A stretch of 64,000 nt of DNA from the NCBI GenBank assembly GCA_027575765.1, contig JANBPT010000035.1:1-64000 (forward strand). Reading direction: 5' to 3'. Position numbers and translations under genes: made by a program. Under the pieces are notes generated by a model. It searched no databases, was not told the DNA's origin, and worked only from the letters and a program-made list of their open reading frames with translations. How positions within the stretch are numbered: position 1 is the stretch's first letter; the number at the start of each line of letters is the position of its first letter. Shown piece by piece: positions 1 through 64,000 of the stretch. The stretch is from Tieghemiomyces parasiticus. Lineage: Eukaryota > Kickxellomycota > Dimargaritomycetes > Dimargaritales > Dimargaritaceae.

Positions 1-203
1 GGGGGGGGGGTGCGGCATTGGGAAGACGCTGACGGGAAGCTCCGCCGGAGCTGGCGGCAGAATAGCCCGACCTACAGCGCGGCTCCCCTTGCACCCCTGG
101 TGCTGAGCATACCGATTAGCTACGGTAAGCGCAGCCGGCACGGTTGACTAGAGTGCGCCTTTGGGCACGCCGACCCGATCTAACGGGGGTCCTACGCCGC
201 CCG

Positions 204-211
204 TATATAAA
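204..211 (+). promoter_or_regulatory. TATA box of the secreted repeat protein gene
   Basis: TATATAAA lies about 145 bp upstream of the ATG at 354, followed by a pyrimidine-rich leader. The secreted peptidase at 22.5 kb and the secreted unknown protein at 25.9 kb have similar boxes at comparable distances. Confidence 0.6.
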
Positions 212-353
212 GCGTCGGTTGTTTCCGCTCTCTAACTCGAAACCATCACCCACGTCCCCACCGCCCACCGCATCGCACCCTAGCTCCACCCCAGCCGGCC
301 TCACCTCACCACCCCCACGTTTCCTTCCCCCTCCCGCACGCCCAGTCATCACC

Positions 354-1115
354 ATGAAGTTCTCCCTCGCTCTTGTCGTCGCCGTGGCCGCCCTCTTTAC
401 CACCGAGTCGCTGGCGAGCTACACTGAAGCCGGCCACCGCACCCCCACCTCCATCCGCCAGGGTGAGTGCGTCCCCGGGAGGGTCTACATTGGTGGCTGT
501 GACACCCGCGGCCGCGGTGGCAGCGCTTACGACTACAAGCATGACCAGACCTATAGCAGCTACGACCACTCGAGCGCCGCGCAGGCCAGCGGCAAGAACC
601 GCGACGGCTCCTTTAACTACGCCGCCGGGTCGGGCGGCCAGGGCTACAACGACTACGAGCGCACCCAGGAGAGCACCCGCAACGGTCACGGCGCGTCCAA
701 CTACGACCACACCAAGGCCAGCAACGGCAACAGCAGGTACGACTACGAGCAGGCCAGCACCCGCGGGCGCAACGGCAGTGCCTACGACTCCTTGCACGCC
801 ACCGCCAGCGGCAGCCAGGCGGCCTACGAGCACACCAAGGCCGACCAGCGCGACCGCCACGGCTCCCAGAGCTTTGAGAGCACCCGGGCGTCCGACAGCC
901 AGTACAGCAAGGCGGTCGACCAGGCCAGCGGGCGCGACCGTAACGGGTCGTTCAATTACTCCAAGACCCAGGACGCCGGCAGCCAAAACAACTTTGCACA
1001 GACCAAGGCCAGTGGCCAGAACCGGCACGGGTCCTTCAGCTCCAGCTCCACCCAGCAGAGCAGCAGCCAGCACTCATCCAGCAGCGAGTCCTTCAGCTCC
1101 CAGGGTCGCCACTAG
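354..1115 (+). CDS. Secreted tandem-repeat protein, unknown function
   Basis: Single-exon gene for 253 residues. The ATG at 354 is chosen because it opens a typical signal peptide (basic start, hydrophobic core of about 15 residues, cleavage near residue 21, after ESLAS or just before it). The frame upstream of this ATG reads as proline-rich leader and holds the TATA box. After a short segment with two cysteines (CVPGRVYIGGC), the mature chain is made of about seven degenerate repeats of 28-29 residues, each carrying an Arg-x-Arg/His-x-Gly-Ser/Ala core and spaced tyrosines. The tail is Ser/Gln-rich. Composition is Gly, Ser, Asn, Tyr and Gln, with no catalytic motif. A cell-wall, spore-surface or adhesive role is possible but is inference. 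I do not recognise a family. Confidence 0.75.
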   Translation: MKFSLALVVAVAALFTTESLASYTEAGHRTPTSIRQGECVPGRVYIGGCDTRGRGGSAYDYKHDQTYSSYDHSSAAQASGKNRDGSFNYAAGSGGQGYNDYERTQESTRNGHGASNYDHTKASNGNSRYDYEQASTRGRNGSAYDSLHATASGSQAAYEHTKADQRDRHGSQSFESTRASDSQYSKAVDQASGRDRNGSFNYSKTQDAGSQNNFAQTKASGQNRHGSFSSSSTQQSSSQHSSSSESFSSQGRH

Positions 1116-2088
1116 TAGCCATGCCACTTTTCCGAGCAGCTAATGGGGCCAGGGTGCTGCGCTGGCAACCCTCACCGCGCTTACATCGGATGGACCGAAG
1201 TGTCCATCTCCTTCATCTTTCGATACGATTTTATTTTTTTTTCATTTTTTAGCACTAGCTGGCATTACTAGCGCTCTCCCCTACGACAATCAATTAAACA
1301 TTCTATCACACCTGACAGGTCGCTGGGTGCTTGCTGGGCTTAATCGAATTCAGTAACTTCCTGAACAGCTTAGTTCAAGTACTGATTCTATCTACGCATA
1401 GTTATCGGTCACAGGTTGTTTTTAGAATATAGTCCGCGCAATAAACCCCAATTTCGAACATAATGCAATGCCCTATCGATGATTCAGACGGAGATTAATA
1501 AAGGGAGATTGTAGTAGGGTTAACGTCCCTAGAGAAATACTAAGGGCTAGTTCGCCCAAAAAGAAGAAATAAAGACCAATAAAGGATGAATCGGTTTAAG
1601 GAATGGAATGATATAACAAGATCGTGTGGTTGTTTACTGTCGTTTATTGAGAGGTGTACCGGCTGCCTTTTATAATGAAAGATGGCCCGCCTCTTTCATT
1701 AGGGTCGCAATACAGACAGACAGACCTTCGAATGCTAAGGAACATTTGGGTGGGTGCCGCGTCCAAGAGAAGGGGAAATGCAACTAGGGGGAAGAAAAAG
1801 ATAGCCAGGGGAATATTGTAATAAGGAGGAGGAGGAGGAGGAGGAGGCGCACTACTGATCAAACGGTTGGTGATAAAGGAGTGGCCAGCATGGGTCACAA
1901 CTGATCAGATCAGTAGTTGGGTGTACCACAGAGATTTAATTCGTTTGGACACTACATCAAGCTGACCATTGCTGGTCAGCTAGGGCTTATGTTTTCTGAC
2001 GCCATTTTATTCTCTCATGGAAATACCGCGGCCTATTTAGCCGTAAGTTAAAATTATTACAAGGATCCATGCGACCATAGGAACATCG
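1116..2088. other. Convergent intergenic region with simple repeat and palindromes
   Basis: No coding sequence is supported. The stretch holds the 3' ends of the flanking convergent genes, AATAAA-type signals near 1440 and 1570, a (GGA)n run at about 1825-1847, and two inverted repeats. The repeats are ACTGAT-CAG-ATCAGT at 1900-1914 and the hairpin at 1961-1980. Confidence 0.6.
1961..1980. repeat. Perfect 8-bp inverted repeat with 4-nt loop
   Basis: GCTGACCA-TTGC-TGGTCAGC forms a perfect hairpin about 110 bp beyond the stop codon of the minus-strand ATPase gene. It could lie in that gene's 3' UTR or mark the transcript end. No function is shown. Confidence 0.5.
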
Positions 2089-5000
2089 TCAAACGACCAC
2101 TTTACCGGCACTGCGCTGAGACCAAACCGTAGGGTACATTTGCAGTCCAGTAATTTCGGGTGACCACTGGATGGGTCGCAGATGGCGGAGAATTAGCATC
2201 CGTAAACAGGCGTAGACGATGATGACGACGCCGAAGGCCATGGGCACCAGCCAGTAGAGCGGGCTCAGGTGGTAATTACTCAAGAACACGTAATTGAACG
2301 GCGGGACATACACGACCAACATGGCGAGGGCAGCGCCAGCGAATAGGCCGTAGAAGCTGTAGTGGTTACGGAACATGTGACGCCCGAGCGGGAGACGGTA
2401 GCGGGCCTTGCAGGCAAACATATTGAAAATCTGCGATATCATGACGGCGATGTAAAAGGCCGACTGGGCTTCGCCGAGAGCGCGTTCCTGTTGGGAGGCG
2501 GTGAGTCGGAAACCAGTTGCCGCGTGGATGTAGTCCGGCGATGAGTCGGTGAAGTAACTACCATCCCGGGCCATCTCACGAGCAATGGTCGGGGTGATAC
2601 CCCAGTGATACAGAACCAAAAAGAACGCTGTTAGGCAGGCGGCGGACTCGATGAGCCCACATTCGAGGTAGGCCCAAGAGAGGAGGTTACCGTCGACCAA
2701 AATCTCACCGTCTGCCTTCTCGAACATGTCCGTCCAGTAGTGGCGTGAGAAGGGGCGACGCACAGTCCGGCCCACACGGGTGGTCCAGCGGACAGGTATC
2801 GCCTCACCCGTCTCAGGGTCCAGGTCAGGTTGCGGCAGGCGGGCCAAGCGAGCACGGTACCGGCCGACCGACTCAACCGTGATGGGCCGACGCGGGGGCA
2901 GCTTCATGAGCTGGCTGGCATTCTCGGCGGGCTCCCAAGCAAAGCTAAGCGAAATGAACAGCTCAAAGCCCAGGTCGATGGCCAGAATCAGGATAGCAGC
3001 AATCGGGAGGGGAAACGGGACGATGATGTATAGTAGGTTGGGCAGGACCTCGGGAGTGCTGTGGGTCACCGTGTACTGGATACTTTTTTTAAGGTTGATA
3101 AAGATAAGACGACCCTCCTCGATGCCGCTGACAATGGAGGCGAAGTTGTCGTCGAGGAGGATCATGGCGGCGGCCTCCTTGGACACGTCGGAGCCAGACA
3201 GGTTCATGGCGATGCCCAGGTCGGCCTTCTTTAGGGCCGGGGAGTCGTTGACACCATCGCCGGTCACGCCCACGATGTGACCCATACTCTGGGCACGCTT
3301 GACGATCTCGAGTTTGTGCTTGGGTGAGGTGCGGGCGAAGATAATTTCGCTCTTGGTGAAGATGAGGTCCCAGTCCGCGTCCTCCATGGTGTCAATGGTC
3401 TCACCGTGGACCACCACGGCGTTGTACTCGTGTTCGGCCACACTGTCTACGGGGACCCTCGTCCGGCGGGCCACCTGTTCGCGGGTCTCGGAAATCATGA
3501 GATTAATCTTGCGGCCGATGGCCTCGGCCGTGAGCGGGTGGTCACCAGTGACCATCATTACCTGAATTCCGGCTGCGCGGCACCGCCCGATGGCCTCGCG
3601 CACGCCGTGTTTGGGCGGGTCCTCCAACGATGCCAGACCCACAAAGCAGAAATCACAGGACGGGTAGTCGTGGTTGTCGCGCTGGAAGGCGTAGTCGGCC
3701 GGGTAGCAATCACTGGGGAGAAGTAGCTGGGCGAAAGCGAGAACGCGGTGACCCAGGCCGGCCATGTACTCGTAGGTCTCTTGGAACTCGGCGCGGTGGG
3801 CGTCCGTCATGGGTTCAGCCGCGCCTGACTCGGCCAGGATGGTGTTGCACAGAAGCAGGATACGTTCTGGTGCACCCTTAATGAACAGGGTCAGGTCGCC
3901 GCAGGCATGGGGCTTGCGATGGATGGTCATGTGCCACTTGTTATCCGAGTTGAAGGGGATTTCAAACACCTTAGGGTACTGGTCGGGCAGCGTATCGAAA
4001 TCAGCCAGGTTCTGGGCAGCGAATCGGACCAGGCCAGACTCGGTGGCGTCCCCCAGAACCTGGCGCTGCTCAACGGGCACGTCGGTGCGGTCAAACTTTG
4101 CCTTGGCGCACAGGGAAGCAATATGGAGGAGCTCTGTGACACCAGTCGCGTCGAGGCTGAAGGGATCCCCGCAGCCGCCGCCAGCTCGGGTTGCTGTGTA
4201 AAGCCGGCGGGCAGCCCACAGGTTGGTGACGGTCATCTGATTACGCGTTAGGGTGCCGGTTTTGTCGGTAGCTAGGAGGGTAATGGCACCCAGCGTCTCC
4301 ACGCCCTGCAGATCCTTGACTAGCACGTTCTGCTTTGTGAGACGCTTGGCAGCGATAGTGAGCAGCATGGTCACGGTTGCCATCAGCCCCTGAGGGACCC
4401 AGGCCACGAAAATTCCGATCGCAAAATTAATGGCGTACGCAGCCTTGCCGTACATGGCAATACAAATGACAAAGAAGATAACCGCGGTGATGATGGAAAT
4501 GGTGGCGATAATCTTGACGAAATGATCAATCTCTTGGGATAGCGGGCTGGGGTTCTTCTCCTCACTAGCGGTCAGGCCGGCGATCTGACCTAGCACGGTG
4601 TTGTCGCCGGTGCAAATGACGATCCCGTAGCCTTCACCGGCCACTGCCAGGGTGCCGTTGAAGACGAGATTGGTAGCCTCCAGGCAGTTGGTCATGTCGT
4701 TGTGCGGGCGGCGGCTTTGCGGCTCCGACTCACCCGTGAGACTTGAGTTGTCAACCTTGAGCTCGTTGGCGGCGAAGATGTACAGGTCGGCGGGCACTTT
4801 GTCACCTTGGCTCACGTACACCACGTCGCCCAGGACTAGTCCGGCGGCCGAGATCTGTGCCAGCTTGCCCGCACGCACCACGTGGCACTTCTGAGGGATC
4901 ATGTTGAGGAAGGACTCGAGAATCTTTTGGGACTTGTGCAGCTGGTAAAACTCGATGAAGGCGTTGAGGAAGGCCACGGCGATCAGAATGGCGCCCAAGT

Positions 5001-5637
5001 AAATGTTGGCGTGGTTTCCCGAGGGGTCGATGGCCAACAGGATAAAGTCCAGAATACCGGCCAGGATGAGCAACAGGTTAAACAAACTGCGCAGGTGCTC
5101 CAGGTAGTGGAAGAACGGATGACGCTTCTTGGGCGGGGTCAGGACGTTGGGTCCGTTGGCGGCGAGGCGCAGTGCGGCTGCCTCGGCGTCTAGGCCGTGG
5201 CTGGAGGTCGGGTGGGCCATGTCGACGGCCGTCTCGTGGCGTTGGCACACCTGCTCCACGGTCATTAGGTGCTCAACGATGGTGATCTCTTTCTTAGGTG
5301 TGCGCCTAACCTTGCCTGAGACCTGAGCGACGCTGGGTCTGCCGCCGTCCTTCTCGTCGTAGAATTTGGCATTCTTAATGGCGTCCTGCTCACTCTCCTC
5401 GAGCAACGTGTCCTTCTCACTGGGGGCATCGGTGGTGGCCGGCTGGGTGCGAACCAGTAGGTCAGCACCGAACGTCACCGCGGGGGCGGGAAGGACATCC
5501 TGATGAGAAGGAAAGTAGGTGGTAGACGGGGTCTGGTCTGCACGGATGTCTGCGGCAAAGGAGACACCCGGGGCGGGGGTAGTAGGGGTGGGGACCTGCA
5601 GGTGGTTGGGTTTCGCGTCGGAGGGAAGATCAGGCAT
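2089..5637 (-). CDS. P-type ATPase, type IIC (Na,K-ATPase alpha-like)
   Basis: Single exon, 1182 residues. An ATP-driven plasma-membrane cation pump of the Na,K/H,K-ATPase class, which also occurs in fungi. Visible in order: a long N-terminal cytoplasmic tail (about 1-170), TM1-2, TGES actuator motif at 301-304, TM4 with VPQGL at 414-418, phosphorylation motif DKTGT with Asp458, KGAPE at 588-592, TGDH at 697-700, the hinge TGDGVND at 792-798, and TM5-TM10. The sequence around TM5-TM6 (KKSIQYTVT, then AIDLG) places it in class IIC. Odd points: the usual TM4 Glu of PEGL is Gln415, and the second TM6 acidic residue is Glu892 instead of Asp. About 50 extra residues (roughly 905-985) also lie between TM6 and TM7. 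No beta-subunit gene is seen here. Ion specificity cannot be read from sequence alone. Confidence 0.92.
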   Translation of the reverse strand: MPDLPSDAKPNHLQVPTPTTPAPGVSFAADIRADQTPSTTYFPSHQDVLPAPAVTFGADLLVRTQPATTDAPSEKDTLLEESEQDAIKNAKFYDEKDGGRPSVAQVSGKVRRTPKKEITIVEHLMTVEQVCQRHETAVDMAHPTSSHGLDAEAAALRLAANGPNVLTPPKKRHPFFHYLEHLRSLFNLLLILAGILDFILLAIDPSGNHANIYLGAILIAVAFLNAFIEFYQLHKSQKILESFLNMIPQKCHVVRAGKLAQISAAGLVLGDVVYVSQGDKVPADLYIFAANELKVDNSSLTGESEPQSRRPHNDMTNCLEATNLVFNGTLAVAGEGYGIVICTGDNTVLGQIAGLTASEEKNPSPLSQEIDHFVKIIATISIITAVIFFVICIAMYGKAAYAINFAIGIFVAWVPQGLMATVTMLLTIAAKRLTKQNVLVKDLQGVETLGAITLLATDKTGTLTRNQMTVTNLWAARRLYTATRAGGGCGDPFSLDATGVTELLHIASLCAKAKFDRTDVPVEQRQVLGDATESGLVRFAAQNLADFDTLPDQYPKVFEIPFNSDNKWHMTIHRKPHACGDLTLFIKGAPERILLLCNTILAESGAAEPMTDAHRAEFQETYEYMAGLGHRVLAFAQLLLPSDCYPADYAFQRDNHDYPSCDFCFVGLASLEDPPKHGVREAIGRCRAAGIQVMMVTGDHPLTAEAIGRKINLMISETREQVARRTRVPVDSVAEHEYNAVVVHGETIDTMEDADWDLIFTKSEIIFARTSPKHKLEIVKRAQSMGHIVGVTGDGVNDSPALKKADLGIAMNLSGSDVSKEAAAMILLDDNFASIVSGIEEGRLIFINLKKSIQYTVTHSTPEVLPNLLYIIVPFPLPIAAILILAIDLGFELFISLSFAWEPAENASQLMKLPPRRPITVESVGRYRARLARLPQPDLDPETGEAIPVRWTTRVGRTVRRPFSRHYWTDMFEKADGEILVDGNLLSWAYLECGLIESAACLTAFFLVLYHWGITPTIAREMARDGSYFTDSSPDYIHAATGFRLTASQQERALGEAQSAFYIAVMISQIFNMFACKARYRLPLGRHMFRNHYSFYGLFAGAALAMLVVYVPPFNYVFLSNYHLSPLYWLVPMAFGVVIIVYACLRMLILRHLRPIQWSPEITGLQMYPTVWSQRSAGKVVV

Positions 5638-8600
5638 ACCGGGTGAGTCAGGAGGGGCTGGAGCGAAGCGCAGGGAAGGCGGGGTTGAAGTTGGGAGGTC
5701 GATAGAACGCGGGTTATACGGTATGGTGTAGCAACACCCTTAGATGAGCCGGGGAGTGGATGCTTAAATAGAGCGAAGTTGAAGGAGGGGATGGCGGTGA
5801 GAGGTCTGTTGGTGCGGAGGTTAGAGTCTAAGGGCGGGGTGGTTGGTTCGACGGGGACGGGGCACGTGTCAGATATTAATAAAGACGATGTTAGATATCC
5901 CGGTCAAGACTTGAAGGGCCATGCCGGATGAGCCACAGCTGCAAGCCCCTAAACAGAAAAGCAGGTGAGAGGAGGGTGACACATGCCTCCAGCCGAACGC
6001 GGGAGAGTCTACTGGTTGCGGCCATATCGCATCCGGTAATCGCAAAGCTTCCCCTTCTGACCGGTTGTGAGTTTCTCGGTAGATGCTTGGGGTCGGTCCA
6101 TGAGGTTCATAGCGGGTTGGTAATGGAGAAACTTAAGCCGTGCTAGTAAAACGGACCGACCACGACTGATGCAGGAGCGTCGATCAAACCAATACCAACA
6201 CCAATATCGAGCATTCAAGGGGTCACAATTCACTTTGCGTGCCAATTTTGGGAATAGCGGGGGTACTTACTTGGCTGCCCCTTGCGGTTGAGTCCAATGG
6301 AGCGCTTGGAGTTGATATCAACAAATGATTTGCATGAAGGTTATAGGCGGAGAAGGCTAGTGACTGGGTAGCAACCGATCGAATCCCTGACTTTAGTATA
6401 GGAGGAGACAGGCAAGGCCAAAGGGGCTGCGATACAGACCTTCAAATAAAGGTAGGGCGATATTTAGCTTGACAAAGTCAGCACGATGGGTAGGAAGGTG
6501 AGGCGACTAGGATCGCGGAAAGCGGTTGCATGGCAGATAGTGGAACGTGTTTGAAGTTATGGTTCAAGTACCAGGAACCGGACAGCGAACTAGCAGGGAC
6601 AGGTTTATATATATATACGCGTAGGCCATTGCGCGGGATGTCGCTGCGGAAGGACAAACGGTCATTGCGGGGTGATTCGAGTGAGGGTAGATCGATTCGG
6701 AAACATCGAGTCGGCGGACAGCACGGCCACCTCACCAGTAAACGAGGAGTGGAGGAGACAAAATGTGTCCATTTGAAGTCCCGCTGGTGGAAAGGTGTGG
6801 ATTTTGGTAAGCGGAGAAGGGTGTTATTACGGATGATGATTTACCCAGCGAGGGGAACTAGGATGGACAGGTGGGTGGAATAAGTGACAGAAGGGGTTGA
6901 CAACGTGCGGTTTACCTCAGGACCGGACAATCATTGCAGTGCGAGAAAGAAGGAGAGGGTAGGTATAGAGAAGGCCAATTCTTCGCCAGGGGTAGGCTGG
7001 CGCCGCCGTTCCAATGACCTCCGGATTTATCCTTTCTGTGTCCCCTTACTCACCCCTTTCGCGCCCAAATGCCGAAGGGATAACGTCTCCGCCACCGTCA
7101 CAGGTTCCACATATACATTTGTAAGATTAGGAAACATGGCATCGGGAGGTCAGTATGGCGCACCCCAATCTGGCAGGGTCGAGCCTGGACGAAATGATTG
7201 GTGACAAGGGTCAATCGCATCTACTAGCTCCAATAACCCCGCCAGGGGGGAAGTTGTCAAGACTTACCCATCCACACGGCATGATATTCTTGACCAATAT
7301 CCGGCACTCCGACGCCCCTTTGCCCTTCAAATCGGTAGAAGCAGCAGTGACTGTACTGCTCGGGATGTATCAGAAGAAAATGAAGGAGGCAGAGTTGACT
7401 ACATGGCTGCGCAGCGGGGTGCTTAATTGATATGCCAGGCTATGTCGGCACGAGGTACCAGCTGTCTCTCAATAACATCCAGCAAATGCCAACCAGTGTT
7501 TGTTACATAAAATATAGTAGCAGCACAACCCTGCGAGTTCCGGTTTGTCTGATGATCTATGACGTAATACGCTTGCAATATCGGTTGGCCTTTGCCAAGT
7601 TGCCGAGCTCAATATTAGGTGGCAGCATTGGTAGCAGTGAACTGGAACGTCGTAGTCCATAGTACTTTCTAAGCGTTACGATTTTATTTGAGGTGAAGGG
7701 CGTTACTCTATCTCCCACGGCAGATAATAACCGTCTCAGCAATCCATGACGAGCAAGGAAACGCACACCTAGCGAGTAGTTGGTAGGAGCATCTACAGTG
7801 ACTATTGGTCTGTCCGGCCAATTGGTGTTGCTCGAACCGAGACAGTTTGAAAGTCTACGCTCGAAGGAAGAATAGGATAAAGAGAGAGGCGCAGGCATAG
7901 GGCGTACCCGAGGCCGGGATAAGTGCAACGGCAACGACGCGGTAAGACCGGGGTGAGGACGGAGTGGGGCCGAACTTACTAGGGAGAGTCGACTTGAGCC
8001 TCCTAATAAATGACACCCTACCCGCGCTGCACGCTGCATTGGTAGACGCAGAGATGGACAGCATTACAATAGCAACCCGGGGAGGCCTAACGACATGCAC
8101 TGTCACCTGCCCGGTCAGAAGCGTAAGCACTGCCGCTCTCTTGATAGTGGCGTTAGGACATTCGGCGATTGTGGTAAGAGTCATGCGGGGCTCGATATCC
8201 GACGAATGAAGGTGGTAGCTGCAAGGTGAGCAAGAGAGTAATAGCTGACCAGGGTCACACAGGAAGGGTGGGCGGACGGCTGAGACCTCCGAGAAAGGGG
8301 CGTGTGGAGCGCGGAAAAGTGCCAATGACGGACGCACGTATCGGCAAAGTGCGGTCCACAAGACCGAGTCGGATCTGCATCACCGCCGTCCAGTGAGAAT
8401 TGAGTAGGGAAGGGATGTAGGAGGGAACGGCCTAATTTGGCCAAGTGTGTTCACCTGCTAACCCCGGATACCTACAAATGGCACCCACTTCGGCACAGTG
8501 GGCAGGTAGTGAGACTGCAGCGACCAGTTCTCATTGTCTTGCGGTGCAGGAATGCAACTGCACCTACAGGGAGGCGTAAAACCAGGGTTAGAGGAGGATG

Positions 8601-11503
8601 ATGATGACCAGCCACGACTGCCTCTTTACCACACCATCTACCAAACTATCTGTTAGTATGGCACCAATTTCGGGCTTCAGTTTGAGCCTCGCCTCACGTC
8701 CTACTTAGTCGCTACCTAACCCTTTTATCATGGCCTACCCTGAAACCCGGCCATACGGTGCTCCTCGCCGCCCGGGGGGTCTGCCATACCAGTGCGGTGC
8801 GTGTCATGCCGCGTAGATAGCAACTGAAAGAACTTTCGGTTACGCTGTTTAGGGCGCCTATATCCTGGCCGCCCGTGGATTCTAACCACTACCAATGACA
8901 ACTCCACCCCAAGTGACCAACCGTCTCATGACAGCCTTAAAACCCTACCTCTCATACCGGAGAGTAGACGGTGTGCCGAACTCTACACCGCTCCTGGCCA
9001 GCAGATTACAGCGCGGTATCTATTGAGTCGGGCGGATCCTATGCCTCAGGCAGGTGACTACTTTCCATATCCGCTGCGATCTGACGGGGTCTACTGGTCA
9101 GAGCTAGCTTTCGCATGAGCAAATGCAAGGCTGCCGCGACTGTACCCCGGATCTGACCTTCTGAAGCCCGTTGCCTATTCAATTCAGCCACCAATATTGG
9201 ATTTGACGGCTGGGGCTGTCTCACTAACTCATAATCCCCCAAATCCAGTCAGATTGGAAGTATGACAGGGAAAAGTGGTTGGCTAAACCGAGGGATCCTG
9301 GCCCAGTCGCTATCGCCAGGTACTGTCCGCCGTTGGGGTCTGCTGGACCTTGCATCGCGGTTCTTATATCCACGTCCAGCTTTCCCGTACAATATCGTTT
9401 GTAATGATCTGTTATTTAGCTTCGGAGTTTCAACGCGCCGGGGTATGTATGGTAGCAGGCATGCCACACATCTACAAAAAAATCCGGTGCAACGCACCGC
9501 GCCGATTCCATCCATTGTAATCACAATAAGACAGCAGATGCCACGGTGCTTAAGCTAGTCGGTCGGTAGCCGATGTTGCACTTCGACAACTTTAATATCT
9601 CCCATCGTTATGGGCAAATACCAACCCATAAGGGATGGCTTCTGTGTCATTCCGTCCAGCAGGGTGCGTTTGGAGTATGGTAGACCACATCCCCAGTCAC
9701 TGCACGATTCGCCTGTCCACAACACTTTAGGGGAGTATGCCTAAACACGGAGGTCTTTCATCTTAACACCTGTGTCGCAGGTAGAAATTGCCTAGAGGAA
9801 ACCTAAAGGCTGGCAATCAACGAAATGAACCAACGAACTAAAAGCCTCACTAAAACTGGAACGTGTTAGGTGGGGGGGGGTTTGGCGATTGTACGATCAA
9901 TATCGTTTATAGAGAAGCGATCAAGAGGGACCTTTATACTGGAAGGATGCCCTGCATCCTTTGTAGTGGCCACTGCTTGGGTTAGGAGGGAACCTAAAGG
10001 ACGACAGTGCGAAGCGAGGCTAGCGCCAAGGCGAAATAAGAAGGTAGCTACCAAGTTGCCGCATCAGCTAAGAAGAAGAAGGCTGATGAAAGCTAAGTCT
10101 TAAGAGGATAGAGGCGAGGAGACCTGTCAAAAAGGGGTGATATCCAACAGATCAAGAAGGTTGGTGTCGCAGTAAATGAATGATAAATATATGGAATAAA
10201 GGAGGTGATGGGGATGCCATAACTGATCATTTCGGCAGTTTTCGGTACGGCAATCCGTGGCCCGTCATGTGTCCCCACACAGTAGGCAGTATGCCATACC
10301 GGCAGATGGAACGACGTAATGATATAGTTCGACCCCCGAGTCCCTGAGTAGGGTCGACACTGTAGCTGAGGGGCGACAGTAGCACGCTAAACCGGTATCG
10401 GATCGGACCAGGCTGATCCCACCGGGTGATTTTATTTCCAAAAGGTGTGATGGGGGACGAGAACATGGTAGTAAGTGTCAACGCGCTCCGGCTTGCCCTT
10501 GAATCTCTCATCTTATTGCGAATCATTTAGGGTCTTGTCGGCAATCTCCCCCCTCCCAGTCCTAGACAACTGGTTGTAGTGATTTGGACCGCCACAAGTG
10601 AGGGAACGCTGAGAATCGGAATGTTAAGTGTGCCGTTTTTATGCCAGGGGCGTAGTCAGGGAGACTAAGTGGGAACTGTTCCGTCCAGTCGCGGCTAAAT
10701 TTCCTTAGAGCCTCCGAGCGAATGGTCCAGTCTGGCGCGTTCGCGCCGCACTGTTGCGGTAGGCCGACCGCGTTGGCAGCAGTGCTTTGCGCGTACCGGC
10801 GGTCAGCCCAACGGTATTGCAGGTATGTTTCTATATAACAGCCATCATGGTGCCCATACGCTTTACAAACCGCTTGTATTTACGTGTTCCGCTCCTCTAT
10901 TGATCGCCGCTCAGCTATGTAGCTTGAGGCTAAACTGGATTAGTTGTAAACTTCATAAGTGGAGTACTAGGCACTTTACCACCGTGTTTAATTTTCACCA
11001 TTATCCTCTTCTCTAGTTATCTTTGTTTCTCGTGACATCAGCTATTTACTCTGTGCTAACTTCTGTATACTTCCCAGGATCTATTGCTACTGTGTATCTT
11101 CAAGGCTCATACCAGCTCCCTGCAGCCAACCCTGCGCCCTCCATTCTGATTGCGGCCAAGTAGACTGTGACTCCGCCACCACCTGCTTCTGGTTGACAGT
11201 TACATTCGACGCGCCAGTTGCATCGGCCGTTAGATATCGCCTAGGACGCAGCCAGCAATTACTCACCTCCCATCGGTCGATAGAGGGTTTACTTCGTTCT
11301 GGAAACCACTTCCTCTTTCTCTCCTTTCTCAACATTGCATACCTTAACCTTACACAATTACAACGTCATTACCATCCGCGAGTAACGAGCTCCACTTTGG
11401 ACGCTGGAAATCCCCGCATCCCTACCAACTACGCAACTCGTTTTCTCACCCGCTCGCACGTGTGTGTGTGTGTGTGTGAGCTCGAACCCGTGCGTGAGCC
11501 ACC
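5638..11503. other. Long gene-free region (5.9 kb)
   Basis: I find no coding sequence with a recognisable domain, convincing splice pairs or coding-like composition. Reading frames here are short and random-looking on both strands. No tRNA box pair, rRNA, CRISPR or transposon ends are visible. The proximal parts should hold the promoter of the ATPase gene (minus) and of the DHA2 transporter (plus). A spliced gene of unknown family or a noncoding RNA cannot be excluded. Confidence 0.5.
11461..11478 (+). repeat. (TG)9 microsatellite in 5' leader
   Basis: Nine TG units end 25 bp upstream of the DHA2 transporter start codon, so they are probably transcribed in its 5' UTR. Length variation here could alter expression; that is inference. 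Confidence 0.75.
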
Positions 11504-13348
11504 ATGGGTAGACAAATCCCCCGGCCCCAGTCGGAGCGCATCCCGCGCAGTCTGAATATTGTCCACTACCAACCATCTCAGCCCACCCCCCCGCACTTAG
11601 CCCTGATCAGCCCCCGCCGTAAGCTGTTGTACCTCCTCGACGGCTCATGTGATCAGAAGGGACACCCGCCACCTAGCCCACCGCCTCCCTTCTCCCACCC
11701 GCCCTCGTATAGCGATGGCAAGGGCGCACATCGTCCCTCCATATCCGCCCCCAATGGCCTAGATCTTGAGGATGACAAATCGTCAGGCCACGCCGACCAC
11801 CCACACGATATGGAGACGGATCCGGTCGGCCCCAACTTCACCACGATCAACCTCGCCCTCCTCTTCTTCGGGGTGGCCCTTGCCATGTTCCTCTCGTTCC
11901 TCGACACGACTATTGTATCCACCGCTCTGCCCGCCATCGGCGCCCACTTCCACGCTGTAGGCCAGATCAGTTGGGTTGCTACCGCCTACCTGCTCACCTC
12001 GACCGTATTCCAACCCGTCCTCGGCCGATGCGCCGACATCTTTGGCCGTAAACCCGTGATCCTCACCTGTATCACCGTGTTCCTAGTTGGTTGCGGTCTC
12101 TGCGGGATCGCCCACAGTATGGTCCAGCTGGTCATCTTCCGCGGAATGGCTGGGATGGGGGCTGCTGGGCTCATGATTCTCCCAGGTATCATCGTTGCCG
12201 ATATCATCCCGCTCCACCGCCGTGCCATCTTCCTCAGTGCCCAGGGCGTCATCTTTGCCTTCTCCAGTGTGTTGGGTCCACTACTCGGAGGTGTATTCAC
12301 CGATCACGCCTCCTGGCGGTGGGTATTCTTCATCAACCTGCCGGTCGGCGGGATCGCTACCCTATGCCTGGTCTTCTTTTTACGTATCCCAGCGCCGACG
12401 GGTAACTTCCGCACCAAACTGGGCCGGCTGGACGGATGGGGTATCCTGACCCTTACCGCCGCCTCGACCGGGTTTCTCTTGCCAGTCATGTGGGGTGGCA
12501 ACCAATTCGCTTGGGACTCGGCCGCCATCGTCGGACCTCTCGTTGGCGGTCTGCTCTGCCTGGTGGTCTTCGTCATGGTCGAAACCTTCGTGGCCCCGGA
12601 ACCCTTGATCCCCATGCACCTCTTCGCCCAGCGCAACGTGGCCCTCGGGCTCGCTGCCATCCTCCTTCTGGGTATGGTCCTGCTGGGTCACCTCTATTAT
12701 ATGCCGATCTACTTCACAGTCGTCCGAGGTGAATCGGCCACAACCGCCGGCACCAAACTGTTGCCGTTTCTACTGGGCCTGGTGGTCTCCTCACTGTTAA
12801 GCGGCGCCTTTATCAACAAGACGGGGCGCTACATTCCGCCCATCTGGCTGGGTAGCGCCTTGGCCACACTGGGGCTCGGTCTCACCTCCCTCCTCGACCG
12901 CCACTCTGGCGTTGGCCAGCAGGTCGGCTACCTTATCGTTTTCGGCCTCGGCGCCGGGCTCTGTATCCAGCCTCTCCTTCTCGTTGTGCAGTCTGCAGTT
13001 ACCGACGCCGATGTGGCCGTTGCCTCCGCCTGTTACGGTTTCGCCCAGAACATCGGGTCGACCCTGGGCTTGGCAATCATGTCATCCGTGCTTAACAACG
13101 TCCGCGACCACGCCCTGCGGCTGGCGTCCCACACCTACCATGTCACATTAACCGCCGACGCCACCAACCTCACCCACTTGTCCCACGAAGCCACCAACGC
13201 GTACCGGGACGCCTATGTCCAGGGCTTACGTATGATGTACTTGGTTGCCATGCCCCTCATGGTGCTTTGTTTCCTCACATCCTTAGCCCTGTGCCACATA
13301 CCCTTGCGCACGACAATGGGCGGCGTAGCCCCCACTCACTCCTTCTAA
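11504..13348 (+). CDS. MFS multidrug transporter, DHA2 (14-TM) family
   Basis: Single exon, 614 residues. A proton antiporter of the DHA2 drug-resistance group, expected in plasma or vacuolar membrane. The start at 11504 has a strong context (GCCACCATGG). About 115 cytoplasmic residues, rich in Pro and His, precede TM1. TM1 holds LDTTIVSTALPAI, the DHA signature. The loop after TM2 holds GRCADIFGRKP (motif A). TM5 holds a GPLLGGVF motif C typical of antiporters, followed by WRWVFFINLPVG. Fourteen hydrophobic segments can be laid out. The substrate is not predictable. It has a (TG)9 run in its leader and ends in a convergent arrangement with CLU1. Confidence 0.9.
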   Translation: MGRQIPRPQSERIPRSLNIVHYQPSQPTPPHLALISPRRKLLYLLDGSCDQKGHPPPSPPPPFSHPPSYSDGKGAHRPSISAPNGLDLEDDKSSGHADHPHDMETDPVGPNFTTINLALLFFGVALAMFLSFLDTTIVSTALPAIGAHFHAVGQISWVATAYLLTSTVFQPVLGRCADIFGRKPVILTCITVFLVGCGLCGIAHSMVQLVIFRGMAGMGAAGLMILPGIIVADIIPLHRRAIFLSAQGVIFAFSSVLGPLLGGVFTDHASWRWVFFINLPVGGIATLCLVFFLRIPAPTGNFRTKLGRLDGWGILTLTAASTGFLLPVMWGGNQFAWDSAAIVGPLVGGLLCLVVFVMVETFVAPEPLIPMHLFAQRNVALGLAAILLLGMVLLGHLYYMPIYFTVVRGESATTAGTKLLPFLLGLVVSSLLSGAFINKTGRYIPPIWLGSALATLGLGLTSLLDRHSGVGQQVGYLIVFGLGAGLCIQPLLLVVQSAVTDADVAVASACYGFAQNIGSTLGLAIMSSVLNNVRDHALRLASHTYHVTLTADATNLTHLSHEATNAYRDAYVQGLRMMYLVAMPLMVLCFLTSLALCHIPLRTTMGGVAPTHSF

Positions 13349-13835
13349 TGGGGGCTTCCATCCACCAGTTGTCATTTAGCAATATTGAATTTTTCAACTA
13401 TCCCCCGATTTAGACGGTCGTGATGCCCTGAACCCATTTCCCAGTCATGTACCACGCCTGCCTTTCAACGCACAACGCAGCCACTTTGGATTCACACTAG
13501 CGTATTGTAAAGCGACCTCCAGTTTCTCTAATAAAAAACCCCGCGTTTATCGTCATGATACTGGGCTGTGAGTTTCAGGGGGTTTGGGTGGTTACCAAAA
13601 GCTTTGGAAATCGAGAAGTGGCGGAACTGGCCATGAAGATGTGCCGATGCACGTTTTGGGTCGTGAGATCAAAGGGTATTGTAATTCAACATAGGCATGT
13701 GAAGGAGACAGAACAAAAACAAACAAATAGTGCGCATTGGGTGGCTAGACCGGGGTAAACAAAGCCCAATGTAAATAGGGGAAAGGCCAAAAAAGCGACC
13801 CGCCACTTAATCAAGGGAGCATCGTTCAAACTCTC
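13349..13835. other. Convergent intergenic region
   Basis: Holds the 3' end of the DHA2 transporter, with an AATAAA signal at 13530-13535, and the 3' end of CLU1 on the other strand. Nothing else is seen. Confidence 0.6.
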
Positions 13836-16800
13836 TTACTGCTTGTTGCCCTTGGTAGCGGGCTTCGGCTGACCCTTACCGGTCTTGCTGGATGAAGAGG
13901 AGCCGACGGGAGCGTTAGCGGCCCCGGCGTTGATGTAGTCGATTAACTGTTCGAGCGGCAGATGGCCCTTGGATCCGGTGGTGGTGGCAGCGGCGTCACC
14001 GTTCTTGATGCCGCCGATCCCGGCGTTACCCATATAGGCCAGCAGGGGTGCGAGCATCTCCTGAACATTGGCCTGGCTGCTCCCTTGCTGTTGCTGCTGC
14101 TGGTTGCGGCGGACATTACCCTTACCGCCTTTACTACCCTTGTTCGATCCGCCTAGCACCTGCGACGTCTGCTTAGAGGACTGCAGCTTCTGGGCCTGGG
14201 CAACCTTGGCGGTAATGACGGCGCCGGCGACCAGGTCCTGTACCAGCTCGTTGCTCTCTTTGGTCATCCGGTGCTCGTCACCAAGCTGCTTCTGAAACAC
14301 CTCGTAAGCCGGCCGGGCGAGGGCCAAGGCGGTCTTAAAGTCACCCGTGTAAGTGTGGGCACGGGCCAGCTGGTGGCGGCTCACGGCGGTATGCAGGTGG
14401 TCGGCACCAAAGACGCGCTCATGGGTACGCAGGGCACGCTCAAGGAACTGATGGGACCCGGCCAGGTCTTGGAGGCTTTGGAGCATGGTGGCGACATTGG
14501 TGTCGACGGTCGATAGGTCTGGGTGACCCAGGCCGACCAGGAGCTGCCAGCGATCCATAGCGTGCTTGAGACAGCCCAGGGCGGCATGGGTGTTACCCAG
14601 GGCGTGCTCAAACAGGCCCAGGTTGAGGTAATTGTGCACTGTATCCGGGTCGTCCAGCCCCGCCGCGCGCTCGGAAATAATAACGGCCTTGCGCTGGAAG
14701 TCCCGCGCATTCTCCTTGTCCCCCAGGTGGTGGTGGATCATAGCCAGGGCCGCGTAGCACCGGCCTGTCTCCGGGTGGATGAACCCGTAGATTTGTTCGT
14801 GGAGAGTCAGGGACTCCATGAGTAGGTCCATGCCCATCTGGCGCTGACCTTGCGACAGGCTGATGCGGCCGGCCTCGAAGGTCTGCTCAGCGAAGAGGCT
14901 GCGCGCGTTGGCGTCCTTCACTTGCGGCACCAAGGCGAGGATATCCTCCGGGAGGAATGTGGTGACACGCGGGGTCTTCACGAGTTGCCGGGAGTGTTTG
15001 GACGGGCGGTTACCGGCCGGACGGGTGTCCGCGGCAGTCGACTCAGCGGTGTCGACCTCGAGCGGTTGGGCGGTAAAGTTGTAGGACCGGATGACCAGCT
15101 GGACGCCGACGGCCAGGCACAGGTCGCGCAGCTGGGCTAGGGCAGCGCTGCTGTCAAAGGTCAAGGCCTCGATGGGGAGGCAGTAGCGGTACCGCTGTGC
15201 TACCTGGCCCTGGATCTCCGCGCGGAGGGTGTCCGGGGTGAGCGCGGCGTAGGCGGCCTTCGAGTCCGGGACCGTCGGCTCTGCGTTGAACCCGGTTCCC
15301 AGCAGGCAGTTGAGCACGTGGGCCACAGCGACGGGGGCCTCCTGGAGGGTGAGGCCCGGTAGGTAACGGCGAAGAATGTGCTTAATGGCACGGGTGACCA
15401 TGGCCTGGCGCACGACGCGCTGGACGTGGACCACAGCAGCAGGGTTCTCGGACCGATCCAGGGCGGTGGCGATGGTGCCCAGGTACCGCTGGTTGATCCC
15501 GCGACGGTGGAGCAGCTTGGTGAGGGCACTAGTGTCCAACACTGAAACTTCGTAGCTGGCCAGTTCGCTCACCAACTTGGGGATCACCGTGCCACGCAGG
15601 AACTGCGAAACGGCGCGGACCGCAGCCTCCTGCTCGCGCACCTTAGCGGCACCAGCCTCATCCTCGGGACCCTTTACCATGCAGAACACATCCGGGTTAA
15701 AGGTCAGCTTAAAGGCGGCGACAGCGTCTTCCTCGGCCTCGCCATCCTGCTCCTTCACCTCCCCTTCCTTTTTCTCGCCGTCCTCCTTGGGTCCAGCCTC
15801 AGTCTCACTCTCCTCTTTGTCACTCTTGGCTTTGGCCGCCTTGGTCTTGGCCTGCTCGCGCGCATGTTCACGGGCCTTGTGCTCCCAGTACGCGTCGATT
15901 AGTTCAGGGCGGAGCAGGACCAACCGGTGCGGATAGTCCCGCGGGAGTTCTCCCTCGCCCGCTTTGGCCGGCTTAATGCTCCCCTGGCCCTCCTGGTCCG
16001 CCGCACAGGCGGTCTCGAGGAACTCAATGTCAACGGGGTTGAGGCGGAACAGATCCAGCAGGTACTTGCGACCGTCAGCGCCCGTGATCCCCTTCGACTC
16101 GATGGAACCGTAGAGGGTGAATGGTTTACCGTCCTTGTCGACCACAGTCTGTTCCTCGAGGTGCAGGGTGTCGGCCAGCTTGGCAGCGAGGGCGTGGAAC
16201 TCTGGGTCGGTACTAACGGTGGCGCCGTTGTCCACAGACCCGTAGGCCGGGGCAGCATCCTCTTGGCGGCGGAAGATACCTGGGACAATGCTCTGAGCCA
16301 CGATACGGGTTCCCAGGTGGTCGACAATGACGGTGCCCAAAGTAAACAGGTCCTCGGTATCGACGCTGTTAAGGGTCTTCACGCCCTCCAAGTCCTTACC
16401 GGCCGCCACGTGCGCAGCTGGGTCCCCGCCTACGCTGGTGAACATGTTGCGCCCGTCCAGAGCCTTGCTGAAGAAGATATTGTTGTGGATGTACATGTGG
16501 AGGTCCTGCGGCTCCAGGGGGTTCAGCGGGGTCACGTCGCCGCCCAGGACGGCCAGGGCGCCCTTGACCGCAGCCTCGGTGAACTCGGCCTGGACCTTGC
16601 TAACCAGCCGGTCGCGCAAGATCCGGTCTTGCAGTGAGTCACGGGGCAGTTCGCGATGAGACTGGATCTCGTCGTTCCAGTCGCGCAACCCGTCGGTCCC
16701 CTCCAGGCCGAAGTTGAGGTAGGCCTCGCTGGCCCGCGTGGTGTCGAAGGTGTGCGGCTGAGCGGTGTGCTCACCAGTGGGGGCCCCGCGGACACACCAC

Positions 16801-18542
16801 GGGTAGGCGATGTGCGGGAGGGTGGCCGGCAGCAGCTCATGCGGGGGTTTGGAGGTGATGAAATCCTGCAGTTTGCGGAAATGACCCCTGAACAGTGGCG
16901 ACAAGGACTCCAGTAGTACGATGAGGGAATGGTTTCGGTAGTGCGGGAGGCTGGTCTGCGGGTCTGGGCGGAAGGTGTCGGTGTCAGATTGGCTAACAAA
17001 GAAACCATCCACGGCCCCGGTGATCTGGTAGGTCTTCTTCTCGAGAGTGACTACAGTGAGGTAGACCAGGTCACCCTGCAGACGACGGTACTGCGGGACC
17101 GGATTCCAGCCCGACACGGCGAGGTGGTGCAGGCACTGCGGAACGCGGCGGTCGGTGTGGTAGCTATCCGGGAAATAGCTGTCCAAAACCATGGGTTGGT
17201 TCGGGTCCACGCCTTGGAACGGGTGCGGGCCCTTTGGGACGGCCGGCTGCGGCGGTGATGTCGCGTCAGCGTTGCCCTCACCCTCAGCCGTGCCGCCGTT
17301 CTCCGCGACGGGCGGGCTGGTCGCCAGGGTTGACGGACCGCGCTTGCCCTTGTTCTTTTTACGCTTGGATGGGCCGGCCGGGCCCTGGGTGGCAGCCTTA
17401 CTGGACTTGGCGCCTTGGCCGTTGGTGGCAACCGCTGGGGTGCCATTCAGTGTGGCCTCCAGCGACGAGTAAATTGTGGCCCCGGCGTCGATACCCAACG
17501 AGTACACGGACGGACGGTAGGGACCAACCAAGAGGTCGCGCAGGCGACATACGTGGGACCGGACCTCGCGCTCAGTGTAGGGATCTGTGAAACAATCGTG
17601 CAGGGCAGTGGTGGTTAGGTAAGCAGATAACGATCAGGGACGGTGTGGAGAAGGGAGGGAGGGGGAACAGCACTAAACAAGCGCCAGAGGCTACACCCAG
17701 GCTATGCGCTGATAGTTCCGGCATATTGTAGGAGAGCGGTATATTTTTGTTCGATCCCCTCCCACCTTCCTTCATTGGAAAGGCGTAGGTCTTTACCTTT
17801 GACAATCGACATCTCGCTGCCGGTCTCGAGGCCCTCCACATCCCGAAGTTCAGTATACTCGTTGAGGTGCTGGCCGTTGAATTCCAGGTGAAAGCATGAG
17901 TGCATGCAGCCGTCTGGGGACTCGATGACGTTCTGCTTCACATCACCCACCGTATCGTTGGCGGTGGCCAGAAAGGCTACCGCGCGGCCTTGGGGCAGCT
18001 TGATCTGCAGTTCAAACACGGGCTCGACTAGCGGCAATGGACACAAGGATGGGAGGAACCGAAGTGGTGTGTAGCCAGTTAGTGTGCTGTGCGGCAATAG
18101 AGAAAGAGGCAGGGGAGCAGTACAAAGCATCCGGAAAGCGCGACCCCTCCATACCCCAAAGCTTGCCGTCTCCGCTTATTTCATATCGAGAAATGAGCTG
18201 TATGTCGCTAGCCTGGATAAAGTGACCGGACTTGGCCATATCATACTCCATAAGGCCTGCCAAGAAGCTTTCGTATGCTGGACTTCCTTCGCCGAGTGGG
18301 AAAGGGGCCTAGGTGTAATCATGCACCGTCCTGGTAGCGATCAAGCGATCCATCCGCTACGTGGCAACCATAGCGATCGGGACAGTCTATTCATAGGCGA
18401 TCACGGGGCTCCCAACAAAAGTGAGAGTAAGGGTTTGCTTACCCTGTTCGGCCTCCTCAGCGGAGGGCTCAACGCCTTCCTGAGGCGGGAGGGTCTCCTC
18501 TACGGGCTTCTCGGGCTGAGTGCTCGGCTGACTAGGATCCAT
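13836..18542 (-). CDS. CLU1: Clustered mitochondria protein (CLU1/CLUH)
   Basis: CLU1/CLUH proteins bind mRNAs for mitochondrial proteins, keep mitochondria distributed, and in yeast copurify with eIF3. I reconstruct three exons: 18443-18542, 17797-18027 and 13836-17584, joined in phase to give 1359 residues. Exon 1 encodes a Glu/Pro-rich start. Exon 2 encodes the ubiquitin-like CLU N-terminal domain (FELQIKLPQG...). The exon 2-3 junction restores the family-typical VKDPYTEREVRSHVCRLRDLL region. Exon 3 holds the CLU domain, an acidic Lys/Glu-rich insert, and near residues 1030-1250 a TPR block with repeated HP(E/D)T helices. The tail is Gln/Asn/Gly-rich. Donors are GTAAGC and GTAAAG, acceptors TAG and CAG. 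Length fits the family (about 1250-1350). Confidence 0.95.
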
Positions 18543-19968
18543 GGCGAGCGATCGGGTGAAGAGCGTGTGAGCAGTCTAAGGTAACGTTGGGGAATGGCAA
18601 TGAACGGTCAAGCCGAGACCGCTTTTGAAATGTGGAAATGTAGAGTGTCAGGGACAAGTGTGAGGGGTGCGATCGGGGGACGGGGAAGATCTATACAGAG
18701 GTTGCGTGCAGAGCTAGCGACTGTAGGGAAGAGGTGGTGGGGTATTTGGAACTGGGCCTATGGGATAGCGGCGGCGGCTTCTGTAACGAGAATGATGGGT
18801 TTGCTTATCTATGGCAGCTGCGGAAGGGTTGCAAAAAAAGTCCTGTAGAGCTAGGATCCAAGGGCGGGAGGCGTACGTAGACTGTTCGGCTGAAACCAAA
18901 TCCAAAAAAATAAGAAGCGGACGGGCATTGGTCAGGACGCTAAAACGTAACGATGGATCAGCGATAATTGTCAAGCAGCGTAGGCCAGGCTGCGAGGCAG
19001 TCCTGCCAGACCAATCCGGCCTACTTGGTGCGAATACCCCCCCCCCGGTAAGTGGATCACTTGGCGCCCGCAAAGCGATCAAAATCTGGACGGGTAAATT
19101 CAACCCCACCCCCTTGGCCGACGTGTGGAGACAGCGATGGATCGCACAAGTTGGCACCAGCCAGAGGATCACGGAGGAAGTACTGGTGAGAAACACGGGT
19201 GAAGTTGGTAATGCTGTACCGAAAGTGACCCTGTCTACCATGCGTTTTTGGCCAGCTTGGTTAGCCGCTAAGGCAGTCGGCCACTGGGTTTCCCTGACCA
19301 AACATTTTATACAACATCTGGTCAGTACCAGCGATGGGTGTAATGACCCGACCACGCCGCGGAAGCGGTTTCAGCAAGGCTAAGTAGACATTTCAGGCAG
19401 ACACACGCGTACTTCCGCCCTCAGCCCCGCAGCCTACCTCGCGGCCCAGGTAATATCCCTCATCCTGTCCAACCTGGCAGGCATCATTTCAACCCTTCTG
19501 GTAGACGGCCATTACCGGAAAAAAATACGCATCTGATTCGCCGTTGTCGAGTGCCGCAAATCAAGCTAGTCTACGCTGACATGTGCTATTTATTTGATCC
19601 AGGTTAACTTGTCGGTGAACGGGGAGCAAGGTTTGCTCGTATACGGAGACTATCCTAACTTGACCGCCTGGGGAGGTGGAGCGTAAGATTGGTTTACGCC
19701 GAAATGCCACCATCCTCAACTGTTCTACTGAACTGGTAAGCACTTGAAGGGGGGGGGGGAATGACCCTCTGTGCTGGCCTTGGGCCGGTCACCAACTTTC
19801 GGGTAGTGGGCGAGGTACCGATCGGTAGTACCCCACGTTTAATCAGGTAATTGTAGGGATAATTAATAAATAACTAGCTAAACGGGACGTCTTCGGAGTA
19901 ATAGAGAAGAAATAATAATTGGCCATCGTTTTACATGGCACCGCCCGGGAACCCGTCCCTCTCTCACA
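18543..19968. other. Intergenic region upstream of CLU1
   Basis: Should hold the CLU1 promoter and the 3' end of the peptidase gene (AATTAATAAATAA stretch near 19860). Overlapping frames at 18714-19355 (minus) and 18811-19383 (plus) have no recognisable domain and look random. There are C/G homopolymer runs near 19038 and 19750. Confidence 0.5.
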
Positions 19969-22492
19969 TTACATGGCGATACTATGGCTGCCATTTTCAG
20001 CCACTTGGGCCGGGTTATAGATACTAAACCACCGGAGGGCTTCATCTACAAGCTTGACCATATTGGGGGCCTTGGTGATGGAGTGGCCGTCATCGGCGAA
20101 ATATACGAGGCGGGAAGGGACCCCACGGCGCTGGAGGGCGGTGAAGGCGGCGATACCCTCCACCTCGGCGATACGGAAGTCCTTGCTACCCTGGGTCACC
20201 AGCATAGGCGTCTTCCAATTTTGGACGTAGTTGGATGGCGACCAGCGCTCGTGGTTAGGGCGGGCCTTGGGGTCATAGGGCGGACCCTCGTACTGAAAAT
20301 GGGTCGCACGTTGGCGAGGGAAAGGGGTGATATTTAGTGACAGAGGTGGGTTAGAGCAGAAGGCGCAACGTGGGGAAATGTTAGGGGGGACGATTATAGG
20401 GGCCAGGCTAGGAGCACCCCTGCAGTTGGACTCCCCCGCCCCTCACTTGGCTTGTCAGGGGTAGACGCGGGGTACGGGTTAAGATTCCTTCCGGCCGTGG
20501 CTGGTTAGGGTGAGGGGCTTGCTGACCCTGTGACCACGCCGAACTTTCCTCGTCAACCCCTCCTCGGCGCTAACTGTGGTGGCTGATCCGTAAACTTACC
20601 TCGTACTCATTGAACCACTGTTCGTCTGTAAAGTAGTACGAAGCGGCGACGCTAAAGGGGCCGGCGTGAGACACCAGGGCCTTAAAACGGTCGGTCTGGC
20701 CGTTGATCCAGTTCATCATGAAGCCACCGTAGCTGCCCCCGATCCCACTAAGGCGGGTGGTATCGATCCAAGAGAATCGGTGACCCAGGAACGTGATGCC
20801 AGCCATGACGTCCAGGTAAGGGTATCCGCCCCACTGGCCGTGGATAGAATCGACCAAGGCCTGACCGTACCCGGTGGACCCGTGGATGTTGGGTAGCCAT
20901 ACGGCGTAGCCGGCCGCGGCGTATACAAACGGGTTCCAGGTGGTCCCCCAGGAGTTGATCCATGCGCCTTGAGGCCCGCCGTGGACCATGACCAGCAGCG
21001 GGTACTGCACGCCGTCGTTCTCCCGCCAACCGTGAGGCTTGACCAGCATGCCGTGGATGCGCGTGCCCTGGGCTCCCGTGAACCAGGCGTGGATGAGCTC
21101 TGGACAATCCACGTTGGCGAGAGCCTGCCCGCTGTAGTTGGTGATCTGGGTAGTCGTAGCCGGCGCCGCCTTGACGTCGCGGGTCGCATCCGTGGTGCCC
21201 GATAGGTGGAGGTCCAACCGGTAGAGCTCTGGAGGCTGGGCCCAAGTACTAAGAACGACCAGTACCTGGTTCGGGGCATAGGTAGCCCACGTACCGACCG
21301 ATACGTCGCCCGTCAGTGGGACGGGGGTGGCTGCGGCGGAAGGTACCGTCTGCCAGTCAAGGGCAAACAAGCGGCGGCGGCCTTGGTCCTCGGCGAAGGC
21401 TAGGAGGTACTGGTCGCCACGGGTGAAGGCCAGGCGGGTGGGGCTTCGGTCCCAGCGGGCGGCCACGGTGCGGCGCGAACCAGTAGCCCGGTCAAACACC
21501 ATGACGCGATTGCGGTCTGACTCGTACTGCGGGACCATCATCTGAAGATAGGCAATGTAGTTGCCGTCGGTTGTGAACGCCGGGGCGGAGGCCGCGCCAT
21601 GCACTCGTGGGTCACTCACTAGCAAGGCGTTGGTGGGCCCGTCGGTCTGGATGGTCCACACCTTCAAGTCGGTGGTCCAAGAGATGTCCCGGCTGGGCAG
21701 CTTGGCGGCGAAGGCGGCACTCGACCCGTCGGGGCTGAGTGTGAATGCGTCAAAGTCAAAGCGACCGTGGGCAGCGTAGTTACTGAACAGACTGACGGGC
21801 TCGCTGGCGAGGCGCCAGCCGCCCATGTCCGTCCCACTCGCCACCACCTCAGCCGCCAGTAGCGTGGGCCATTTGTCAGTCCACCACGTGTCCCAGTGAC
21901 GAATCATAAGCTGATCAAACACGCGTGCCGTGTCTTTCTTAGTGACGGCGAGTTGAGCGTCCCGTTCGGCCGTCTCGGCCAAAGTAGTATCTGGATACAA
22001 GTCCGCAAGGATGACCAGGCGCCGACCTTCGGGGCTATACTTAAGACTGCGGATGGCCGTCGGGAAGGACGTGACAGCCGTGGCATCAGTATACCCGACG
22101 TTGATCGACTGGGCCCACAGGATCGTGCCGTTCTTAGCGGCCTTACCCTTAGTCCTGAAGGTGTAGCCCACATTTACGTTATCGAACCAGAGAGGGTTGG
22201 CCGGCGAGCCCATGTCCGGGTCGGTTCTCACTAGCAGCGTGGATTCGTCGCTCCCGATATCCAGCACGTAGAGAGAAGTCGTGGTGCCGCTTCCATCGAT
22301 GCTGTTCTCGCTGACCGTATAGAGGGCGTGGCGACCATCAGGAGATACTAGGGGGTTGGCCACTTTAGGTAGGACGGCAGCCTGTCGGATGGTGAGAGGA
22401 TTCTGGGCGTGGACCCCGTCCGAGATCCACACGCCAAAGATAACGGCCACCAGGGTCAAGAACCCCACGGTGGCACGGCCATACAGCTGCAT
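19969..22492 (-). CDS. Secreted S9 peptidase, dipeptidyl-peptidase V-like
   Basis: Prolyl-oligopeptidase-family serine peptidase, expected to release N-terminal dipeptides outside the cell. Two exons, 20600-22492 and 19969-20292, are joined in phase 0 (donor GTAAGT, acceptor CAG) for 738 residues, close to fungal DPP V length. It begins with a hydrophobic signal peptide ending near VHAQ (about residue 30). The N-terminal two thirds form a beta-propeller with repeated SPDG/SPEG turns. The C-terminal alpha/beta-hydrolase domain shows HGGPQG, then GGSYGGFM with nucleophile Ser587. Asp669 (SKDFRI) and His701 (DDGHSI) in exon 2 complete the triad, which proves the two exons belong together. A TATA-like element lies about 170 bp upstream. 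Confidence 0.93.
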
Positions 22493-24865
22493 GGTGAAGG
22501 GGTTGGAAGCCGAGAGTTGGTTTTAGATAATAACAGGAGACAACTAAAAGGTATTGGTGGTGGTCCGTATCGGACTGAAGAGATTCGGTGTAAAGACCGC
22601 TGGAGAGGTCAAGGCGCTGTCGAGGAGTGGTTGCTCCGACAGGGAGACAGGGCCTTCGGTTTAAATATAATCCCCTGGATAGGGTGGTGTGACACTCCGC
22701 GCAGAGTTCGATACAGCCTCATTCAGCAGTGGAGGGCGGGACAGCGAAGCTCGGAGCCTCGCAAGCGGGGCGTCAGCCACTGGTACGGACATGTTGGCCA
22801 ACAAGGGGGATGCAGAGATAAAGGGGACCAATGCTGGCCCAACTCTACCCTTCACCCCTTATGCATTACCGTCCCTATAGAGAACGATAGGGATCCCGAA
22901 TCTACAGCGCGGCCAATGTGGCCGCAGAGACTCATGGTTGCCGCCCTCAATCTGTCACTCGTTAAACTACAAGCTGTCGGCTTTCCGCTACCCACACCTT
23001 TCGATCTGCTACTTACTCGTTGGCGCGAGCTTCGTCAGGAAACTGTAGGTCACACAGTATGTAGCAACGAAGCCATGTCCATTTCCCCGCGCGCTATTTC
23101 CCGCTTTCTACCTACCAAGGGGCGCCTCAAATGGGAAATATACCCTGGAATTTGCGGGGGAGGGGTAAGGCGAGAGTGACGTGCGGGCAAGGGGTTCTCC
23201 GTCTTGTAGGGGTCGAACAGAACGCGCAAAATCCATGCACCACTGCACCAGGGTACTCTGAGCACCACGTTGGGCAATTCCGCCCTTCCCGTACTTTGTA
23301 ATGTGTCTTTATCGTAACCTCAAGCTTCTCCAGTATTGCCGGGCGGATCGGTACGCTCGCCCCTTACCAAGTGGGCGGGGATCCGCTATAATTCAGAAAG
23401 TACATTGTGGTGGAACCATCGCTGGCACTTGTTCAGTAGGTGGACTTAATCCTGCCAATGGATGATGTTTAACTATCAGGATTGCCACCGGTTGTATAGT
23501 GAGTAAAAGCCTGATGTCTGTGTCTAGTCGGTGAGTATACTCGTGGCCGTGCTATCTGATAAGACAGGCGAGCATAGAGAATGCTACGAGCGTGACATTT
23601 CGGGTCTCCTACAAAAATGCAGAGCCGGATGCAGGAGGTAGTGTGTGAATCAGGCATCGCTCTACTCCTCGCACTGGAAAACGAACGGGAATCCCGTCCC
23701 CTTCGATTTTCAATTAATACCCCGAGCGCTCACGCCGCCCATACCCCCCGCGCCGACAAACCGCAGGACAGAACCGCATTTACTTCTACCCTCCCCGCTC
23801 CCGCTTTCTCTATACCTCACTTTCCACCATTGCGCCCGGGTATATCAAGACGTTACCCGAGCGTCTTCCCATACATTCCCTGACAACCGGTCTCTCGCTG
23901 TACTCTGTATTATTGTGTGAACTTTAGGAAGCTGTGAATGTGTCTAAAGATAAGTCGTGCACCCTATATCCAATATTCAATTAGCTATATGGTTATTCAT
24001 GCCTATCTGTACCATCATAATTAAAGATTATATATACCATTAGCCAGTTAATATTAACCGGCGAGGTGGAAACCCGCATTCCCAATAAAGTGGCGATGAC
24101 AATGGTCGATATTGCAGTGGACGCTGCTATTATGAGGCAGGGTGTTTACATACCAAAAAATTAAGGCGACCACACCTCTAACCGATTACTGATTTAACCG
24201 CCAGGAAGGTGCTGATAGTTATTATCATTTTACTTTAGTATTAGTATTGAGCTGACATTATAGCACTTATGCCGCCGGGACTGTCGAACCGCAGCGTCGA
24301 TTGGCCTCCAAGGGATAATATAGTAAAGCCGGCAGTGGTGAATGGACGAGATAAGTCACTGGAACCAGTCTAACCTTCTTCGGGTGCCACCATGGCACCG
24401 GTCAACGGAGTGCAGCAGGGCCTGAGGAAATTACTGGGGTACATCGGAGGGTTGATAATTGAAGCCAGCGGGAGTCGTGATGAGCTGCGGAATGGCAGGT
24501 TGGCCGTGCCCCGTCAGAATTCTTACCATCGGGTGTGATGGGCGAGATGTACAATCAGCACACCTTGCAATCGGGACGACTTTATTGATTCTGTCTACGT
24601 CAGTAAGCATGTCCGCCTGATATGGCCTGAGTACATAAGGCTGCCGAAATCCGCGAATACGACACATATCCTCGGCAATACGGCCTTTCATAACTCTACG
24701 ATCCCGCAACGGCACACGGTTACACCCGGCGACAGCGAGAGTTGGAACAAAATGTTTCGGCCACGGACGCACCTGCCGCAGTAGTATATTGTTTTCCGTC
24801 AGAACGTCGCCGGTATCTTACGAGATCCTTGTTGGCCCATCGGATTTCTAAGAGATAAATGGGCA
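22493..24865. other. Intergenic region, no gene seen
   Basis: Holds the peptidase promoter at its left end. Frames at 22409-23179 and 23617-23920 show no domain, and the second is just Pro-rich translation of a pyrimidine-rich tract. The part from 23930 to 24260 is AT-rich. No RNA gene or repeat boundary is recognised. Confidence 0.45.
22661..22672 (-). promoter_or_regulatory. TATA-like element of the secreted peptidase gene
   Basis: Read on the minus strand this is ATTATATTTAA, about 170 bp upstream of the start codon at 22492. Spacing resembles the TATA boxes of the two other secreted-protein genes in the window. Confidence 0.5.
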
Positions 24866-25915
24866 CTATTCACCCGCTAGCTCTGGGTTATAGATAAAGC
24901 TTCTGAAAAGGAGCGGGTAAGAGCTGTCAGTGCCAGTATTAGAGGTGTCAGTCGAACGTAATTGGGACTGGCCGATGACCTGGGTAGCTTCCGTATTAGT
25001 GTTCCGGAGAGGTGGAGCATTAGTTGGATGGCCAAACGGTCTTGCCGTCTTCTCTATGGCCGACCAAGGTTCGGTATGTTCATGGCAGAACGGGTCGGTA
25101 CACTTTGGATAGTCCTCCATATTATCGGCTAAGGGATGGGGTGAGGAATCTGGATAGCCAGGGTGGCAGTGGTTGCCAGAGCAGTGATTTTCGGTGAAAT
25201 CTAGAGGGTTTTCTAGGCGCTCCGTTGGAAAATTCCGAGCAAGGCCCTGCTGGCTATGAAGATCGGGGGTGACAATGGCGACATTAGTTTGGGGCCAGCT
25301 GAGATGACCATCGTTCAGTTGGTGGCACGAAATATCGCCAGTCGCCCTCTCAGTAGCCCCAAAGGGGTACCCTAGCCCAGAGAGTTCGGTGTCACTGGTT
25401 CCCCCCACAATACCCGACATGTGCCCGTTGAATTCGTATAGTGGCATAGTGTGTATATCGGTGAGCCAGGCATAATCGTCCCCATTATCAGTCATGTCGG
25501 CATCGCTGGCGGTAGGCGGGAAGGTGAAATCGGGCATAATCGACACGTGGGGATTATTTAGACACGGCGCTGGCTGGGGGAAATGCCAATGTTTCGGCGG
25601 CGTACGAAACTCCGTGCTACTGCTTCGACGGCGGCCAAAGCTATCGGAAGACGTTCTCCAAGGAGTAATGCCAGAATACTCAGCACTGTTGTCCAACGTA
25701 GCCAACCTGTGGGGAGAAGTACTGGTCGTGCCTGCGTATGCGACGGTCGCTGGTCGCCGGTAGAAGCCTTGAGCTCCCATTGAAAACGATGGTCGATCCG
25801 TGCTCTGACCCTGCGCTTCCATGGCCAGAGCCATAAGGGAACTAAAGCCACCGGCCAGCGCCAAGTAGGTGCCGTAACGGACGATGAGCATCATAGTAAA
25901 TAGGTAATTAACCAA
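24866..25915 (-). CDS. Predicted secreted protein, unknown
   Basis: Single frame of 349 residues, starting at residue 1 or at the Met residues 8-9. It opens with a signal-peptide-like segment (LIVRYGTYLALAGGFSSLMA). The rest is polar, Pro/Ser/Thr-rich and low-complexity. Two similar Cys/His clusters occur, CSGNHCH and CTDPFCH, both of the form C-x4-C-H, about 30 residues apart; metal binding or disulphides are possible. A TATATAAA box lies 164 bp upstream, which supports a real gene. GC content is lower than in the neighbouring genes. No family is recognised, and it could still be a chance frame. Confidence 0.5.
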   Translation of the reverse strand: MVNYLFTMMLIVRYGTYLALAGGFSSLMALAMEAQGQSTDRPSFSMGAQGFYRRPATVAYAGTTSTSPHRLATLDNSAEYSGITPWRTSSDSFGRRRSSSTEFRTPPKHWHFPQPAPCLNNPHVSIMPDFTFPPTASDADMTDNGDDYAWLTDIHTMPLYEFNGHMSGIVGGTSDTELSGLGYPFGATERATGDISCHQLNDGHLSWPQTNVAIVTPDLHSQQGLARNFPTERLENPLDFTENHCSGNHCHPGYPDSSPHPLADNMEDYPKCTDPFCHEHTEPWSAIEKTARPFGHPTNAPPLRNTNTEATQVIGQSQLRSTDTSNTGTDSSYPLLFRSFIYNPELAGE

Positions 25916-26989
25916 GAGTATGGGGCTAACCTAGCGTGGAAGAGTTAAAGCAGATTACGCGGGGATGTATGAGAAATTGTTGATGGAGAAATTCATAAGG
26001 GGCAGAACGAGGAAGGTACCTTTTTCACAGATTGCATTGATGTAATGAACTAGGGGGGGTAGAGGCCGGGCCTCTCAATTTATATATTCGTCAATGCATA
26101 ATGTAAAGGTTGAAGAGGGAGGGCTAAGTAAAATAATCGCGTCCCTTATCTGTGTTGGCAAGCGTGTCCCTGTAGTGTATAGTCGAGTTAGGTCGGCTAA
26201 AGTGCGAACGGTGTGACACTAGAGATTCATCCACAGTGGTCAATCGCCACTCTGCCTTCAACTCGATTAAATCGCTACAATACGTATGAAACCAGCTATC
26301 CACATGGTGAGCGCCTTGGCTCTAACGTCCCGCTGGGCAGGTCCTACCCTGAAGGCTACACAAGTTTCCTGCCCTCTACCAGCCACCGACCCATATCTGA
26401 GCAATCGCCCACAAGGAGAGAGGCGGTGTGGGCTATTCCCGCGAGGAGTTTCAACGCCATCGTCGCCAGCTGTGGTCAGGTGAGTAGGGGGGAGAGGGGC
26501 GTGACAAACGAGTGCAACACGAACCCTATCATTCTGCATCCCCTCCGTTAACCAATAGCTGAAACATTTCCCGGCCAAAGTATAGAAGGTCAGCTCTACA
26601 GCCTGATTACCTTAGCCTTGTCATATATATATTGGAGGGAGACACAGGTTACCTGGGATTTCGTCTCCCCGCCCTACCATCTAGTTCTACTCTAAGCCAC
26701 TAGCTGGTTGAGATTATGGGGTAGTAAGGGGCACCACACCACAATAGGATGGTTATGAGAGTATGCCAGTTTGGTGTCCCATAACCTTTGGAGTATCCTA
26801 TAATAGATTACAGCAAGTAACACGCCAAGCCTGATACCCCTTGATTTTAGTCCCAAGATAAAAATTCAACACTCCCAGGTTCATTTTCTGCGATTATTTT
26901 GGGCTCTACATTCACCTCTAAACAGTCGTACTTCTCGGAAAGCACCACAATGGTGACCTCCCCACCTCTATGATACCATAGATTCAGGC
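25916..26989. other. Intergenic region, no gene seen
   Basis: Holds the promoter of the secreted unknown protein and the 3' flank of the YbaK gene. Overlapping frames at 26213-26578 have no recognisable domain. A CATATATATATT run lies near 26622 without an evident gene beside it. Confidence 0.45.
26079..26086 (-). promoter_or_regulatory. TATA box of the secreted unknown gene
   Basis: TATATAAA on the minus strand, 164 bp upstream of the start codon at 25915. Confidence 0.55.
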
Positions 26990-28488
26990 CTAGCCGGCCA
27001 GGTCCACCACAGGTGACCCGGTCGCAGCAATGAACTTTTCAACGGGCAATGAAACCTTCCAGTCTACGTGGCCGGCGCCCAAATAGAGTACCGGGGGCTG
27101 TAGTCGTAGGTAGGTAGTAGGAGAAGGGTGAGGTAGGAGAAGAATATAAGACGCCCGAGGTTAGTGTGTACTAGTGTATTGAAAGACCCATGACCGCCAG
27201 TGGCACCGAGAAGGGTTGTGCAGTTAAGAGCTCAACTTTCTCACGTGCTATATGGTAATTGTATAGCCCTGGGCCACTTACCCGCAACTGGGCGATCGCA
27301 GCCTCCAGGATAATCGGAATGGCCTGGGTCATACCGAAGGGACTGACCGCGTTGTTTCCGTAGCTGGTCAAGTCGAAGGCCACAGCTGGCGCCACAAGAC
27401 GAAAATTGTACTGTTTGCGGCCCTTGGCGTGATTTGTCAGGGCGCGGACGTAATCGACCAGTTTGGCTGTATTGATGGACGACACGTACTGCCACAGTTG
27501 TATACAAAAAGGGTAAAGAAAGTGCACGTAACATGGACAGGATGAAGATGGGCTGCCAGTCGGGGTGGTGAGGTCGTGTGGCTTGGCTAGTATATAGACC
27601 ACGCGCAACAAAGTCTTGCCCTTGATCACCATGCGCTCGATACTAAGCCGCCATCACCATTAGGAAGACCAAAGGGCTGATGGCAGGGATTTGTTACGCA
27701 GTAAGCTTACCTGCACCACTACGCAGTAGTAGCGTGAATCACTCAATGGTGTGTGGTTGTAGTGAACGGCACGAGTGTTCTCTAGTATAACACACTTACA
27801 GAGGTGGGCGGTCGAGGGGGCGGTCAGGCGGAAGCTGATGCGAGGGAAGCCCGACAGTCAACAAGGTGACGAGGGCGTTACATGAGGAGCGTGCCTGTTA
27901 GATTGGACAAATGATGGCCGTGGTGAATAGCCCCGTTGGGATCCGACCAGGGCCACTACAATTAGCCGGGAGACCCTCAATCATTAATACTCCAGACCGG
28001 GCAGTCTACTTACGCTCTTTGCTGGAGGCTCCATGCGTAGTAGTCAGGATCAACCACAAAGAAGCGGACCTCCTGACGTAAACTTTGGGCTACCAGGGCG
28101 CCCATGACCTGAAGTGAGTGGTTAAAAGAGGTGACAACGTTAAGTAGATTACCCGTCAGTTTGTCAACATCGTAACGATACCATGCCGTTTACTCGACTC
28201 GGGGGTCAAGTCGTTGTAGAATTGGCCACGTTACCCGAGAAGGCTCGGGGTAGGGCGGCCTAGGCCCCTCACAGGGGTGTCGTGAATTCTCCAACTTACA
28301 CGCTCTACACCTTCCGGTATGGCCGGCTCTGACGACGTTCCACTATTGCAACGGCGGTCCTCAAACGCATGCGCTCCCGCCAAATGCTGGTAATGTAAAA
28401 GGTAGGCTGCCTGTAGCCCTGGCTCCCTGTACAACCCTTCGACTTCGACTATCAACTGGGCGATTTCGGATTCGATAGTGGATGGCAT
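26990..28488 (-). CDS. YbaK/aminoacyl-tRNA synthetase-associated domain protein
   Basis: Protein of the YbaK/ProX editing-domain superfamily, whose characterised members deacylate mischarged tRNA-Pro or similar tRNAs. Five short exons can be joined in phase: 28300-28488, 28014-28108, 27711-27834, 27282-27488 and 26990-27097, giving 240 residues. Donors are GTAAGT or GTAAGC. Residues 1-63 form a helical N-terminal segment. The domain starts near residue 64 with FFVVDPDYYAWSLQQR. It continues with HLCK (Lys108, the family's conserved lysine), the eukaryotic-type segment ending SRYYCVVVQYV, then YNFRLVAP, NAVSPFGM with IPII, and ends in YLGAGHVDWK, the Gly-rich substrate loop. The gene is invisible as one frame because every exon is under 210 bp. 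Exon 1 is the least certain. Confidence 0.85.
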
Positions 28489-29045
28489 GATGCAAGGTAC
28501 CGCTGGTGGTAATAGAAACGGTCGAAATGCGTCGCACGAGTTTCCGATTGACAGGGAAGCGGTTAACAAGAACACCCCTCTTGAGATTGAAGTTTATGGC
28601 GCTGTGGATGAGGTTATCTCGCCCTGGTAGGCAAGTAGCCCTTTGGCGCTAATCCCCGACCGCTACCACTGGGCCATTACACTTTAGAGGAAAAAAGTCA
28701 GTTTATACTAGAGACAACTAAATCATATACAAGTGCGACTTTGATAGAAGGAGGGAGGGAGAAAAGGTAGAAATACCGTTGTCAGAATAATAATAAAAAA
28801 AAGTAAACCGAAACACGAATGTTAAAAAACGCGGTGGCCATGGCTAGGGCTGGCCAGTGGCGGAGAGGAGGAAGAGAAGCCAGCAGGATTGGAGTTCGGG
28901 TAAGATAGTAACATAGTCAGAGATGCGTGCAGGTTAAAACGGAAGGGACCGGCTTTTACAACGTATCCGATGATTAATCGAGCGGGAGGAGGTGCTGAAA
29001 TCGTAGGCAATGAATGAGAAACCCTCTCATCTAGACCTGTATGGT
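28489..29045. other. Tandem intergenic region
   Basis: Holds the promoter of the YbaK gene and the 3' end of the RSC1/2-like gene (both minus). A TAATAATAAAAAAA tract lies near 28790. Nothing else is seen. Confidence 0.55.
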
Positions 29046-30295
29046 CTATTTGGTAACGAACAACTGTACCTTCTGCTCGTATCGCGGGGCCGTCTCGAGA
29101 GATCGGCGGTTGGACACGGGCAGTTTAGCGATGGCGGTGTGGACAATATTGGACGCATCTTTGGGTGGGAAATTGGAGATCCAAAGCTCCAGGACGTTAA
29201 GTCCAGGTTGCAGAGGGGTTTCGTAGATCGGCGTGGCGTAGGGCGTAGATGCCGTCAAGGCCATCGGTAGGCCCTGGAGCGGAAGGGCCGGCGGTAAGGT
29301 AGCCGGGCCGTTGGTAGTGGGGGTGGTAGCAGTACCAGTGGTGGTATCTGAATGGGAAGACGAGGTGGATGCGCTGGTGCCGGGCAACGGGGGTGGCGAC
29401 ATGGGTAGCATCGGGGGCGAAGTCATGGTAGGCGTCGACGGCGCGGCGCCGGGTGTAGGGGCCTGATGGCCCTGCCCCGGTGGCTTGGCGGGCTGGGGCC
29501 GTGCCGGAGGCGGCGGGGCAAGACCGGGATTAGTGATGGCCGTTGCTGGGATACCCAAGGGGAATTCAGCTGCCTTACAAAATTTCCCTGTGCCATCGAC
29601 ATAGGATGACGGTGGGAGGGGCCGAGCGTTTTGTTGCAAAATGTAAAACATGGGTCCTAAATCGGTGGTAGTCGTGCCACCGCCGGTGTCCGACGCCGGG
29701 CCGCGCTGGTAAGCATGGTACGACACGGGCTTGACCATGACCGTCCGTGCTGTTTCATGCAAGTGGAAGCTGTACGCCTTGTCGGTCAGGTCGAGGGTGA
29801 TGAAGAACTGCCGGTCGCTAGTTGCGATCTGTAACCGGTAGATTAGGGCCGTCGCAGTCGGCGGCGGTGTGTGGTCGGTCAGCGTCCGCTGCTGCCAAAA
29901 TTGCGGCGGAAGGGCGTGGTTAAGCTCGGCGATCATGTTGGTCGTGGTGGGCGTATCCGGCACCGAGTTTGCCGAGCCCGTCGGAGACAGTGGGTGTACA
30001 CCCGTGGGGGTCGTCAGTTTCTTGGCGGTAGTAGCTGCGGCCTTGGCGCTCCGCTGGGCAACCTCGTTAGCCGATGGCCGACGGGGCCCCGCATTCGTGG
30101 CGGTGTTCGGGTTGGGTGACCCAGATACCGACGACGCCCCGGAGACAGAGCCGCGGTTGGACATGGTAGCTGTATTCATTTGGGCGAATCCGGTAGCGTT
30201 CGGAGACTGCGGCTGGCCCATCATCATCATAGCCATCGGGTTACCGGCCATGGCCATGGGGTTGGAGCCGAGGACCGGGGACGTCTGGCCCTTCA

Positions 30296-30326
<31 letters not shown>

Positions 30327-33300
30327 GAGAAACATCTGCTGTTGTATCATTTGTTGCTGCTGCACCATTTGCATGTACATCTGCTGTTGGAGGAGAGCCG
30401 GGTTACCCATAGCCTGCATCTGCTGTTGGTTCTGGAACTGCTGCAGCTGGAGCTGCATGTGCAAAGGCAACGCACTGGCCTGGGGTCGCATAAGGGCTGG
30501 ATTGAACCCAGACTGGCCCATGTTCATCGCACCGGGGCCGAAGGGCATCATACCTGGGAATGCCATGGGGTTGCCGGCCATTGGGTTGAACATCATGTTG
30601 GACGGCATTCCAGGGGACATCATGGCGCCCGGATTCATGGCCATGGGGTTGCTCGAGAATTGGCCGGACGGGCCCCCCGTGGGCGTGGTCAGAGCCGCCT
30701 GAGCCTTGCCGGGTTTACCCCCATAGGTCTTGTCGCCGGCTTCCTCGTCGCTGTCCCCGTCCATGGCGTCCTCTTCCTCGTCCTCCTCGGGCTCGGCATA
30801 CGAAGGCCGGACCTTCTTGGTCACCCGCCCGCTTCGGCTAGTACCCGTGGCCGGGGATTCAACGGCCGAACCTGGGGGCACCTTGGCCTGTGGTGTGGCT
30901 GGCGTACTAGGGCCCGCTGCCCCGGCCGCGGCGTGTGGGGAAGGCACCTTGCTCAGCTTGATCGGGGCCGGGCGTGGAATCAAGGGCACGGTGGGTTCGT
31001 AGTCGGCACCCAGTTGCCTCTTCCAATCCCTGATGGGCTGGAACACTCGCTTCTTCTCGTCATAGCGCGATTCGCATAGAAAAATACGGTTGGCGGGAAT
31101 GTTCTGCGGGTGGGCTGTAAACCACGAGTGGCAAAGCGAAGGGGGAGGGGATTTAGGTAAGGGTGGGCTTTATGGGGAGGGGTTGCAGTGTCCTGGGTAG
31201 AAAGATCACGGGTGCGCGCTGAACGGCAAAAGCGATTGGCCCGGTAGGGCCGACAGCGGACTTACCATTCAAATAATCCTTAACCGGTATTACGAGGCAT
31301 TTGCCGAGGACGCTCGCCATGGGCATGTTGTCCGTCGCGGCGCCTAGGAAGAGCTCAATGGGGTAAAACGTCCTCGTCGCGGCGTGGTAGGTCTAAAGAA
31401 GGTAGGGAAGAGGCAGTGGTCGACGGCGAAGGGTGGTTGCGGGTGAGAGTCAAAGTTCACAAGGACCTACTTCTAGCTCCACACCTTCGGATCAAGGGGA
31501 CCGTCGATTGCATCACTTACTTGGTCGGGACGGTAAAACCATACCCCTGTGAAAAAGGGCTCGCCGCTGGCAGGCCAACAAGAAAAGTGGGAACGACGAA
31601 TAATCAATGTGTAGGTGAGATGTTAGTGCCAATGATATATTGCCCCGAGAACAGCGCAGGGACTTTGCCAACTGAGGCACAGCAGGGACAGCCGGTGTCG
31701 ATTACTTACCTCTGATTAATCGTTAGGCTGCGGATGAAGGCCACCGACACCTGCCTATCACCGGGCCGGCGGTACAGAATGAAATCATGCGGACGGTACG
31801 CCACCTGGTTGACAACGCACTGGGGGACGACCTGGCTGAAGATGGCGCCCTTTTCAGTCAGGAAGGCCAGGCCGTGCTTGGTGAGAACCTCGGTCTTCAA
31901 CTTTTTGAACAGCTTGGCAAGAGCCTCGGCGTCGTCGTAGATTTGGGACCCCCGTTCATTGAAAAACTTGGCATTCTCCACGATGAGCTGACAGTCGCGT
32001 TCGAAGGCCGAGAAGGTCGAGTAGTGACCTGTGCCGATCTTCTTTTCGATCAGGTCGAAAGCCTGCGGCTCCTTGATCACCTCGTAATATTCTGGGTAGT
32101 CCTCGGCGGAAGGCAGTTCCATAAACATCTCGGCGATCGGCCGCTCCTCGTCCTCGGGGTCGGCTTCGTTGACTAGAAGGTCTAGAATCTCTTTCAAGGC
32201 TGGTACGAGGCGAGCGGTGGTGACCACATTATCTCCTCCTCGGCCACCACTGCTGATGTCGGCTGCGCTGTGCGCTTCGGAGGCCGCCCGGTGGGTTCCG
32301 TCTTTGCTTCGGTCCCGCCCATCGCCCTTCTTACGGAGGATCTGGCTCCAGTCGTCCACCTCGTCCTCGGCCACCAAGTCCAGTGGGACCTGGTCGTGGA
32401 TATTGGTGGCGGTCACATCGGCCCCGTACCGGTCCACTAGGGCCCGGGCAATCCGCTTGTGGTCACCGTAGGCCGCCCAGGCCAGTGGTGTGCCTTCATA
32501 CAGCGTGTCGCGAATGTTCACATCGATACCTTGTTCCATTAGACTGGCCAGGATCTTGAAGCGGCCAAAGAACCCGGCCGCGTGCAAGAAACTCCACGTG
32601 AACTTCAGGCGGTCCTGCTCGGTCGGATACAGCGCCTTAGGATCCAGCCGCACACGGTCCAAAATGTTGAAGGCCACATCATAGTCAGCGTGTTCGATGG
32701 CGGCCATGAGCTCCTCTACCTCACTCTTGGTAATGAGACGCCGACTTTGTAATTTCTCGCCCGTCATGGTGCCGTTTTCCGAACCCTCGTTGGCCGGACC
32801 CTTGGGTTTCTTGGTGACAGGTGGATCGACCTGTACCCCTGTCTGTTCGACAGCAGCGACACGCTCCTCGATCGACTCCTCGAATGGTGGCGGTGATTTT
32901 TTCAGCGCTTTACGTAACAGGTTCTGAGAAGGGGAGCAGGTGGGTACAGAGGAGGGGGCGGACGGGGCAAGGACGGATGGGAGGTGAGATTAGGGCAGTG
33001 GAAGAGAGGCTAATCTGGACACGTCAGCGGACTCGCAAGAAGGTACGTGGCTGGCAGAAATCGATTGAGTTAGGCTATGAGATCCCCAGCTAATACTTAC
33101 TAAGAGGAATTCCGCGTCCGTGTAGACCAGGGAACTCTTCTCATTGTAAAACAGGGCGTTGGTGAAGACCCGCTCGATATCGGCGCAGAACTCGGCGGCG
33201 GTGGAGTAGGCCCGGTCGTCAATTTTTTCGCGCACCATATTGAGCGAGGTGGGCTGTTTAATAGCCGCGTAATAATCTGGGTACTCTTCTTCGTCGGGCA

Positions 33301-33862
33301 GATCTTGGAATATCTTGGACAGGAGCCGGCCGGTGCTGTCTTTATAGTACCGGACCTCGCGAAAGGTAAGCCGGCACCAGGTGTGGAGGGCTTCGCGGGC
33401 AGCGCTACGCGCGCGGAGGACGATGGCGCTCTTACTAGGAGTACCATGGGCAAGGGTACCGGTGCGGGTAGGTGAGCTGGCGGCAGTATCGGGGCTAGCG
33501 CCACGTACCCGCTTAGCCGGGGGGGTCACGACGTCCGTGCCGTTCGCCGACCGTGCACTGGACCGGGTTCCCCGTGTCGTCGCGGCGTTACCCCGCGTGG
33601 GGGTCGCCGTTTGGCTGCAGCCTGCAGAGCGGCGGCCCTGGTGGGAGGTTATGGCGTCACTCTCAGCTCCTGACGCGTCCGAAGCCCCATCGGAGGATGA
33701 CAGTTCCGAATCGTCCGTGACGATCGAAGCCGTGCTAGCTGTAACGGCAGTAGTCCTGCGTGACGGCCGCGCATTGGTTGGTGTAGCAGCGGGGGCGTCG
33801 GCAGCGACCCCACGCTTTGTCCGGGTGGAGCTACGTAGCGTTGACGGCGGGTCAGCAGGCAT
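29046..33862 (-). CDS. RSC1/RSC2-like chromatin remodeller subunit: bromo-ankyrin-bromo-BAH
   Basis: Subunit expected in an RSC/PBAF-type SWI/SNF remodeller, binding acetylated histones in the nucleus. Five exons join in phase: 33101-33862, 31710-32923, 31521-31566, 31266-31392 and 29046-31114, for 1405 residues; all four donors are GTAAGT. Bromodomain 1 spans about 155-254 (YPDYYAAIKQP, then ALFYN). Two ankyrin-like repeats span about 360-440 (LHAAGFFGRF, PLAWAAYGDH). Bromodomain 2 spans about 490-600 (YPEYYEVIKEP, AKFFN). The BAH domain, about 630-750, is split over exons 2-5 (GVWFYRPDQTYHAATRTFYP, VLGKCLVIPVKDY, IFLCESRYDEKKR). The C-terminal half is Gln/Met/Pro-rich low complexity with a conserved-looking end. 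The ankyrin block between bromodomains is unlike yeast RSC1/2. A pyrimidine tract ending CAG just before the ATG suggests a 5' UTR intron. Confidence 0.9.
30294..30327 (-). repeat. CAG/CAA repeat coding polyglutamine
   Basis: Mixed CAG and CAA codons give a run of about ten Gln inside the low-complexity C-terminal half of the RSC1/2-like protein. Mixed codons suggest a moderately stable repeat. Confidence 0.8.
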
Positions 33863-35857
33863 GGCGCTTCTGGAAGAAAAAAAAAAGGTAATGAGGAAGG
33901 ATGTAGCGAACGGCACGCTAGAAAGGCACTTGAGCACGTGGCGGGAATGCGCCTTGGAGGTACGGAATGAGGGACACGAAGACCAGGGATGGCGAAGGTG
34001 AACGACGGTCTATCGCCTGCTAGTACGACGACACTGACGGAGTTTGCGAGGCCAAAAGTGGGCTTGCCCTACGGGGTACGAAGTGACGGCTGGTCCGATG
34101 GAGAAACGTGGGTGCGAATAGAGCGAGGGAGGCGGGCGTGTCGTTTGACGGGTAGAATGAAGAGTGCGGATGCAGAGGCGTTAGCAGGCTACCTGCGGCG
34201 GCACGCGAGGCGGTCAGTGCGAGATGTGTCGTACGGAGGTGGGATGCCCCTGACGGACGCGTCTTAAAAGAGGTAGGAAGGGGAGGCGTGATGGTTAAGA
34301 AGAAGAATTAGAATGTGGTGATAAAGGTCAAGTGTGGTGAGTCGACGTCGGTAATGCGATTTGTCCAAGGCGTCGGGCGCTTAAACTGTCGGAGGCGGCC
34401 CACGGGATAGCGGAGGTGGGTGACGAGGCAAGATGGGGAGATCGCGGCGCACGAAGGTGGCCAAATAAGGGCCGCCCTGGCGCCACAGCCGCGACCGACT
34501 GGGAAGCGTTGTCGTCGCTAGATTGGGCAGGCAGCCACGGCCAAGTTGCGGGCGGTCCCCTGTAGGAGATTCAAATCCCTAGGTACGCAGCGGGCTTAGA
34601 GGGTGGGGAATGAGCCGGCCATACAGAACAGAGCCTCTCGCTCTGCTGGTGCCAAGTGCGCGTCGAGGTACCGATAGCGTACCATGGCCGGCCGGTATCT
34701 GGGGTACGCGTCCCGTTGCCTCCCTTCGTCGTCCGCCACCAGCCCAAGAGTCCAACTAGCGCTTGGCTGGTCACGCTGACACCGTAGCGGAATGTCCCAC
34801 CGTGGTATAGACTATCGGCCGCATCCCTCTGCACAGACTTCCACACCAGGAGAGAGGCCAACCACACCTAACATAGGCAGTGGGACATGCCGGGGTGCCC
34901 CCCCCACCCTTAGGCTGCCGAGGAGCGCTGGGCCTGTCAGTGGCTAGATACTATAGTAATGTTTTCACTGAACCGACAAGTTGGGGATACTGTCCAATCA
35001 TTGACCTGCTGATATTGAAGCTGTTAGTTCACCACTGTGCATGTGTCTGGCCAATATGGCCCACTTCAGCCACAATAGCTCAACCCCCCTTATCTGCAGA
35101 CCCATTAGACAGCCTAAGGGCCCGGCTGGGGCCAAGTCCAGTACTCCAAGGCTTCAGCCAAACAGACAGCCGGCCCTTTCGCTATCTCTCAGCCTCCCGC
35201 GTTACCAACCGTTGTCAGACACGTGATGGCTGGCTGGGCAAGCCTACCAGTGGGCACCAATTATGTAGACGTGGGACGTTGGCTGTCGCCAGCTTGGAGC
35301 CCCGGCGGTCATAAAAGCACTCACTCCTCCCAGATAACCAGGGCCATCCGGGCCATAGCGCCCAACGCCGCCTGCCCGATGGCAGTCGGCCTAGCCTGCG
35401 CAGCTGTTGGTACAGGTGCGTGACGTTACGGCTGTCTGTAGAAGTGGACCAGGTCGGGCGACGGTGTCAGGTGCCTGAGACCTCGAGGCCACTACCCGTC
35501 GGCACAGGCCCTACGCCTTTCATATCAATGGGACCGGCTCTCCACTTCCTTCCCGCGCCCCTACCCGGGAACAAACACCGGTCAGCAATGATGGCTCGCT
35601 GTCCTGGGCCTGCCCACCAGCAGAAAGTGTGCAGCAGGGGCGCCGGCGAATCTTCAACTGCAAGGACAGCCCACCCCTATGTTGACCGAAGTGCACCTCG
35701 CCAATTCCTCTATGTATGCCTCATTCCCAACCAGTCCTCGATCTCTTGTGCTACCCCCTAATTCACATCCGGCCCATTCAGGTTTTTATCTATACACTTT
35801 ACCACCCTTCTCCCACCAAGCATTCCAGTGCCTTATCTATCTTTCGTCGTCCCCACC
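33863..35857. other. Divergent 2-kb intergenic region
   Basis: Lies between the RSC1/2-like gene (minus) and SDH4 (plus), so it holds both promoters. No other gene is seen. A tRNA T-arm-like string near 34568 lacks a matching A box and acceptor stem. The last 200 bp before SDH4 are pyrimidine-rich. Confidence 0.5.
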
Positions 35858-36724
35858 ATGGCCTTCCGCGCTGCCCATCACTTCACCGGTTTGGCTGGCT
35901 TCAGCCGACTGGCTCACCAGTCCACCTCGCTTGCGACCTCCGGTGCCGCCTTCCGTTCCGCCTTGCTGGCCCGCACCCCGGCTGGTAGCCCGGCCTTTTC
36001 CCGCACCGTGGCCCCCCTGGCCGTGAGCCGCGCCCTGGCGCTCCATACGAGTAAGTTCCGCATGCCATTAACGCATTCATTCAGGCCGATCGGCGGCCAT
36101 GATAGGTGTTTTGGCCCCGCAGACAATGATTCTAACCGCCATGGTGTCTTGATTCCACGTATTGCTGACCACCACCACAGGCTCCTCAACCCACAACACT
36201 CTTGAGGCCACCCCCAAAACTAAGCGTGCTCTGCCTGACGGTAAGTGCCCCTGAACATGTTGGCGTTCACCCCAGAGTCAATTCTTGCGACACGTCCAAC
36301 TAGACTACTGGACGCTCGCCCAAGGCTAACCCGGCAATGATTGCCCGGTCCGCACGCACACATACACACCCTCTTTTCTCCAGTCGTGCCTCAGCACGAG
36401 CCGAACCGCATGCACGGTTCCTACCACTGGGACTTTGAGCGGGCCCTCTCGGTGGCACTCGTTCCACTGGTAGGGGCTCAAGTGGCCTACGGCGCCCACC
36501 CCATCACCGATCTGCTCATGGGCGTGGTCCTGCCCCTTCACTGCCATATTGGCTGGGACGCCATGGTGACCGATTACGTGCACCCGCGCAAGTACCCGCG
36601 CCTCGGCCCGCTCTGCACCTGGAGCCTCCGCCTCTTCACCGTCCTCACCCTTGTCGGCTGCTTCTCGTTCAATACGAACGACATTGGTCTCACGGAGCTC
36701 GTCAAGCGTACCTGGAAGGCTTAG
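35858..36724 (+). CDS. SDH4: Succinate dehydrogenase membrane anchor subunit (CybS)
   Basis: Small anchor subunit of respiratory complex II in the mitochondrial inner membrane, carrying part of the haem b and ubiquinone sites. Three exons, 35858-36050, 36181-36240 and 36384-36724, join in phase for 197 residues. Residues 1 to about 64 form an Arg/Ala/Ser-rich presequence without acidic residues. The mature part shows GSYHWDFERALS (residues 96-107), three hydrophobic segments, LHCHIGWD with candidate haem-ligand His137/His139, and DYVH at 148-151 matching the quinone-site Asp-Tyr of the family. Both donors are GTAAGT. Confidence 0.93.
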
Positions 36725-37099
36725 GCGCCCGGATGATTGGTCGGCAGCACCTTTAGATCGTCTATCGCCGCCCGAGCTTTCGATCAGTGTGATTGAGACG
36801 TGCCTAATTAAAATTCCTGGTTCCATCCTATAGTACTATCAATGGTGGTTTGTCCCCTCACTAACAAAAGTTTCAGCCCAAATCATTATACTTATCTGGG
36901 CCCAGCAACGTCGGACAACTCAAATATCCGCCGGTGCGTATTTAGAGGGTAATTATAGACACAGGGATAGATAATGGGGAATACGAAAAAAAATATTCAT
37001 CGTGTACGAAGACTGCCCGAAAGAATCGGTAGATACAATTCACCGGACCATGGTGAAGCGGCTGCTGAGGGACCTAAATGGATGATGCAGGTTGCGTAG
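36725..37099. other. Convergent intergenic region
   Basis: Shared 3' flank of SDH4 and EXO70. It is AT-richer than the genes and shows an A8 run near 36985. Nothing else is seen. Confidence 0.55.
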
Positions 37100-40000
37100 T
37101 TACTGTTTAGCGGTGAAAGCCATCTGGAGGGTGCGGTCGAGGGAGTCATGTGAGTAGCGCAGGTACTTGCCCGAGTTCTTGGAGAACTCCGTGTGCTGGT
37201 ACCTGGTATTAGGAAGGAGCGGGCGCGGAAAAAAAGGATATCATAACAGTTAGAGAATTAGGCGCCATAAAGCAAAGAGGGAGCTGTACCGCTCAGATGT
37301 GATGGTAGTGCCACAGAGTACGCACGGCACATACCTCTCCATGAACTCGGTGTAGGCCGGGATGACAATCTCCCGCACGCGGTCCATTAGATTTAGGCGG
37401 AGATCCTGGTCCGGTATCGTGTAGCTGTGCTGGTTGCGCATAAGTTCCTCCAAGGTACTGTTAAAGTACTTGAACTTGTCCTTGACGGTCATTTTGTCGT
37501 GTCCCACCAGCTTGTTCTTCAGACCCGTGGGGCCATTCGTCTCGTCGGCGAGGTACTCGACACAGGACTTCCACATGTGGCAGAAATGGTCCTGGTACTT
37601 CCAGTCCAGGTTCTCGTAACCGCGCAGCGCATTTTCGCCCAGAATCTCGATGAGTTTGGAGCCCATGATGTTCTTGGCGATGTAGTGGTAGTTGTTCATG
37701 AGGAACACGACCCCCAGGCCGCTGCGCTTGTTGCCTTTGACCTTGTTCTCCAGTGAGGTGGTCAGGATATGTAGGATATCGACTGGAGGAATGGGGGAAG
37801 CATATGGGGAGACAAGGGCGGTAGGCGAGGGTAAGATGAGGGCCACCCGGCATGTCAACTGCAATGCGGTCGCAAGTGCTGGTCCATGTAAACTCCCATG
37901 TGTAATATCCGACTTACTGAAATAGTGCTTAAGAATGGCCTGGCCTGAGAAGGTCTTGCGGGGTTTGGTCACACCCCCCATGTCGGTGACTACGCCCCAA
38001 TGGCCGTCGCCCAGGGTGATCATCATAGATTCAACCGTCTCTTGGTGATCCAGCAACCGCTTCATATGGTTAATGGCCTAGTGGAAGGGTGCGCGTAGGG
38101 ACAGTGTGCGAGGGTGGTGGTGCTTAGCGTGTGGTAGGTAAGAATCAACACCGGTACCGTAAGGGGAGGCCGGCTGCCAACAGCGGCCAACGGAAGAACA
38201 CTTACGCTGCTGGTGAACTCGTAGATGGTCCCATCGGCGGGCATCGGAATCTTGCTCATATTCTGTAGACGGAGGGGGGGGTGATGGGGCCGGCGTTGCG
38301 TGGGTGCATATGGACACGGTCAGTAAATACGGGGTCGCTCTACTGGCCTATAATAATTCACGGTATTAGAGCCTCAGCAGCGCCTTACCTTGGCCTCCTC
38401 CATATACTCCGCGAACGACGTCATCAACGGGGTGCTCATGGACGCGATGAGGTTGGCAATGGTCTTGCGCTCGAGTGGGGTGAGGAGCAGGGCTTTATCA
38501 AGGTCCTTCTGGTAGTACTTGAGAGTCTCAAAGACGTCGAACAGCATGAACTTCTCGGTCTGGATGGACCGCTTGGCGATCTGGGTGAGTGACTCCGCCG
38601 ACTCAAAGTACCTTTTGACCAGCGGCTGGAAGATCTTGACGAAAACATCCGCCGCGGCGTCACCCGGGAGGACGGTATTGATGAGCTCGTGTTCGGCCTG
38701 GGTGGGAGGGAGATAATATGGTAAGGAATCATGTGACATGATAGGTTAGACCTGGCTAGGCTAGGCAACCTGAGGTACAACACGTCCGAGGGTCAGCAGC
38801 ACACGCCGTCCCGGTCCTTCCTGGCTCACCTGGGACATCTTGATTAAGTTGGCCGTCAGGGTGATGAACGGGGAGGCACCCTTTTGGTACACCGAAGCCG
38901 AGGCCTGTACGCGGATACTATCAATGGCAGCGAAGAGTAGGGCCAGCGATTTGGCCACGTAGGTGGCGCGGATTTCCATAAATGTTTTGGAGTAGTCGAT
39001 TTTGGTGCCAATCTCCGACTCTGAAGTGCTCAGGTAGGTGACCAGCATCTCCAGGAGCCGCACAGTAGCCGCCGGGGGTCGCGGCACGTCCAGAGCTGGG
39101 TTGAAGGGGTCGCAGTAAGTATGGAGGTAGTTGGCGGTGAACGCAGCGTTAAGCTCGAGACCTGAGGCCTGGCAGGGCCAGTGGGTAAGTGGCCACGGGT
39201 CCGGTATGACAAGGAACTTACGATTGGCATACTGGGTTGGATCAACAGGGTTGCTGTACTGCTGGAGCCACTTGCGGAACAACTCGTTGAGGTTCTGCAG
39301 GCCTGTCTCTAGAAGTTGTTTCTAAGGCGGTGACAATGTTACATGGGTCGTCCAGAATCCGAGGTTAGGTGGACACGTTGGTAATAAAGAAACGGATAGC
39401 CCGGATGACAAGGACCATGGCCTAACTTACAATTTGCTTAGTTACGCGCTCGCAACTGCGCATATTCACCTGGCGAATGAAGTCGTTGGCGAGCTGGAGG
39501 TTGTTGATGGACTTGAGGTAAGGTAGGAGATCGTCCTCATTGGGTCTGGACGGATAGTGGAGGGAGATGCCAGGAAAATGTGGAGGCGTCAATACTAAGG
39601 TAGGGGATGCACGCGTTGTGAGCTACCGAGGGAGAGTCATGGACCCACCGTGACCTTCCAACTTACCCCGCCGTAATGGTTCCTTCCTCCTCCCGGACCA
39701 CGTCGAAGTACTTAACAATGTCCTTCACGGACGCGATGGTTCCGTCCACATCTAGATTGGGTAGGGAATGACACGCCAAGTGTTTCGCATGGGGCGGTTA
39801 GTGCCGTCGCTGGTGATTGGTGATGCGATACTGCGCTGTGGACACGGGGCGTAGCCCTCGACGGGGCACCTACTCTGTTGAAGCTGGCCGACGCTCTTGG
39901 ACGACTGGTAAATTGGTTTGACTAGCGAGTCCAGGCGGGTCAGGCGCTGATCGAAGGTTTGCAAGATTTTAGTCTAATGTGCGAGACAGCCGAGACGGGT

Positions 40001-40267
40001 AAAGCCGGGGCCCAGAAAGGTTAGTCTATATTAAGGATGCCGTTGTGGGACTGGCCACCGACAGTATCGAGTGACCGAGGTGACCTTCGTCTATCACGCT
40101 GGGGCGGCTTAACCCTCCCGCAACCAACCTGCCTGAGCAAGCCATTGCGCGAAACTTACGGCCTTGGACGAGAGCTGGTTTATTTGTTCCAGACTCTCCT
40201 GCAGGTACAGCAGCTCATCGTTCTCCTCGTCCAGGTCCAGATAGTTGATAATGTGGGAGCTCGCCAT
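37100..40267 (-). CDS. EXO70: Exocyst complex subunit EXO70
   Basis: Subunit of the exocyst that tethers secretory vesicles at the plasma membrane through phosphoinositide and Rho contacts. Eleven exons join in phase: 40160-40267, 39874-39973, 39667-39751, 39431-39545, 39222-39321, 38830-39161, 38389-38697, 38206-38262, 37918-38077, 37335-37782 and 37100-37202. The product has 638 residues, close to yeast (623). It begins with a coiled coil (LDEENDELLYLQESLEQINQ), then the family motif ILQTFDQRLTRLDSLVKPIY, then helical repeats. The strongest signature is VFLMNNYHYIAKNIMGSKL followed by VKDKFKYFN and the C-terminal PAYTEFMERY and GKYLRYSHDSLDRTLQ. Donors include GTAGGT, GTGAGC and GTATGT besides GTAAGT. 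It is the most intron-dense gene here. Confidence 0.95.
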
Positions 40268-40768
40268 GGCGGATGGGTTGATGTGAATGGGCTAGCAACC
40301 GACGGTTTCAGGTTCCAAGGTGAAAACGAATGAAGCCAGAACAGAAGTGAACGACCAGGCCGATGGGCGGATGTAACGGAGTATGCAATGCGGCTGAACC
40401 AACACCGACCTCTGTACGCAGTCCCGCCCAGAACGGTTGGCAGCCAAGCCAATGGGTGGTGGCTCCATCAGCCACAGTCCCTGATTTGACACCACCTGGC
40501 TTTCTAGCTATGCAGCCCAGCCAGGTCCGAGATTTCAGCAGATATTCGGTGACACTTGAGCCCCGTCAGTTTTTTCTTTTTTTTCTCCCAAACTTCGGCC
40601 CCTAACCCTCCACCAGGCTTTTTTTGCTACCCAGGCCACAGCCAACGCGCCATACTCTACACACCAAGAAAATACGGTCTCGTAGTCTACACCGAATCTG
40701 GTTGAGCTTCGTATTACAACCTCCTTACCAGGTCTACCTTGTGCATTAGGTACTTCGTCCCCACCACC
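40268..40768. other. Bidirectional promoter region, EXO70 / REX4-like
   Basis: 500 bp between two divergent start codons. A T/C-rich tract (TTTTTTCTTTTTTTTCTCCC) lies near 40570 and a T7 run near 40619. No TATA box is obvious. Confidence 0.5.
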
Positions 40769-42688
40769 ATGGCCAGTTTCGACCGCTCCCGCAAGGTGAG
40801 TTGGATATACCCGACCGCATCGACTCAGAGGTTCCCACCTCGGCGCATGCGTCAAGTTTAAAGTTCATGCGACCGCTACCAACACTGAATCCCAGACTAA
40901 AACCCTCCCCACCTCACGTCGTGTCCTCGTTGCATGGGATCTACGAACACCTATCCATCCTGCCATTTTCTTCACTCCACAGCCTGCCCGCCGGGCCATC
41001 CCGGGCTCTGTCCTGTTCGGGCCGCCCCCGACAGTCCCGAGCGTCACGAAGAAAAGCAAGAGACGCAGGTAGGTGATGTCTCTTCATACGTACTGGTTAG
41101 TGCTGCTCGAGCGGGAGAAACGAGTACATTCGCCACCAGGCTTAATAACAGACCACATAATGAATTGGCCACCCTCCACCACCCCTCCATCGGTACTGAT
41201 AACCAGATCCGCCGAGAATGACAGTCAAACCAAAGCCAAAGCACCGCGGCGACAGGGTGCTCCCTTGAGGATAAAGATGAACCTGCCTAAGCCGGATCCT
41301 ACCCCGGAGCCCGAAGATGAAAAAAAAGAGGACGGTACCGACGAAGAGGCTGAGGAAACAGAAGTGATAGATGCTCCCGCCCGTACCTCCCCTGAAGCCA
41401 AGCCCACTCCGTCATCGGCCAAAAGCCCGACAGTGGTCAAAGAAGAAGACCCCGAGCTGGCCAGCGAGCGGCACCAACATGCCGCTATTGCCCAGGCCGT
41501 CCTGGCTAGCCTTTCCGACAACCCATCTCTGCCGGACGACCTACCGGCCCTCGTGGCATCGCTCGACGCCGAACAAGATACGCAGTCCGCCCAGTCCCAG
41601 ATTTCGTTGCGTCTCAAGAAAAAAATGAAGCAGAAGGCCATGGTAGAGGTTAGCAGTGAAGTCTGGGACGAGGAGAATATCACAGCGGACTCTACTGCCC
41701 TATCGAAACCGAAGGTCCTTGCCGAGAGCATCGCAGAATACGGTGTGCCCAAGAATGATGTTCATACCGAACGTGCGCTGCGGCGCATGCGGATCGCCTT
41801 TACCGAGTTTGACCAGCAGGCTGGGACCCCAGTCCTGGCGCACAAGGCGCTGAAGTAAGTGCCGCTGTCTAGGTCCCGGACTATAATAGCTTGTGTCCCA
41901 TACTTTTCCGGGTTAAAGATGGTACCGAACACCTTTGTTACGGCTCCAGCCGCTGACCACCAAACCCTCGATCCGCCCGCTACCCATCTTCCTTCTTTTC
42001 CATCTCCCGTCGTCAGACCTGGTAAATTTGTCGCCATGGACTGCGACACGATCAGCACGGGTGACGATGGGCGCCACCCAGTGGTGGCCAGGGTGACTAT
42101 CGTGAACTTCCGGGGCCATATCCTCTTGGATACCTACGTGCAGCCCAAGGCCGAGGTCACCGATTACCGGACAGTCGACCACGGCATCACGGCCGCACAC
42201 CTCGAGAACGCCCCGGATTTCGAAACTGTCCAGCAGGAGGTGGCCGCCCTCCTTAAGGACCGTGTCCTTGTGGGTCACGAACTAGGTCGCCAGCTCAAGC
42301 TATTCCAGCATAGTCACCCTCCGCAGTTGCGACGTGACACGTCCTCTTACCGAGATATCGTCGCCTTGGTGCCGGGCGAGACCCGTCCGACTCTCAAACA
42401 ACTGGCGGCGACGTTGTTTGGTATCACCATCAACAAGAAGCAGAATTCAACGGTAAGTTCAACGGCGCGGACGGGTGCATGGGAGATCTATGGATGAAAC
42501 CCTAACCCGATGAGCCCCAGTGATACAGTGTTTCTAACTTCAACACTACTTCCTCTCTCTAACCACGGAACGCTCCAACGCAGGCCGAGGCCGCCACCAT
42601 GGCCATGTTGCTGTTCCGCAAGTTCAAGAAGCAGTGGGAGTCTTTCGAAGGCAGAAAAAAGACCCTATCTACCAAAAAGTCTAAGTAA
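40769..42688 (+). CDS. REX4: REX4-like RNA exonuclease-fold protein with degenerate active site
   Basis: REX4-family 3'-5' exonuclease domain (DEDDh), a family linked to rRNA processing in the nucleolus. Five exons, 40769-40795, 40983-41068, 41207-41854, 42017-42452 and 42584-42688, join in phase for 433 residues. An acidic and Lys-rich N-terminal half precedes the domain, which starts at GKFVAMDC (257-263) and shows ARVTIVN, VTDYRTVDHGI, VLVGHELG, HSHP and RRDTS. Catalytic positions are changed. Asp262 is present but the paired Glu is Asp264. The Exo II Asp is Gln346 (GHELGRQLK). In the Exo III region NSTAEAAT the His aligns with Asn397 and the Asp with Ala402. It is therefore probably inactive or strongly altered. 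The first two exons are short and less certain. Confidence 0.85.
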
Positions 42689-43739
42689 CCGTGCCGTTGT
42701 CAGTGGGGGGATATATGATACCAGCGCTGTGAATCATGCCCCTTCGCCGGTAAAGCTAATAAACTCTTCTAAGCCGTGTCTACAGTATTTCGCAGAGATG
42801 TTCGCATAGCAGCAGATTTATGTTTGCGCCTGCTGAGATTAGATTTGTGGGCTACCCACTCGCCAACTGTGAGTCTTGGGTGACGCGTTGTTTGCACAGG
42901 CTGTGGCCAGCCAGTATGCGTCGTCACATTTTGTGCCAGAACGGGTGGGTCCTGTGTTGTGCCTGTAGCTGTTGATGTCGCCAGATCCTCGGACTGCACC
43001 GACAATGCTAGGTAGACGCTATTTGCCATACCAGCCTAGGTCAATGTCATTGATCGTTGGACAGAGAGCCTCATCTAAGAAATGGATGGGATAACTGCAG
43101 TCTGCTGTGGGACCTCGTACTAATAGGCTCGACCTTTTGCCATCCTGCTAACATTCTCACTGCGCCGTATGTTCATCAATGCAAACTCACACGCAAACGG
43201 CTCGGCTCAATTAACGCACAATTTACCTCCATTGAAACGTAGATTTACGGGATACACGTCGCAAATACTGCACATTGGTGGTATGATATCCATCATCGCA
43301 TGGCGCAAATTCGTTTGCAAATAGTAGTACAACCGAGGCCTCTAACAAGGGCTCCGCAAAGCACCAAATTGGCTTATATAGGATATGGGAGGTGATTCAG
43401 CAATGAACTCTTCGGCCTGACACCGCGTGAGGCGTAGCAAGGCCGAGTCGTAGGAGGTCTTGAATTGGCTGGCATCAGCTGTGCCATATCCTCATAGTTA
43501 CCAGCCTCTCCAGAGCTTCCACGTCAGCCCTTACCAGTCCTCAACCCTTCCCGCCCTTACTTGACGTCAGGTGCGTTACAGAGACTGACTATTACTACTC
43601 TCTCTTACTCTTCGCCCATCCGACCCATTAGTTTGTCATTTCGTCGTTTAACAGCACTCAAGCTCATTCGTGGCCTGACCTACCCGTCCGAAGAACCACC
43701 TCCCTCCGCCCTACATTCCTCAAACGCTTATCCAGCGTC
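42689..43739. other. Intergenic region
   Basis: Holds the 3' end of the REX4-like gene (AATAAA at 42758-42763) and the UBX gene promoter. No other gene is recognised. Confidence 0.5.
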
Positions 43740-45261
43740 ATGTCTGCCCAAGGTGACCTCGAGTCGCTAGTCGAGATGGGGTTTCCCAAGGACCGAGCGT
43801 AAGTTGGTTCGCCCTCACCCGGTGCTTGGACGCCTTGAAACTGCTTTAGATTCCTTCGCTAACAGCAAGTCGCACATGGCTGAGACCACTCGCACCGGTC
43901 TATCCTACTTCATTCCCCACGGCGGGCCCTCAAACCGCAAAAGTGCGCACGCTCTGACCGAAACCGGCAACAAGGGCCTCCAAACGGCCATGGACTGGTA
44001 AGTGGCAATTAGGCATGTAGCCACTATGTAATAAATGTCAGCACGCTACGCACTCAACTCGGCCAGACTAGATTTCTGTCCTCCTTCTCCATAAAAGCCG
44101 GTCTACGGGTATCAACTAAAACCACGACACGTATCCTCTATCCTCTCACCCAGGCTGCTTTCACACCCGGCGGATGACGGCCCGTCACCTGCGGCCAGTG
44201 CTAGCGGTGAAATCCCGGTTGATCACCCTGAAGGGGAGGTCACAGAAGCCACCGCCCAGTCGCTCAAGTGCAACGAGTGCCAGAAACTGTTCAAAAGTGG
44301 TAAGTTGGCGCCACCCGGCCCGCAAGAGAATATAGTCGGACTAAGTGATGGCTCGAAATGGTAACTTAACACACTTCGATGATACTCACCTTGCCCGATC
44401 GCGCTGCCCAGTGGAATACGCCGAGGCTCACGCCTCCCGGACGGGTCACACGGACTTTGCGGAGTCCACCGAGGCCATTAAGCCGCTGACGGAGGAGGAG
44501 AAGGCGCAGAAGCTAACCGAGCTGAAGGAGCGCATGGCCCAAAAGAAGCAGGAACGGCTAGCGCGGGAGGCGGTAGAGACCCGAGAGCGTGAAAAGGCTC
44601 GCCGTGAAATGGGCAAGAATGTGTCGCAGACCCGCGAGCAATTGGAGGATCAGCAGATACTGCGGGCCGTCGAGGAAAAGAAGCGTGAGAAGCAGGAGGA
44701 GCGCCTGGCCCGGCTCCGCATCAAGAAGAAGATAGAGCAGGACAAGCTAGAACGTTCCGCCAAGCGCGCGGCGGAGCAGGCCGCCCGCTCCGGCCAACCC
44801 CCTGCCGCCAGCGAAAGCCCAAATAAGAAGGTGTTGAGCGCGTCTGAAGTGGCCCAAACCGCTACCGTAGCCACATCAGGCTATGAGCAGGCCCGCATTC
44901 AGATCCGCCCCACGAGCGGACCAGCCTTTACTCACACATTCGGCGCCGATGATAAGTTCCAGACCGTTCTGGACTACGTGCGTGACCAGTTGCAGACCGA
45001 CAGCTTTCAGCTCCAGCGGACCTTTCCCCGGTAAGTCAACGTCGCAGAGGTATTCTTAAGGGTACTGGGCATGCTGGCTAGTGTGGTTTGATTGCTGGTC
45101 GGCTGTTCAGTATTACTAATCTGTTGTACCGTGAGCCTTATCGGACCTCCCTCCCTCCTGTCATCCTCCCCACTAGTGAGCCGTTGGACGGCAGTAAGGC
45201 GGGTATGACCCTTCGGGAGCTCAAACTAGTCCCCAGCGCGGCACTGGCCCTCATCGGCTAG
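43740..45261 (+). CDS. UBA- and UBX-domain protein (UBXN1-like), Cdc48/p97 cofactor
   Basis: Adaptor expected to bring ubiquitylated proteins to Cdc48/p97. Five exons, 43740-43798, 43944-43997, 44154-44299, 44412-45030 and 45177-45261, give 320 residues; human UBXN1 has about 300. The UBA domain spans residues 1 to about 45 (LVEMGFPKDRA, then TGNKGLQTAMDWLLSHPAD). A C2H2-like finger follows (KCNECQKLF, then HASRTGHTDF), then a long charged coiled coil. The UBX domain takes the C-terminal 80 residues (ARIQIRPTSG, RTFPR, MTLRELKLVPSAALAL). Exon 2 uses an unusual AAG acceptor. A nearby CAG acceptor would keep the frame but insert about 27 residues into the UBA fold, so I reject it. All four donors are GTAAGT. 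Confidence 0.9.
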
Positions 45262-45475
45262 AAACCTTGTCTTGCCGTGCTGTCGCATGGGCTTGCCCAT
45301 TCTCACAATGGGTTGCTGTCGATTAATTGGCTTGCTATATATAAAGCAAATATTGAGATTTGGGGTTATTCATGCATTGCTTTAGTAGTCGCCCCTTTCT
45401 AGAAAGTGGTAGAGGTTCCTCAATGAGTTGCGTGCCCAGGACAATCAAGCTCGAATGGCGGCGTAGCCGTCCCGG

Positions 45476-46863
45476 TTAGAGCATCCGCGATCGCCGGAAT
45501 TTAGCCAGGGAGTACCGGGCACTACGTGCCAGGCCGGCCGTCAGCAAGCCCTTGAGGGACTGAGTGAGTGCCGGCCGCCGGACCGTTCGGGTCACGGCGT
45601 TCAGAAGACAGGTGCTCAGTTCGGCGCTTCCGGCCATCCCCAGGCTAGCCTGGGTCTGGGCGTTGAGCGACTCAAAATCGTTGCCGGGTAGCATCGCTTT
45701 GGCCGACAACGTGGCTGCAGTTGAGCCCGGGGTCAGAAGTACAGCCGGGGTGGTAAAGATACTGGGGTCCCGTTTCTGGAACTCCCGGGTGAGGCGATAA
45801 AAGAAGGCACCGGGTAAGTGCCGCAGCATACGGGCCTGGGTTTCGGGCCGAAGGTCCTGGTGGAGCGCAGCCGGACTGGTCTGCACGGTGACATTGGACA
45901 TATTGCCAAGGATGTCGCGGTAGATGGCCTGGAGGTCTGCGTACTGCCCACGGACAATGTTGGGTATCTTGTTAGGGTGCTCGCCTAATCGCATCCGCGG
46001 GTCCCCCGTGTAGGAGAAGGATACGATCTGGCGGAAGAATTCCTCCTCAGTGAACGTTTCTGGGAGCATGAGGAGGGCCAGGCGGACCGCGTTGGTTAGA
46101 TTCACCTGGCTATTGATACCCACCACGGCGTCCTGTTTGAGCACCAGGATGGGCTTCTGCATGCGGCCAGCAAGGTAGAGAGTGTCCCAGTTGACCAGGT
46201 CGCTACAAAGGGTGCTCAGCGAGACTACGCCGTATTTGAGCCGCTGCGTAGAGGGAAGACAAGGAATAGCATTGGAAACCGCCCGGTAGAAAAAGTGAGT
46301 GCCGTGGCCATGTCAGGGCTGCTGGTACAACCACAGGAAAAACAGGCCAATCCTACGGGCAGGTGGATCTAAAATCTACTTACTGTGCCATTGATCTCGA
46401 CGTAAGCGTTGAAGTAAACTCCGGCGCCCAAATGCTCCTGAACTTGGGTGACGGCCGTACTCCCTAGGAAACGCAGGCCGGAATAGTGATGCGGGTTCTG
46501 CTGGATATTGATTGAGTGCCAATGGTTGGCATGGGTCACCGCCAGTATCAGGTCAACCAGAGGCTGACGTGTAGAAAACGGTGTGCAGGTGACGGTAATC
46601 CGGGCCTGGCTTGATTAGTGCGAGTTCGAGTACCAAGGAGCCGCCGGCCCTGGGACCGATAGTAGAAGCACTCCTACGAGCCAGCCACCGTCTAGTTTAA
46701 GTAAGCGGCGTGGGGGGGGGCCTCAACAGCTTACCTTATCGCCATTTTCCCGGCGGTCCTGCTTAAATACACCGCTTCCATACCCAAAGGCGAAGCGGAC
46801 GGGGGCCCGGAACTGTCGGATAACTTCGCGCAGAGGGGAGTCGCTCTCGGCCTGTTTGTACAT
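45476..46863 (-). CDS. TAM41: Mitochondrial CDP-diacylglycerol synthase TAM41
   Basis: Matrix-side inner-membrane enzyme that makes CDP-diacylglycerol from phosphatidate and CTP for cardiolipin synthesis. Three exons, 46735-46863, 46384-46563 and 45476-46243, join in phase 0 for 358 residues. The nucleotidyltransferase motif FAFGYGSGVFKQ is in exon 1 and the metal-binding segment LVDLILAV opens exon 2. The family strings WHSINIQQNPHHYS, GAGVYFNAYVEING, TLYLAGRMQKP, SFSYTGDPRM and the C-terminal SLKGLLTAGLARSARYS follow. The chosen ATG leaves only about 25 residues before the catalytic motif and no clear presequence, so an upstream exon may be missing. It is divergent from NDUFA13, another mitochondrial gene. 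Confidence 0.92.
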
Positions 46864-47846
46864 TGTGTCGGACGAGGGTGTTGCGGGCTTGTGGCTACTT
46901 GAGAGTGAAGAGGAATTCGGTCAAGCAATGTGTAGTGAGGCGTGGTTTGGTAGTGCGGGAAAAAAATCAAGAAAGCAATGCGCGGAAGGGGGTGCCAGTA
47001 AAGGGCCCCCGCTCAGACCTCGGGAGCGGTTCAGGGAGGAGGGCAGAGATCACAGTAGAGGGAAGGGTCGAGAACACGTCACTAGTAGCGGCAGGAAGAC
47101 GGGGTTGGTCTAGCGATTTGGATGGGGGCCGAGATAAGTCAGGGCTGCCAATGGTCAAATGGACATGGGAAGGAATGGGAGCAGTCTCGGCTGTGACTCG
47201 TGGCGATTTCGAAGCCCCGTCGGAGTTGCTTCGTTTCTGAATGGCAATCATGGGCTTCCGTCCCCCCCTGAGCGTCGCGGACCTTGGGGACAATGCGCGG
47301 GGAAACCTAGCACCACTATTGAGACGCTAAAACGTTCCGCCTGCCCCTTGCCAGTGCTGGTGGGATGACACCTAGGGGAGAAAGGGTGGCCGAATGCCTG
47401 TCCAGGTTTCAGTCGGCTCTTGGCTTAGCACTGCACGGCAAGTGGCTCGTACTAGCCATAGTGCCACGGTCACTCCCAGTCACCTCGAAGGCGTGCACCA
47501 GAAGAGTGGTGGAGGGGCGATCGAGATCGCCACATCGGTAGGCTAGCGGCTGTAGGTATGTGCATCAGAGGGAACGGTGCGGGGATCACGGGGAGGTATA
47601 CCAGATTCCTTGCTACCCAACCAGCTGCTGTTGCAGCGTTTGGCGGGCAGATCCGCCTTATCCCGCATACAGGGAGTACTACAGTGGATGCGCCAGCTCA
47701 CATTCCTGCTATTGCGTCCATTCTTCGGATCGGTAACCACGGCATCTTTCCTCCAGAACCCCCTGTACCTTAGAATACCCACCTTCCTCCCTCCCACCCG
47801 TGCCCCAATTATTTTCCCCATTTTCATTCCTTCTGCTTCCACCATT
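46864..47846. other. Divergent intergenic region TAM41 / NDUFA13
   Basis: Holds two promoters of nuclear-encoded mitochondrial genes. No TATA box is evident. Short overlapping frames have no domains. Confidence 0.5.
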
Positions 47847-48392
47847 ATGCCAGGCCCCACTCAAGACGTCGGCGTTGCCGGAAAGTACCCGTCCTTCCGT
47901 TACCAACGGTACATCACCAGCCGTGGCCCCTCCGGCACCGCACTGTTTCTGGGATTGTTTGGCATCATGGGGTTCGGCATGTACCATCACATGAAGTCGC
48001 GCAAGGAGTGGAGGTACGTACCGTGTTTCAAGGTGTGATGGAGTCACGCGGCCCCGGCCTAGCTCATTTATCCGCGGGCTACCCAACCATTTAAGCCTAA
48101 AAACCTTAACCCCTGTCTCACTGACTAACGTCACCAAATCACCCATCTCCCATTTATACCTTGGTCCAGAGAAATTCAACGCGAGAGGATCTGGACCCGC
48201 CTTCACCTCATTCCTATGCTGCAGGCTGAGCAAGACCGCGATACGTACCGTCGGGAGGAGGCCCTGCGGGCACGCGAGGCTGAGATTATGAAGGACGTGC
48301 CCGACTGGGAGGTTGGCCGGACCGCCTACCATACCAAGCGCTATGTTCGGCCCACTGTGCCGCTCTACCTACCCGAAGAGCACAAGAAATAA
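47847..48392 (+). CDS. Complex I subunit NDUFA13/GRIM-19 (B16.6)
   Basis: Accessory subunit of mitochondrial NADH:ubiquinone oxidoreductase, inner membrane. Two exons, 47847-48013 and 48170-48392, join in phase for 129 residues. After a soluble start (YPSFRYQRYITSRGPSG) there is one transmembrane helix (ALFLGLFGIMGFGMYHHM). An amphipathic helix follows (RERIWTRLHLIPMLQAEQDR), then the family hallmark IMKDVPDWEVG. The donor is GTACGT and the acceptor CAG. Its presence means the organism keeps complex I, unlike Saccharomyces. Confidence 0.92.
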
Positions 48393-48645
48393 GGTGCTAA
48401 TGTGGGCAAACTGGATAGACTCAAGGCTATCATCTTTTTATTTTTTATACCCTGGTTTCCGCCCTTATCCTATCGCTGCGCCCAGATTGCCCGCATATGC
48501 GGGGTCGTTACAGCCCCGAGCACTTTAGAACGTTGGTTTGCCTGACCAGCCGATCAACGCTTCGGTTTAAATCAACATAAAACTTTATACCCACAGGCGT
48601 CAATATATCAGTGTTGTAATCTGGGCTCACAGGTAGACGGCAACT

Positions 48646-50272
48646 TTATGGTGGTGAGTTTGTCACCTTTGCCCTCCACCGGCTTCCATTCCAATAGAGT
48701 ACGAAGATGAGCCCTGCACCGATGAAGCACATGGACGACAGTAACGTGAACGCCCAGCCCGTCCCGATGGCGTTGCGGATCAGCTCGATAACCCCGGTCC
48801 AGAGGGCGCTGTTAAGGCACCGGAAGAAGTTGGCCAACGACATAACCGAGGCACTCTGGTCGGTGTACAGGTCCACCAGGTAAGTTGAGAGCCCCGAAAA
48901 GGTGGCGTTCATGGCGACGCTCACTGCGTAGGGAGGGGTTGGAGTAAAGTGATTGGGACTGGCCTAGATTAGATTATGGATATCGGGCCGATTAGGTACA
49001 CCTTGGGCTAATAGCCACCGCGACGTTCACGCTGTTCTCCGGGTGTATCGACTTACTGAAAAACTGAAGTACCATCAGTACAGGGATTGCGGCGTGAGTG
49101 TCTATCAGCCAGCCATAGGCCGTAAGCGTGATAGGGAACATGACTGTAGTGAAAAGCAGCAATTGGAGGCGGGTCTCAATGGGTAGGGACAGTACCTCGC
49201 CGTTGACCGGCCCGGTTCGCTCTCGGCGGACCCGCCGATTCATGGCAAAGTCGGTAATGTAGCCACCTAGCACGGACCCCACAATATTGCCCAGTCCGAT
49301 GGATAGAAAACAAAGTCCGGTCTGGGAGGCGCTCAGGCCGTATATGGTGGTTAGGACGACCGGAATCACGGTTTTCATGGCGTAAAACGTGCCGAAAAAG
49401 AAGGCCGTACACAGGACCGGAAGCAGGACGTACGGATGGCGGAGCGCCCGGAAGATGGCGAATGGGTTAACTACCCGCGGCCGCCGATAGTTGAGGGACG
49501 GCAGCGACAGAGCTTGCTTGGCAGGCACGCCCTCAACCAACTCCCCTCCCATCTTACCGCCGAGTCCGTCACCCGGGCCGGGTGGGGGTAAGCCCTTAAG
49601 CGGCATATTGAACCGACGAGCTACGGTGGGCCGGTGGGTCTCGGGCAATACAAATGTGAGCAAGATGAAGGACACCCCGGCGACGATGCTCGTGACCCAG
49701 AATACGGCGCGCCAGCCCCAGTTCTGGGCGATGTACCCGCCCCCTACCGTACCCAGAACGGGGCCCAGCATCTGGCCGCTAAAGTATAATCCCATAGCTC
49801 TCCCCCGTCTCTGGGCCTCGTAAATGTCGCTGATGGTACCAGCACCCACTACCATGGTCACTGACCCGCCCAGGGCCTGTAGGAACCGCGTGGCGATAAG
49901 CCACTGGACGTTGGTGGCTAGGGCGCAGGCTATGGAGGCTAACACGCAGGCAAAGGTGCCCAAGGCGTAGGCGTAGCGCCGACCATAGGTATCGGCTAAG
50001 GGACCCCAGAGGAGCGGACCAAAGGCCATGCCGACCATGAAAAATGAAATAGCCAAACTGGTCTGGTGGGCGTCTGTTTCGAGGCCATGGCCAATCATGG
50101 GAAGGGCCGGGAGGACGATATTGGATGCTAGCGGAGCAAGCATTCCGGCCAGGGCCGTGATGGTTAGGATGACAGCCTTGGTGAGCTCGGAAAATGGACA
50201 GTATACATACTCCGTGGCCCTCGGGGTTGAAGACGGTATCAGGATGTCCGATTTAAGGTCCGGGATAGCCAT
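48646..50272 (-). CDS. MFS transporter, DHA1 (12-TM) drug:H+ antiporter family
   Basis: Proton antiporter of the major facilitator superfamily, probably exporting drugs or polyamines at the plasma membrane. Two exons, 49057-50272 and 48646-48923 (donor GTAAGT, acceptor CAG), give 497 residues. TM1 holds SNIVLPALPMI. Motif A is GPLADTYGRRYA. Motif C in TM5 is GQMLGPVLGTVGGGYIAQ, followed by WGWRAVFW. A central hydrophilic loop of about 65 residues separates the halves; the second half and TM12 come from exon 2. I start at the Met of MAIPDLK. The frame stays open to 50539, which would add 89 residues including an extra hydrophobic segment that would upset the 12-TM topology. The substrate is unknown. 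Confidence 0.87.
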
Positions 50273-51958
50273 ACCGATTATGCTAAAGCTGTTGCTCTCC
50301 AGACTGTCACGACTGGACGGGGTTACCCGATCCCGAGACCCGAAGAAAGCGTGTAAAGACGCGACCCAGGCTCGGTGGAATTGGCCTAGGCGTGGGCAAG
50401 CACTTGCGTCGCACGGTGGTCGGCACATTGTAATAATCAGGCATGCAAGAATGGCTAGAAAAAATAATACAGTAGGGTGGACGGAGTAGCCGCGCTGGAT
50501 GGTAACAGCCGGCGACCAATAGTTGAACGACGTTATCAAGATGGCAACAGCTGCCGGCCGAAAATAAGGGGGTGAGAACGGCGATGGATAGCGGAGGGCG
50601 ATAGTGAATAGAAATTTGGCGAAGGGATGCGCAGCGGTATAAGAGGGGATGCCATCCAGCCAGGTCCGTATACTTAGCAGTGGTTGGCGGTTTACAACAG
50701 GGGTCGCTGTTCCTTGGTTGTATCCAGACGGACGGAAGTAGAGGCGAGGTGGAATGTTGGGTTTGGAATGGAAGCGGTAACCGCTTTGGAAGTTAGGGAT
50801 AACGGCTGGGTGTCAGGGACGATGAAGAGGGGGCGAGATGCCAGGGACGACCTAGGTTATGTGCCCGTGGATCCTACTTGGAAAGGTCGGTAAGTAAATT
50901 TATGTACCTGTACAGTCGCCGAGACCATCGGGCGTTCCTGTCGATAAGGTAGGGAGACGTAGCCGAATGGGAAAGTGGAGTCGTTAGCTGATTTTTTTTA
51001 GAGCTCCCAGTAATGCGTACGTTAGCCCAGACGACGGTGGGTTAGTTTCAGCGGCTTGAAGAGGGGATGGGTTGCACCATGACGTCGATTAGGAACAGCG
51101 CGCCAAGTTGTCAAGGTGCCGTAATTGGGAGCAGTGCGGTACACGTTAAACAAAAGCCAAAAGAAAAAAATATATTATATAGTATAGTTAAGGGGAGAAG
51201 ATCACTTGCCGTGGTTGCGAAGGGGTGGAACTAAAAGTATGAAATGCATCGTAATAGTCCACCGATTGGAAGCCAGGTCTCACGCCCTATTACTTCTAGG
51301 TGACCGATGCAGGGTCGCGACATACAGCCTATCATTCTCTAGGGAAGCCTTCTGCCGCTTTCTTGGTTACCGTCCAACCACAGTCAACTCACTGCACCCC
51401 TGGCCCCTCCCTTGACACTAGATCGTAAGCTGCTTGCCCCTGCGGGCGTTAGACGGTTGCATGGAGTACCAGATTGAGTGGCCACGGGGTACGCAGGAGG
51501 GTGGAGGGGCACAGGTGAGAAGAGGGGGAAGGAAAGATGTATCGGCTACGAATTTGTGTCGGCCGGTGCTTGATACACAGAGTTCCATGGCCCGGGTGCT
51601 GGCCTCGGTCGCCTCGATAACCAAGCGCTACCTGTAAGGGGAGGGTGTGTTAAAAAGAGCGAGGACTGTTAGGGCGCAGGATCGACGGGGTTCGACTACT
51701 TCAACCGATCAGCGCGGATGCCTAAGTCGTCCGACAGGAAAAGACAAAAGGGTGAAGACCCCAAATGGACGGGTGAGCGCAGAATCAGACTGGGCCGATA
51801 TGCCAGAGATCTAGCCCAGGCCATCAATACTAATGGTGAGGTCAAGGGGGGGGAGCATACCTCTGCAACCGTTTATTGAGCCTGCACCAATATCGGCCAA
51901 TGGGCACCTGGATCAGGGTCAAGGAAGCCACGATTCGAGATACTCGTCACAATGAAAT
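50273..51958. other. Intergenic region, possible unresolved small gene
   Basis: The left part is leader or promoter of the DHA1 transporter. On the minus strand an AATAAA (plus 51872-51877) marks the 3' end of the PPR gene. On the plus strand between about 51450 and 51740 there are plausible splice sites: donor CACAG|GTGAGA near 51513, acceptor CACAG near 51573, donor CCT|GTAAGG near 51634, acceptor GCGCAG near 51680. They would link short open segments, but I recognise no protein and do not call a gene. Confidence 0.4.
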
Positions 51959-54799
51959 CTACACGAGCTCAGTGGACAGGCTGTGTTGCCACCATTCCAT
52001 CACGTCTGGTCGGTTGGTCTTAGCCACGTAAGCCGCCAGGCGGGCCAGTGCCTCTTCCTGTTGGGTCTGGCGGAGCACCCACACAAGGTGCTGGATACAT
52101 TTCCGATCGGGGGTGATCCCCAGCGCTGGCATATCCACTTCGAGAAGATCAAGGGCGACTTGGCCCTCCCCGCGGGCGCCATGGTACTCCATCAAGGCGA
52201 TGAAGTTGGACAGGTTGAACACTATTGCCTGGGATTGCACGGCGGCCTTTACTTCGTCAAAGTAGTCCTGGTTCAACAATCGACAGGCGTCGATAAGCAC
52301 CGAGACGGTGCAGTGTGTGAGCTGAACCTCGCGACGCTGCAGATGACGGCGAAGCTTGTGCCAGAGCGCGGCGACCGCCGAGGAGTCCCGTTTCGTGGTG
52401 TAGGCACGGATCAGGGCGGTGTAGCACGGGGAGCCGCCGTGGTGGTAAAGCATGCCCTGGTCATCCAGGAGTCGGTGGAGCACCTCGAGGACGGGCCAGA
52501 GCTCGCGCACCCAGGTGAAATGGATGGCCCGGATAAACACGGTGCGCAGGGGGAACGTGCCGGCGCTGAACGTCTCGTGTAGCACTCGTACGGCCTCGTC
52601 GGTGCGGCCAAGGCGGACGCCGGCCAGGATGAACGCCACATGGCAATCAATGGCGAGCGGGGCGCGGTCAATATCGCGGTACCGCCGGAACCGGTCATAC
52701 ACTTCCTGATACCGTTGGCAGTGCGCCAGGTAATACAGGGTGAACGTCTGGGCGGCCGGCAGCCGGGCCAGATCGGCGCGAGACTCAAGGGTTCTGACCA
52801 TCGCCTCACCTACCGCCCCGTACTTGGCGTGTAACCGGATTCGCACAGTCAGCGTCTTAAGGCCAGCGGCTGACGGCCAGAACCCGAGTTGGCAACCCAG
52901 AGTCAACAAGTTGACGGCGGGTTCGATCTGTGTTGCCAGCTCCAAAGGGTCGAGCACGGCATCCAGCAAAGGGACCGTGGAGCTACGTAGACTAGTGCTG
53001 CCGTTCACCGCCAAAGCCCGCAGGAGGTCAGCGGCCATGTTATACTCCCCGCGGCGGGCATAGACCCGAAGATGGGCGGCGGATGTGGCGCCCCGGTCGG
53101 GCAGGCCGAAGGCGAGCATGTCGCGTTGGATCGTCGCCAGTAGGTCTCGGTCGCCGGCAGCCGCAGCCGCCTGGAGTGCCAGGTCGCACACAGCCCGCTG
53201 CCCTTCCGGAATGGGTCCGGCCTGGCGCTGGCGCTGATACCAATCACGGGCCAGATCGAAGGCGTCGGCGTCGACTAATTTACGCATCACCGCGGCGGCT
53301 TCCCGGTGCCACCATCCGGACGGCTCGTCTACCATTGCTGCATAAACGTGGCGGGCGTCGTGCCGTTCCTGGGCAAGGAGCAGGTGGCCGAAGAGGGAAA
53401 AGGCAACGGACGGATCCAAATTGAGGCGGCCCTCAGACCAGGCGGCCATGAAGAACGACAGGAGACCAAAATGTGGCCTTTTGGCCAGGTGGTTGAGTAC
53501 CATTTGGAGGGTGACGGTCGGAAGGGCAACGCCAGCGTGGACAGCCGCCCGGAAGACCCGGTTGGCGTGAGTCTGGAGTTGGACCCGACTCAGGTCGTGA
53601 ATGAGCTGGCCCACGTCCTCTGCCCTGAATTGGTCGATGCGGTTCAAAATGTCATCCACGACCTGCGTAAGCGGGGACGCGCAACCCAGACGGGCGTAGG
53701 TGTTGGCGAGGGCGACCGCTACTATGGGGTTCATCAGGTTGAATCGCCGGGCGTCGTCAAGAAGCTGGTGCACTTTCTCTACGTGCTTGGGGGCGGCCTG
53801 TTCAATCAGGGCAGCCATCATGTGCTTGTCAGGCACCTCCTGAGCTTCGCGTAGATACTGGTAACTTTTCCAGGCGTAGTCGAATCGCTTCATCCGGCAG
53901 AAGATGAGTACCCACCACCGGACCTTCTTACCCGGAACAAGGGCCGGTTGGTCGAAACACTGTTCAAACGCCCACATCACCTGGGCCTCGTTCTGGTGCC
54001 GGCTGTAGAAGTCTGCCAATTTAACGCACCGGCCAGGGGAAAGCCGGTAGCCAACCCGCGCAAAGTAGCGCATCAGAATGTCCACGTCCATCAGACTGTC
54101 TTGGTCCATGAAGATTTCCAGGGCCAGGACGCAGGTGCGCGGGCTCGGCGGAACCCGGCGGTTATGCAAAAACTTGAGCAGGCTGACGGCCAGCTGGCGG
54201 TCTCGGGTAACAAGGGCGCGCTGCATGATGGGGTCCACGTCAGTTGACCGGGCCTTGGCGTCCTCGGGCCAGCCGGTGCGCAGGAACTGGAACGCGGCGG
54301 TCTCGGCGCCCGCTAGACAGTAGCCCAGGATGATCTGGACCAGAAGGTCGTGGACAAGATCCGGATCAGGGTCCTGGTGGACGTGGTGGGCGGCGTCATC
54401 GCACAGCCGCTGAAGGGTGCGAAGATGGTCAGGTGCTGTGGGTGGGTCAAAGACAGTGTGGTCGCCCCGTAGGAGGTCGAGAAAATCAAGATAGAGATCG
54501 GTCGGGAAGACAAGGTTGGCATCCGCCAGGCGTAGCCGTTCAAAGACTGTCCATGCGCCCTGATGGTTCCGGTGGCTAAGTAGGGCCCGGAGAGTACTAA
54601 TTTGAATCCGCTGCTGGACGGCGAAACCTGGTGGTAATGTGGAAAGCCCAGGCCGGGCTGGTGATGGCCTTGGCATGCTACTATGCTGAACCGGGTCCGA
54701 GAGATCGCGCCTGGGTGGCATGGTGTTGGCCCGGTAATGGCGGACCGGACCATGAAGCCGGCGGTTGAAGGTAAGGTTGACTGGACGTGGTGGTCGCAT
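51959..54799 (-). CDS. Pentatricopeptide-repeat (PPR) protein, probably mitochondrial
   Basis: Single exon, 946 residues. The N-terminus is strongly basic (MRPPRPVNLTFNRRLHGPVR) with few acidic residues in the first 45, consistent with a mitochondrial presequence. The rest is a helical solenoid of degenerate 35-residue PPR-like hairpins over about residues 60-930, for example HARHVYAAMVDE, FDLARDWYQRQRQAG and VALDLLEVDMPALGITPD. Such proteins bind single-stranded organellar RNA and act in processing, stability or translation; the target RNA cannot be read from sequence. It is too divergent to assign to a named yeast factor. The 3' UTR carries AATAAA about 80 nt after the stop. Confidence 0.8.
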   Translation of the reverse strand: MRPPRPVNLTFNRRLHGPVRHYRANTMPPRRDLSDPVQHSSMPRPSPARPGLSTLPPGFAVQQRIQISTLRALLSHRNHQGAWTVFERLRLADANLVFPTDLYLDFLDLLRGDHTVFDPPTAPDHLRTLQRLCDDAAHHVHQDPDPDLVHDLLVQIILGYCLAGAETAAFQFLRTGWPEDAKARSTDVDPIMQRALVTRDRQLAVSLLKFLHNRRVPPSPRTCVLALEIFMDQDSLMDVDILMRYFARVGYRLSPGRCVKLADFYSRHQNEAQVMWAFEQCFDQPALVPGKKVRWWVLIFCRMKRFDYAWKSYQYLREAQEVPDKHMMAALIEQAAPKHVEKVHQLLDDARRFNLMNPIVAVALANTYARLGCASPLTQVVDDILNRIDQFRAEDVGQLIHDLSRVQLQTHANRVFRAAVHAGVALPTVTLQMVLNHLAKRPHFGLLSFFMAAWSEGRLNLDPSVAFSLFGHLLLAQERHDARHVYAAMVDEPSGWWHREAAAVMRKLVDADAFDLARDWYQRQRQAGPIPEGQRAVCDLALQAAAAAGDRDLLATIQRDMLAFGLPDRGATSAAHLRVYARRGEYNMAADLLRALAVNGSTSLRSSTVPLLDAVLDPLELATQIEPAVNLLTLGCQLGFWPSAAGLKTLTVRIRLHAKYGAVGEAMVRTLESRADLARLPAAQTFTLYYLAHCQRYQEVYDRFRRYRDIDRAPLAIDCHVAFILAGVRLGRTDEAVRVLHETFSAGTFPLRTVFIRAIHFTWVRELWPVLEVLHRLLDDQGMLYHHGGSPCYTALIRAYTTKRDSSAVAALWHKLRRHLQRREVQLTHCTVSVLIDACRLLNQDYFDEVKAAVQSQAIVFNLSNFIALMEYHGARGEGQVALDLLEVDMPALGITPDRKCIQHLVWVLRQTQQEEALARLAAYVAKTNRPDVMEWWQHSLSTELV

Positions 54800-56164
54800 T
54801 TAGACGAGACGGTCCAAGGTTGGTAGGAATCGTGGGGAGGGGTCAATGAAAGGTGCAATCTAGGAAACGGAAGTGCCCGGGGTGAAATTCGGGGCACGCT
54901 CGGTGCAAAGGAGCAAAACTTGTTGCAGACCGAGGTAAGGTGAGTGGCATGGAGCGGGCTAAGGTCGGGCATGCCCTAGGCAAACGAAAAATAAGGTAAT
55001 CGGCGAGGCCAGTGACCGGGCCGGCCCTTGAAATGTCACCATCAATCCCACCAGTGTCTTCAGTATCACAGCCGTGTTTGATGTGGCGGCCTAATCAGCG
55101 TGAGGACTTATCGATCCCACAAATCAGCCAGGGACAATTTCCCACAGCACGCCGATAGTATAGGTTACTTCGCACTGCCAACCACTCATAAGGCACATAA
55201 TCTGGCTCCCTCTGGTCGTCGGCGTTGTCCGGTGCATCGGAGGCTTGCCACTGTCCTGCGGTTCTGCGGCTGACCCCAGCGTGTTTAGGAGCCATCACTG
55301 GCATCTTGTCTGTCTGCTGCGGCCACGTCGGGCCGTGTAGATCAAGGTTGGAGGGTCAGGACTCAGACGCAAATCTGATTTGTCGTCTGGGTGCCCTGTC
55401 CCACTGTCCTCTATCTATAGACCCACGTTCGTCAGTCACCTGGACCTGGGACAGATCGTAGAGGAACATCTTACAGTTGGAGGTCTCACCTACCAAAAGC
55501 ATCTGCCCTCTACGGCCCTGATGATGATGATGGTATGCAGGTTCGGCGGTGGAAGGTTGTCACTGACTGGTTGTCAATTTACTGACGAGGTATATCCCTG
55601 GCAGAGTCTACGATGATCCTGGTCGGTGAAGCGACTGGGATCAGTAGAATAACCTTGCTAACCCTGCTAACTAACTTGTCACTTACTTATTTGCTCAGCA
55701 ACACCCGTGCGGCGCTCTCAGAGAGCCAAGCTGGGTGGAGTAATGAGGGGAGGGATTGAACAGGGTGGGTTTTGGGCCCTGGTTGCACCTTGTTTCATAT
55801 TAATCTCGTTAACCAGGCTGGGTAACTCGTTAGTGTTTGTTGACTGGCCGGTCATCCTGGCTCTTATTTCGGAGGGGTTGCCATCTGTGGTGGACGGCAA
55901 CTTGACCCAGTGAAGCGCCCAGTGCAGTCCTGGCTTACCAGTGATAGGCACTTGGATGATCAGGCCTGATTGCCTGATCTTAGGGATCACTAGGGTCAGC
56001 CAAGGAAGATAAAACTTTCATAGTTAACCTGTCAAAATTAACTGCCAGTTCTGAGGGGCCTTTTTCTTAACCATCAGTTGTAGGTAAAGTATTCTTGTTC
56101 CATATCCAACTTGAATGATGTGCAGAGCATATGTAGTGAGGTACAGATTATGTAGTGGGAGATC
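54800..56164. other. Transition from GC-rich gene region to AT-rich repeat region
   Basis: Holds the PPR gene promoter. No gene is recognised. From about 55.9 kb base composition shifts clearly toward A+T and stays so to the window end. Confidence 0.5.
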
Positions 56165-56746
56165 TTAATGTGAGGGTATTGATAGGCACACCCACATGCT
56201 GGCAACACCTAGCAATGCAAGGTATCTCAAGCTAAGTGGTGGCATAAATATAAAAATAATAATGAAGAGCTTTGAAAATAAATAAAGATAGTGATTAGAA
56301 GATAATTCTTTGTCTGCCTTTTCCCATATCAATGGATGAATCACATGCCTGAATAGATTGAAGTGAGGTTTACCTGTCAAACAGTGCACAATGATAATGG
56401 ATTGGTAGGTGCCCATCAGAATCGGTGTATTGGTGTGCTTAAATGAGGGTTGCAGACCAATTTTTTGAAGTAGTTGGCCAACAATGGTGTTAACTCCATG
56501 GATTTGGCCACCAGGCAACTTTGTGTTCTTACTGAGCACCATCCAATACCTGCCGTATACCAATTGCACTGTCATCTGGAAAATTGATGCAAATGCTGGT
56601 GTGTTGGCCATTGTGACTCTGTAAATCATGGCAACATTGCCACTGCTGAATTGCTCCTCATGCACTGCCCATTTGGCACAATCCCCATTGTAGTATTTGA
56701 CCACGGCCAGGCTCTGATGAATAAACTGCGGTATTGCAGTAGCCTG
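56165..56746 (-). pseudogene. Unrecognised open frame in repeat region, probably a gene fragment
   Basis: About 193 open codons with no ATG near the 5' end (first Met is about 60 codons in), preceded by a stop. It encodes a moderately hydrophobic sequence (for example YYNGDCAKWAVHEEQF and TKLPGGQIHGVNTIVGQLLQ) ending in a hydrophobic tail. Lack of a start, AT-rich codons and the repeat-rich setting suggest a fragment of a mobile-element gene. I recognise no domain. It could also be chance. Confidence 0.3.
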
Positions 56747-56876
56747 TCAACTGCACACCAAGTTCATACTGCAATTACAATGGTCAATGTGATACTTATG
56801 GGGGTCTATACCCGGTGGTGCTGAGATTGTCATCCACTGGAGATATATAAAATAGTCCAGGTAGGCAATTAGGCCA

Positions 56877-57010
56877 TGTGGTGGTTGAGAACCACCATAT
56901 TAGATTATCCTAAGGTAAAGTCCAAGTCTGCTATTTTCAGAACAATAAATTCTGTGATAATAGAATAGCCTTTTAGTTATGGTATTAGACTTAGGCCTAA
57001 TATCAGCACA
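56877..57010 (-). mobile_element. Foldback element copy 1 (134 bp, inverted)
   Basis: Reverse complement is about 90% identical to the copies at 57815 and 59823. It has TG...CA ends. The plus-strand left end folds on itself (TGGTGGTT-GAG-AACCACCA). The other end carries TATTAG/CTAATA arms. It faces copy 2 across 804 bp, so the pair could be long terminal inverted repeats of one element, but flanking bases show no clear duplication. Confidence 0.75.
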
Positions 57011-57814
57011 GGCTGGATGGTAATCAAATTGAGGCTATGTAGCAATGTTGCCAATTTAGGTATAGCATGACTTATCAATAGCAGTTTGTCATTATTATGC
57101 CCCAGGATTAGGTGACAGGTAGGCCCACACCCGTATTTGCAATTATCAAATTGTAATGCTTGACCAAATGACACAATGATAAACATAGTGTAATGCTAGA
57201 CCCATTATGGTGCCATTCCAGCTCACCCAATAACCCTGCTAAGCCTACTTCTGTCCTACAGATGCTTACCCATTTAGTTGGCACTACAACCTTAACATAC
57301 TATTACCATACTCTAAAAGAATATAGACACCCAATTTTATTGTTATTAGGCTACTACACAGGAGAACATTATGGTGAGGCACATCTGATGAAAAAGCATT
57401 GCTACCTGCCTGGTTCTTATACCACAAAATTCCCAGGATACTACTATTGGGAGTCTGAGACCTGCCGTGATTCCTTGTTGCATTACATTGCAATGAAGTT
57501 TGATATGCTGACCCACACTGTAAGAAGCTGGTCCACATCAGCAGGAGCTATCATCATTACTACACAGGCCAAGGCTTGCTCAGGTCTTGGAGGATTAGGC
57601 ACAGATTTGCCCATAAGCAGGGCCAAGCCAGTAGGTGCTAAGTGGACATATTGAGCAGCCACCATGGACAGGCCTGCCAGGGCCACCACATCTGGCACAT
57701 GGCCTATACTTGGCAATGTTTCATTGTAGGCTGCTGCAAATAGCATTCTCAGTTGGTCTACAATAATTAATGCCATAGGAAAAGCATAATCAGCTTTGCC
57801 AGGGAATCATACCT
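57011..57814. other. Segment between inverted foldback copies
   Basis: AT-rich, 804 bp. Short open frames exist on both strands (plus 57193-57654; minus 57483-57776, then 57284-57538 in another frame). None has a recognised domain. If copies 1 and 2 are true terminal inverted repeats, this is the element's body with a decayed gene. Confidence 0.35.
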
Positions 57815-57946
57815 GTGCTGAGATTAGGCCTAAGCCTAATACCAAAACCGAAAGGCTATTCTATTATCACAGAATTTCTGGTTCTGAAATAGTAGACTTG
57901 GACTTTACCTTGGGATAATCTAATGTGGTGGTTCCCAATCACCACA
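57815..57946 (+). mobile_element. Foldback element copy 2 (132 bp)
   Basis: Begins TGTGCTGAGATTAGG and ends CCCAATCACCACA. It matches copies 1 and 3 over its full length. No target duplication is evident at its flanks (TACC on the left, GTAG on the right). Confidence 0.75.
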
Positions 57947-58384
57947 GTAGTGATGCCAGCCTTCATGTTTGATTGGATGTCACCATGTTCCTTGACTGGT
58001 GTCTCCACCTCTATCTGCTTAGGGTCTCCCTCTCCTCAATACTCTTTGTATTGACCCAGCAGCCACATAGCTTCTTACTCCATCTGCCTGGACACCAGCC
58101 CTGTCCTGTACTATTTTCCAGGGATTAGCTCTGAACCCAAGCTGTAGCTATTATGAAGGATGTCTATCTTTCACTATACAGGACATTTTGGTTGCCACTC
58201 AATAAACAGTAGCTTAACACACATATATAAAAATGTTCCTTATTCTGCCATCCGTTTGTAAGACTTATACATTTATTAGCCTTTAGTTACCCAGTTATTA
58301 GCCTATAGTTTCCTCTAGGGAGTTTCCCCTACAATAGATATGGAAAAGGAAAAATAAGGACGAAAAGGTCATAAATAATGAGCG
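57947..58384. other. AT-rich spacer downstream of tRNA-Pro(UGG)
   Basis: No gene is seen. An ACATATATAAAAA string lies near 58222. It is flanked by foldback copy 2 and the tRNA terminator. Confidence 0.5.
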
Positions 58385-58391
58385 AAAAAAA
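58385..58391 (-). terminator. Pol III terminator of tRNA-Pro(UGG)
   Basis: Seven T on the minus strand, starting two bases after the discriminator base of the tRNA. Confidence 0.85.
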
Positions 58392-58393
58392 GC

Positions 58394-58466
58394 GGGCTTG
58401 ACCGGGATTCGAACCCGGGCCACGTGCACCCAAAGCACGTATGTTAAACCTCTACACTATCAAGCC
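58394..58466 (-). tRNA. tRNA-Pro (anticodon UGG)
   Basis: 73 nt including discriminator C. Acceptor GGCTTGA/TCAAGCC pairs fully. The D stem is GTGT/ACAT (one G-T). The anticodon stem CGTGC/GCACG holds loop TTTGGGT, giving anticodon TGG, which reads CCA proline codons. The T arm is CCGGG-TTCGAAT-CCCGG. The A box (TAGTGTAGAGG) and B box (GGTTCGAATCC) match Pol III consensus. No intron and no encoded CCA. It is the anchor of the repeat array at 58476-61890. Confidence 0.97.
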
Positions 58467-58475
58467 TTCGATGAT

Positions 58476-59121
58476 TGTGGTGCCGACACCCGCTTTGGGT
58501 CTTAAAGGCATCTAACGGGCATGTCAACATTGGGAGAGCTAAAACAATGGGCAAGCCCTTTGTGGGTGAGGCTAGGATTAAGTTTTAAGGTTATGCACCT
58601 TATGCAGGGGGGTGTAGACCCTCCCCCCTGCTCACCAGTATCAAAGTGGGCCCACACAGTTAGGCAAGGGCTTGCCAGGTATTTTTTTCCATTATATTTT
58701 TTGATTCCTTCTAGTAAAAGCTTTTATTTTGTTATTTTGTGTCAACAAACAAATCTCAGAACAATCCCATACTATTTGCTTTTTGCCACTAATGTAAACA
58801 ACCTGCCACCTTGCCATTTGGCCCAGACTGTTGTTGCATATGACCTAACCAAAGGACTCCATCCAGAGCCCAGAACCACAACTTGTAATGTAAGGGTATC
58901 AACGGTTTAGTAAGCAAGTCAAGAAAAGTAAAGACAAAAGTGTAATCCAAGAATTTGTCCCCTTTCCTAGTTCTGGGCAACAACAACCTGGGGTTATATG
59001 TCCCCAAGGTCACCAAGTTAAAACAAACTTTGTAAACATTAAACTATAGGCTTGCAACAGTATGACATAGAAACAAGGAAAGCTAAGGGTTAAGGCAGCC
59101 AAAAGTGCCGCAACCATCACA
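58476..59121 (+). mobile_element. Array 1 element a: solo-LTR-like, family I (646 bp)
   Basis: Starts TGTGGTGCCGACACC only 9 bp from the 5' end of tRNA-Pro(UGG) and ends ACCATCACA. GATT flanks it on both sides (58473-58476, sharing one base with the element start, and 59122-59125). The first 410 bp or so match the element at 62919. A degenerate TATA-like string (AGTATCAAAG) lies near 58638. No protein is recognised. Confidence 0.75.
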
Positions 59122-59125
59122 GATT

Positions 59126-59576
59126 AGTGGAGCGTTGATATAATCTACCCTCTTGAAGAGACCAGAGGATCCCTTGTGTAAAGCAACAACCTTTAGGTCA
59201 CAGTAGAAGGCCAACAAACCACTAGGGGAGGCAGAGAGGCCAATCCACAGGCACAAGACAATCCTCCAAACCCTTGGCCAATAGTATACTAAGTTTACTA
59301 TGGCTGGGGTTTCATACATTTTGATTTTATATGTTTCATACTTTTGGATTAATTTTGTTTCATCTACCAGGTTGCCATCAGTACCTATCAGTTAGGGCAA
59401 CCTGAGGGCACCACATTGCATTATCATTTTAGTTTTGTATTTAAGGCTGAACCTATTACACCTAATGGTTTGGGGAGTGTTTTTCCTGCCTTGCCTCAAG
59501 GCACCTAGCTATTATTAAATCAACTATCTGTTTGTCATATTATACTTTGCACCTTTTCCCCTTCCTACACTTCACA
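59126..59576 (+). mobile_element. Array 1 element b: solo-LTR-like, family II (451 bp)
   Basis: Starts AGTGGAGCG and ends CTACACTTCACA, bounded by GATT at 59122-59125 and 59577-59580. Near the 3' end it carries a TATA-like TATTTAAG, then GGGGAGTG, the hairpin TGCCTT-GCCTC-AAGGCA at 59487-59503, and TTATTAAA. Confidence 0.75.
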
Positions 59577-59580
59577 GATT

Positions 59581-60141
59581 TGTGGAGCCAAGATTGTATT
59601 TTGCGCTTCTCAAGATTCCTAGTATAGTAGAACATTTGGATAAGTCTGGATGACTTAACCAGACAAACTACAAAGGCCAGGGTAGAGGACTGAGGCCTTG
59701 GGAAGGATACCTTTTCAATTATGCAAACTCAGCAGATTTCCCATCAGCTGACAGGCCATTTTCCCATGACCTAAGCAACCTATTGTCTTACAACTTTTTG
59801 ATTTATTAAGTTTCATACCTGGTGTGTTGATACTAGGCCCAAGTCTAATACCATAACCAAAAGGCTATTCTACTATCACAGAATTTGTGGTTCTGAAATA
59901 GTAGACTTGGACTTTACCCTGGGATGATCTAATGTGGTGGTTCCCAATCACCACACCTGGAGGGGCCAATAGGCAAAATGGCAAAATGGCAAACCTTGGA
60001 GTAGCCAGCCAGGCTACAGCCTTATTGAGGATTCACAATTATTATTTATAGCTCAAGCTCCAGCATCTCTGAGCTTGGGGAGTGTTTTTCATCAACCCTG
60101 CCTTGGGGTACTATTGCTATTATATTAAACTACATTTCACA
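59581..60141 (+). mobile_element. Array 1 element c: solo-LTR-like, family II (561 bp with nested insertion)
   Basis: Starts TGTGGAGCCAAG and ends CATTTCACA, with a perfect 4-bp duplication GATT (59577-59580 and 60142-60145). Removing the nested 133-bp element and its 5-bp duplication leaves 423 bp, against 425 bp for the copy at 62009. TATTTATAG near 60045 is followed about 45 nt on by GGGGAGTG and hairpin ACCCT-GCCTT-GGGGT at 60095-60109. Confidence 0.85.
59823..59955 (+). mobile_element. Foldback element copy 3 (133 bp), nested
   Basis: Inserted in array element c with a perfect 5-bp target duplication CCTGG (59818-59822 and 59956-59960). The related element at 62009 has the uninterrupted CCTGG, so the insertion is proven by an internal empty site. 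Ends are TGTGTTGATAC and CAATCACCACA. Confidence 0.92.
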
Positions 60142-60145
60142 GATT

Positions 60146-61415
60146 TGTGGAGCTGTGGTAGGGGTCACAAGGGAGACAAAAAGACAAGGAGGTAGTCCTG
60201 CAAAGTTTTTGTAAGTGAAGGGAGGAGGGAGAGGGCCGCAGATGGCCCTGGGGTGAGTAACCAAGGTGGGGTGGAACCCAAGGGGAGGGGGGAAGATATC
60301 AGATGGTTTACTATTGTTTTATTGAGGACAGTCAGACAGGTATATATAGGAATAAGGTATAGACTGGTCCGACTCTACAAAGTAAGCCTGGCTTGTTCCA
60401 GCTAGGTGGGGCGGCACCTAGCCCATTGGATGGTACTAACAATAAGAACTAGCACTGGGTATGAGAGCCCTAAGATAATGGAGGTCAGCCAAGAGAGGAA
60501 AACGAAAGGGAAGGCTGACTGGTGGAATATTAGCAAATAGTTGCAGCTTGCGCCTTCCATGCTGGTTCATGGTAGAATGGAGTTCCATTGGAAGGACCAT
60601 GTACTTATGGCATGGTTGGCTTGAGCGCTTTTATGCAAGTAGGGTTAGTGTTAATTGTTTTCTACCAATGGCATGCATTATAGCACAGCCATTGGAAGAC
60701 TTGGCATTTGCCAGACAACAGGAGCCCTCACTTTTTTAGGTCTCTTGAAGGTTCTTAACCACTTGGTATACCTGCCAGTATGTCTCGTTTTGATATAATA
60801 ACCTTGCCACTTGTGGGAATGGCATCTGCAAGGTATCCACCACTGCCACCCATGTATAGAGATCCTCCTGTAGCACATGGGAAATTCCACTATAGGGCAT
60901 GGGAATTCCTGCATAGGTTTCCTCACCAGTTACCCTGAACCTACCCTGGCAGTAGCACTTTAAGGTTACATTGCCTTTGATCATATGGTCACAAGCCCAA
61001 CATCCTATAGACATCTAGATTGTTGTCCTATTATCTAGACTTGTTGCTGACTAATTATACAACCTGTCCTATTGTTCTTGAGGTTATGTCCTTGAGAGAT
61101 CATTGTTCTGTTCCTGCTCAACCTTTGTCTTGCCACCTGGGATTAAGTGGTACCAATTGCAGGTATCACTAATGCCATTGTCATTTGGGTATTTACCTTC
61201 ATATATATACCCTGGGCACCTGCTCTTCTATGTTCTGGGAGTGTTTGCCCTGCCTTGCCTCCAGGCAACCCCCTCAAGTTTCCCTTGGTTCATTTGTACT
61301 TTCTTGCCCCAAGTATTTTCTACCTTAATGAAGCTCATCTCTCTCATCTGTTAAGATAGTGATTAGGTTACTGAAGTATCTGACCTTAGGGTTTAATATC
61401 TAGGTAACCTTCACA
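60146..61415 (+). mobile_element. Array 1 element d: long LTR-ended unit (1270 bp)
   Basis: Starts TGTGGAGCTGTGG after GATT and ends AACCTTCACA before GTTT (one mismatch to GATT). The 3' part has the family II layout: TATATATATA near 61200, GGGAGTG, hairpin TGCCT-TGCCTCC-AGGCA at 61251-61267. The 5' 900 bp have no relative in the window and hold an open frame on the minus strand, so this may be a longer element or a composite. Confidence 0.65.
60736..61014 (-). CDS. Small open frame inside array element d
   Basis: 92 codons with its own ATG, encoding a Cys/Tyr/Gln-rich sequence that begins MSIGCWACDHMIKG and has a CxC just after (KCYCQGRF). The ATG follows AACAATCTAG, which resembles a 3' splice site. 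No family is recognised. It may be a piece of a mobile-element gene or chance. Confidence 0.25.
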   Translation of the reverse strand: MSIGCWACDHMIKGNVTLKCYCQGRFRVTGEETYAGIPMPYSGISHVLQEDLYTWVAVVDTLQMPFPQVARLLYQNETYWQVYQVVKNLQET

Positions 61416-61419
61416 GTTT

Positions 61420-61890
61420 TGTGATGTCAACCCCAGCTTTGACTCTTGAAGGTTTATAGGAGGTCACAACTATAACTGGAAAAAGTTTAAAATATGAAAC
61501 TCAATGAAAAAACCTTAGGAAGAGGTTCCAAAAGGGTTAGCCATGTAAGACATTATCTCAATGTATGCAGATCCTTTATGGCCTGTCTACTATATAATCT
61601 GGTCCCAGGTATCAAAATGCAGGGCCTGGCAGCTTTTTCTGTACTTTCTTATTTTTGTAGTGGCACCCATCGCCACTTTCATTTAGTAAACTTATGTTAG
61701 CATCAACCCTTTAAGCCTGTTTAATATTTTTGCCATTACTTGCATTTACATCTGTGAATTATCATCCATTTTTATTGTGCATTGCAGATTCGGTTTTTCC
61801 ACTTCCGGCAGTATAATTTTGGGTTTTCTATCTTCTTGCTGAGCACCATTTGGAGGACGTATCAGACTCTGAAAAATGGTACACTTCACA
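61420..61890 (+). mobile_element. Array 1 element e: solo-LTR-like, family III (471 bp)
   Basis: Starts TGTGATGTCAACCCC and ends GTACACTTCACA. It matches the element at 62438 in length, start, TATA position (TATATAAT at 61591), hairpin (AGTGGC-ACCCATC-GCCACT at 61659-61677), following TTTAGTAAA and 3' end. Left flank GTTT and right flank TAAG do not match, so the outer duplication of this array is lost or altered. Confidence 0.7.
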
Positions 61891-61916
61891 TAAGAGACAA
61901 GAAAATTACGAAATCC

Positions 61917-61921
61917 AAAAA
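61917..61921 (-). terminator. Pol III terminator of tRNA-Pro(AGG)
   Basis: Five T on the minus strand, five bases after the discriminator base. Confidence 0.75.
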
Positions 61922-61926
61922 TATTA

Positions 61927-61998
61927 GGGCTCAACTGGGAATCGAACCCAGGACCACTCCCACCCTAAGGGAGTATTATACCACTAAACCATTGAGCC
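61927..61998 (-). tRNA. tRNA-Pro (anticodon AGG)
   Basis: 72 nt including discriminator C. Acceptor GGCTCAA/TTGAGCC. Anticodon stem CTCCC/GGGAG with loop TTAGGGT, anticodon AGG, read as IGG after modification and decoding CCU/CCC. T arm CTGGG-TTCGATT-CCCAG. A box and B box (GGTTCGATTCC) are present. No intron and no CCA. Same strand as tRNA-Pro(UGG), and likewise followed upstream by an LTR-like array. Confidence 0.97.
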
Positions 61999-62008
61999 AC
62001 ACAACAGT

Positions 62009-62433
62009 TGAGGAGCCCAGATAGGTATTTCCGCTCCTGAAGATTCCTGAGGGTCGACTCTATTACATAAGGTCAATGATACCAAATAGAGTTGACTACA
62101 AGGACCAGGGTAAAAGACTGAGGCCTTGGGAATGGAAACAATTCAATTATGCACCACCGGCAGATTTCCCACCAGCTGATGGTCTAAATGTCCCATGACC
62201 TAGACAACCTATTGTTCTACAACTTTTTGATTTATTATGTTTCATACCTGGAAGGGCCAATAGGCAAAATGGCAAACCTGGGAGTGGCCAGCCAGGCTAC
62301 AACTTTATTGAGGATTCAGAATTATTATTTATAGCCTGAGCTCCAGCACCTCTAAGCTTGGGGAGTGTTTTACCAACCCTGCCTCAGGGTACTATTCTTT
62401 ATTAAATTTACTATTGCCAAACTACGCTTCACA
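62009..62433 (+). mobile_element. Array 2 element a: solo-LTR-like, family II (425 bp)
   Basis: Starts TGAGGAGCCCAG 10 bp from the 5' end of tRNA-Pro(AGG) and ends CGCTTCACA, with perfect 4-bp duplication CAGT (62005-62008 and 62434-62437). It is clearly homologous to element c of array 1. TATTTATAG lies near 62322 and hairpin ACCCT-GCCTC-AGGGT at 62376-62390, then TTATTAAA. Confidence 0.87.
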
Positions 62434-62437
62434 CAGT

Positions 62438-62914
62438 TGTGAAGCCAAGCACGGCTTATCACTTTGAGGAGCTGGAATAGGCCGCGCCTATACAACCATC
62501 AAAAATAACAAAAGAAAAGAGACCGGGCGACCTCTGGGAGAGGCCCGGAAGAGACGGGGGGCTAGCCAGGCCCTCCACCAATTAGTGTTAATCTTTTAGT
62601 ATAGTCATAGTATAAAAGTCGGACCCAAGTATGTAACACAGGGCGGGCAGCTTATTCCCAATTTCTGTCCCATAGTGCCATCCGTTGGCACTATTCCATT
62701 AGTAAAGTCTAGTACCAATATTCTCTTAATCTTGCTTGTTGGTAACGTTTTCTAGATTTTGCATCAAGGTTTTCTCTGTCAATAGTTAACCTATCAAACT
62801 TTGCGTTACAGATTTGGACGGCCCTGGTCCAACTGTATCTTCCCAAACTCTCCACTTCGTTTTGGAGGTTCTTTTGAAAGCGGGACCGGCTTCCAGATAC
62901 CAGTCCGCTTTACA
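62438..62914 (+). mobile_element. Array 2 element b: solo-LTR-like, family III (477 bp)
   Basis: Starts TGTGAAGCCAAGC directly after CAGT and ends CCGCTTTACA directly before CAGT (62915-62918). TATAAAAG at 62611-62618 is followed by hairpin TAGTGCC-ATCCGTT-GGCACTA at 62673-62693 and ATTAGTAAAG, the same order as in the 61420 element. Confidence 0.82.
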
Positions 62915-62918
62915 CAGT

Positions 62919-63335
62919 TGTGGTGCCAACACCTGCTTTGCCTCTTGAAGGCATTTGACAGGCATGTCAACATTGGCAAAGCGTAAACATTAGCCAATTC
63001 CTTTGTGGAGAAGGCTAGGATTAAGGTTTAAGGTTACACGCCTTATGCAGGGGGATGCAGATCCTTTCCCCGCTCACCAGTATAAAAGCAAGCCCATGCA
63101 GTTAGGCAAGGGCTTACAAGCTATTTTTTCCTATCTTTCGGTTTATTTTAGTAAAAATTTATTCTTTTATTTTTATCAACAACTAACAGTGGAATGATCC
63201 CATACTATTTACATTTTGCTGTTAACATAAACAACCCTGCCTGTTGACATTTTCTCTCTGACTTGCCATTAGGCCCAGACCATTGTTGCATATGGCCTAA
63301 CCAAAAACCTCTGCCCAGGGCCAAGCACCTTATGT
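62919..63335 (+). mobile_element. Array 2 element c: family I, 5' part (interrupted)
   Basis: Starts TGTGGTGCCAACACC after CAGT and matches the element at 58476 for about 410 bp, including GCATGTCAACATTGG and the TATA region, here intact as TATAAAAG at 63081-63088. It stops at CTTATGT where a family II start follows. The 58476 copy continues AATGTAAGGGTATCAAC, so a later element probably inserted at ATGT. Confidence 0.75.
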
Positions 63336-64000
63336 TGTGGAGCCCAGATAGTTATTGGGGCTCCTGAAGATTCCTGGTTCAGTAGGGCTCTAGGGAAGGT
63401 CAGTCCAATTTAACCAGTGTAACTACAAGGGCCTGGGTGAAGGACTGAAGCCTTGGAAAAGGCAACACTTTGATTCTTACCAGCAGCTGATGGGCCCAAT
63501 TCCCATGATCTAAGGTGTTCTATGATGTCATAAATATTTAAACTATTGTATTTCGTTTATGAGGGTTACTGTGGTACCCACAAAGTAACCACCCAACCAC
63601 ACAACCATGCAATGTCCACCCACTGAGGATGCAACTTGCAGATCCCCTGCCACTACTGCCCAAGGTCACCAGTTGACCAGATTAACCTAGGTCCTGTCAC
63701 CCCCCCTCTAGTTTCTTCTCCACCTGTTAACTTACTTTACATACTATTTGACATTTGTGGTACCCCTGCTCTATCTCTCTCTCCATGCCCACCACACTTC
63801 TTACACTCTTGCTCTATCCATCTTGGTCCTTCTCACTTGCACCAGCCTTATGTTTGCTTTTAACCTTGCTACTGTTCACTGCTCTAGTCCTTGTGCAGCC
63901 CTAAGTAATGCCTACTATGGCCCCCTGTTTATTAGATGCTAGTACAAGCACCACAGTCACTGGCTGAATGAAAATAAAGGTATCAACTACCACCAGAATA
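63336..64000 (+). mobile_element. Array 2 element d: family II, diverged, runs toward the window end
   Basis: Starts TGTGGAGCCCAGATAG and matches family II for about 200 bp (CTCCTGAAGATTCCTGG, CAGCTGATGGGCCC, CCCATGATCTAAGG), then diverges. Near 63990 the string AAGGTATCAACTACC resembles the continuation of family I, so the interrupted element may resume there. The 3' boundary is not resolved. Confidence 0.55.

Follow-up and report, generated by a model that had tools for sequence, protein, structure and literature searches.

The genome of the fungus Tieghemiomyces parasiticus carries LTRs stacked head to tail at a nearly constant distance upstream of its tRNA and 5S rRNA genes. We put a probability of about 90% on the reading that these stacks result from successive Ty3/Gypsy integrations at one position set by Pol III, followed by solo-LTR formation. 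The window, which is the entire stretch of 64,000 nucleotides analysed here (positions 1 to 64,000 of contig JANBPT010000035.1), includes stacks at two tRNA-Pro genes. The original prediction for this region proposed serial insertion into one fixed target, and this proposal is supported by junction 4-mers that are specific to each gene, by the mixture of LTR families within stacks and by a vacant sister site.

Two LTR stacks at tRNA-Pro genes

Both predicted tRNA-Pro genes were confirmed, and the first LTR of each stack starts at the distance that had been claimed (Table 1). The predicted stack 1 junctions hold for three GATT spacers and one GTTT, but the gene-side junction (CGATGAT followed by TGTGG), which had also been listed as GATT, reads TGAT. 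GATT is one T short there. The closing GATT of this stack was absent from the original prediction. Beyond the part of the first LTR that matches family A, the nucleotides from 58884 to 59120 match the same stretch located beyond an A LTR in another contig (C1052). The ~133-bp and 567-bp repeats within two members of stack 1 are later insertions.

In stack 2, all three CAGT junctions are present as described. However, the stack does not end at 62918 as had been proposed, but continues with an A-family LTR and then a decayed B-like LTR. The distance between the two tRNA-Pro genes before insertion, previously estimated at about 50 bp, is corrected to about 145 bp because 9 nt must be added to the 136 nt of 61791-61926.

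Table 1. Features of the two stacks in window coordinates. The strand given for an LTR is its reading direction; the LTR at 58476..59121 (+) points away from the tRNA gene.
Feature	Position	Strand	Remark
tRNA-Pro (UGG), stack 1 anchor	58394..58466	-	
Leader spacer, 9 nt, mature 5' end to first LTR	58467..58475		last bases TGAT
LTR, family A long variant (TGTGGTGCC...ATCACA)	58476..59121	+	A match 58476-58879
4-bp spacer GATT, stack 1	59122..59125		junction string CACA-GATT-AGTGG
LTR, family K	59126..59576	+	91.6% to stack member at different tRNA gene, contig C645
4-bp spacer GATT, stack 1	59577..59580		junction string CACA-GATT-TGTGG
LTR, family R (B-like)	59581..60141	+	contains ~133-bp inserted repeat 59823-59955
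4-bp spacer GATT, stack 1	60142..60145		junction string CACA-GATT-TGTGG
LTR, family Q	60146..61415	+	contains 567-bp inserted repeat 60154-60720
4-bp spacer GTTT, stack 1, 1 mismatch vs GATT	61416..61419		junction string CACA-GTTT-TGTGA
Decayed LTR-like P, stack 1 outermost member	61420..61786	+	start resembles family A; repeat D5
Closing GATT, outer copy of duplicated target	61787..61790		junction string CA-GATT-CGG
tRNA-Pro (AGG), stack 2 anchor	61927..61998	-	
Leader spacer, 10 nt	61999..62008		last bases CAGT (62005-62008)
LTR, family B	62009..62433	+	
4-bp spacer CAGT, stack 2	62434..62437		
LTR, family D, 477 bp	62438..62914	+	
4-bp spacer CAGT, stack 2	62915..62918		
LTR, family A	62919..63331	+	beyond originally predicted interval
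Further decayed B-like LTR, start portion	63336..63470	+	

Position and orientation at Pol III genes

Loci were sampled around tRNA genes or arrays, and the share of LTRs elsewhere is outside the reach of this sample. Among 50 nuclear tRNA genes in the sampled loci, 29 have an LTR start 8-11 nt upstream of the mature 5' end (8 nt in 3, 9 nt in 13, 10 nt in 10 and 11 nt in 3), and the remaining 21 carry no library LTR at this site. When six genes outside the scored tRNA list are set aside, the count is 23 of 44. All five sampled 5S rRNA genes have an LTR as well, at 4 nt (four genes) or 5 nt (one gene). Thus, the placement proposed for tRNA genes is general across the sampled loci, but its original restriction to tRNA genes was too narrow. 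Two U6 genes score above the cut-off and neither has a listed LTR start alongside, although these numbers are too small to support a conclusion. A TATAWW sequence at -50 to -18 is found in nine of the 21 LTR-free tRNA genes versus one of the 29 occupied genes.

At the sampled Pol III genes, the LTRs are stacked head to tail with a consistent orientation in 81 of 83 stack members, or in 52 of 53 when the 30 members that served as library sources are left out. The anchor LTRs that are not library sources share one orientation in 19 of 19 cases. The two inverted members belong to families H (C1114) and L (C919). A gene-free piece (C265:1-3527) carries five LTRs in mixed orientation (three and two).

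A genome-wide scan compared 221 exact LTR-start motifs from families A, B/C, D and G with 114 listed Pol III genes. There are 23 motif starts located 0-20 nt upstream of a listed gene and 23 more located 21-2020 nt upstream, and all of these point outward. No listed gene could be tied to the majority of the 221 starts. Of the three outcomes that the original prediction named as refuting it, none was observed, to the extent that each could be assessed. The sampled LTR starts lie at a fixed distance and the gene-tied motifs have a single geometry, but most genome-wide starts are untied and some copies may be scattered without relation to tRNA genes.

A similar distribution could in principle arise if elements insert broadly and selection then spares only the copies lying immediately ahead of Pol III genes. 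It has been argued for dictyostelids that harmless sites are favoured in compact genomes (PMC5006619). However, an 8-11 nt window, a single orientation and a reused 4-mer are far sharper than selection should give, and we regard this explanation as highly improbable.

Junction sequences within the stacks

Junctions were scored in 34 stacks at Pol III genes of the sampled loci, including the two in the window, with stack 1 there traced no further than its first LTR because the long A variant was missing from the LTR library. In 16 of 49 cases, a later LTR start is preceded by exactly the 4 nt found at the gene side of its stack, whereas shuffling the gene-side 4-mers among stacks yields a mean of 2.4 exact matches and a maximum of 11 (20,000 trials). 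Agreement in at least three of four places occurs in 28 of 49 cases, versus a shuffled mean of 10.9 and a maximum of 23. Thus, the 4-mers are gene-specific and repeated rather than different at random. The exact gene-side 4-mer is absent before 33 of the 49 later LTR starts, and fewer than three of the four places agree in 21.

Junctions are 4 nt long in 30 of 49 cases, yet many library LTRs had been cut assuming 4 nt. After LTRs that are not library sources, 11 of 22 junctions are 4 nt and three are 5 nt, with the non-4-nt junctions spanning 2-7 nt, and only three of these 11 4-nt junctions equal the gene-side 4-mer. The comparison of the 4 nt before later LTR starts, which is independent of where the library LTRs were cut, replaces an earlier statistic (15 of 30 four-nt junctions). 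The anchor 4-mer lies within the outer tail in six of the 19 stacks with a complete last listed LTR, although the listed end is not always the real end of the stack.

A T-rich sequence (TTTT, ATTT, TTTC, GTTT) is common among the gene-side 4-mers, as might be expected if the integrases recognise a motif in the DNA, for instance a T-rich leader, and the presence of a tRNA gene is incidental. However, GAGA, GAAT, GGGA, CAGT, GGTA and GTTG also occur, and the distance varies little within each gene type (8-11 nt at tRNA genes, 4-5 nt at 5S genes). We consider motif recognition very unlikely.

Family mixture, a vacant sister site and age order

Neighbouring LTRs carry different family labels in 46 of the 49 pairs examined in the sampled stacks, and the same label in three (D-D, A-A and H-H). 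This composition bears on whether unequal crossing-over or tandem duplication expanded one unit that chanced to adjoin a tRNA gene, a process that would be expected to produce head-to-tail order and could account for same-family pairs. The family mixture refutes duplication as a general cause, and the repetition of a stack's own 4-mer between unlike LTRs, together with the existence of a vacant sister site, argues against it as well. Duplication has a very small chance of explaining the stacks, although it may be the source of single same-family pairs.

The original prediction had proposed to compare strains for empty sites; the vacant site described here was found within this assembly. Two sister loci with 91-93% identity differ in occupancy: the empty locus (C563) reads ...CT GAAA ACAAG-tRNA-Lys, whereas the filled locus (C426) reads ...TT GAAA, followed by a 426-bp B LTR (TGTG...CACA), and then GAAA ACATG-tRNA-Lys. 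This comparison demonstrates a 4-bp target duplication.

Fragmented assemblies can join repeats falsely, and the assembly used here consists of 1363 contigs, at least five of which end at or inside tRNA genes (C85, C267, C364, C461, C860), with many regions present as two diverged copies. Nevertheless, misjoins would not reproduce a locus-specific 4-mer at successive junctions, and both flanks of the single LTR in C426 align to the empty sister site over kilobases. We consider it very unlikely that the stacks are partly assembly artefacts.

Gene-proximal copies are less diverged than those farther out. The best identity of an LTR drops with its rank from the gene (medians of 93.5, 89.3, 88.6 and 82.6; Spearman -0.36, P 0.0025, n=68). 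The corresponding comparison within stacks is weak (22 to 10, P 0.05, with a further five within 1%).

Full-length elements and their polarity

A search for full-length copies with RT and integrase (IN), as the original prediction had recommended, revealed Ty3/Gypsy elements at the same position. In C1208, a tRNA-Asn gene is followed by an LTR of family C, the primer-site-like sequence TGGTAGCG, RT and IN on the same strand, and a second family C LTR whose start lies 5270 bp on. The same layout is present in C674 (LTR G at a 5S gene), C686 (LTR G at a tRNA-Val gene called by eye) and C948 (LTR D at a tRNA gene called by eye), where the LTR-to-LTR span is 5304-5306 bp. The cut pieces L060 and L061 yield no gene with ARAGORN, and their tRNA call was made by eye. 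Judged by coordinates, C557 carries RT, IN and two family A LTR starts 5354 bp apart on one strand, with no gene seen. This shared strand rules out the possibility that the A-family starts are the reverse of a 3' end. In C37, by comparison, IN and RT of a family E element are on the strand of a tRNA-Thr gene, and a purine tract is located next to the 3' LTR, which abuts the tRNA.

In full-length elements of families A, C, D and G, the 5' LTR is on the gene side and the element reads away from the gene, as seen for C, D and G in C1208, C948, C674 and C686. In family E, the 3' LTR is the one next to the gene, and the element reads in the direction of the gene. These polarity readings cover families A, C, D, E and G. 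Polarity appears to be fixed family by family.

Pfam matches in pieces of C645 and C919 follow the order RVT_1, RT_RNaseH and then rve or Integrase_H2C2, the rve match of C645 being below the curated cut-off. By coordinates, RT/RNase H also precedes integrase in five full-length elements. Two Ty3 entries, 4ol8 and 7q5b, are the best among solved structures for the RT pieces (E values of 3e-69 and 4e-68 for C645, and 3.5e-35 and 2.5e-40 for C919), a comparison that concerns these pieces. Pfam gave no chromodomain match in six pieces, all of which are broken or cut before the integrase C-terminus.

The primer-site-like sequence TGGTAGCRAAGC lies two nt after the LTR end. It may be a primer site complementary to initiator tRNA-Met. 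The primer-site pattern has 32 matches versus 14 in a reversed control, and we used the nine that are followed by an RT match 1.9-2.5 kb further along the same strand, plus those in C366 and C896, which have a G start one LTR length ahead. A purine-tract-plus-LTR pattern intended for counting 3' LTRs genome-wide gave no signal (10 matches versus 12 in the reversed control).

We lean only slightly towards a further, joint reading, in which at least two Ty3-like lineages with opposite fixed polarity use the same Pol III complex and the order within a stack is the order of insertion. It is made less probable by coding remnants in C645 and C919, which lie in stacks of tRNA genes but point to the gene instead of outward. 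These remnants, which may belong to the stacks of other genes, were excluded from the polarity count and weighed as contrary evidence. The LTR L of C919, which starts with a purine tract, is inverted within its stack; it may be associated with a gene lying past the end of the contig.

Comparison with known systems

Targeting of tRNA genes by Ty3/Gypsy elements is already well described in several fungi. Wild-type Ty3 of Saccharomyces cerevisiae enters in both orientations and leaves 5-bp duplications, whereas here the duplication is 4 bp, there is one orientation and many families are involved at once. At the single vacant sister site, the duplication measures 4 bp, not the 5 bp of the Ty3/Tj1/Tyl3 group. 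Ty3, too, is position-specific; it integrates beside the Pol III start via TFIIIB, ~12-15 bp upstream of the mature tRNA rather than 8-11 nt (PMC5911963, PMC5006619).

Tj1 of Schizosaccharomyces japonicus is also a Ty3/Gypsy element, inserts in the vicinity of 5S genes and, at tRNA genes, 5-11 bp upstream of the mature 5' end, and has one orientation at Pol III genes, but it creates a 5-bp duplication (PMC4600332). Its same-sense orientation is shared by family E, whereas A, C, D and G are opposite; the available part of its description makes no mention of stacking (PMC4600332). In Yarrowia lipolytica, Ty3/Gypsy LTRs (Tyl3, Tyl6 and solo LTRs) occupy the start sites of tRNA genes and of dispersed 5S genes, an initiator tRNA-Met primer site follows two nt after the LTR, and an empty site exists in another strain. 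These elements differ by their 5-bp duplication and few Tyl3 copies, and serial stacks are not found in the portion of the Tyl3/Tyl6 description at hand (PMC5014426).

For Dictyostelium, the excerpts consulted describe DGLT-A as a Ty3/Gypsy element with solo LTRs upstream of tRNA genes, and a table footnote mentions several tRNA-specific elements at one tRNA gene in some cases. However, DGLT-A lies 13-33 bp upstream in either orientation, compared with 8-11 nt and uniform non-source anchors here, and these excerpts hold no repeated exact target (PMC5006619, PMC5911963). Ty1 of S. cerevisiae also occupies regions upstream of Pol III genes and leaves many solo LTRs, but it is of the Ty1/copia type and spreads over ~1 kb with no single nucleotide position (PMC5911963). 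The original impression that stacking was undescribed agrees with a limited literature search, which returned no earlier description.

Proposed mechanism and implications

In the preferred reading of serial integration, the Pol III initiation complex assembled at a tRNA or 5S rRNA gene would set the integration position, presumably because the integrase is tethered to a Pol III factor such as TFIIIB, and this position might be the transcription start. The integrase would cut the two strands 4 bp apart and leave the same 4 bp on both sides; at the one locus with an empty sister site, the cut positions are -5/-9 relative to the mature tRNA 5' end. The next element would reuse this position, inserting between the gene and the older element and duplicating the same 4 bp anew, and the stack would therefore grow at its gene end. 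The two LTRs of an element would then probably recombine, leaving a solo LTR with 4-bp flanks.

What is new here is the flush stacking, the 4-bp duplication, the opposite polarities of families and the host lineage. Our findings also raise the question of how tRNA genes remain active once an inserted LTR has moved a TATA-like box away from them. The polarity of several families looks fixed, with two opposite directions represented, and if polarity is fixed both ways in one genome, its cause would be testable by comparing integrases within that genome. Stacks may also allow many retrotransposon families to be dated relative to one another with no need of a molecular clock. If the joint reading given above is true, tRNA and 5S genes would serve as tape recorders, and the order of their stacks could be compared between genes, sister loci and strains.

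Stacks at tRNA and 5S rRNA genes

The original prediction placed LTR-like arrays, each repeating a 4-bp target, at both tRNA-Pro genes of the window, and both the genes and the arrays were found at the predicted positions. Such stacks, which are head-to-tail rows of LTRs upstream of a Pol III gene, proved to be real and general in our sample. Their best explanation is that Ty3-like elements integrated one after another at a single position of these genes.

The assembly analysed comprises 46.5 Mb in 1363 contigs (each designated C plus a number), and the window is C643:1-64000. A 946-aa protein encoded there has a single hit, the partial hypothetical protein IWQ60_010468 of Tieghemiomyces parasiticus, at 97% over 91%, which makes the host this species (Dimargaritales, Kickxellomycota) or a near relative. 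A whole-genome search scored 63 tRNA genes among 1334 candidates. Two of these are in C970, where predicted tRNA genes are densely lined up (sampled pieces L009 and L046). This contig is probably mitochondrial DNA and was excluded from every count, leaving 61 nuclear genes. We sampled 48 of these with their loci, with the remaining 13 outside the sample, and added six genes: two in the window, two in window-like loci, and two adjoining a sampled tRNA gene. Four of these 54 genes had too little upstream sequence and were removed. Among the 50 with at least 60 nt upstream, an LTR starts 8-11 nt upstream of 29. All six additional genes are occupied, and the count without them is 23 of 44. Of the 21 tRNA genes without an LTR, 9 have a TATAWW box at -50 to -18 (for example in C563, C585, C1042 and C1131), versus 1 of 29 occupied genes, and an inserted LTR comes between the box and the gene.

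Rfam identified 5S rRNA genes in five sampled contigs, and at 5 of 5 an LTR begins 4 or 5 nt before the gene, a figure that is biased because three of these loci were chosen for their likeness to the window. Throughout the genome, 5S genes are scattered across many contigs (47 places) rather than clustered. Exact start motifs for LTR families A, B/C, D and G (families are designated by letters) indicate that 10 of the 47 listed genes are occupied. This is a minimum, as the motifs miss other families and starts that have decayed.

Composition and junctions of the stacks

We recognized 34 anchored stacks with 83 listed members, wherein 12, 6, 6, 9 and 1 stacks have one, two, three, four and five members, respectively. 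The family library was taken from the stacks themselves, some labels denote related families, and further families exist beyond those in the table. Because the library copies came from the same stacks, counts were redone independently of library cutting, and of the 53 members from which no library copy was taken, 52 have the same orientation. An inverted H LTR, flanked by A and N LTRs in the tRNA-Met stack of C1114 (piece L040), is one of two orientation exceptions among the 83 members. A separate piece, C265:1-3527 (L006), has five LTRs, three pointing one way and two the other, and no Pol III gene; it is perhaps two stacks meeting.

Features of LTR families, stacks, elements and repeats
Feature	Location	Size or spacing	Junctions from gene side, or layout
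LTR family A		about 392-413 bp; long variant near 640 bp	
LTR family B		about 425 bp	
LTR family C		400 bp	
LTR family D		477 bp	
LTR family E		332 bp	
LTR family G		445 bp	
LTR family H		about 324 bp	
LTR family I		356 bp	
LTR family K		451 bp	
LTR family M		424 bp	
LTR family N		557 bp	
LTR family Q		657 bp	
Stack	C1114, 5S gene		GAAT, GAAT, GAAT, GGAT
Stack	C1145, 5S gene		GAGA, GAGA, GAGA, GAGA(T)
Stack	C1052, tRNA-Asn		ATTT, ATTT, ATTT, ATTT(C)
Element, LTR G	C674, 5S gene	LTR starts 5304-5306 bp apart	as C1208
Element, LTR G	C686, tRNA-Val by eye	LTR starts 5304-5306 bp apart	as C1208
Element, LTR D	C948, tRNA by eye	LTR starts 5304-5306 bp apart	as C1208
Small repeat	window 57814-57946, 59823-59955	~133 bp	
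Small repeat	window 60154-60720	567 bp	

The four nucleotides that directly precede the first LTR on its gene side recur immediately before a later LTR start in 16 of 49 cases from the 34 stacks, compared to a mean of 2.4 and a maximum of 11 in 20,000 shuffled trials. At least three of the four positions are shared in 28 of 49 (shuffled mean 10.9, maximum 23). Junctions are 4 nt long in 30 of 49 cases overall, and in 11 of the 22 whose length was not set by library cutting. In an earlier count, 15 of the 30 4-nt junctions were identical to the gene-side sequence. Among the 11 unfixed 4-nt junctions, only 3 are.

Paired loci and an empty site

Many sampled loci occur in pairs, mostly with 88-95% identity over kilobases (for example C426/C563, C585/C1043, C1058/C1077 and C545/C1098). 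Therefore, the assembly contains two diverged copies of many regions, and seemingly two diverged copies of the genome (a hybrid, a heterokaryon or an old duplication). One tRNA-Lys pair consists of C426 with a single B LTR and its sister C563 with none. The filled site reads GAAA-LTR-GAAA, and the empty site carries a single GAAA five nucleotides upstream of tRNA-Lys. In C345/C489, C398/C919 and C1145/C258, the tRNA gene and downstream flank align and the stacks differ between copies.

Genome-wide geometry and age order

The exact start motifs matched 83 sites for D, 51 for A, 68 for B/C and 19 for G, versus 0, 4, 0 and 0 in the reversed control; the A and D patterns miss about a quarter because they require a non-T base 21-22 nt upstream. 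These 221 starts were compared with an incomplete list of 114 Pol III genes (61 nuclear tRNA, 47 5S, and six from loci). Twenty-three starts are located 0-20 nt upstream of a listed gene, and 23 gene-LTR pairs are 21-2020 nt upstream; all 23 in each class read outward, away from the gene. Nine starts are at most 2020 nt downstream, with directions split six to three, and the remainder have no gene of this incomplete list nearby. The start-to-start spacing of neighbours often exceeds the length of the LTR by exactly 4: it is 397 from A to D, 449-450 from G to D, 481-482 from D to B/C and 426 from B/C to D.

As a measure of age we used best identity to another copy within the 334 kb sampled, with unmatched LTRs assigned 65%. 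Median identity drops with rank from the gene: 93.5 (n=31), 89.3 (18), 88.6 (14) and 82.6 (5). This trend holds across 68 complete stack LTRs (Spearman -0.36, P 0.0025; first rank versus the rest, P 0.002). The proximal LTR is less diverged in 22 adjacent pairs and the distal in 10, with five within 1% (P 0.05).

Elements reading away from and towards the gene

The genome yields 27 integrase (IN) core matches and 48 reverse transcriptase (RT) domain matches, although some of the latter, by spacing, resemble other element types. In C1208, the order outward from a tRNA gene (Asn by eye) is 9 nt, a C-family LTR and then TGGTAGCG, which resembles a primer site. Counting from the LTR start on one strand, RT is at 2844 bp, IN at 4383 bp and a second C start at 5270 bp. 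This element and the three tabulated, each with its gene visible, all read away from the gene. By coordinates, C647 (LTR D, 5S) and C366 (LTR G, 5S) are consistent with the same layout, and in C557 (LTR A) the RT, IN and two A starts share one strand. No Pol III gene was seen beside the C557 element, and a D start is located 397 bp past its 3' LTR start, a distance equal to the length of an A LTR and 4 bp more.

A family E element in C37 has its integrase on the same strand as tRNA-Thr. The purine tract GGAGGAGGAGGA adjoins the start of an LTR that reads towards this gene. The primer site is 4.8 kb away; with 332 bp assumed for the outer E LTR, this leaves 3-4 nt between the outer end of E and an A LTR that reads outward. 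The solo E LTR found at tRNA-Asn in C1052 points the same way as the C37 element, and C160 may carry a second element of this type, judging from coordinates (2.0-kb primer-to-RT spacing). Orientation looks fixed by family. However, in C645 and C919 the coding remnants are directed towards the tRNA gene of the stack that contains them, counter to a clean polarity rule.

Among solved structures, Ty3 is the top match for RT pieces from C645 and C919. Foamy-virus integrase, which makes 4-bp duplications, outranks Ty3 for IN pieces of C645 and C37, although this is suggestive only. Between C645 and C919, the IN pieces share 68% identity, and these two share 39% and 45% with that of family E.

Small inserted repeats

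The ~133-bp repeat is found in many sampled loci, within LTRs and elsewhere; its copies are mostly 85-100% alike, and it looks like a young miniature element. The 567-bp repeat also occurs in C612, C674 and C1156 (about 97% identity between loci). In the window it is inserted close to where LTR Q begins, and in C674 and C1156 it lies downstream of the 5S genes.

Relationship to known systems

Ty3/Gypsy elements that target Pol III genes are known from Saccharomycotina, S. japonicus and dictyostelids, with 5S genes already among the targets (PMC5006619, PMC4600332, PMC5911963, PMC5014426, PMC7175516, PMC10085805). Several elements at one tRNA gene are on record for dictyostelids (PMC5006619, PMC5911963). 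One open-access literature collection returned nothing for Tieghemiomyces retrotransposons, serial insertion, or repeated sigma/delta insertion, and the novelty of stacking is provisional because the literature covered was this collection. The kind of targeting is known, and what appears new is its precision, the duplication of 4 bp, the presence of families with opposite polarities, the fungal lineage and, provisionally, the stacking.
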